The notes under the pieces are model-generated. The model ran no database searches and was not told where the DNA came from. It worked only from the letters and a program-made list of their open reading frames with translations. Source: a virus. Taken from it: a stretch of 28,938 nt of DNA. Shown here piece after piece: positions 1-28,938 of this stretch (within the stretch, counting starts at the first letter, position 1; each line of letters opens with the position of its first letter). The DNA is taken from the IMG/VR virus record IMGVR_UViG_3300034135_000006, positions 1 through 28,938 of that record, one strand, 5' to 3'. The translations under genes were made by a program, and so were the position numbers.

Positions 1-14
1 ACAGTCAGGTTCAT
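1..14 (-). CDS. Start of a gene running off the left edge
   Basis: An ATG at 14 (minus strand) opens a frame reading M-N-L-T before the window ends. It is preceded by GGAG at suitable spacing, and this ribosome site overlaps the stop codon of the coiled-coil membrane protein gene at 25-426. The tight spacing suggests the same operon. Only four codons are visible, so nothing can be said about the product. Confidence 0.4.
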
Positions 15-24
15 TTAAAGGCTC

Positions 25-426
25 CTATTTCGGCAGGTGTGAAAGCCACTGAGTTATAGCCGCGCCTAAGACGCTGCTCAGAAGGAAGCCGAGCAGTAGC
101 AGGACGATGTCCCATTTGCGGGTGCTGCTCTTCTCCGTCTGCGAATTCCTTAAGCGGTTATGCTCTTCGAGATTAGAGACGCGGTTCTCTAGCCTCTCGA
201 ACCTAACGAGCAGACCGTTGCCGTTCTTCAGCATGGTCTCGACGCCGTCGCAGTCCTGGCGGAGCCGCTGAAATTCCCGGTCGAGCGAGCCGAGCGTTAC
301 ATGCCGCTCTGCGTCGTCAAACCTTTCTCCCACGCGCTGCAAGCCCTCGCGGTGAAGCGCGAGCAGCGAGATGAGCGCTTGAAAGGTCGCGGGATCGTTT
401 AAGTTGGGCGGTTGCGATTGGGACAT
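25..426 (-). CDS. Coiled-coil protein with C-terminal membrane anchor
   Basis: 133 residues. The first 100 are strongly charged and helical with a heptad-like pattern (about 28-95). Residues 106-126 form one hydrophobic membrane segment, followed by a few residues ending LPK. A GGAG ribosome site lies about 8 bases before the ATG at 426. The layout (cytoplasmic or periplasmic coiled coil plus one C-terminal anchor) is seen in several small phage membrane proteins, including some holin- or spanin-like proteins and anchored accessory proteins. No specific family is recognised. It follows the CHASE3 gene with an 18-base gap, so the two membrane proteins are probably co-transcribed and may act together. 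A lysis role is possible from position (after the tail fibre) but is inference only. Confidence 0.75.
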   Translation of the reverse strand: MSQSQPPNLNDPATFQALISLLALHREGLQRVGERFDDAERHVTLGSLDREFQRLRQDCDGVETMLKNGNGLLVRFERLENRVSNLEEHNRLRNSQTEKSSTRKWDIVLLLLGFLLSSVLGAAITQWLSHLPK

Positions 427-444
427 TTACCATCTCCGGGTTCG

Positions 445-1290
445 TTAGTTCGGGAGGGCGCGCGCGAGCATCTCAAGCTCTTTCAGTAATCTCTCCGACT
501 CTGAAAGAATCGCATCAAATGTCAGGTCTTCTTTCTTCATCAATGCCCTGACGCCCTCCGTGTGACGCAGGATCGCTTCACTCGCGGCCTGTCTCTCTTC
601 CATCTCTTTCACCTTATCGACCATGTCTTTATTGACGAGCGCGCCTATCAGGAAGAGGAAGATCAAAGCGAGAGGCAGCGGCGTAATCAGCATCGCGAGC
701 GTTTGAACCCATTGCGCCCTCACATTACCCGCCCGCGCGCGGAGCAGGCGCATCTCCTCGTTTTCCATCCTTGTTATCAGCTCGCGTATCCCGTCCATCT
801 GCCGCTTGCCGGTCCCGGTGAGCATCGCCTGGCGCGTCACGTCAAGGCCCTGCGCCCCGCGCAGCTCTATCCCCGTCGCAAGGGTCGCGAGGCGGGCATC
901 TATCGCCTCTCTCACCTCGCGAATGAGCGCGCGCTGGTTCGGGTTGTCCGCAGTAAGCGTCTCCATCTTTTCTACCTGCGCGTACGCGCTCGCCCGCGCC
1001 CCCTTGTAGTTGTCCAGGTAATCGCCATCTTGAGTGATGACGAACCGCGACTGCCCCGTTTCCGCCTCGACGACGGCAGCATGCAGCCCGCGAATCTCCC
1101 CTATGACCTGCCGCGTGTGACTCACCCACGCCTGGTAATGGCGAAACCGAATCAGGTTGTAGACGATGAGCGCGAGCGTGAGCACGCCCGCAAGCCCGAG
1201 CGCGACGAACGCGGCTATGCTCTTTTTGCTTATGTAGATTCGCCGCCCGCGCAGGTAGCGCAGGCTCTCAAGAATCGGCTTTACTGCCAT
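445..1290 (-). CDS. Orphan CHASE3-domain membrane protein
   Basis: 281 residues. A short basic N-terminus is followed by membrane segment 1 (about 25-45), an extracytoplasmic helical domain (about 55-190), membrane segment 2 (about 196-219) and a roughly 60-residue coiled-coil tail. The domain carries the CHASE3 signature: VVEAETGQ (73-80), then F-x-I-T and DYLDNY (90-95), then DNPNQR and a GTGK-x2-MD-x-IR segment. CHASE3 is normally the periplasmic sensor of histidine kinases, cyclase-type proteins and chemoreceptors. Here the protein stops after the short tail, with no HAMP, kinase, GGDEF or methyl-accepting output domain. It sits in a phage late region between a methyltransferase and a second membrane protein. 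A terminator lies between it and the upstream gene, so it may have its own promoter. GGGGG lies about 12 bases before the ATG. The domain call is firm; the role is unknown. Confidence 0.85.
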   Translation of the reverse strand: MAVKPILESLRYLRGRRIYISKKSIAAFVALGLAGVLTLALIVYNLIRFRHYQAWVSHTRQVIGEIRGLHAAVVEAETGQSRFVITQDGDYLDNYKGARASAYAQVEKMETLTADNPNQRALIREVREAIDARLATLATGIELRGAQGLDVTRQAMLTGTGKRQMDGIRELITRMENEEMRLLRARAGNVRAQWVQTLAMLITPLPLALIFLFLIGALVNKDMVDKVKEMEERQAASEAILRHTEGVRALMKKEDLTFDAILSESERLLKELEMLARALPN

Positions 1291-1399
1291 TAGCTGCGTT
1301 GCCCCCTTCCGGCAGAATCACGGCAACTTTTTGTGAGGATGCTATCTGAGCGGCTGTAGTCTCAGAAGCGGGATCGGCTATCATTCATAGTTACCGGGC

Positions 1400-1436
1400 A
1401 AAAGAAAACGAGGCCGCTCCGTTGAGCATGCCTCGT
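1400..1436 (-). terminator. Rho-independent terminator downstream of the methyltransferase gene
   Basis: Read on the minus strand, ACGAGGC (1436-1430) pairs perfectly with GCCTCGT (1415-1409). An inner GCTC/GAGC stem and a short AACG loop add to it. The sequence TTTCTTTT follows directly. It separates the methyltransferase from the CHASE3 gene. The rest of the 1291-1531 gap shows no convincing gene; it also contains a second 7-bp hairpin at 1535-1553 that overlaps the methyltransferase stop codon. Confidence 0.75.
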
Positions 1437-1531
1437 CGATACAGGACATTTGTGGCGCTGGCCCAGAGCTGGATTATAGAGCTTAAACCGGGCCACTATT
1501 CAGCGGTCGTAAACATTAGCAAAACGACGAT

Positions 1532-2143
1532 TCAATCGGGCAGATGGCCCGATGCTGCGCTTGAATCTTCAAAGTGGGCCACTTTAGCTGAGGGAGGAAT
1601 TTGGTATCCCTGAGCGGCCTCGATGGCCGCGATGGGATCGTTAGTTGATTGATGATTCGCAATGAAATGACCAGAGAGTTTTAGGTTGCGAATCCATTCT
1701 TCACATTGTCTGCCGTAGGCAACCAGCACGGAAGGCGATGCCGCGTTGCCTCCATATTTTTGTCTGTCCGTTAATGCCTGCCCGTGAACAAACGACAGCC
1801 TGCCCTCAAAAAAGAAGAAACCGGAAGCGAAAGGCCAAACCAAACGGTGAAACCACTTGGTTTCGACCCTCGCAAAGACAAGAGCGACACCGTTGTTGTG
1901 CCGCGCCATCCTACGCATCCACGGTGCGATCTGCTTGTGACCATAAGGAGGATTGAGCCAAATGCTACCTTCCCACTTGACCTGCAAACCATCTTCCGGT
2001 AACACGATCATCCTGCGCGCCGTCGCTAATGTTTGATGCGTACTCGCGCACGGATCAAGGTCAAAGACTGGCAACGCCTCTGTGATATAGGGCGGCGTCA
2101 ACCAATCAACCGTTAAGGATTTGTTTTGCTCGTGCTGTGACAT
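1532..2143 (-). CDS. Phage DNA N6-adenine methyltransferase (phage Dam family)
   Basis: 203 residues. The N-terminus has the family's W-x-TP start (W14, T16-P17), then F-D-L-DPCA (27-33), DGL followed by W-x-G, and the catalytic N-PPY motif at 64-67. A downstream WF-x-R and F-F-x-GR-x-x-F stretch also fits phage N-6-adenine methyltransferases of the Dam type. These transfer a methyl group from S-adenosylmethionine to adenine N6, often to protect phage DNA from restriction. Length is in the family's usual range (about 160-210). The start at 2143 has AAGG seven bases upstream. It is separated from the tail fibre gene by 224 bases holding operator-like repeats and followed by a terminator, so it looks like a separately controlled single gene. 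Target sequence cannot be deduced. Confidence 0.9.
   Translation of the reverse strand: MSQHEQNKSLTVDWLTPPYITEALPVFDLDPCASTHQTLATARRMIVLPEDGLQVKWEGSIWLNPPYGHKQIAPWMRRMARHNNGVALVFARVETKWFHRLVWPFASGFFFFEGRLSFVHGQALTDRQKYGGNAASPSVLVAYGRQCEEWIRNLKLSGHFIANHQSTNDPIAAIEAAQGYQIPPSAKVAHFEDSSAASGHLPD
1535..1553 (-). terminator. Hairpin over the methyltransferase stop codon
   Basis: Perfect inverted repeat ATCGGGC / GCCCGAT with a 5-base loop. The stop codon of the methyltransferase lies at its 3' edge on the minus strand. Only a weak T-rich stretch (TCGTCGTTTT) follows about 6 bases later, so it may be a weak terminator or an mRNA 3'-end stabiliser. Confidence 0.35.
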
Positions 2144-2151
2144 AAGAAGCC

Positions 2152-2163
2152 TTGCCCTTTAGG
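2152..2163. other. Palindrome overlapping the methyltransferase ribosome site
   Basis: GCCCTTTAGGGC is a self-complementary 12-base element located 8-20 bases upstream of the methyltransferase ATG. It could fold into a small hairpin that includes the AAGG ribosome site, or bind a dimeric protein. No direct evidence of function. Confidence 0.35.
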
Positions 2164-2192
2164 GCGCGGAGCCTTCACTCGGCAGGTGATTT

Positions 2193-2231
2193 AAGTATGC
2201 GCGCTGTTATGCTCGTTTTGTAAAGTATGCG
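2193..2231. promoter_or_regulatory. Paired direct repeats upstream of the methyltransferase
   Basis: AAGTATGCG occurs at 2193-2201 and again at 2223-2231, 30 bases apart start to start (about three helical turns), within an AT-rich gap 50-90 bases upstream of the methyltransferase start. The repeat, spacing and position fit a binding site for a regulator on one DNA face. No clear -35/-10 pair could be assigned. Confidence 0.35.
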
Positions 2232-2314
2232 TCTCATTAAAGTGTAGTTTTTAACGCATGACGTTCTAAGCCCAATAAGCGATTGAGTTACACGAATCCA
2301 TCCTCATTTCCGGT

Positions 2315-2329
2315 TATAACTTAGTTATA
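2315..2329. promoter_or_regulatory. Palindromic operator-like element
   Basis: Perfect 7-base arms TATAACT / AGTTATA around one central T, in the AT-rich gap just past the tail fibre stop codon. No T-run follows on the minus strand, so it does not look like a standard terminator. It could be an operator for the methyltransferase or a transcript-end hairpin. Confidence 0.3.
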
Positions 2330-2367
2330 TTTCGCCTTTTTTCTTGAGGCATATCATTGCTCGTAGC

Positions 2368-5300
2368 TTAGAACGTCGAAAGGGCCGAACGCTTCCAGCC
2401 GCCGCTTGTCTTCACGTACACGAAAGAATCATCCCACCTGAAATCGCCTTGATTGCCCGTGCTGTCTGCGCTGCCCGAAGGCGTCAGGGATGAAAGGTTG
2501 ATGGCCCGGGCCTTGAAGTCTCTGAGCGTTCCGGGCGTGCCGTTGTTCACCTCGACGACGCCCGCCGCGTTGCGGTCAAGCCCCGTATCCGCAGCCTGCG
2601 TCGCGTCGTTCGTGTTAGCCCATGCAAGCTGCCTGTTGCTCGCGAGCCTGACGCCGACGTTGCCTATCCTCGCGTTGTTCTGGCTGAAGTCGTAGAAGGT
2701 GAAGTTGCTCGACCCGCCATACATCAAGGTCGAGGAGTCGAACTTCAAGCCGTTCGGATAATTCGGGCTGACGCTCAATATGCCCGTGACGGAAAGCCCG
2801 TTGTCGTCGAACCGCCCGCGCTCGGTCCTGTTCGGCAACATCAAGATGGGCTGTCCCGGCCCGCCCGTGCTCAGCCCCGTGCCTGCGCCGCCGTACGTCT
2901 CTATAATTCCGAAGCCTGCCGACGAAGGCGGCAGCGCCTGGAAGAAAATATCATTGGTGCCGACGACGCTGACCTTAGCTACGCGGAATATGCCGCCGCC
3001 GCCGAAGACGAAATCCGCCGACGGGAAGCCCGTCACCCCGGAGGTGTCGAGGTCGAGATAAAGTTTTGTAGCGTCTTTCGTCAGGTTTGCCGTTACGGTG
3101 ACGGTCGCGAAGCGCGGGGAGTCTCCTGTCTTTACAGCAGAGAGGTTCCCGCTCCCGGCATCCGAAATGGTGCCGTTGAGGTTCCCCGTGAGCATGTTGC
3201 CGCCGTAGATGTTGTTATCGGCACCGCTCGTAAATACCAGCCCGAAGTCCTGCACCTTAGGCGTGCGCGTGTCAGTAGCTACGTTGTCGTGAATCGCGTT
3301 GCTGTCTCCGCTCACGCCGAAGCCGCGAGAGTTATCGACCGCGCTATTCCCTGTAACGGTGTTGTAGCTCCCGAGAATACTGAAGCCTACCGAGGCGGAG
3401 CCCACGACGGAGTTACCTTCTATGACATGGCCCGTGCCGCCAATGATCATGCCCGCGCCTGCCGAGCCCCTCACTGTATTTGCGCTCACCGTCCAGTCAT
3501 GCGCGCTCTGAAAGAGCACGGCGGCAGATACGGGTGATATGATCACGTTGCCGCTGAACGTCCCTCCGACGGAGGGCGTCCCGGCGTTCTCGTCGCCGAG
3601 CAGAGCATAGTTACAGCTCACGAAGGTATTGCCGGCCACAGTCGTTTGAACGTCCCCGCCTGCGGCCACGCCTGCGGTCCCGGAGTTTTCAAACGTGTTG
3701 CCGATGATCTTATTGCCTACCATCGCGCCGGGCGTGACGAGGAAGAACTCCACGCCGTTGAAGATGTTCGATGTGGTCGGCTGCTTGATATGGTTGAAGC
3801 TCACCTCGCAATAGCAGGCGTCTACGATGGCAAGGTTTTCGGCAAGCGTTGTGCCTTCGGAGACGTTATGGGTGATCGTGATGTTCTGCGTCGTCGTGCC
3901 GCCGATGATGCCCATGCGCTGGCAGCCAGAATCGAAGTGGCAATTGCGCACAGTCGAATTTATAGAGTCTTCTATCTTGAAGCCCTGCGCGTTCTGGCCG
4001 TTCGATACAAAGCCTATGTCGCTTATCGTGATGTAGCTGAGCCCGTTCCACGCGATCAACTGAGACTCTGCCAGGCCGCTGTCGAAGCCCGCGAGCGCCT
4101 TCAAAAAAGATGCCTTTCGCCCTGCTCCTAAAACGGTGACGCCCTCAGACGGCAGGAAAGGCGCTGAAATCGCGTATGTGCCGGGCGGAAGGTAGACTAT
4201 CCCCCCGACCGCTGCCGCCGCCGCGTCTGCCGCCTGAAGCGCGGCCAGATCGTCTGTCGATCCGTTGCCTAGAGCGCCAAACGCCTTCACGTTGAAGAGC
4301 TGCCCCGCTTTGTCTACGAGGGGAAGTGTCTGCGCGACGGTGAACGTGTTCGCCTGGTCCGTGTATGCGGTCGCTGCGTGCTGACGAGCTTTCGAGAGAG
4401 CGCCCGACCAGCCGAGCGTAAGCGCATTAGCGGAGACCGAGCCGGTCACGTTCGTGTCATTAACGACAGATGTGACTATGCTTGACCCGGAGGCGAGCTT
4501 TGAAAGAGCGATGGCAGCGCCGCTCGCTACGTCTGCGTTGACTATGCTCGCGGAGAGGTTGAGCTTGCTGTACGCGATTGCCGCGCCCGAAGCTATCTCT
4601 GTGTTCGTGATGCCCGAGAGCCGCGCGAGCGGAAGCGTGCCGCTCGAAAGGTCTGAAGCGGAGCGGGTCGTTATGTCCGCGAGGCTCGAAGTAGTTTTAT
4701 TGATCTGCGCCCATGTGTAATCGTTATTCTGCGCGGTCACCGCGCCCGTTCGCCCGAAGATAGAGGAGACCGCATCGAGGGGCGTCACGACGATCTGCCA
4801 TGAGGCAAGCTGGCTCGCGTCGTCTGCTATCAGGATGTAGGTCGCGCTAACGTCCGTGCGCACGCACCAGTCGCCGCGCTCGCCTGAAAGCGCAAGCATC
4901 GCGGCCTGCGACGCCACAGAGCCGAGAAACGAGCTGATAGCTATGGCCGGGAGATGCGACGGGTTTATCTTCCCCGCGCCGTCTAGTCCCGCGTACCCGC
5001 TCGCCTGGTCTTTGTTGGCAGCGTTCTCAGGGGTGAAGCCGAGCGAGTTCTGCTTCGCGTCTAATGCCGCTTGCAGGCTCGTCACGTCGCCTATGGCTAT
5101 CGCCGCTGGCGCGTATGCGTCTGCCGCCGTCGCCTTCAGGAATTTGCCTGCGTCTGCAAGCACGGGAGAAGGCAGAAGAGTCGTGTCTATGTTAAAAGTA
5201 GGGTTGCCGCCCGCTCCATTGCCGTTCGCAACCGTGAGCCGGTTCGCGGTCCCGGTGAGAGTTCGGGCCGCGAAAGTATCCGTCGCGGTCTGCACTATCA

Positions 5301-6114
5301 CGCCGTTTGAGTTAAAGGCGGCGAGCGCGGTCAAAGTCGCGTCGAGCGGCTGCTTTGCGGCAAGGTCTGAGACCAGGTTTGTGACATCAGACTGAGCATG
5401 AGTGTGAGAGAGAGCGGCCTTGCCGTTGAGGGCAGATTGCAGCCCGGTCACGTCCGCTATTGCATGTGCGTGCGATGTGGGTGCCTTCGCGTCGAGCGCG
5501 CTCTGTAGGTCTACCTGATCTGAGAGCGTGCCTGTGATGCCGCCCCAGAGGCCCGAGCCGCCGCCCGCAGGCTCTTGCCATGTCCCGTCTTCGCAGAGGA
5601 ACCGGGCCGCGCCTGCGACCGGGCCCGGGTCAGGCACGAGGCCCGGCGCGTGAGCGGGGCCTGAAGGGCCGAAGACGGAGATCGTCACCGCCGCAGTGCC
5701 TGGCGTCGTCTCCGTCACGCCGAAATACGAGCCGTTGAAATTGAGCGTGCCTTCCCGGTTGAGCAGGTGAGAGCCGAGCCGCTGCACGACGAGGCCGCTT
5801 GCGGGAACGCTCGCCGCAGAGACGAGCGAGAATAGCGTTGCCGAAGCCGCCGCCGGGATTGTCAGGCGCACCCCTCCCGACGCGTTGAGGTTCGTCGCCT
5901 CTGCGTAAACCCAGACGGTCGAGGACTGGGGGAGCCTGAGCGTGACAAGCCCGTTCTCATCCGCGCGCACGACGGCCCGCTCCGTGCTGAAGAACGCCTC
6001 ACTGTGGCGGACTTTTATTATGGTGACCGGGCAGTTCGGGAACGGCTCGTAAACGCCCTCATCCGTCATACGGTAGAGGATGTCGGTTACCGCGCATTCT
6101 GCTGGAGTTGGCAT
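2368..6114 (-). CDS. Tail fibre/tailspike with right-handed beta-helix
   Basis: 1248 residues. The N-terminal 180 residues look like a tail-attachment and beta-sandwich region. At about 200-260 are fibre repeats of the LQSALDAK / SHTHAQSDVT type. At about 485-550 is a repeat block with the motif IAYSKL and SIVNAD. At about 605-985 is a pectate-lyase-3-type beta-helix opening with FNVKAFGALGNGSTDD and followed by repeated N-x-I-x-N-x-F coils. The C-terminus (GDFRWDDSFVYVKTSGGWKR) is the common end of phage tail fibres. The likely role is receptor binding, possibly with polysaccharide-degrading activity, though no catalytic residues were assigned. The start at 6114 lies 10 bases after the stop of the upstream gene with a weak GAGAG site. 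It shares a repeat module with the protein at 23233-24279. Confidence 0.9.
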   Translation of the reverse strand: MPTPAECAVTDILYRMTDEGVYEPFPNCPVTIIKVRHSEAFFSTERAVVRADENGLVTLRLPQSSTVWVYAEATNLNASGGVRLTIPAAASATLFSLVSAASVPASGLVVQRLGSHLLNREGTLNFNGSYFGVTETTPGTAAVTISVFGPSGPAHAPGLVPDPGPVAGAARFLCEDGTWQEPAGGGSGLWGGITGTLSDQVDLQSALDAKAPTSHAHAIADVTGLQSALNGKAALSHTHAQSDVTNLVSDLAAKQPLDATLTALAAFNSNGVIVQTATDTFAARTLTGTANRLTVANGNGAGGNPTFNIDTTLLPSPVLADAGKFLKATAADAYAPAAIAIGDVTSLQAALDAKQNSLGFTPENAANKDQASGYAGLDGAGKINPSHLPAIAISSFLGSVASQAAMLALSGERGDWCVRTDVSATYILIADDASQLASWQIVVTPLDAVSSIFGRTGAVTAQNNDYTWAQINKTTSSLADITTRSASDLSSGTLPLARLSGITNTEIASGAAIAYSKLNLSASIVNADVASGAAIALSKLASGSSIVTSVVNDTNVTGSVSANALTLGWSGALSKARQHAATAYTDQANTFTVAQTLPLVDKAGQLFNVKAFGALGNGSTDDLAALQAADAAAAAVGGIVYLPPGTYAISAPFLPSEGVTVLGAGRKASFLKALAGFDSGLAESQLIAWNGLSYITISDIGFVSNGQNAQGFKIEDSINSTVRNCHFDSGCQRMGIIGGTTTQNITITHNVSEGTTLAENLAIVDACYCEVSFNHIKQPTTSNIFNGVEFFLVTPGAMVGNKIIGNTFENSGTAGVAAGGDVQTTVAGNTFVSCNYALLGDENAGTPSVGGTFSGNVIISPVSAAVLFQSAHDWTVSANTVRGSAGAGMIIGGTGHVIEGNSVVGSASVGFSILGSYNTVTGNSAVDNSRGFGVSGDSNAIHDNVATDTRTPKVQDFGLVFTSGADNNIYGGNMLTGNLNGTISDAGSGNLSAVKTGDSPRFATVTVTANLTKDATKLYLDLDTSGVTGFPSADFVFGGGGIFRVAKVSVVGTNDIFFQALPPSSAGFGIIETYGGAGTGLSTGGPGQPILMLPNRTERGRFDDNGLSVTGILSVSPNYPNGLKFDSSTLMYGGSSNFTFYDFSQNNARIGNVGVRLASNRQLAWANTNDATQAADTGLDRNAAGVVEVNNGTPGTLRDFKARAINLSSLTPSGSADSTGNQGDFRWDDSFVYVKTSGGWKRSALSTF

Positions 6115-6124
6115 CTCTAGCTCT

Positions 6125-6544
6125 CTACTCTACTATCAACCATTCGAGCGCGAACATGGCCGCCGCGCTCATCAAAGCGTTGCCTATCTGCTCAAGCCTG
6201 ACCGGCATGATCGCGAGATCGACCTCGGTATCGAGCAACCCCTGGTATTCGGCCTCCCACTTGGCGACATCTTCCTCGCGGATGTCATACTTGTTCATCT
6301 CCGCGTTGAGCGTGCCGTACTTTTCGTTGAGCGATTTCCGCGCGGCTTCAAACGCCTGCACCTCTTCCTGCACGGCCCTGAGGGCCTTGCTCAGCGTGTA
6401 CGTGAACCGCGCGGCCATAGGTTGTTGCGCAAGCTGCTGAAGCGCGCCGACCGAGTCCACGACAGTACTCAGCTTAACTTTAATCACGCCCGGCTTAGGC
6501 TTCTGCGCGCGCGCCTGTTTTATGCTTCTGATTTTAGATGACAT
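6125..6544 (-). CDS. Conserved small tail-region protein
   Basis: 139 residues, largely helical and charged. It has a basic N-terminus (KIRSIKQARAQKPK), a central segment reading LQQLAQQPMAARFTY then long amphipathic helices with EVQAFEAARKSLNEKYG, and a C-terminus ending FALEWLIVE. The layout resembles small phage proteins of the DUF1617 kind found beside tail fibre genes; that resemblance is from memory and not certain. A good GGGGA ribosome site lies about 6 bases before the ATG. It sits directly upstream of the fibre gene, so a role in fibre assembly or attachment is plausible but unproven. Confidence 0.75.
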   Translation of the reverse strand: MSSKIRSIKQARAQKPKPGVIKVKLSTVVDSVGALQQLAQQPMAARFTYTLSKALRAVQEEVQAFEAARKSLNEKYGTLNAEMNKYDIREEDVAKWEAEYQGLLDTEVDLAIMPVRLEQIGNALMSAAAMFALEWLIVE

Positions 6545-6603
6545 AGATTTCCCCTTTGCTTGGTTTTCAACCTCATTTAAGGCCGGATAATCGGCAATGC
6601 GGC

Positions 6604-7266
6604 TTAGGCTTCGCTATGATAGCTGGCGTAGATGGATATGCTGCCTGCCGCCGACGCCTGTATGCGAGCCTTCTTATCTGCGGTGGCGAGCTTGAGCCCG
6701 ACGAGCGGCTTGAACAGGAACGGCTCTGAATTCGCGGGCAAATAGAAAGTCTTGAGCACGGTCAAAGTAGTCTCTTCCGTGATCGTGAGCGTCATGGCAG
6801 TGATCGTGCTCACCCACAGCTCGTCAATCACGATCTTCTGCCCCGATGTGGGCGCTTGCGTGAGGTCGCCTATAGAGCTAAGGTCGGCTGACTCAAGAGA
6901 GATGGGCGAGGCGGCCCAATGCACCCCATTCCACTTCACGCCGCCGATTGAGGCAGAGCCCGCCGCGATGGGTATCGCCGTCTGGTCTGAAGCGATCACG
7001 ACGGAGAGCGAAGCGGCCATAAGCTTCTGCCCTAGCGAAGCAGGTAAGAGCGTCGCTATGAGGTAGACGATGCCGCGCAGGAAGGCGAGCACGCTTCCCG
7101 TCGCGTCCGTGATGACCTTCGCGTCGCCGAGCGCCCCTATGTCGGCAGATGCGCCCGCCGCGAGCTGGTCAACATTATGATGCGGGGTATGGATGCCTGC
7201 ATTATCTGTAGTCTTTAGAGTCTTGGTCGCGCCGCCCTGGTCGATTATGGGGATGTTGTTTGCCAT
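6604..7266 (-). CDS. Tail-tip or baseplate-associated structural protein
   Basis: 220 residues. The middle contains the run VLAFLRGIVYLIA followed by LPASLGQKLMA and SLSVVIASDQTAIPI, a stretch recurrent in phage structural proteins of uncharacterised function. The C-terminal half (about 120-220) is predicted beta-rich and resembles a small beta-sandwich. No catalytic motif is visible. It begins two bases after the stop of the gene at 7269-7970, so the two are translationally close. Probable virion component near the tail tip; exact role unknown. Confidence 0.8.
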   Translation of the reverse strand: MANNIPIIDQGGATKTLKTTDNAGIHTPHHNVDQLAAGASADIGALGDAKVITDATGSVLAFLRGIVYLIATLLPASLGQKLMAASLSVVIASDQTAIPIAAGSASIGGVKWNGVHWAASPISLESADLSSIGDLTQAPTSGQKIVIDELWVSTITAMTLTITEETTLTVLKTFYLPANSEPFLFKPLVGLKLATADKKARIQASAAGSISIYASYHSEA

Positions 7267-7268
7267 GT

Positions 7269-7970
7269 CTATAGTCCTATCGTCAGTACGTGAGCAGAAT
7301 TATCTTTCGTGTTAAACCACAGGTGCCGCCCGAGGTTGTTCGTCACGTCAAGCGGCGTGAACGTCTGCAAGGTCAGCCCCGCCGCGTCTTCAAGGAATCC
7401 CGCGCTCGCGTCGTATTCCCAGGTGACGACATCGTCGATCTCAACGGGCGCGCTCAGGTTGTATTGGAGCGTTGTCGGAAGGCCCGTCTGCGTAGCCGTA
7501 GAGATCGTAGCCGCGACGCCATTGACCTTAATCGTGATGCCGGAGAGAAAATTACCCGTCGGCTGAAAATCTACCTCTGCGGTGAACACGACGACGACGC
7601 GCGAGGGATTCTCAGCGCCTATCTCAAGCGACAGCGGGCGCACGCTCGAAAGCTGGCTCCCCGAGTTAAAAAACGAAGCGCCCGGCGTCGGCACGTTGAG
7701 CCCGATGCGCTCAAGCAGCGTCAGGAACGCCTCCGTCGTAGGCACATGCGCCTTGCCGAAATAGAGGTCATAGATAGAGACATCGGTTATCGTGTAAGAC
7801 TGCCTCCCTATCTCGTCATTGCCTCGGTCGAAAGCTTCAACGTCCGCGTACCCGAAGAAGTGGACCTGGCCGGATTGCGCCGGGTCGTTCGCAGTGTAGT
7901 AACGAATGACCCAGTACGATGCGGGGTAGTTAGTCCCGTTCTCGTCAGTGTAATCGAGTAGAAAGGGCAT
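7269..7970 (-). CDS. Tail protein with Ig-like (SwmB/Big-type) domain
   Basis: 233 residues. Residues 1-100 form a mixed domain rich in aromatic residues. Residues about 118-212 read as a SwmB/Big-like beta-sandwich, with the pattern PSRVVVVFTAEVD, then GITIKVNGV, then a VTWEYDA strand and a final FTPLDVTNN. Such domains in phages usually bind carbohydrates or act as spacers on fibres and tips. The start ATG overlaps the stop of the upstream gene by one base (TGATG), which implies translational coupling. Length and composition fit an accessory virion protein. No enzymatic motif is visible. Confidence 0.8.
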   Translation of the reverse strand: MPFLLDYTDENGTNYPASYWVIRYYTANDPAQSGQVHFFGYADVEAFDRGNDEIGRQSYTITDVSIYDLYFGKAHVPTTEAFLTLLERIGLNVPTPGASFFNSGSQLSSVRPLSLEIGAENPSRVVVVFTAEVDFQPTGNFLSGITIKVNGVAATISTATQTGLPTTLQYNLSAPVEIDDVVTWEYDASAGFLEDAAGLTLQTFTPLDVTNNLGRHLWFNTKDNSAHVLTIGL

Positions 7971-8572
7971 CAGGCTTTCTCCTCTCCGGCAGGGCGCAGG
8001 CGGCGAAGCTCGCGCTCTAACTCTTGATTGCGCTCTTGCAGCCTCGCGTTCTCTTCTATGAGCGCTTGATGTCTTGCCTGAGCCTCGTCGCGCTCCCTTA
8101 TGAAGTTTCCGAAAGCGGCCTGAACCGAGCGGCGCGGGTCAGCTTCCGCGTCTATCGCGCGCTCGTGCAGTTGCTCGTGTAGCAATGCTTTGCCGTTGCA
8201 GCCGCCGCACACCGGAATTTTGCGCAGTTGATCCTTGTCATACTCGACGAACTGGTACGCGCCCCGAATCTCTTCGCCGTCGCTGTTTATATGAACCGCA
8301 TCGGCGTGAAAATAGGTGACCGCGCAGACATGCAGGATAATATGATCCTTCGCGACCTTCGCCTGCCCTTTGCCTAAAGCGCAGACGAATTTCATAGGCA
8401 TCGCGCCGACGTGCTTGACGTGAGCCTGTGCCGCCTGCACTGCTTCGAGCATCTGAAGCGTAGCCGTTCCGTCGGCGATTGCGAGATCAAGCTGAGCCTT
8501 GAGCGCGTCGAGGTTTTCCTGAGCTGCGATTACGGCGCGGTCGCGATCAGTAAGGTGCATGCCCGTGCTCAT
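7970..8572 (-). CDS. Coiled-coil protein with CxxC pair, tail cluster
   Basis: 200 residues. The N-terminal 50 residues are helical. A central section contains C64, C83 and a VCGGC pair (C122, C125) that may bind metal or form a disulfide. The last 50 residues (about 150-200) are a highly charged coiled coil, with LIEENARLQERNQELERELRRL inside it. The ATG at 8572 overlaps the stop of the large tip protein (ATGA), and its own stop overlaps the next start (TGATG), so it is tightly coupled within the tail-tip operon. The family is not recognised. It could be a chaperone or connector for the tip or fibre. Confidence 0.8.
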   Translation of the reverse strand: MSTGMHLTDRDRAVIAAQENLDALKAQLDLAIADGTATLQMLEAVQAAQAHVKHVGAMPMKFVCALGKGQAKVAKDHIILHVCAVTYFHADAVHINSDGEEIRGAYQFVEYDKDQLRKIPVCGGCNGKALLHEQLHERAIDAEADPRRSVQAAFGNFIRERDEAQARHQALIEENARLQERNQELERELRRLRPAGEEKA

Positions 8573-11500
8573 AAGACCTGAAATCTCCCCCCGGTGTTAT
8601 CGTCGAAAAAACCGGAATTTGCATTGACCGAGTTGCCAAGATCGACCTGGGATGCGGCGGAAGGGCTTACCCCTTGCGAGTAGGCATAAGGTCTTCGGTT
8701 TTCAACCTTCGCGCGCTGCCCGAAGGCACCGGGGCTTCTGCCGCGCAGGTAATTGAATCTATCCACTGCAAACAAGTGCGAGTCATCTATCGCGGGCGTA
8801 GACGACAGGATTCGGAGAGCAAAGTACAGGTTCTTATCAGAGCCCCCAGGCAGCGACGTGAGCTGAAACCTGGATCCGAACGGCTGCATCGTCGCGCCTA
8901 GTGTCTGACCCGCCGCAAGCGCGATGTCAGGCGACGTGGATAGCAGATTGCCGAGACCGTCATACAGTCCCGCCCGCATGAGCAACGCGGCGAATGTCGT
9001 ATTAGGCGACTTCGCCTGAAATTGCACATTCGTCCAGTCCCCGATTGCAAGCGTAGGCTCTATGCCCCGGACGTTCAGGTTGATGTCGTCTGACCCTCGA
9101 TTGTCAGTAACAAGCCAGCGGTCAATCGCCCTGAAGATCACGAGATGGTTAATGAAGTCCCAATAGATTGAATTCAGCGTGTTGTCTATGTACCGGCTCT
9201 GTGATGTGCCGGGATTTGATCCGAGCCAGCGGGCGAAGTCTTTGAGCGTGTGAAAACCCGGCTGTACGCTGCCGTCGCCGTCGAAGAAATCACTGTTCGG
9301 TAATAGCTGAAAAGGGTTCGACGACATGGGCGCGGCGACATCTAATACTAACGCGGCCTCGCGCGTGCCGAATGCGTCGAGCCAATCCGAATAGAGGATT
9401 GTTTTTGCGAATGATCCTGTCGTGCCGAGCGCATTCGTGAGCGTGTAATTCAGGTTTAAGAAAAAGGGCTGAGCGGAGGAGCCGAACTGATTTTGAAACG
9501 CGCGGCGAACGTCCTCGCGGTGCATGTTCTTCGTCCATGCGCCCTCCCGCCCGATGTCTATGTCTATCACGGAGAGGCTTGTGACCATGTTCGCGCCGCG
9601 CTTCCCATTCCAGTAGCAACCGCCCGCGCCGGAGATGTCCTGTATCTGAATTCTAATCGACGCGCTCTTGAAGGTAGTCATCTGAGGAACGCCGACTATA
9701 GGGAACTCGACCGTGATCCCCTTGCTGTTTACCTCGACCGAAGGTGCGGCGAAAGGAGTCCCGTTGTTAGGCGTTGCCGTATCAGTGATTACAGAGTCGG
9801 CTTCAGATCCCGCCTGCGTGATCGGGTTCGTGAGATCCCCGCTGTACGTAGCCGAGCCGCCGTTGAAGGCGTTCCATACGCCCACACGAACAAAGAATTG
9901 CGTTCTTCCTCCGACGAATATTTCGGCCGGCGAAATGTGCAGCCCGCTTGCGCCGCCTTTCTCAAGCGACAGCTCCGTCGTGCCGTCCGGGTACGTCGCG
10001 ACCCAGGCGGATGTCGCGGGATCATAGAACCGCCTGCCTGCGCCCGTCGCATTGTTGTCATGGATGATGAGCACATTCTTCGTGTGCGTGTTCATTTGCG
10101 CGAGGGGCAGATCGAAGTCTAAGAGCAGCTTGCCGCCTTTCTTGAGGCGCGCGCGCTTGATCGTGAGAGCGACGCCGTTGTTAGGCGGCCCGGTGTCTTC
10201 GTCTCTCGACGTGTTGCTGAAGCCTGCGCTCGTCACCGTCGAGCCGTCCGTCGCTACAAGTTGCACCTTCCAGTTACAGGCGGTGTTTTTCGGGTGACGC
10301 GCCGAGCCGTTGTTGAAGACGGTCCCGGCGACAAGCAGCGCGCTATCGGCCTGTATGTGCTCGACCTCTTTCTTGTAGTAGGTCGGGTCCGCGCTTATCT
10401 GCCGAAAGAAGATCGCCTTTGCGAGCAGCACGGGTGGCGTGGGCTGCACGAATTGATATGCGATCTGCGAGTGCCGCTCGTCGTCTGCGGTGATAGACGT
10501 AACCTGCAATCCCGTGATGGCCGTCGCGCTCACCTGGAACCCGCCCGCCGCAATATTGACCGAGCCTGTTGAGATCGGGCCTCGCGAAACGCTTTTAAGT
10601 ATCGTCTTAGTCCAGACGTACAGCGCGGCCATAGTGAGCGTGAGTACGCAATCTTGAGAGACCTGCGTTCCGTCGGTCACATCGAAGTGGAATAGCTCTG
10701 TCTTGCCCTGCGGGTTCGTGAGCGCAATGATGATCTCTTGAGCGCTGGCCTGAATAAAGGTAACGCTATGATCCGACTCGCTCGCGAATATGCGAAGCGT
10801 GACAGATGCTTCGCCCGTCGAGCCCGCCTTCGGGATGTTTTGAATAATCGCGGTGAGCGATGGCACTGTCGGCGCAGTCGAGGGCGGCGCGTTGCTTCCG
10901 GGCGCTGCCACGCTCGAATTGAGCAACGCAGAGAGCGCGGAAGAGAAGTTTCGCTTATTGTTGCGCGCAGCTACCCGCACATAGACCGCCGTGCCTACCG
11001 TGCCGATGTCCTCTTCCGGTATCCAGTGATGGCGCTGCCTTGTCGTAGAAAGCAGGTTCACGCCTGCGGGCGGCGCAAGCGGATCGGACAGATACCATGC
11101 CGGAGTTGTAGAGCCGAGCTTGTTCGCGTTCGTGCTTGCGTCTGCGGCGGTAGACCAGTAGATGAGGTATGCCTCTTCGTTATCCGCGCTAATATCAAGC
11201 CAGCGAACGCGGACGCCATCGCCGCCCCGCTGGAGGATGTCGCGCGCGACGACTACAGGATACGTGAATCGTGGCGTGTCCAGGCTCCGGGTGAGTGAAG
11301 GATAGCTCAGCTTCGCGACCGAGACCTCGGTCCCTGCCGGATGCCCTATAGAGATCGTATCGAAGAATGCCTGGCGATTGCCGCCCGTGTTTACGAAGTG
11401 CAGAGCGCCCGAGGTTTGAGAGACGAGCCGCGCGATCTCGCGCTCTATAATGACGTAATCATTCGCGTTGAATATAGAGTTATTGTTCACGAGCGCATCT

Positions 11501-13665
11501 GGCGCGGTCGCGCTCAGGTTCGTGTTCAACACCGTAACGCGGCTCGGGTCGGGGATGTAGCCGAGCGGCGCGCGGGCGCGGTTTGCCCCTATAGAGACGA
11601 AGAAAGCCTCGACCGTCTTCGTCTTCCTGTAGTCAGTATGAAAATCTATGAAGAGCTGCTGGGCGGCGTTCGTCTGCGTCACCTTGAGGCTGCCGCCGCG
11701 CCTGCACAGGTTGATGCTCTCATCCGTGAAGTGCCACCAGATCTCGACCTCTGCGATGGGCGGCTCTCTGAATGTGCCTTCCGCCTGCTCCGCCGTAGGG
11801 TCGAATGCAGGGACAGTGAACGTCGCGCGCAGCGTAGCCTGTTTGCCTTCTCCGTCGTTCGTTCCTACGTCCTGAACCGCGAGGCTCACCGGAACGACAT
11901 CAGGCGGGCGGCCCATCGCGGACGTGTCATCTGCGCCGCGAAGCAGGTCAACGCCTAAAGCGACGGCGTCGTCATTATAGATTGCCGTCTTGTAGACCTG
12001 GCATGTCAAGCCGACTGTGAAATTTTCCGTGTCAAAGGTCTGCTTCTTGACGCGGAATAAAAAGTTGCTGCCGTTGTTCGGTATGTCGGGCGAGCGCACC
12101 GTGATGATGTCGCCGGGCGATACGTCGAGGCAGTCCCACAAAGGCGAATCAAAAGAGATGAACAGGTTCCCGTTCTGCTCCTCGCGGATCAGGATTGCAA
12201 GGTTGATCTGTACCTGAGGATAATCGTAGAGCCCGCCGTTGTCCCATTCGTCTATCTCTATGCCGACGACCTTCTTAGCCGTGCCGCCCGCGCGGGCCTG
12301 CGCGTTCGGGTCGTAGAGGGTCGCGATGTCGCGCGCCTCGCGCTTCTTTCTGAACTTGAGCGTCGCCTGGTTGACAAGCTCGGAGAAATCTTTCTCCCAG
12401 GCTTCAACCGAGTCGCCGTCAATCTTCCTGCCAGAGAAACCGGAGTCGCACGTCGCAAACGTGGCGACGGATGATTCATTGTTTCTCTTCGCCCGTATCT
12501 GTATCAGGCCGTTGTCGAAGGTGATGTAGCAGTGCGCGTCGCCTAACATCTGCTGGATGAGCGACGTTATCGTGACCTGCTCGTGCAGCTCGTACCGCGC
12601 CTGGTAGCGAGTCCCGGTGTAATTCGCCGTTGACGTGAGGACGGTCGCATCGAAGAGCGAGTTCGGAAGCCCGCAGCCATAAATCGGGTCGCGCAGTATG
12701 TCTTTGACGATGAGGGGGATATTCTCGGAAGGCAGGCCGGTGTCTACGAGCGGGCGGCCATTCGCGATGCGGCATTTGATGTCGCGCGGCCTCAGATCCT
12801 CGATCCGGTCTTTGATCTCATTCGTGATGGGGAATTCGGCGTAGCCGTAGGCCACAAGCGGGTGAGCTGCGCCGTCGGGGAAGGCGGTCAGGTTCGTGGG
12901 AGCTATCGCGCTGTCTGCGCCGCCCGTAAAGAAGATTATGCGCGAGGCAGGCGTGTTGCCGAAGAGCTTCATCGCCTGAGCGGTCAGATCAGAAGAGGAG
13001 AAGGCCGCGCCCGATTGCGTGCCTGATAGTATGAAATTGACGCCGAGCGTGGAGCCGTTTGTGAGCTTGCGATAGATGAGCGGGCGGACCTTCAGATCGC
13101 CCGCTCCGAAGATGATAGGGATGGAAAATTCGTCTTGATTCTCTTCCGAATTTTGTGAGGAGGTTTCCAGCGGGTTGAATCCTGCCTGTTGCAGCAATTT
13201 GGCGGGTATCTGAAGGTCGAGGGAGTCCCAGAAGAAGCTCGCGCCGACCGTCACCGTCTTATCCTTCCCGTTGAAGCGTGGGCGGCCCGCGAAGCCCCAC
13301 CACATGAGCGCGGCATCCGAGGCGTCGGGCGAGTATGCGTAGATAGTGATTTTAGAGTCTTCGAAGTTGACCGAGGCGTCAAGCACGGTGAACGGAAAGC
13401 TTGAGCTTCCGTCGTCGGCAAGGTTATCAAGCTCTATCTCAAGCCGCGAGAAGTCGCGATCTTTGCGGTCTATGTAGCCTGCCTGGAATGAAGGTATTGA
13501 TTTGACGCGGTTCTTCAGGTAGGTGTTTCCGCCGTAGCTCACCTGCTGCCCGCTCGAATAGTACCGCGTGCCGCTGCTCAGCTCCCACTTCATAAGCCAC
13601 AGAGGCGCACGGGTAGCAGACACACCGCGAAGCGCTGTTATTCCGCTTGGTACCGTTCTCGGCAT
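8569..13665 (-). CDS. Tail tip / host-specificity protein (gpJ-like) with FN3 domains
   Basis: 1698 residues, the largest protein here. The N-terminal ~110 residues form a beta domain with the pattern YGGNTYLKNRVKSIP and RLEIELDN, like upper tail-tip proteins. About 110-590 is a hub-like region with segments such as LRPRDIKCRIANGRPL and ILRDPIYGCGLP, resembling central tail-tip attachment proteins. From about 600 to 1450 come repeated fibronectin-III-like beta domains. The last ~250 residues (from NPFQLLPNSDFFDGDG) resemble a jelly-roll carbohydrate-binding or fibre-anchoring domain. Role: closes the tail tube and contacts the host surface, as lambda gpJ does. No Shine-Dalgarno is evident before the ATG at 13665. 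A gpK-like peptidase and gpI-like protein, usual neighbours in lambda, are absent from the window. Confidence 0.85.
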   Translation of the reverse strand: MPRTVPSGITALRGVSATRAPLWLMKWELSSGTRYYSSGQQVSYGGNTYLKNRVKSIPSFQAGYIDRKDRDFSRLEIELDNLADDGSSSFPFTVLDASVNFEDSKITIYAYSPDASDAALMWWGFAGRPRFNGKDKTVTVGASFFWDSLDLQIPAKLLQQAGFNPLETSSQNSEENQDEFSIPIIFGAGDLKVRPLIYRKLTNGSTLGVNFILSGTQSGAAFSSSDLTAQAMKLFGNTPASRIIFFTGGADSAIAPTNLTAFPDGAAHPLVAYGYAEFPITNEIKDRIEDLRPRDIKCRIANGRPLVDTGLPSENIPLIVKDILRDPIYGCGLPNSLFDATVLTSTANYTGTRYQARYELHEQVTITSLIQQMLGDAHCYITFDNGLIQIRAKRNNESSVATFATCDSGFSGRKIDGDSVEAWEKDFSELVNQATLKFRKKREARDIATLYDPNAQARAGGTAKKVVGIEIDEWDNGGLYDYPQVQINLAILIREEQNGNLFISFDSPLWDCLDVSPGDIITVRSPDIPNNGSNFLFRVKKQTFDTENFTVGLTCQVYKTAIYNDDAVALGVDLLRGADDTSAMGRPPDVVPVSLAVQDVGTNDGEGKQATLRATFTVPAFDPTAEQAEGTFREPPIAEVEIWWHFTDESINLCRRGGSLKVTQTNAAQQLFIDFHTDYRKTKTVEAFFVSIGANRARAPLGYIPDPSRVTVLNTNLSATAPDALVNNNSIFNANDYVIIEREIARLVSQTSGALHFVNTGGNRQAFFDTISIGHPAGTEVSVAKLSYPSLTRSLDTPRFTYPVVVARDILQRGGDGVRVRWLDISADNEEAYLIYWSTAADASTNANKLGSTTPAWYLSDPLAPPAGVNLLSTTRQRHHWIPEEDIGTVGTAVYVRVAARNNKRNFSSALSALLNSSVAAPGSNAPPSTAPTVPSLTAIIQNIPKAGSTGEASVTLRIFASESDHSVTFIQASAQEIIIALTNPQGKTELFHFDVTDGTQVSQDCVLTLTMAALYVWTKTILKSVSRGPISTGSVNIAAGGFQVSATAITGLQVTSITADDERHSQIAYQFVQPTPPVLLAKAIFFRQISADPTYYKKEVEHIQADSALLVAGTVFNNGSARHPKNTACNWKVQLVATDGSTVTSAGFSNTSRDEDTGPPNNGVALTIKRARLKKGGKLLLDFDLPLAQMNTHTKNVLIIHDNNATGAGRRFYDPATSAWVATYPDGTTELSLEKGGASGLHISPAEIFVGGRTQFFVRVGVWNAFNGGSATYSGDLTNPITQAGSEADSVITDTATPNNGTPFAAPSVEVNSKGITVEFPIVGVPQMTTFKSASIRIQIQDISGAGGCYWNGKRGANMVTSLSVIDIDIGREGAWTKNMHREDVRRAFQNQFGSSAQPFFLNLNYTLTNALGTTGSFAKTILYSDWLDAFGTREAALVLDVAAPMSSNPFQLLPNSDFFDGDGSVQPGFHTLKDFARWLGSNPGTSQSRYIDNTLNSIYWDFINHLVIFRAIDRWLVTDNRGSDDINLNVRGIEPTLAIGDWTNVQFQAKSPNTTFAALLMRAGLYDGLGNLLSTSPDIALAAGQTLGATMQPFGSRFQLTSLPGGSDKNLYFALRILSSTPAIDDSHLFAVDRFNYLRGRSPGAFGQRAKVENRRPYAYSQGVSPSAASQVDLGNSVNANSGFFDDNTGGRFQVL

Positions 13666-13683
13666 GGGGCAACTGAGGAGGGG

Positions 13684-13881
13684 TTACGATTTCCTTACAA
13701 GCTCAAGCTCATTCTGCCCGTCTTCCGCGCTGACGCCTTCGGGCAGGTCAGACAAGCGCATCTTTATCTGCGCCTCTTGCTGGCCGTCGTGATAGAAGGC
13801 TATCGTCGCGAACTCTTCAGCCGCGATAGAGCCGTCCGTCTGCATTATCTGTACGGGCGCGATGTCCGTTATCTTGATCAT
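13684..13881 (-). CDS. Small tail-operon protein, unknown
   Basis: 65 residues: a short N-terminal beta segment (MIKITDIAPVQIMQTDGS), a central strand (EFATIAFYHDG) and an acidic C-terminus (SAEDGQNELELVRKS). No family recognised. It sits 5 bases after the gpM-like gene and 18 bases before the tip protein gene, in line with both, and its frame has no convincing competitor. No clear ribosome site is visible, so expression may depend on coupling to the gene before it. A small adaptor between minor tail proteins is one possibility. Confidence 0.6.
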   Translation of the reverse strand: MIKITDIAPVQIMQTDGSIAAEEFATIAFYHDGQQEAQIKMRLSDLPEGVSAEDGQNELELVRKS

Positions 13882-13886
13882 GGCGT

Positions 13887-14258
13887 TTAACTGAGCAGTA
13901 TAATCTTGAGCGCGCCGCCGTATGCGCAGCTTGATCTATTTTCCCATTCAAGTTCAGGGTCAGCGTCGAAGCGCGCGAGATGGCGGCCCGTCGTGGAAGA
14001 GCCGCCTGAATCTACCGCAGAGGCTTCGGGCCAGACGTATATGTAAAACTCAAGGTTCCAATTCGCCTCGAAGAAAGCCTGGACCGCATTTCTCTTCGTC
14101 AAGGAGTAGCTATCAAAGGGGATGCTTAGCTCGCCATGCTTCGCAGTGCTTTTAGAGTACCGGCGATACGTGTTGTCGTCGTACTCACGAACAAGGCTGC
14201 GATAGGAAGTCTTCTGCCTGCTTCCATAGCTGCCCAAGTATGGAAAGACGTTCGGCAT
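13887..14258 (-). CDS. Minor tail protein, gpM-like
   Basis: 123 residues. The pattern RSLVREYDDNTYRRYS, then LSIPFDSYSLTKRNAVQAFFEANW and YIYVWPE, matches the small beta-rich minor tail proteins encoded just after the tape measure gene in lambda-like phages (gpM family). Those proteins form a ring at the distal end of the tail tube. In this window the gene does not directly follow the tape measure gene: two cassette genes separate them. The 68-base gap to the divergent plus-strand gene must carry whatever promoter that gene uses. How this gene is transcribed across the opposing gene is open; read-through from the tape measure side is likely. Confidence 0.75.
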   Translation of the reverse strand: MPNVFPYLGSYGSRQKTSYRSLVREYDDNTYRRYSKSTAKHGELSIPFDSYSLTKRNAVQAFFEANWNLEFYIYVWPEASAVDSGGSSTTGRHLARFDADPELEWENRSSCAYGGALKIILLS

Positions 14259-14326
14259 GCGCTTGACTTAGTTCCTGTAATTAAGGTTTCATGCGGGCCT
14301 ATCTCAAGAAAGAAAGGCGACCATCT

Positions 14327-14863
14327 ATGAAAAAATCACTGACGGCGGCGCTCTGCGCGCTCTGCTTTATCGCAGGGGCGACGCTTCAACATGACGCGCT
14401 CGCTCAAAAAGCGATCAAAGACCCGAACTCTCATTTCTTTCAGATCAAGAAGACGATGGCTTTAGGCGATACACTGCCCCTGCCCATACCGCGCCAGGAC
14501 GTTCCCGTAAGAGTCGAAGTAAGCATCACGCATCTGGTCGGCGATAATTCGCCTGACGGGCTCGTGCCTGTGCCGCCGATACTGTTGAGGGGTTTGTTCA
14601 CGCAAGACTCATTCACCCAGGAGACGCGCGTGTATCAATTCAGGGATTCGAGCGAGACCGCCTTTTGCCATTCGCCTGGAGCATTTGAGTTCCTCGACTG
14701 CGGCAGTGCCGCCGCAGAGGTAAGACCGGACGGCCCGACGTTCACGGCGAGCGCGTCTCTAAGGCTAAGCTTCGCGACTCATCAACTAACGCTCGTAACC
14801 GGGCAAGGCGCAGGGGTCACGTTCGGGATGCCTGCTGACGTGATGGTGAATTTCTATTATTAG
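14327..14863 (+). CDS. Secreted protein, plus-strand moron gene
   Basis: 178 residues from the ATG at 14327, chosen because AAGG lies 8-9 bases upstream and because the product then starts directly with a signal peptide: KK at 2-3, a hydrophobic core (5-20) and an ALA cleavage box at 24-26 before Q27. The mature part is beta-rich, with two cysteines (AFCHS and LDCGS) that could form a disulfide. No family recognised. It is the only plus-strand gene in the window and lies against the tail operon. A TTGACT hexamer at 14263-14268 is a possible -35 but no good -10 follows at 16-18 bases. Its stop codon overlaps that of the convergent lipoprotein gene. This fits a moron: an extra gene expressed independently, altering the host envelope. 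Confidence 0.75.
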   Translation: MKKSLTAALCALCFIAGATLQHDALAQKAIKDPNSHFFQIKKTMALGDTLPLPIPRQDVPVRVEVSITHLVGDNSPDGLVPVPPILLRGLFTQDSFTQETRVYQFRDSSETAFCHSPGAFEFLDCGSAAAEVRPDGPTFTASASLRLSFATHQLTLVTGQGAGVTFGMPADVMVNFYY

Positions 14864-15249
14864 TCCTCTATGTACTGCGGAGCCTGTTCGGCGTCAACGT
14901 AGCTCCATCTTGCGGGCGGTAAGCGAATGCCTTGAAGCTCGTCTGTCGTGACAAGGCTCCTCCTGTCATCTGAGAACGTCAGGGTCAACCGCCTGGCGGG
15001 CTGCCCCGGCGGGCCTACGTCGATCATTAGCTGATTGCTTTTGTCTCTTATCTCCGTGACCCGATATTGAACAGGCGGCGGCGCTTTACCTGCTTCGACT
15101 ATAGTAAAAGCATCTTTCGTGAAAAAGTAATGTACGTCTCCCCTTTCATTCATCCAATGGCCGATGATCGCCTGTTCAGGCGTCAGAGACGCGCGGCCCG
15201 AGCAGGCGGTAACGCACAGCGCGCAAAAGATCAACACGGCACGCCTCAT
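14860..15249 (-). CDS. Small lipoprotein, probable moron
   Basis: 129 residues. The N-terminus is a lipoprotein signal: RR at 2-3, a hydrophobic core, and VTAC with C16 as the lipidation site. The mature part reads QAIIGHWMNERGDVHYFF, then RRLTLTFSDDRRSLVTTDELQG, a pattern like small lipocalin-like beta-barrel lipoproteins. It would sit in the host envelope. Phage lipoproteins commonly block adsorption or DNA entry by related phages, and one known case (TP-J34 Ltp) targets the tape measure protein. Here the gene lies 41 bases after the tape measure gene, which makes the same role worth considering, but that is inference. No clear ribosome site. It ends tail to tail with the plus-strand secreted gene, sharing stop-codon bases. 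Confidence 0.75.
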   Translation of the reverse strand: MRRAVLIFCALCVTACSGRASLTPEQAIIGHWMNERGDVHYFFTKDAFTIVEAGKAPPPVQYRVTEIRDKSNQLMIDVGPPGQPARRLTLTFSDDRRSLVTTDELQGIRLPPARWSYVDAEQAPQYIED

Positions 15250-15290
15250 TTGCGCGCAGTCTACTTGATGCGAAATCTTGAGCGCAAGCG

Positions 15291-18212
15291 TTAGCTCGCC
15301 TTCTTCATCCTCTTAACTGCCTTCTCAAGTATAGGGAAGTCTCGCGAGCCGATTGATTTCGCCGTCAAGACGCCCTGCCCTTCGAGAAAATCGCGCGTGC
15401 CAGCCCGGTCAAGCTTGATGACAGTCTGCCCCCCGTTGCTGCCCGTAGTCGGAAATGCTATCGGCACGTTGCGAGGCTCTGGCCTTCCGCTATCGGTCGC
15501 AGACCCGCCGGAGCCTTGCCCGCTCGAAGCGCCCGCGCCGCCTGACGCCTGCTTTTTGTTCAGGGTGCTCGTAATCGCAGACGCGCTCGCAACCAGAGCA
15601 GAACCGAACGCGACGAGAGCCACGCCCGCCGCTATTTCGCGCGCGCCGTCTGCCGCAGTAAACGGGTTGAACAGCTTCGCGGTCCCGGCCAAAATATGAT
15701 ACGTGCCTTCTGCTATAGCCTTCTGCCCTATCGCGCTAAGGATGCCGGCAAGCAGGGTCTTACCGAATACCTCTATAAAATTCTTGCCGTAGACGATTGC
15801 CTGGGTGAAGGCTTCCTGCATCGCGTTAGGGAATGCGCCCGCCGTCGTCATGGCGACGTTCTGAATGCTTATCAAATCTAAGAATGAAGACTTCAGCCCG
15901 CCTAAAACGTCGCCGTTTGCATACTGCTGTAGGATGTTCACGCGCCTTACGAACTGGTCAACAGACAGGGAAGCAGAGCCGAAGATTTCATCCACATCGC
16001 GCGCTTCAAGTCCGAGCTTGCGGAGCTGTTCTATGCTTCTCTCAAGATGCAGATTGTTCTCGAAATTCTGATTGTCGCTTGCGCCGCCTGAGAGCGTTCG
16101 CCGCTCTAGCTGCTCGCGGAGCCGCATGGCCTCTTTCATCGAATTAAGCTCAAGATCATGCCGCTGCTTAAACCACAAGAGCGTGCTTTCCTTCGTGTCG
16201 TCGAGGAGCTTCTTTCGAATGTGATAGATTTCGCCCGCGACCTTCTGTTCTGCCGCGACGAACTGCTTCAAAGTCTTGTCGTATTCATTCTTTCGCCACC
16301 TATTGTATTCATCCTCGCGGGCCTGTTTGAATAAAATGGTATAGGCATGAATCTGACTCTCGCTCTGCCCCTTCTCGCGCATGAATTTGATGTCTTCGTC
16401 CAGCATCTTTTGAATATTCGCCCTGTGCCTGGCGAATTCATCTTGAAGGCTATCGCCCTGAATTGCGGCAAGCCTTTCCTGGATGTCTAAATATGCGCGC
16501 GTTGAGTCCTGTTTGATCTTCTCGTAATGAGCTTTGTAGATCGCTTCGGCGAGCGCGAGGTTCTCTGCTGTCGCCTGATTGTTGCGCTGCAAGTCTCTGA
16601 CGCGATCCTGATATGCGGCCTGCGCCTTGCGCTGACGTGCCTCAAAGCTTCCTCCTTCTACCGCATCGGTCGCCGCATTGGCCTGCTCCAATTCCTTTCT
16701 GAGATTGCTCGTCGTGCCAGCTAAAGCCTTCGCCAGTTGATCTGCTTTAGTGTAAGCGTCATGAATTTTCTTATATGCTCTCTCCTGTTTCTCGTTCTCC
16801 GCGAGCAGCTCCTTCGTGGGGATCAACAGGCGCATCGTAATCTCGGCCATGCTCGCGCCCGCTGCAACTTCGCGCATCATCTCTTCACGCAGACTTTTTA
16901 TCTCGGAAGCGAGCGCGCGGGCCTGCGTCGCTCTATCTTCAACCCCGGCAGCCTCAAGCGTGCGCAAGCCTTGATTCAACCGGGACTCTGCGCCTGAGAC
17001 CCCCTGCACAGCGCCGAAGTCGATTTGCGGCGGCTTGATCTCTTTGATCGCGAGAGAAGCGAGGCGGGCGGCGTTTGTAAGATCAAAAGTGCTCTTCGTT
17101 ACCTTATCTACCTCTTTCGCAACCTCTCTCAGCGCTTCAGGCTCTTTCTCTAGCTGCTCTCTGAAAAACTCGCGAATGCGCGCGCCATCTTCCGTCTCAG
17201 CATTGAAGATGCGGAGGCGTTCTGCTATCGCGAGCAGTTGATCTGTATTCAAGCCGTAAAGCGTGCGCAGAGACTTGAGCGATTCGAGCGCGGGCTGTAA
17301 AGACTTCTCCTGGTCAGCAAGCGACTTATTAAGTTCGACTATCCTGTCTTGCAGCTCGCCTGTTGATTGCGCGCCAACGCGAAAGATTTTGCCATCCGCA
17401 TCTATGACCTGGCCGACGATGCGCCCCTCAGACTCAAGCGCCTGCATCTTCGTGGCGAGTTCGGTTGTGTCTTTTGTGTAGGACTTCTGCTGAGATGCAA
17501 GATTGCTGAAGCTGGTAAGTAAGTCCGCATTCACGCGGGTCGCGTCGCCTGTTGACCTGGCAAGCAAGGCGTTCACGGTTGCGGACTCTTGATCTATCTC
17601 GACAATGTTTTTCTTTGCCTTAAAGAGACTGCTCAAGAGAGGCAACAGCGCGGCAGCTAAGGTTATCAAGAGACTCCACTGCAAAGCGATTCCGCCGCTC
17701 GCCCGTACTAAGCCTTCTATGGCCGCATCTGCGCCAGCAAACAGGTTACGCCCGACCGCGACGCGAGTCGTCAACCTATCGAACGCGCCCGTCGTGCTCG
17801 TGAGCGAATCAGACAACTTTTTCGACTGTTCGCCGAGCTGCGCCTTTTGAACGAGCAACTCCCCTAGCTTCCCCTCAGTCTCTTTGATCTTGTTCGCGTA
17901 CAGTTCCGCTTCTTTGACCCTACCCGCGCCGAATGCCTGCTCTTGATACTGACGTTGACCTTGCAGGATTAAGGTCTCTTCTCTTAGCGCAGCGTTGACC
18001 TGATCGATTTGACCCTTTAGCTGGCCGAGGCGCTGCGCGTTGCTTTGAACGGCCTGCTCTGCTCTGTTCAATCCACCCTGCACACCTGCACCCGCAGACT
18101 GAGCGGCCTTCTCGTAGCCTTTCATGCTCTGCTCAAGCTTGCTTGCCTCGACGTTCGCGCGAGCGGCGTCGATCACGACCTCTATCCTGGTTTGATTAGG
18201 GTTAGCTGACAT
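15291..18212 (-). CDS. Tail tape measure protein
   Basis: 973 residues. Coiled coil dominates residues 1-150 and 390-760, with hydrophobic segments near 165-200 (WSLLITLAAALLPLLSSLF) and 800-870 (an AIAEGTYHILAG then GVALVAFGSALVASASA run), as in siphovirus tape measure proteins. It fills the tail tube, sets tail length and helps DNA entry. By the usual relation of about 0.15 nm per residue the tail would be near 145 nm. No muramidase or peptidase domain is obvious. The ATG at 18212 overlaps the chaperone stop (TAATG), so translation is coupled to the frameshift product, as in lambda where gpGT binds the tape measure protein. Confidence 0.95.
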   Translation of the reverse strand: MSANPNQTRIEVVIDAARANVEASKLEQSMKGYEKAAQSAGAGVQGGLNRAEQAVQSNAQRLGQLKGQIDQVNAALREETLILQGQRQYQEQAFGAGRVKEAELYANKIKETEGKLGELLVQKAQLGEQSKKLSDSLTSTTGAFDRLTTRVAVGRNLFAGADAAIEGLVRASGGIALQWSLLITLAAALLPLLSSLFKAKKNIVEIDQESATVNALLARSTGDATRVNADLLTSFSNLASQQKSYTKDTTELATKMQALESEGRIVGQVIDADGKIFRVGAQSTGELQDRIVELNKSLADQEKSLQPALESLKSLRTLYGLNTDQLLAIAERLRIFNAETEDGARIREFFREQLEKEPEALREVAKEVDKVTKSTFDLTNAARLASLAIKEIKPPQIDFGAVQGVSGAESRLNQGLRTLEAAGVEDRATQARALASEIKSLREEMMREVAAGASMAEITMRLLIPTKELLAENEKQERAYKKIHDAYTKADQLAKALAGTTSNLRKELEQANAATDAVEGGSFEARQRKAQAAYQDRVRDLQRNNQATAENLALAEAIYKAHYEKIKQDSTRAYLDIQERLAAIQGDSLQDEFARHRANIQKMLDEDIKFMREKGQSESQIHAYTILFKQAREDEYNRWRKNEYDKTLKQFVAAEQKVAGEIYHIRKKLLDDTKESTLLWFKQRHDLELNSMKEAMRLREQLERRTLSGGASDNQNFENNLHLERSIEQLRKLGLEARDVDEIFGSASLSVDQFVRRVNILQQYANGDVLGGLKSSFLDLISIQNVAMTTAGAFPNAMQEAFTQAIVYGKNFIEVFGKTLLAGILSAIGQKAIAEGTYHILAGTAKLFNPFTAADGAREIAAGVALVAFGSALVASASAITSTLNKKQASGGAGASSGQGSGGSATDSGRPEPRNVPIAFPTTGSNGGQTVIKLDRAGTRDFLEGQGVLTAKSIGSRDFPILEKAVKRMKKAS

Positions 18213-18658
18213 TAAGAACTCTTCGGCTTGCTCGCCTCATACCGGGCATGCTCCTCGATCTGTCGAATCTTACGCTTTACGATTTCAAGATCGTTCCAGT
18301 CTTCGAGGGTGATTCCCGACCTATCGCCCCATTCCTCGATATAAGCGATCAGGTTGAGGGCGTAGAATACTCTATCGCCATACTCAGCCGCGCCCGTCGC
18401 TTCGATTACGTCCGACCACATCTCGTATTGATGCCAGCAGGCGGGGCATTCAAGCGCGTCACAGCCGGGCGCAACCTCTATAGCCCTGAGCGCCTCTTCG
18501 GGCAAGAGCCGCAAGCCGTCCGCGTCATCATCCCAAATTGATTCTTCCGGGCAGTCGTAGAAATTGCCGCGCTTGATAGAGAGATGATTGTCGATGATGT
18601 AGGGGTCTTTGCCATCGCGCGCCGTGAGGATGATGTAAGCCGCCGCTTCTACTTTTTT
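18212..18658 (-). CDS. Tail assembly chaperone T part (gpGT), reached by -1 frameshift
   Basis: The frame continuing from the slippery site adds about 146 residues (starting VEAAAYIILT) to the G protein, giving a fusion of about 279 residues. It contains a possible metal-binding CDALECPAC stretch and ends in charged helices. The frame stays open upstream to a GTG at 18751, but that GTG has no ribosome site and the sequence there is the shadow of the G gene, so independent initiation is unlikely. Partner role: gpGT binds the tape measure protein and recruits tube subunits during tail assembly; it is not normally in the virion. The stop overlaps the tape measure start (TAATG). Confidence 0.85.
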   Translation of the reverse strand, partial: KKVEAAAYIILTARDGKDPYIIDNHLSIKRGNFYDCPEESIWDDDADGLRLLPEEALRAIEVAPGCDALECPACWHQYEMWSDVIEATGAAEYGDRVFYALNLIAYIEEWGDRSGITLEDWNDLEIVKRKIRQIEEHARYEASKPKSS

Positions 18659-19050
18659 GCGTCGTCGTCGCTGGTAATGACGGTCTGATTCCAGTACCCA
18701 TTCATCAACGCTTTGAGCAAGAGGAAGCCTTTCGGTGTCGTCTGACACCACTTAACAGGCTCAACGCCGCCGCAGTCTTCCGGCGTCAAGCCTTCGATCT
18801 CTTTTATCACCTTCGGGAATGCGTACCTGTCGCCGTCGTCGTATTTGGGTTTTCTTCCGCCGAAGCCCTTCTGCACGATCTGATCGTAACGAATCTTGTG
18901 CTGCGGCTCTATCGGCTTGAAGACGCCGACGACGCCTGACTCTTCACCGTTGGGCTTGAGCAGGCTTACTCGTATATCGCCTGAGCCGAAAAGCTCGTCG
19001 AGCGGGTTGACTCTGTTCGTCTGGTCATTGATCGGGGCGTCTTGTGACAT
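18649..19050 (-). CDS. Tail assembly chaperone G (gpG-like)
   Basis: 133 residues from the ATG at 19050. An alternative ATG at 19056 touches the ribosome site GAGGA (19057-19061), so the second ATG, six bases away, is preferred. The protein is acidic at the N-terminus, with a central VSLLKPNGEESG strand and KWCQTTPKGFLLLKALM near the end, finishing TSDDDAKK. It lies between the tube protein and tape measure genes, the conserved place for tail chaperones, and ends at a slippery heptamer with the stop codon directly after it. The ratio of G to GT is set by frameshifting. A terminator lies just upstream, so expression is probably lower than that of the tube protein. Confidence 0.85.
   Translation of the reverse strand: MSQDAPINDQTNRVNPLDELFGSGDIRVSLLKPNGEESGVVGVFKPIEPQHKIRYDQIVQKGFGGRKPKYDDGDRYAFPKVIKEIEGLTPEDCGGVEPVKWCQTTPKGFLLLKALMNGYWNQTVITSDDDAKK
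18652..18658 (-). other. Programmed -1 ribosomal frameshift site
   Basis: The minus strand reads A AAA AAG in the G frame, a canonical highly efficient bacterial slippery heptamer, followed immediately by the TAG stop (18651-18649). Slipping back one base gives AAA AAA GTA GAA and continues in the T frame. The position, direction and downstream open frame all agree with the tail chaperone frameshift conserved in long-tailed phages. Confidence 0.92.
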
Positions 19051-19077
19051 GGTCATTCCTCGTTTTTTGTTAGGGTG

Positions 19078-19106
19078 AATAGAAAGAGGCCGGGCAGAGC
19101 CCGGCC
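19078..19106 (-). terminator. Terminator between tube protein and chaperone genes
   Basis: On the minus strand GGCCGGGC (19106-19099) pairs with GCCCGGCC (19095-19088) across a 3-base loop, followed by TCTTTCTATT. The stem is perfect at 8 bp and GC-only; the T-run is interrupted, so it is probably a partial terminator. It would reduce expression of chaperones and tape measure relative to the abundant tube protein. Confidence 0.75.
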
Positions 19107-19123
19107 CCGTGCGTGAGCGTTAA

Positions 19124-20143
19124 TTACGGCGCTGAGACAAGCCACGTAGCCAGGCCCGTCTTCGCAAGTATCTGCGCCGGGCCGTTGAAGTCGGTAGAGG
19201 TTGAAAGAGAGCCGAGCTTCACTTCAAGCTGGCTCTCTTTCCCCGAGGGCTTCATCTTGCACGATACGACGTGGCAGTTCGTCTTCGTGTATAGCCATGT
19301 TCGAAGCGGCGAAACGCCCGGGTCAATCAGGCAGGTGAACTGCACAAGCGTCTTGCTCGTGTAGTATCCGAAGATGGCCGAGGACTCGTCGCCCTTCACG
19401 GTGAGGTCTACCTCGTCGGTCACGTCGCCGAATTGCATCTCGTCTACCGTCGTGACGTTCGAGCCGGGCGCATATATCTGTTTCGGGTTTGAGTTAATCG
19501 TGATCTTGCAGTCGCGGATCGTCTTCGCCGCAGAGAGGTTGACGAGAGAGCTTGGCGGGCCTAGCTGTATCACGGCATGCGAGCCGAGCACCTTCTGTAC
19601 CGAGGTCGGAGAAGAGGGAACGGAGAACGATGTGTCAGGCGTGATCGAGCCGTCGTCTACGAGCGCAAGCGAATGCTTGATGGGGCCGCGCCCCGGTATC
19701 TCGATAGTCTGCTGAGCGATCACGACGCCCTTGCGGTCTTTGAATGTCCCTGTCTGCCCCGCGCAGTTCGCGCCGTGAAAGTAGCCGAACGAAGGCGGAT
19801 TGATCGTGCAGAGGTCGGGCCATTTGACGAGCAGCGACCAGGGATCGGCGGACCCGCTCACGGACGTGCGACCGAGCTGCATGGCGGCGGCGAAGGCAAG
19901 CATTTCGATGCTTGCTTGAAAGACCCACGCCTTCTTCCCCATTGCAGACTCTATCTCGCGCTCGGTCGCCCCGTGCATCCCGTTTATATCCGAAGAGTCG
20001 TCCCTATACTTCAATTCAAGCTCAGGGAAATCGACCTGATTCGCCGGAATCCAGGTGAGGTAAAGGCCGCTGCCTTCAGAGACGCCGTAGTTCGCTTCTT
20101 TCTTACCTATCGCGAAGGCTATAACTTGACTGTCAGGTTGCAT
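19124..20143 (-). CDS. Major tail (tube) protein
   Basis: 339 residues. Position just upstream of the frameshifted chaperones and tape measure gene, and beta-rich composition, point to the tail tube subunit. Notable segments are YLTWIPANQVDFPELELKY near 28-46, a long loop region (about 90-200), and KQIYAPGSNVTTVDEMQFGDVTDEVDLTV at about 220-250. It is larger than the ~200-250 residues typical of siphovirus tube proteins, so it may carry an extra surface domain. A strong ribosome site (AAAGGAG) lies 5-6 bases before the ATG, overlapping the end of the upstream gene, and a terminator follows the gene. Both fit a protein made in large amounts. The assignment rests mainly on gene order. Confidence 0.8.
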   Translation of the reverse strand: MQPDSQVIAFAIGKKEANYGVSEGSGLYLTWIPANQVDFPELELKYRDDSSDINGMHGATEREIESAMGKKAWVFQASIEMLAFAAAMQLGRTSVSGSADPWSLLVKWPDLCTINPPSFGYFHGANCAGQTGTFKDRKGVVIAQQTIEIPGRGPIKHSLALVDDGSITPDTSFSVPSSPTSVQKVLGSHAVIQLGPPSSLVNLSAAKTIRDCKITINSNPKQIYAPGSNVTTVDEMQFGDVTDEVDLTVKGDESSAIFGYYTSKTLVQFTCLIDPGVSPLRTWLYTKTNCHVVSCKMKPSGKESQLEVKLGSLSTSTDFNGPAQILAKTGLATWLVSAP

Positions 20144-20146
20144 GGA

Positions 20147-20509
20147 TTACTCCTTTGCGTTTCTTTTCAGCTTCGTGGGTGCATCAGGGACCGTTCCGAG
20201 CGCGCTCGGATGCTCGCGTAACAGGTACGCGGCATCATCTACGCTGAACTCGAATTCATTTTGATTAGGGTCAAGCTCTATATGCTCGTAAGGCTTGTCG
20301 GGGCGCGGTACGCTCGCCTGCGTCAGCATAACGACAGGCTCATCGACCATCACGGGCTCTTGCTTATCGTCTAAGACCGGCTGCTTGTTTTCATCCAGCT
20401 TAGGAACCTTGTGCGTGATGCGGCGGAGCTTCACCTTGCGGCTGTTCGGCTCGCGCCCTGCCGTCTCTTGAGCGGCATCTGCCGCAGAGGTCGTGCTTGT
20501 ATCTGACAT
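20147..20509 (-). CDS. Small acidic protein upstream of the tube gene, unknown
   Basis: 120 residues. The N-terminus is low complexity (STTSAADAAQETAG), followed by a basic KVKLRRITHKVPKL patch and an acidic middle with repeated QEPVMVDEP-like segments. The C-terminal part EFEFSVDDAAYLLREHPSALGTV looks like a small folded domain. GAGG lies 8 bases before the ATG at 20509. The gene ends 4 bases before the tube protein start, so the two are surely co-translated. No family recognised. A role as tube-associated or tail completion factor is only a guess from position. Confidence 0.75.
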   Translation of the reverse strand: MSDTSTTSAADAAQETAGREPNSRKVKLRRITHKVPKLDENKQPVLDDKQEPVMVDEPVVMLTQASVPRPDKPYEHIELDPNQNEFEFSVDDAAYLLREHPSALGTVPDAPTKLKRNAKE

Positions 20510-20532
20510 TGGATTACCTCGCGTGTGAGAAA

Positions 20533-21027
20533 TTAAAGCCTCTTCGCTATAGCGGCTGCAAAATCTACTTCGAATAATTGCTTGATGAACGCCTGATTTT
20601 CTTCAAGGGCTTTCGCGAGCGGTCGCTTCGCAGGAAGCCCGCGCTCGCCTATGCGCCGCGCAACTAAGAATGCGACGGAGCGAACTGTCTTCGGGTCTGC
20701 GATGCCTAGCTTCCTTGCGACCCATCCTTCGAGCGCAGCCGTCGGGGGCTGTCTGCTTCCTGCGCGCCTGCCCTGCTCTAACACTGAGCCGTAATTGATC
20801 GGCGTACCAACAGCCCCGGTTATCTGAGAGCCGCCTACTTCTACTGATGCGGTCTGACTGTTTCTGTAGGCTCCTATATCAACAGGAGAGCTGGCCTGCC
20901 AGGTCCCTAGAATCTTCTCGGTCGCCGTCGCCATGAACGCCCTGCCCTCTTCTGCGAAAGCAGAGTTGAGGCGAGCGGCAAGCCCCTCGGCTCTATAGCC
21001 GCTGATAATGACCTTCACTTCAGCCAT
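20533..21027 (-). CDS. Tail completion / neck protein, HK97 gp10-like
   Basis: 164 residues. It has the family pattern of HK97 gp10-type proteins: SPVD-x-GAYRNS at 47-57, then a strand ending in G-TPINYGSVLEQGRR, then PPTAALEGWVARKLG, and a C-terminal helix. These proteins act at the head-tail junction or tail completion in siphoviruses. Length fits the family (about 120-170). It lies between the conserved PGAMWDAWW protein and the tube-side genes. No ribosome site is obvious before the ATG at 21027, which follows the upstream stop by 25 bases. Confidence 0.8.
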   Translation of the reverse strand: MAEVKVIISGYRAEGLAARLNSAFAEEGRAFMATATEKILGTWQASSPVDIGAYRNSQTASVEVGGSQITGAVGTPINYGSVLEQGRRAGSRQPPTAALEGWVARKLGIADPKTVRSVAFLVARRIGERGLPAKRPLAKALEENQAFIKQLFEVDFAAAIAKRL

Positions 21028-21052
21028 TGAGATGTCGTGCGATTAAGAGAGC

Positions 21053-21646
21053 TTATGTGAATTCACCATCGCGTAAGAATCCGTGATAATCGCCTGCTTG
21101 AATGGACCCTGCGCCCGCGTTACAGGTGACCCCGTTTTTATCAACCGTAATGTTTGGCGGCTCGCCATGACGAATCCAGCATTTATGCGTGTTATCAGCA
21201 GGCATCGTGCAGTTACTCGCGCGGTCATCAATCATCCACGAAAAACCGTTGGGGCAGTTGACCACCAGGCAGCGACCGTCCGGGCCTTTGTACGCTTCAG
21301 CCATCCACCATGCGTCCCACATCGCTCCAGGCCCGGCCTCGCGAAGGGTACATTGCTCTCCTGTATCACTGCGTTTGTAGAGTTCCTCAAGAAAGAGTTG
21401 ATGCTGGTCTTCCGATTTAAACTCGTAGCCGCAAGCACAATGGGAAGGCCACCGTGTGTCGTCATGAGGCCACTCGGTTGTGTTGCTAATATACCCGCGC
21501 TCGTCGCGTTCAATAGGCACTTCATCTAGCACAATTGAGGCGTCATGGTAGCCTTGCGGCAACGGGCATTTAGAGCCGCTTTCAAAGCGACGTAGGGAGC
21601 GGCGGACTTTATTTGCAGGCTCAAGGTAAAAACACTTAACGCTCAT
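21053..21646 (-). CDS. Conserved phage protein with PGAMWDAWW motif
   Basis: 197 residues. Features include RRSLRRF (15-21), CPLP followed by YHDAS (27-36), a W-P-H-DD-TRWP block (59-67), a C-A-CGY-x-F segment (C70, C72), PGAMWDAWW at 106-114 and a C-terminal segment starting at SWMIDDRASNC. This combination is one I associate with conserved uncharacterised proteins in phage head-tail gene clusters. The cysteines and histidines could bind zinc. The ribosome site AGGAG overlaps the stop codon of the upstream gene (TAGGAG), implying coupling. A strong helical or membrane segment is lacking, so it is probably soluble. Function unknown. Confidence 0.8.
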   Translation of the reverse strand: MSVKCFYLEPANKVRRSLRRFESGSKCPLPQGYHDASIVLDEVPIERDERGYISNTTEWPHDDTRWPSHCACGYEFKSEDQHQLFLEELYKRSDTGEQCTLREAGPGAMWDAWWMAEAYKGPDGRCLVVNCPNGFSWMIDDRASNCTMPADNTHKCWIRHGEPPNITVDKNGVTCNAGAGSIQAGDYHGFLRDGEFT

Positions 21647-21655
21647 TGTGAACTC

Positions 21656-22162
21656 CTACACGTTGTAAGCGGTCACGGGCAGCGCGCACTCGGCTATGTG
21701 ACAGAGAGCGCCCGCCGCCTGGCCGTCGCCTGCATTCAACACTCTGAATTGTTGATGAGTGATCGAGCAGCCCAGGCCGAGGTCAATCGAATCTGCGAAG
21801 GCGGCGAGGATAGCGTCAATCTCGGCCCGAAAGAGAGACGCGCTCTCAAGCTCAGGGGCCGCGCTGTCTACGACGGCCATATGGCCGAAGAATTTGATCG
21901 TGTGCTCGACGCCTACGAGGTTGCTGAAACCGTCGAGTATCGGGATGCTTGTCGTATTGAACAGCATCCAGAAATGAGCGCGCGGCGGCGAGAAGTTGTA
22001 ATCCCCGACGAGCACTTTGAATTCAATGTCTCTGCCGTCGTTGACATAGCGCACGCGCGGGTACACAAGCTTTTCGCCCGACTCGCTGACGCCGATGCTC
22101 GGAATAGCTTTCAGAACATCCGAGCAGGCGTTCACGATTGTATCTATCGCGATTGTGCTCAT
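21656..22162 (-). CDS. Probable tail terminator / head-tail joining protein
   Basis: 168 residues. A helical N-terminus (IDTIVNACSDVLKAI) leads into a beta-rich body with YPRVRYVNDG, an IEFKVLVGDY strand, VEHTIKFFGHM and a C-terminal CHIAECALPVTAYNV strand. Size, fold pattern and position between the connector and the gp10-like gene fit a tail terminator or minor tail joining protein, which caps the tube and binds the head connector. I cannot confirm the family by motif. The start at 22162 has only a weak AAGA site. It is preceded by a 218-base region with hairpins and a broken small gene. Confidence 0.6.
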   Translation of the reverse strand: MSTIAIDTIVNACSDVLKAIPSIGVSESGEKLVYPRVRYVNDGRDIEFKVLVGDYNFSPPRAHFWMLFNTTSIPILDGFSNLVGVEHTIKFFGHMAVVDSAAPELESASLFRAEIDAILAAFADSIDLGLGCSITHQQFRVLNAGDGQAAGALCHIAECALPVTAYNV

Positions 22163-22184
22163 TCTTATTGATCGACGAGGTAGA

Positions 22185-22217
22185 CGTTCTGGTCTGCGGA
22201 TCCGGCAGACGAGAACG
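22185..22217. other. Imperfect hairpin upstream of the tail terminator gene
   Basis: CGTTCT-G-GTCTG and CAGAC-G-AGAACG form an 11-bp stem with one G/G mismatch around the loop CGGATCCGG. No T-run follows on either strand. The same gap repeats GTAGACGTT (22181-22189 and 22231-22239), has CGTCTACC in the opposite sense (22332-22339), and holds a 7-bp hairpin CTGCGAG/CTCGCAG near 22303-22323. Purpose unclear; it may shape the mRNA ahead of the 22162 start. Confidence 0.45.
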
Positions 22218-22237
22218 GCTACGCTCGAGGGTAGACG

Positions 22238-22430
22238 TTAATAGCTACGCGGGATCTCTACGCGGCTGAGCTTGCCCGCGCGGGCCTGCGCAGTTGCTTT
22301 TGGCTGCGAGGTGATCGCTCGCAGACGGAAGCGTCTACCAGTACTTCGTAGCTGTGAATGTCTGCGCACCCAGGTAACGCTCAACGAAACCGCCGCCCGT
22401 GAGTGAAGCGATCCATACCTCGGGAATCGC
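22238..22430 (-). pseudogene. Small gene split by a +1 frameshift
   Basis: Two minus-strand frames join into one plausible polypeptide. Frame one, from about 22430, reads IPEVWIASLTGGGFVER and YLGAQTFTATKYW, then stops at TAG (22337-22335). One base further, the next frame continues RRFRLRAITSQPK and ATAQARAGKLSRVEIPRSY to TAA at 22238. Composition on both sides of the junction is protein-like and the joined length is about 63 residues, usual for small connector-region proteins. No ATG, GTG or TTG start is available in the first frame, and it overlaps the 3' end of the connector gene. It may be a decayed gene, a sequencing indel, or true +1 frameshifting; the missing start favours decay or error. 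Confidence 0.4.
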
Positions 22431-23124
22431 TCAAATCCTGATTGACGATGACGACGGCGGCTGACGCCTCAACGTCTTTACCTATCCCCATGTGATTGTT
22501 GTACTCATTCTTGTGATCTTTCTCTGCCTTCTCAAACTCTGACGCCTTAGTGCGGAAGTAGACCACGTCACCCTGCATATAACTGCCTTCGCGGGTGTGC
22601 TTGTAATGGTTCGCGAGATACCGCGCTGCCTTCGATGCTGCGAGATTGCAGAAGGCATAGAAGTCCGAATCGGGGACGGTCGTAAGATCGGGGTCGGATT
22701 CGTCAATAACGCGCTTGATCTTGTAGGTGTAGCGCAGCGATTGACCGCTGCCCGCAGAGTCTTCTAGCAACTCGACGGTCTGCCCGGCGGGCGTCCGGCG
22801 ATACCTCCAATAACGGACATCTATCTCGGTAATGACATCGCCGCTCGCGTTATCTATGATCTCGATGCGCGGGTCACCTGAGAAGTCTTCATCGAAGCCG
22901 GGCAGGTCGCTCACGGCGACGACGCGAAGCCCGCCTGCTTCGCCATCAATATCTTTCACGAATTCAAGCGGGTTGTCTTTAGAGTACTGCTCAAGGGCAG
23001 CATCGACCGCGTCGTCATAATCCGGCGGCTGTAGCACGCCAGGCGAGTCCGGTGAGCCGTCCCTGATGAGTCGGTGCGAAACATATTCGACGAAGTCAGA
23101 CTTTTTTCTAGTTGATATTGCCAT
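22381..23124 (-). CDS. Head-tail connector (adaptor) protein
   Basis: 247 residues. The N-terminus (RKKSDFVEYVSHRL) and DYDDAVDAALEQYSKDNP at about 34-51 start like phage head-tail connector adaptors, which are mostly helical proteins sitting below the portal. A central beta region (VRYWRYRRTPAG, then LRYTYKIKRVI) follows, then helices with FCNLAASKAARYLANHY near 157-173, and the C-terminus DRFTHGRRFR. Position between the decoration-like gene and the tail joining genes agrees. Ribosome site weak (AGAAG). The region just before its start holds the interdigitated inverted repeats at 23146-23212, and the split small gene overlaps its 3' end. Confidence 0.75.
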   Translation of the reverse strand: MAISTRKKSDFVEYVSHRLIRDGSPDSPGVLQPPDYDDAVDAALEQYSKDNPLEFVKDIDGEAGGLRVVAVSDLPGFDEDFSGDPRIEIIDNASGDVITEIDVRYWRYRRTPAGQTVELLEDSAGSGQSLRYTYKIKRVIDESDPDLTTVPDSDFYAFCNLAASKAARYLANHYKHTREGSYMQGDVVYFRTKASEFEKAEKDHKNEYNNHMGIGKDVEASAAVVIVNQDLSDSRGMDRFTHGRRFR

Positions 23125-23145
23125 CGCTTCTGCTCTCTAAGGCAT

Positions 23146-23212
23146 CAACGGCCAGAGCGACCGATACAAGCGGTTGCCCGCAGTGGGATGCCCTGGCCGT
23201 TGACTGCGGGCA
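23146..23212. other. Interdigitated inverted repeats, candidate RNA pseudoknot
   Basis: Four 10-base arms in the order a-b-a'-b'. CAACGGCCAG (23146-23155) is complementary to CTGGCCGTTG (23193-23202), and TGCCCGCAGT (23175-23184) to ACTGCGGGCA (23203-23212). Both pairs are perfect. The two right-hand arms touch, so the stems could stack into one 20-bp helix: an H-type pseudoknot with loops of 19 and 8 bases. It fills most of the 108-base gap between the decoration-like and connector genes. No T-run follows, so it is not a simple terminator. Confidence 0.75.
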
Positions 23213-23232
23213 CGGAAGGCGGCGCGTCAGGT

Positions 23233-24279
23233 CTAAGGTGTGATGATTCGATATTTAATCGTGAAGACCAGATCGGAGTTTCCCGCGCCTGGGTCAGCGG
23301 TGGGCACGAAGACGACGACGGCGGCGTTAGCTACAGGCGTGAGCGCAGTCGTTACGCCCTTCACGCTGCTGTAGTTTGTGCCTGACGCCGAATTCAGGAA
23401 AGAGGAGCTTATATCTGCTGTCACCTTCGCGCCGCTTCCGTTCGTGTACCTGAACTCAAGCGCGTTCGAGCCCGTGTAGGCAACCGAGTTGAAGACAAGC
23501 TTGCAGGTGATCTCATCTATCAGGGTGATCTTGCCCGCGCCCGGAGCGGCCACGAGCGTGCGCGGCGTGGCGTTGAGCGTCAGAACCTGGGCGGTCGGGA
23601 TCGTGACTGAAGCTGTTCGCGCAACGTCTTCGGCAAGCTTCCCGCTCGCTATCGCCGCAGAGCTTGACAGGTCTGCGTTCACTATAGAGCCGGTCAGCGA
23701 GAGCTTGCTGTATGCTATAGCCGCCGAGCCAGAGACCTGGGTATTCGTCAGGTCTACGATCCGCGCGAGCGGTATCGTTCCTGATGTGAGGTTCGATGCG
23801 TTCGCGTCCGAGGTCGCGACGACAATAGGGTTGCCTTTGTAGCTTATGAAGTGGACAGAGAAGGTGAAGCTCGGAGTCGTGCCGCCTATGGTAGCCACGA
23901 ACCTGATCTTTGGCGAGAAGGTGCGGGTCGCGTAGACCGTCTGAGACGACGTAGAGCCTGTCACCTGCGCGAAGCTCATGCCCGTGAGGTCAAACCATGT
24001 CGTGCCGCCGTCGGGCGAGTCCTGGGCTTTCACGTCGAGCGTCGGCGTCGTCCCTGTGCCTGCGGTGACAGAAAGGAACGCGACGAGATGGTCTGCGTCA
24101 CCAACGCTGAACGGGCTTGAGTTCGCCGATGCTGTTCGCGCCGCAGACGCGAAGGCGACCTGCACGTTCTTAGCAGTCTGCGCGTAGACGCTTGCGGGCG
24201 CAAGCGAAAGCAAAGGGAGCCAGAGCAGCGCGGCGACGACAGCCCCGACCATCACGGTATTGAATCTTTTCAATTTCAT
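23233..24279 (-). CDS. Decoration-like protein with a signal peptide and fibre repeat
   Basis: 348 residues. The first 33 residues are a clear Sec signal: KLKR, a hydrophobic stretch (about 9-28) and VYA before Q34. About 36-150 is a beta-sandwich of a kind common in phage head or accessory proteins (LDVKAQDSPDGGTTWFDL, then IGGTTPSFTFSVHF). About 160-217 is a repeat block (SGTIPLARI, AAIAYSKL, SIVNAD, AAIASGKLA) nearly the same as one in the tail fibre at 2368-6114. The C-terminus is another beta domain. AGGAGA lies a few bases before the ATG. Position directly after the capsid gene suggests a decoration or head-fibre protein, but a signal peptide on a capsid-bound protein would be odd, so an exported moron is the alternative. 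Confidence 0.75.
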   Translation of the reverse strand: MKLKRFNTVMVGAVVAALLWLPLLSLAPASVYAQTAKNVQVAFASAARTASANSSPFSVGDADHLVAFLSVTAGTGTTPTLDVKAQDSPDGGTTWFDLTGMSFAQVTGSTSSQTVYATRTFSPKIRFVATIGGTTPSFTFSVHFISYKGNPIVVATSDANASNLTSGTIPLARIVDLTNTQVSGSAAIAYSKLSLTGSIVNADLSSSAAIASGKLAEDVARTASVTIPTAQVLTLNATPRTLVAAPGAGKITLIDEITCKLVFNSVAYTGSNALEFRYTNGSGAKVTADISSSFLNSASGTNYSSVKGVTTALTPVANAAVVVFVPTADPGAGNSDLVFTIKYRIITP

Positions 24280-24294
24280 ATTCTTTCTCCTGAA

Positions 24295-24325
24295 AAGGCG
24301 AGGGCGGGCACGCGGCCCGCCCTCG
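24295..24325 (-). terminator. Hairpin after the capsid gene
   Basis: On the minus strand an 11-bp perfect GC-rich stem (24325-24315 with 24309-24299) and a 5-base loop are followed by only GCCTTTTC. The stem is very stable but the T-run is short and offset, so it is likely a partial terminator or mRNA-stabilising hairpin that lets some transcription continue into the downstream genes. It lies 34 bases after the capsid stop codon and about 16 bases before the next ATG. Confidence 0.65.
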
Positions 24326-24358
24326 GTCTGTCTGCTATTCGTGAATCGTCAGGGCTGA

Positions 24359-26902
24359 TTACTCGTCAACAACAGCACTCTTGACCATCCCGCGATAATC
24401 GACGACGACGCCGCCGTAAATGTGCCGGATCTTATGCCGCAAGATCACATCATTCGAAAACGACACGCCCTCGCGCGGATCATCTTGGACAAAGAATTCC
24501 GGCTCTTCGTTGCCGTTGAAGAAGGCAAGCTCGACCATGTCCACATCCGCATTAGAGGCTGTCAACAGCCAGTCGTTATCGTCTTCGAATACGTTGATCG
24601 AGTGCGGAGTGATCCGCATGCGGCGGATCGCTTGCGCAGTAGCGTTCGTCTCGCCGCCGCCCGCGTTGTTGAAGTCGGTCACGGCATGCGCGTCAACATA
24701 GGACGTGGGAGAGATGAAGAGCTGAAGCTTATCGACCGAGACAGACATCTTCTCGTTTGAGCCAGGCTCGGTCTGCGAGAGGAGCGCGCCGACGCCATTC
24801 TTCAAGCCCGTCGTGCCGAGCGTATCTGTGATCAGGTTGTTGTGCGAGGTATGAAAGACGGCGAGCGAATCTGTCGCCATCGTCGGGTTCGACATTACGA
24901 GGTCGTTGAAGACGAACTTCGCAAGCGTGCGCTTCGCCGTGCGGCCCAGGCGAGCAACGACGGTCGAAAAACCTGCAAGATCGTCATTCGCGAGGTCTTC
25001 AAGGGTCAATTCAACCAGACGACCTTTTTTGCTTATTGAATAAGCCTCTTTGGTGTCCGTGAGAGCAGAAGGCGAAAGGTACGGGCCGTTTTCGGCGACC
25101 GCCGGAAGGTCCGCGAAATAGCCCATCAGGATTGCCTGACGCTGCTTGAAGTCGCGGGCTGGCACTATCTTGCATATCAAATCATAGGGGTACGACTCTT
25201 CACGGTAGACCATGAGAAGGCGCTTGTTGACGACGTTAGCGAGCGCCTCGGCAAAGTCTGCGGTTACCCATACGGCCTGCCGCGCAAGGCGAGAGCCACG
25301 CGCAACGCCACGCAGGTTCACATCACCTGTCGTTTGCGAATAGAAATCGCGGATCGAGACGATCTTCGGTATCGAGTTCCATTCATCCTGCGCAGCCTGG
25401 AAAAATCTTCCGTTGCTCTGCTGCACGACCTGATCCTGGCAGCCAGCAATAGAGTTGAACGCCTCGAAGGAAATATCGAATGACTTTGCGAGAGCAATTG
25501 CGAACCGGTCTACCTGCTCGGTTCCTACTTCGGCGCGCGAGGGGTTGTTCACGATGCCTGCCTGCGCGTAGACGCCGAGCAGCTCGGTCTCGCTCTGAAT
25601 GGCCGCCTGCGCGACTGTGGCCTTCACGGGTGTAACCGGATTGAGGAAGCGCGCGCGCCATGTCTGCTTGACCGCTTCGCCCGCAGACGAATCGTTAATC
25701 GCTTGCGATATGACAGTGCGCTGAATCTCTACGGGCATGTCGTCAATCGTAGGAGCCGCAGCCGGTGCCGTGCCGGGAGCGGGTGCCTGCTGAGCCTGAG
25801 CGACGGGCGATTGCGCCGGCGGAGCGAAGATGCTCGCCGCCGCTTGCGCGACCTTCAGGAGCGTGCCGACAGCATCAACGTGTTTCTGGTCTGCGACTAC
25901 GATGTTTACGAGCTGGTCTTCCGTCGTCTGCGCGGTCACTCCCTGCACGCCATCTGCGGCGAGAGACTGACGCACGAAGGCAAAGGTCTGAGGGTTGTTA
26001 AACAGCAACCTTAGTAACTCTTTGTTCATGTTGTCCTCGTTGTCTCGCCCGCGATTCGATGCAAGGGCGACTTGTAGATGCCCGTCTGCGGCAGCCTGCG
26101 TGACCACGTCAACGGAGAGCGGTCTTACGATCTGCGTGTGCAAACGGGCTGGTTGATTGTCCGGGGCGGTGACTTGCTTCGCGCGGGTCTGCGCTATGAT
26201 TGAGAAGCCCGCGAAATCGGGCTGATTGTGCTGCTGAGCCCACAGGAGGTTTTCGCCAAGCCAGGCGAACGACGGGGCTATCGTGAGCGTCGCGCTCACG
26301 CCCTGCGCTGTGACCTCGAAGTTAGACCAGAAGCCGCACTTCTTCTGGACGGACCGCTCGGGCAGGTCGCGCATCTCTGACTCTGAAGGGTGATCTATGT
26401 AGCAGGGGATGTTCTCCCACTGCGGCAGCGACTGGCGGAAGATGGGTGCCTCCCAGATGTCGCGGGTCTTAGACATCCCGAACCCGATGACCTGGCATCG
26501 CCACTGCATTCCCTTCGGGTCTACCTTCTGCGCCTGGCCGACCGTGAACGCGATGCTCGCTTCCTGCTCGGTCTCTTGCGCGTCTTCCGCGACGCGATAG
26601 ACCTGCATCGCATCGCCTTCTGTCGCAACCTGGCCGCCTGCCTCTACGGGCACGAATTTCTCTTCTACCTCGACGGCCTCCCCGAAGGTGACCGTCTTCT
26701 CTGTGATCGTGTAGCCCAGGCGGTACAGCTTGCCGTCAATGCGGCTCTTGACTATGACCGCATCGTCGAAGATCTCGTCGGGCCAGTAATAAATATGGTC
26801 GTAGCCGTTTGCGAGCTTGAACTGCTCACACACGGCATTGCAGACGAGCTTGATGATCTCGGACAGGTTAATGCCCGCCTGTTTGATGTGAATTATGAGC
26901 AT
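24359..26902 (-). CDS. Fused prohead protease-scaffold-major capsid protein
   Basis: 847 residues from the ATG at 26902 (GGGGA six bases upstream; a GTG at 26914 is in frame but has no site). Residues 1-90 are a small N-terminal domain with KLYRLGYTI. About 115-285 is a herpes-assemblin-like phage protease: YIDHP with H171, AGFSI near 232, and SVDVVT with S263, the likely catalytic His and Ser by comparison with Mu gpI/T4 gp21-type proteases. About 292-440 is low-complexity scaffold, rich in Ala, Gln and Pro. About 440-847 is a Mu gpT-like major head subunit with VWVTADFAEALANVV, ISKKGRLVELTLEDL and LAVFHTSHNNL. The usual three proteins are in one frame. The capsid part presumably forms an HK97-fold shell after cleavage. 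An internal start at 26029 (Met292) may supply extra scaffold-capsid product. Confidence 0.9.
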   Translation of the reverse strand: MLIIHIKQAGINLSEIIKLVCNAVCEQFKLANGYDHIYYWPDEIFDDAVIVKSRIDGKLYRLGYTITEKTVTFGEAVEVEEKFVPVEAGGQVATEGDAMQVYRVAEDAQETEQEASIAFTVGQAQKVDPKGMQWRCQVIGFGMSKTRDIWEAPIFRQSLPQWENIPCYIDHPSESEMRDLPERSVQKKCGFWSNFEVTAQGVSATLTIAPSFAWLGENLLWAQQHNQPDFAGFSIIAQTRAKQVTAPDNQPARLHTQIVRPLSVDVVTQAAADGHLQVALASNRGRDNEDNMNKELLRLLFNNPQTFAFVRQSLAADGVQGVTAQTTEDQLVNIVVADQKHVDAVGTLLKVAQAAASIFAPPAQSPVAQAQQAPAPGTAPAAAPTIDDMPVEIQRTVISQAINDSSAGEAVKQTWRARFLNPVTPVKATVAQAAIQSETELLGVYAQAGIVNNPSRAEVGTEQVDRFAIALAKSFDISFEAFNSIAGCQDQVVQQSNGRFFQAAQDEWNSIPKIVSIRDFYSQTTGDVNLRGVARGSRLARQAVWVTADFAEALANVVNKRLLMVYREESYPYDLICKIVPARDFKQRQAILMGYFADLPAVAENGPYLSPSALTDTKEAYSISKKGRLVELTLEDLANDDLAGFSTVVARLGRTAKRTLAKFVFNDLVMSNPTMATDSLAVFHTSHNNLITDTLGTTGLKNGVGALLSQTEPGSNEKMSVSVDKLQLFISPTSYVDAHAVTDFNNAGGGETNATAQAIRRMRITPHSINVFEDDNDWLLTASNADVDMVELAFFNGNEEPEFFVQDDPREGVSFSNDVILRHKIRHIYGGVVVDYRGMVKSAVVDE
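26027..26038 (-). promoter_or_regulatory. Likely internal ribosome site and start inside the capsid gene
   Basis: GAGGA (26038-26034) lies four bases before an in-frame ATG at 26029-26027 (codon 292). It falls exactly between the protease and scaffold domains. Initiation here would give a 556-residue scaffold-capsid protein beginning MNKELLRLLF. Nested scaffold starts are known in lambda (Nu3) and Mu (gpZ). Confidence 0.55.
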
Positions 26903-26967
26903 AGAAATCCCCACGCGAGACGCGCTCGCCGTGTGAGTGTTATTGATCGGGGCTTACTGCTTCGGGC

Positions 26968-27189
26968 TTACTTCTCTTCCTTTTCAGGCTTCGCGGCTGT
27001 CTTCAGGATCTCGTCTGTTACCCTCGTGCCGTCGAGTAGCAGCACGGTCTTGCCGTCCTTTGAGCGCGTGTGAACGTGGCTGTCAGGCAGCCCCGCGAGG
27101 CTCTTATACTTCTTTGCAAGCAGAGCGATTTGATCGCCCCTCGACTCTTGCTCCGGTACTGTGAGCGTTCTCTTCTTTGCTTCGGCCAT
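26968..27189 (-). CDS. Small lysine-rich protein upstream of the capsid gene
   Basis: 73 residues: MAEAKKRTLTVPEQESRGDQ at the start, a compact centre (SHVHTRSKDGKTVLLLDGTRVTDE) and a lysine/glutamate-rich end (KPEKEEK). A very strong ribosome site (GGAGG) lies 7-9 bases before the ATG. It is the first gene after the tandem terminators at 27222-27323, so it opens the capsid operon. No family recognised. High expected expression and small basic/acidic ends would fit a capsid accessory or scaffold-type protein, but that is a guess. Confidence 0.75.
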   Translation of the reverse strand: MAEAKKRTLTVPEQESRGDQIALLAKKYKSLAGLPDSHVHTRSKDGKTVLLLDGTRVTDEILKTAAKPEKEEK

Positions 27190-27221
27190 TTGCTTCCCTC
27201 CTGTTGAAAAGTGCTATCAAT

Positions 27222-27257
27222 AAAAAAAGGCCCGCCGCGAGAGCAGGTGCGGCGGGC
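27222..27257 (-). terminator. Strong terminator 2 before the capsid operon
   Basis: Minus strand: GCCCGCCGC (27257-27249) pairs perfectly with GCGGCGGGC (27238-27230), followed by C and seven Ts (27228-27222). It lies 32 bases before the first capsid-operon ATG, so that operon needs read-through or antitermination, or a start site inside the 30-base gap. Confidence 0.88.
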
Positions 27258-27295
27258 AAACCGGAGGAGGATCTACAGATTTGCTATCCAATAGG

Positions 27296-27323
27296 AAAAG
27301 CCCGCCAACCGAAGTCAGCGGGC
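27296..27323 (-). terminator. Terminator 1 with UUCG loop
   Basis: Minus strand: GCCCGCTGAC-TTCG-GTTGGCGGGC, a 10-bp stem (two G-U pairs) closed by a C(UUCG)G tetraloop, followed by TTTTCC. It stands 39 bases upstream of the second terminator, making a tandem pair at the end of the structured region. Confidence 0.85.
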
Positions 27324-27493
27324 GTGGCAAACTCGTGGGATATTATCCTGAAAATATTCCATTTAATATTCCATTGTCTTTGATGGCTAATATTATTAGC
27401 AGCAAAGGAACAATATATGAGGGATGGTTGCCCATCCCCCCGTTCTTCACAGAGAACCCCGTTATGCGTTGCGGCAATGTCGTTATTCAAACT

Positions 27494-27580
27494 TCATCGA
27501 CGTGTACCTCCCTTCGTGAAGTTCTGATCGTGAGCGAGACATGAATCAGGAGCCGCATGGCAGATTAGGTTGCCCGGCAT
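27494..27580 (-). CDS. Possible 28-residue leader peptide with coupled MKFE stop
   Basis: A minus-strand ATG at 27580 opens MPGNLICHAAPDSC followed by LAHDQNFTKGGTRR and a TGA at 27496-27494. That TGA overlaps a second ATG (27497) that encodes only M-K-F-E-stop and has a strong GGGAGG site (27512-27507) nine bases upstream. The GGGAGG can pair with CTCCCTTCGTG at 27608-27598 and so be hidden. This could be a translated leader in a regulatory region or chance; no ribosome site precedes the first ATG. Confidence 0.2.
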   Translation of the reverse strand: MPGNLICHAAPDSCLAHDQNFTKGGTRR

Positions 27581-27861
27581 TGAATGAAAATTGACTCCAC
27601 GAAGGGAGCATCCGGTCGCCGGGTCGCTGGCCGGGGGATAATAGCCCCCATCCGGCATGCGTCGTCGTCGTTCAATCCCGAAGGATACCTCGCTCTATCC
27701 GGGTTAGGCGCAAGACGAATAAGCCACTTGAAACGAGCGCGCCTTTGTTGCGCATATTATGCCCGCGAAAGGCGCAATCGCCAGGGATGCGCCCTCGTCG
27801 TCAGCCTTAGTTTTTATCGTCTTCGCTAGATAAAAAATCTTTAATGCAATACCGATTTATC

Positions 27862-27897
27862 AGTTATCGTATGACAGGAATTTCGAGGTACCTACAT
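27862..27897 (-). promoter_or_regulatory. Intergenic repeat copy B, promoter- or operator-like
   Basis: Minus strand begins ATGTAGGTACC and ends ACGATAACT, with GAAATTCC in the middle. It matches copy A at 28100-28136 in 30 of 37 aligned positions, one base shorter. Shared blocks are ATGTAGGTA, a dyad GAA-N-TTCC and GATAACT. It lies between the 57-residue protein gene and the structured region, a place where transcription of that region could start. Confidence 0.55.
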
Positions 27898-27908
27898 TTA
27901 ACGTAGCA

Positions 27909-28082
27909 TTACGACTGACATAGAGGGCAACCGCCCAGATCCTCCACGCGCGCAGTATTAAGTAAATCGTAGCAGATGTCTTTGACCAAAGAGTGAAGGT
28001 CCTCGGTATTCACTCCCGGTTTGGTCCGCTCTTCTATTATGCGCCGCTTGAGGTATTCGACCGTTTCCTTGATTTCATCCAT
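27909..28082 (-). CDS. Small protein ending in a CxxC pair
   Basis: 57 residues from the ATG at 28082; AAGGG (28096-28092) is nine bases upstream of it. An in-frame TTG at 28091 abuts the ribosome site and is unlikely. The protein is a charged helix pair (MDEIKETVEYLKRRIIEERTK, then LHSLVKDICYDLLNTAR) with GGCPLCQS at the end, so a dimeric or metal-binding small regulator is conceivable. It is framed by the two repeat copies A and B, with copy A directly upstream of its ribosome site. No family recognised. Confidence 0.65.
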   Translation of the reverse strand: MDEIKETVEYLKRRIIEERTKPGVNTEDLHSLVKDICYDLLNTARVEDLGGCPLCQS

Positions 28083-28099
28083 AAGAATCAACCCTTGTT

Positions 28100-28136
28100 A
28101 GTTATCTTATAATGGGAAGTTCCAGGATACCTACAT
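28100..28136 (-). promoter_or_regulatory. Intergenic repeat copy A, promoter- or operator-like
   Basis: Minus strand starts ATGTAGGTATCC, has the dyad GGAACTTCC in the centre, and ends TTATAAGATAACT. TATAAG at 28111-28106 could serve as a -10 for the 57-residue gene, but no good -35 is seen at 17 bases. The first bases overlap the stop codon of the 107-residue protein gene. See copy B. Confidence 0.55.
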
Positions 28137-28454
28137 CACGTCATCGTGAAAGCCGCGAATCTTCTGTGCGGGCATCATCGGAGAGAGCCGGGTTGCGCCT
28201 ATATTAGTCAGGTTGTAGGTGAAAGGCTTAGAGCCGCGCTTGATCATCTCAGGCGTCCAGACAAGCACGGTATGTTCAGGGTTGCGCCCCTGCCCCATGT
28301 CGAACATTCTCGCGGCGTGCTCTGCGCTTGCTCCCTGTACCTTGCACGGCACGGCGGCTGGCTTTCCCTTCGAGCCTGCGTATGCGCAGAAGTAGTCTCT
28401 GAGCGGCTGCGTGATCGCGCGCAGCTTGTTTCTGCCTTGATTCCATCTGCCCAT
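28131..28454 (-). CDS. Small basic protein overlapping the zinc-ribbon gene
   Basis: 107 residues. GGAGG lies six bases before the ATG at 28454, a strong site. The N-terminus is basic (MGRWNQGRNKLRAI); the centre has YFCAYAGSKGKPAAVPCKVQGAS; the second half reads TVLVWTPEMIKRGSKPFTYNLTNIGATRLSPMMP. It overlaps the 3' third of the zinc-ribbon gene by 179 bases in another frame. Composition looks protein-like all along, in contrast to the arginine-rich overlapped tail of the other frame, so this one is probably real. No family recognised. It lies between head morphogenesis and the capsid operon, so a head accessory role is possible. Confidence 0.65.
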   Translation of the reverse strand: MGRWNQGRNKLRAITQPLRDYFCAYAGSKGKPAAVPCKVQGASAEHAARMFDMGQGRNPEHTVLVWTPEMIKRGSKPFTYNLTNIGATRLSPMMPAQKIRGFHDDVM

Positions 28455-28749
28455 TTAATGCCTCCGGCGGCATTCTCAGGGGCGCTCCGCATCCGTCACA
28501 TGTTGCTTTGTTTCCACCTTCGCGCCCGCAATAGCCACACGCGCGGTTTGCGCCCTCCGTGTAGCCGAGAAAGAAGTCAGAGAAACCTGGCGAGCGCCTT
28601 GTAGTATCTGTAGCTACAGGCTTAACGGTCGGTCTCGGCACAGGTGACATATTCGGGATAATCGGAACGCTTGAAGTGCTTCCCCGCAAAGCGTAAGCGA
28701 CCAGAGCAGTAACGAGTAGACCGACGATCCATAAAAGAAAGAAATCCAT
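28276..28749 (-). CDS. Membrane-anchored zinc-ribbon protein
   Basis: 157 residues. One N-terminal membrane segment (about 3-21) is followed by a proline-rich linker (SVPIIPNMSPVPRPTVKP) and a zinc ribbon with C71-x2-C74 and C84-x2-C87. The last 58 residues (from about 100) are very rich in Arg and Gln and overlap the 107-residue gene, so the true functional part may end near residue 98, with the tail either tolerated or produced by a local frameshift in the sequence. The ATG follows the head morphogenesis stop codon with no gap (TAG-ATG). No specific family; zinc-ribbon membrane proteins in phage clusters are mostly uncharacterised. Confidence 0.65.
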   Translation of the reverse strand: MDFFLLWIVGLLVTALVAYALRGSTSSVPIIPNMSPVPRPTVKPVATDTTRRSPGFSDFFLGYTEGANRACGYCGREGGNKATCDGCGAPLRMPPEALNGQMESRQKQAARDHAAAQRLLLRIRRLEGKASRRAVQGTGSKRRARRENVRHGAGAQP

Positions 28750-28938
28750 CTACGCAGCCGTCCTTTCAATCACAGGACTCGCGAGGCATCTACAGTTGAT
28801 CGTATTCCCCGGCGAGCCGTTCGGGTCTCGCGGGTATTCAAGAGGCTCTGAGCCTACAGGCACGCCCTTGAGCAGTATGGGAATGTCGAACGGCTCATTG
28901 ATCGCCCTGATCTGCCCGTCGGCTAAGGCGTGCGAGAA
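28750..28938 (-). CDS. C-terminal end of head morphogenesis protein (Mu F / SPP1 gp7 type)
   Basis: 62 residues of the C-terminus, cut by the window edge. The frame ends SPGNTINCRCLASPVIERTAA, where PGNTINCRC is the characteristic cysteine-rich end of Mu gpF/SPP1 gp7-like minor head proteins (N-x-x-NCRC). Upstream it reads INEPFDIPILLKGVPVGSEPLEYPRD, also usual for this family. These proteins sit inside or under the capsid near the portal and take part in head assembly and DNA entry. The gene usually follows the portal gene, which should lie just beyond the right edge. Confidence 0.85.
   Translation of the reverse strand, partial: FSHALADGQIRAINEPFDIPILLKGVPVGSEPLEYPRDPNGSPGNTINCRCLASPVIERTAA

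Follow-up and report, generated by a model that had tools for sequence, protein, structure and literature searches.

A tailed-phage CHASE3 protein without an output domain encoded among probable lysis genes

Results

The CHASE3 gene and its product

The window analysed here is the whole 28,938-nt stretch of IMG/VR record IMGVR_UViG_3300034135_000006. Near its start, the complementary strand carries a gene for a membrane protein with a CHASE3 domain, flanked by a Dam gene on one side and by the gene for a small tail-anchored protein on the other (Table 1).

Table 1. Positions of the CHASE3 gene, its parts and adjacent features in the window.
Feature	Position	Strand	Description
CHASE3 gene	445..1290	-	846 bp, 281 aa; two TM helices, CHASE3, without output domain
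CHASE3 domain	730..1134	-	Residues 53-187; predicted periplasmic four-helix bundle; PF05227 E=2.7e-35, 3va9 Z 20.3
TM1 of CHASE3 protein	1162..1218	-	Residues 25-43; hydropathy 2.68
TM2 of CHASE3 protein	634..690	-	Residues 201-219; hydropathy 2.59
Predicted cytoplasmic tail	448..633	-	Residues 220-281; modelled helical hairpin, without family match
Shine-Dalgarno-like GGAAGGGGG	1302..1310	-	5' of CHASE3 start; read from sequence
133-aa protein	25..426	-	Coiled-coil-like body and one C-terminal TM (residues 107-125); second cassette gene, directly 5' of DUF5675
Terminator-like hairpin and T-rich run	1399..1437	-	Between Dam and CHASE3 genes; -19.3 kcal/mol, z -3.0

The original prediction, made from the sequence alone, described the gene product as a CHASE3 domain with two membrane segments, and proposed a profile search, a structure prediction and a search of phage databases as checks. 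The Pfam profile search matched PF05227 along positions 2-136 of the 138-position profile, scoring 121.7 bits, far over the curated cut-off of 28, and searching the record of the window itself placed the domain at the same site. Among solved structures, the sole phmmer match was 3va9 (E=1.8e-14), the sensor domain of the histidine kinase HK9. The predicted model of the protein has a mean pLDDT of 91.9, with about 98 across the CHASE3 domain, and superimposes on 3va9 with an rmsd of 1.5 over 127 residues at 29% identity; the structure matches listed for the model cover residues 44-195 and not the tail. As CHASE3 homologues (77 sequences) served as the alignment for the model, it is not independent of the PF05227 match. 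Taken together, the model, the 3va9 match and the hydrophobic segments identify a sensor fold of the four-helix-bundle type flanked by two TM helices, and the predicted architecture was confirmed. The codon usage of the gene (GC3 0.758) is like that of the structural genes and unlike that of the Dam and N6/N4 methylase genes nearby.

The domain had also been described as a full CHASE3 with four groups of motifs. All four are present, but with the changes R81S, G82R and P94N relative to homologues, so that the ETGQRG motif, which is common in close homologues and is not a formal Pfam family criterion, reads ETGQSR in the phage protein. Other positions conserved in the 77 homologues are mostly kept. 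R81 and G82 are present in 77/77 aligned homologues and are, with P94, invariant or nearly so; since the pattern used to find the homologues limited the first two positions to R or S and to G or R, these counts exaggerate their invariance somewhat. No homologue exceeds 29% identity to the phage protein over the aligned region, or 40% in the best segment of the domain.

Missing output domain

CHASE3 domains are inputs for kinases, cyclases and chemoreceptors. Neither Pfam nor an HMM of the dimerisation domain identified a cytoplasmic output module in the phage protein, and the 62 residues after TM2 had no Pfam match even at E≤10. The tail, originally described as a short coiled coil, is modelled as a helical hairpin (helices 204-253 and 258-278). 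Inspection by eye (SERLLKELEMLARAL) had suggested that the tail is a worn histidine-kinase dimerisation hairpin; an HMM of this hairpin built from 44 homologues gave -3.5 bits, and the candidate was rejected. Similarity of the head and tail of the protein to homologues was undetectable.

The original prediction allowed for a frameshift at the 3' end of the gene that would conceal an output domain. This was rejected, as the 25-426 protein is encoded by a separate gene that follows two in-frame TAA stops and has its own GGAG. Profile searches found no output domain in the 25-426 frame or in the next genes, and the window sequence is identical, with zero differences, in a second record (IMGVR_UViG_3300034005_000004) that possibly is not an independent assembly. 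The absence of the output domain thus stands.

Phage contig and lysis region

This second record, which contains the entire window unchanged, is a 62,962-bp phage contig that extends past the window edge. The contig carries genes of a tailed phage, including a large terminase, a protease-capsid fusion, a helicase and replication-initiation genes, and its tail fibre has a tail-repeat and a pectate-lyase-like region. Searched against 396 Acidobacteriota genomes, the capsid protein had two distant matches (31% identity). A repeat of ~220 bp is present in three copies in the contig, of which one is inverted and another is divided between the two contig ends (window 22162-22377; contig G001, 15762-15977, 40807-41026 and 1-135 + 62838-62962); the copies are 91-99% identical and moderately structured (z -2.1), with no Rfam match. 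The contig ends have 63 identical bases in common.

Beginning with the CHASE3 gene, the same strand encodes, with short gaps, the 133-aa tail-anchored protein, a 134-aa DUF5675 protein (E=1.4e-34, profile search), a 95-aa protein and an 84-aa protein with two hydrophobic segments, followed by DNA methylases. The 84-aa protein is a holin candidate by size and TM count. Profile searches gave no family match for the holin candidate or for the 25-426 protein; the latter had no XhlA/hemolysin Pfam match, it had a weak match to phrog_937 hemolysin (E=0.069), and its alignment to the coiled-coil/C-terminal-TM neighbours of other DUF5675 genes was weak (hhalign, 19% probability). In crAss-like phages, homologues of DUF5675 carry the annotation L,D-carboxypeptidase/transpeptidase and adjoin genes annotated as "lysis regulatory protein/holin" (annotations, not assays); no solved homologue of DUF5675 was found. 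Judged by architecture only, other viral DUF5675 loci encode small TM proteins, proteins with a coiled coil and a C-terminal TM, and lipoprotein-plus-TM proteins that resemble u-spanins.

The terminator-like hairpin between the Dam and CHASE3 genes suggests that the lysis genes are transcribed as one unit, with the CHASE3 gene first, although a scan of the region as a whole for the hairpin pattern was not above shuffled expectation. From its place in this gene order, the CHASE3 gene probably heads a lysis cassette.

Several other features were seen in the phage and in other viral loci. Directly 3' of DUF5675, many viral loci encode proteins of 147-162 aa with a lipobox-like N-terminus (SCAxRK or similar) and a C-terminal TM, which are candidate unimolecular spanins (L016:8402-8869, L023:8383-8850, L027:780-1223, L030:10387-10875 and others). 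A 278-aa protein with an N-terminal TM, a long helical body and weak DUF948 similarity is encoded downstream of the lysis region (L002:10154-10990), and the phage carries a phosphoadenosine phosphosulfate reductase-like gene (L007:1668-2528; phrog_424, E=1.4e-41) of an auxiliary or host-takeover type.

Distribution in phages and bacteria

No CHASE3 domain was found in 50,697 phage records, where tblastn at E≤10 also gave nothing credible, and the proposed phage-database search thus did not recover the same arrangement in other phages. There was likewise no CHASE3 above the cut-off in 79 other DUF5675-bearing viral records or in 27 terminase relatives, many of the records in both sets being fragments. 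Viral scans yielded four other CHASE3 genes, two with a histidine-kinase ATPase, one with GGDEF and one with a GGDEF-like C-terminus; because an ETGQRG-like motif was required, these scans would miss divergent CHASE3 copies. A fold search of viral models returned an ssRNA phage fragment named as a 4HB MCP protein (E=1e-3, fold-comparison TM 0.57/0.63).

In bacteria, 77 of the 80 closest homologues extend at least 263 residues beyond the matched region; two of the remaining three loci run off the contig and the third ends in an apparent PAS domain. The 42 CHASE3 matches in 149 Acidobacteriota genomes included one real short protein, of 299 aa. A second short frame proved to be an artefact of a masked stretch, and a further one encodes 158 aa with a partial CHASE3 domain. 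CHASE3 proteins without an output domain therefore exist in bacteria but are rare; none was found among phage lysis genes, and a literature search found no phage CHASE3 protein. The contig genes and these searches bear out the claims that the gene is of phage origin, lies late and is rare, and that its product lacks an output module. As to the further claim that the form is without precedent, no earlier case was found in phages, but more widely GlnX (see below) has CHASE3 and no known output domain, and the 299-aa Acidobacteriota protein has CHASE3 and no kinase ATPase.

Discussion

Interpretation of the CHASE3 protein

The observation is confirmed as such: a phage CHASE3 protein without an output domain is real, rare and tellingly placed among probable lysis genes. 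We tentatively interpret it as a membrane regulator of lysis timing, which we consider a serious possibility rather than a probable outcome because the gene order comes from a single phage population and the partners are no more than candidates. The protein would sit in the inner membrane, its gene lying among the lysis genes of a tailed phage and presumably co-expressed with them. Two TM helices would anchor the CHASE3 four-helix bundle on the periplasmic side, with the short helical hairpin facing the cytoplasm. A periplasmic or envelope signal, or plain dimerisation, would be relayed via the TM helices to partners, with the tail-anchored 25-426 protein or the holin candidate as candidates, and this contact would restrain or trigger lysis in the fashion of an antiholin or lysis-inhibition sensor. 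As no enzyme or kinase-control module is attached, action would most likely be by protein contacts within the lysis cassette.

The lysis-timing interpretation draws on the CHASE3 profile and fold, the one-strand gene order, the annotations and contexts of DUF5675, the hairpin and the structural-gene-like codon usage, and by analogy on T4 RI, a precedent in logic and not in homology (PMC8385771, PMC11413866). Against it, the CHASE3 gene is found in one phage population only and is missing above the cut-off from other DUF5675 records, the activity of DUF5675 is an annotation, and the holin candidate and the 25-426 protein are without a family match. A sensor of lysis timing acting with the 25-426 neighbour was among the original suggestions; the adjacent DUF5675 gene and the holin-sized two-TM gene past the window edge add to it, while the regulation itself is what we infer. 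A role as a spanin was rejected, as both termini are expected to be cytoplasmic. The further proposal that the sensory half of a bacterial receptor has become a lysis sensor in this phage, reading an envelope signal and setting the timing by direct contacts with holin-type partners in place of phosphorylation or cyclic nucleotides, appears rather doubtful. If lysis timing is the function, a sensor bundle would be useful alone, with its output cut away, and the protein would connect envelope sensing with lysis timing, in a way open to experiment, beyond the few phages studied for lysis inhibition.

The same architecture could serve as a decoy or dominant-negative partner, in which the CHASE3 bundle and TM helices would, late in infection, associate with CHASE3-bearing kinases, cyclases or chemoreceptors of the host and thereby silence or lock them. 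Receptor sensor domains, many of which are dimeric, have this fold, the domain is intact over its length, and the further modules of 77 of the 80 closest bacterial homologues would be open to such poisoning. The low identity to any homologue and the changes at R81, G82 and P94 speak against pairing of this kind, however, and the late position among lysis genes fits a lysis role better. We regard this function as unlikely; if true, the phage would use the protein to inhibit signalling in its host. It is similarly improbable that the gene is a captured and worn receptor fragment without a selected function, that is, a moron in decay. Such wear could account for a head and tail without similarity to homologues, for the lost signature residues and for the lack of relatives in other phages, but the reading frame is uninterrupted, its ribosome site is good and its codon usage phage-like, the domain retains its high profile score, and the tail is not a kinase relic.

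A two-TM inner-membrane protein with a periplasmic domain might also act in superinfection exclusion or envelope modification by barring the entry of a second phage's DNA, and T4 lysis inhibition does tie superinfection sensing to a periplasmic protein (PMC8385771). The gene lies in the late lysis region and not among early genes, though, and the only match to an exclusion family (SieB, E=0.061) was to a bacterial CHASE3 protein and not to the phage one, which makes this function very unlikely. A free receptor that signals to a separate soluble partner of the host or phage, and not to lysis proteins, would resemble GlnX, which has CHASE3, lacks a catalytic part and acts on soluble PknG (PMC9769921), but this is highly improbable given the four TM helices and two periplasmic domains of GlnX and given that the genes scanned include no adjacent kinase or binding-protein gene.

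Comparison with known systems

The phage protein has its sensor fold in common with HK9 of Rhodopseudomonas palustris (3va9). Unlike CHASE3 receptors such as HK9, it has no HAMP, PAS, kinase, cyclase or MCP module, and the RG of ETGQRG is replaced by SR. The 299-aa Acidobacteriota protein (L225:5941-6840) is similar in having CHASE3 (E=1.2e-27), no ATPase domain and two hydrophobic segments by eye, but it retains the vestige of a histidine-kinase dimerisation hairpin (HMM i-E 8.8e-6) without the His, whereas the phage tail has no such hairpin. A prophage CHASE3-GGDEF gene (L228:2839-4062) also has CHASE3 downstream of lysis genes; it differs in encoding 407 aa with a GGDEF-like C-terminus and in lying between lysis genes and an integrase-like gene, as a moron with an output. 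The prophage-like contig in question (L228:758-4062 and 4151-5167) encodes lysozyme-like, Rz/Rz1-like and CHASE3-GGDEF proteins, with the integrase-like gene on the other strand.

We know of no antiholin with a CHASE3 domain. The T4 antiholin RI is a periplasmic, holin-binding protein that is believed to delay lysis in response to a signal that it senses (PMC8385771, PMC11413866). RI differs from the phage protein in having a cleavable signal peptide and no second TM or cytoplasmic tail, and we do not claim homology between them. GlnX of Corynebacterium glutamicum is a CHASE3 membrane protein with no known output domain that acts on the soluble kinase PknG; it has 501 aa, four TMs and two periplasmic bundles, and its gene is cellular and shares an operon with glnH and pknG (PMC9769921). 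Its CHASE3 match is borderline (E 9.5e-5; PMC9769921). GlnX and the phage protein are thus both CHASE3 membrane proteins without a catalytic output, of which GlnX is the larger and has four TMs.
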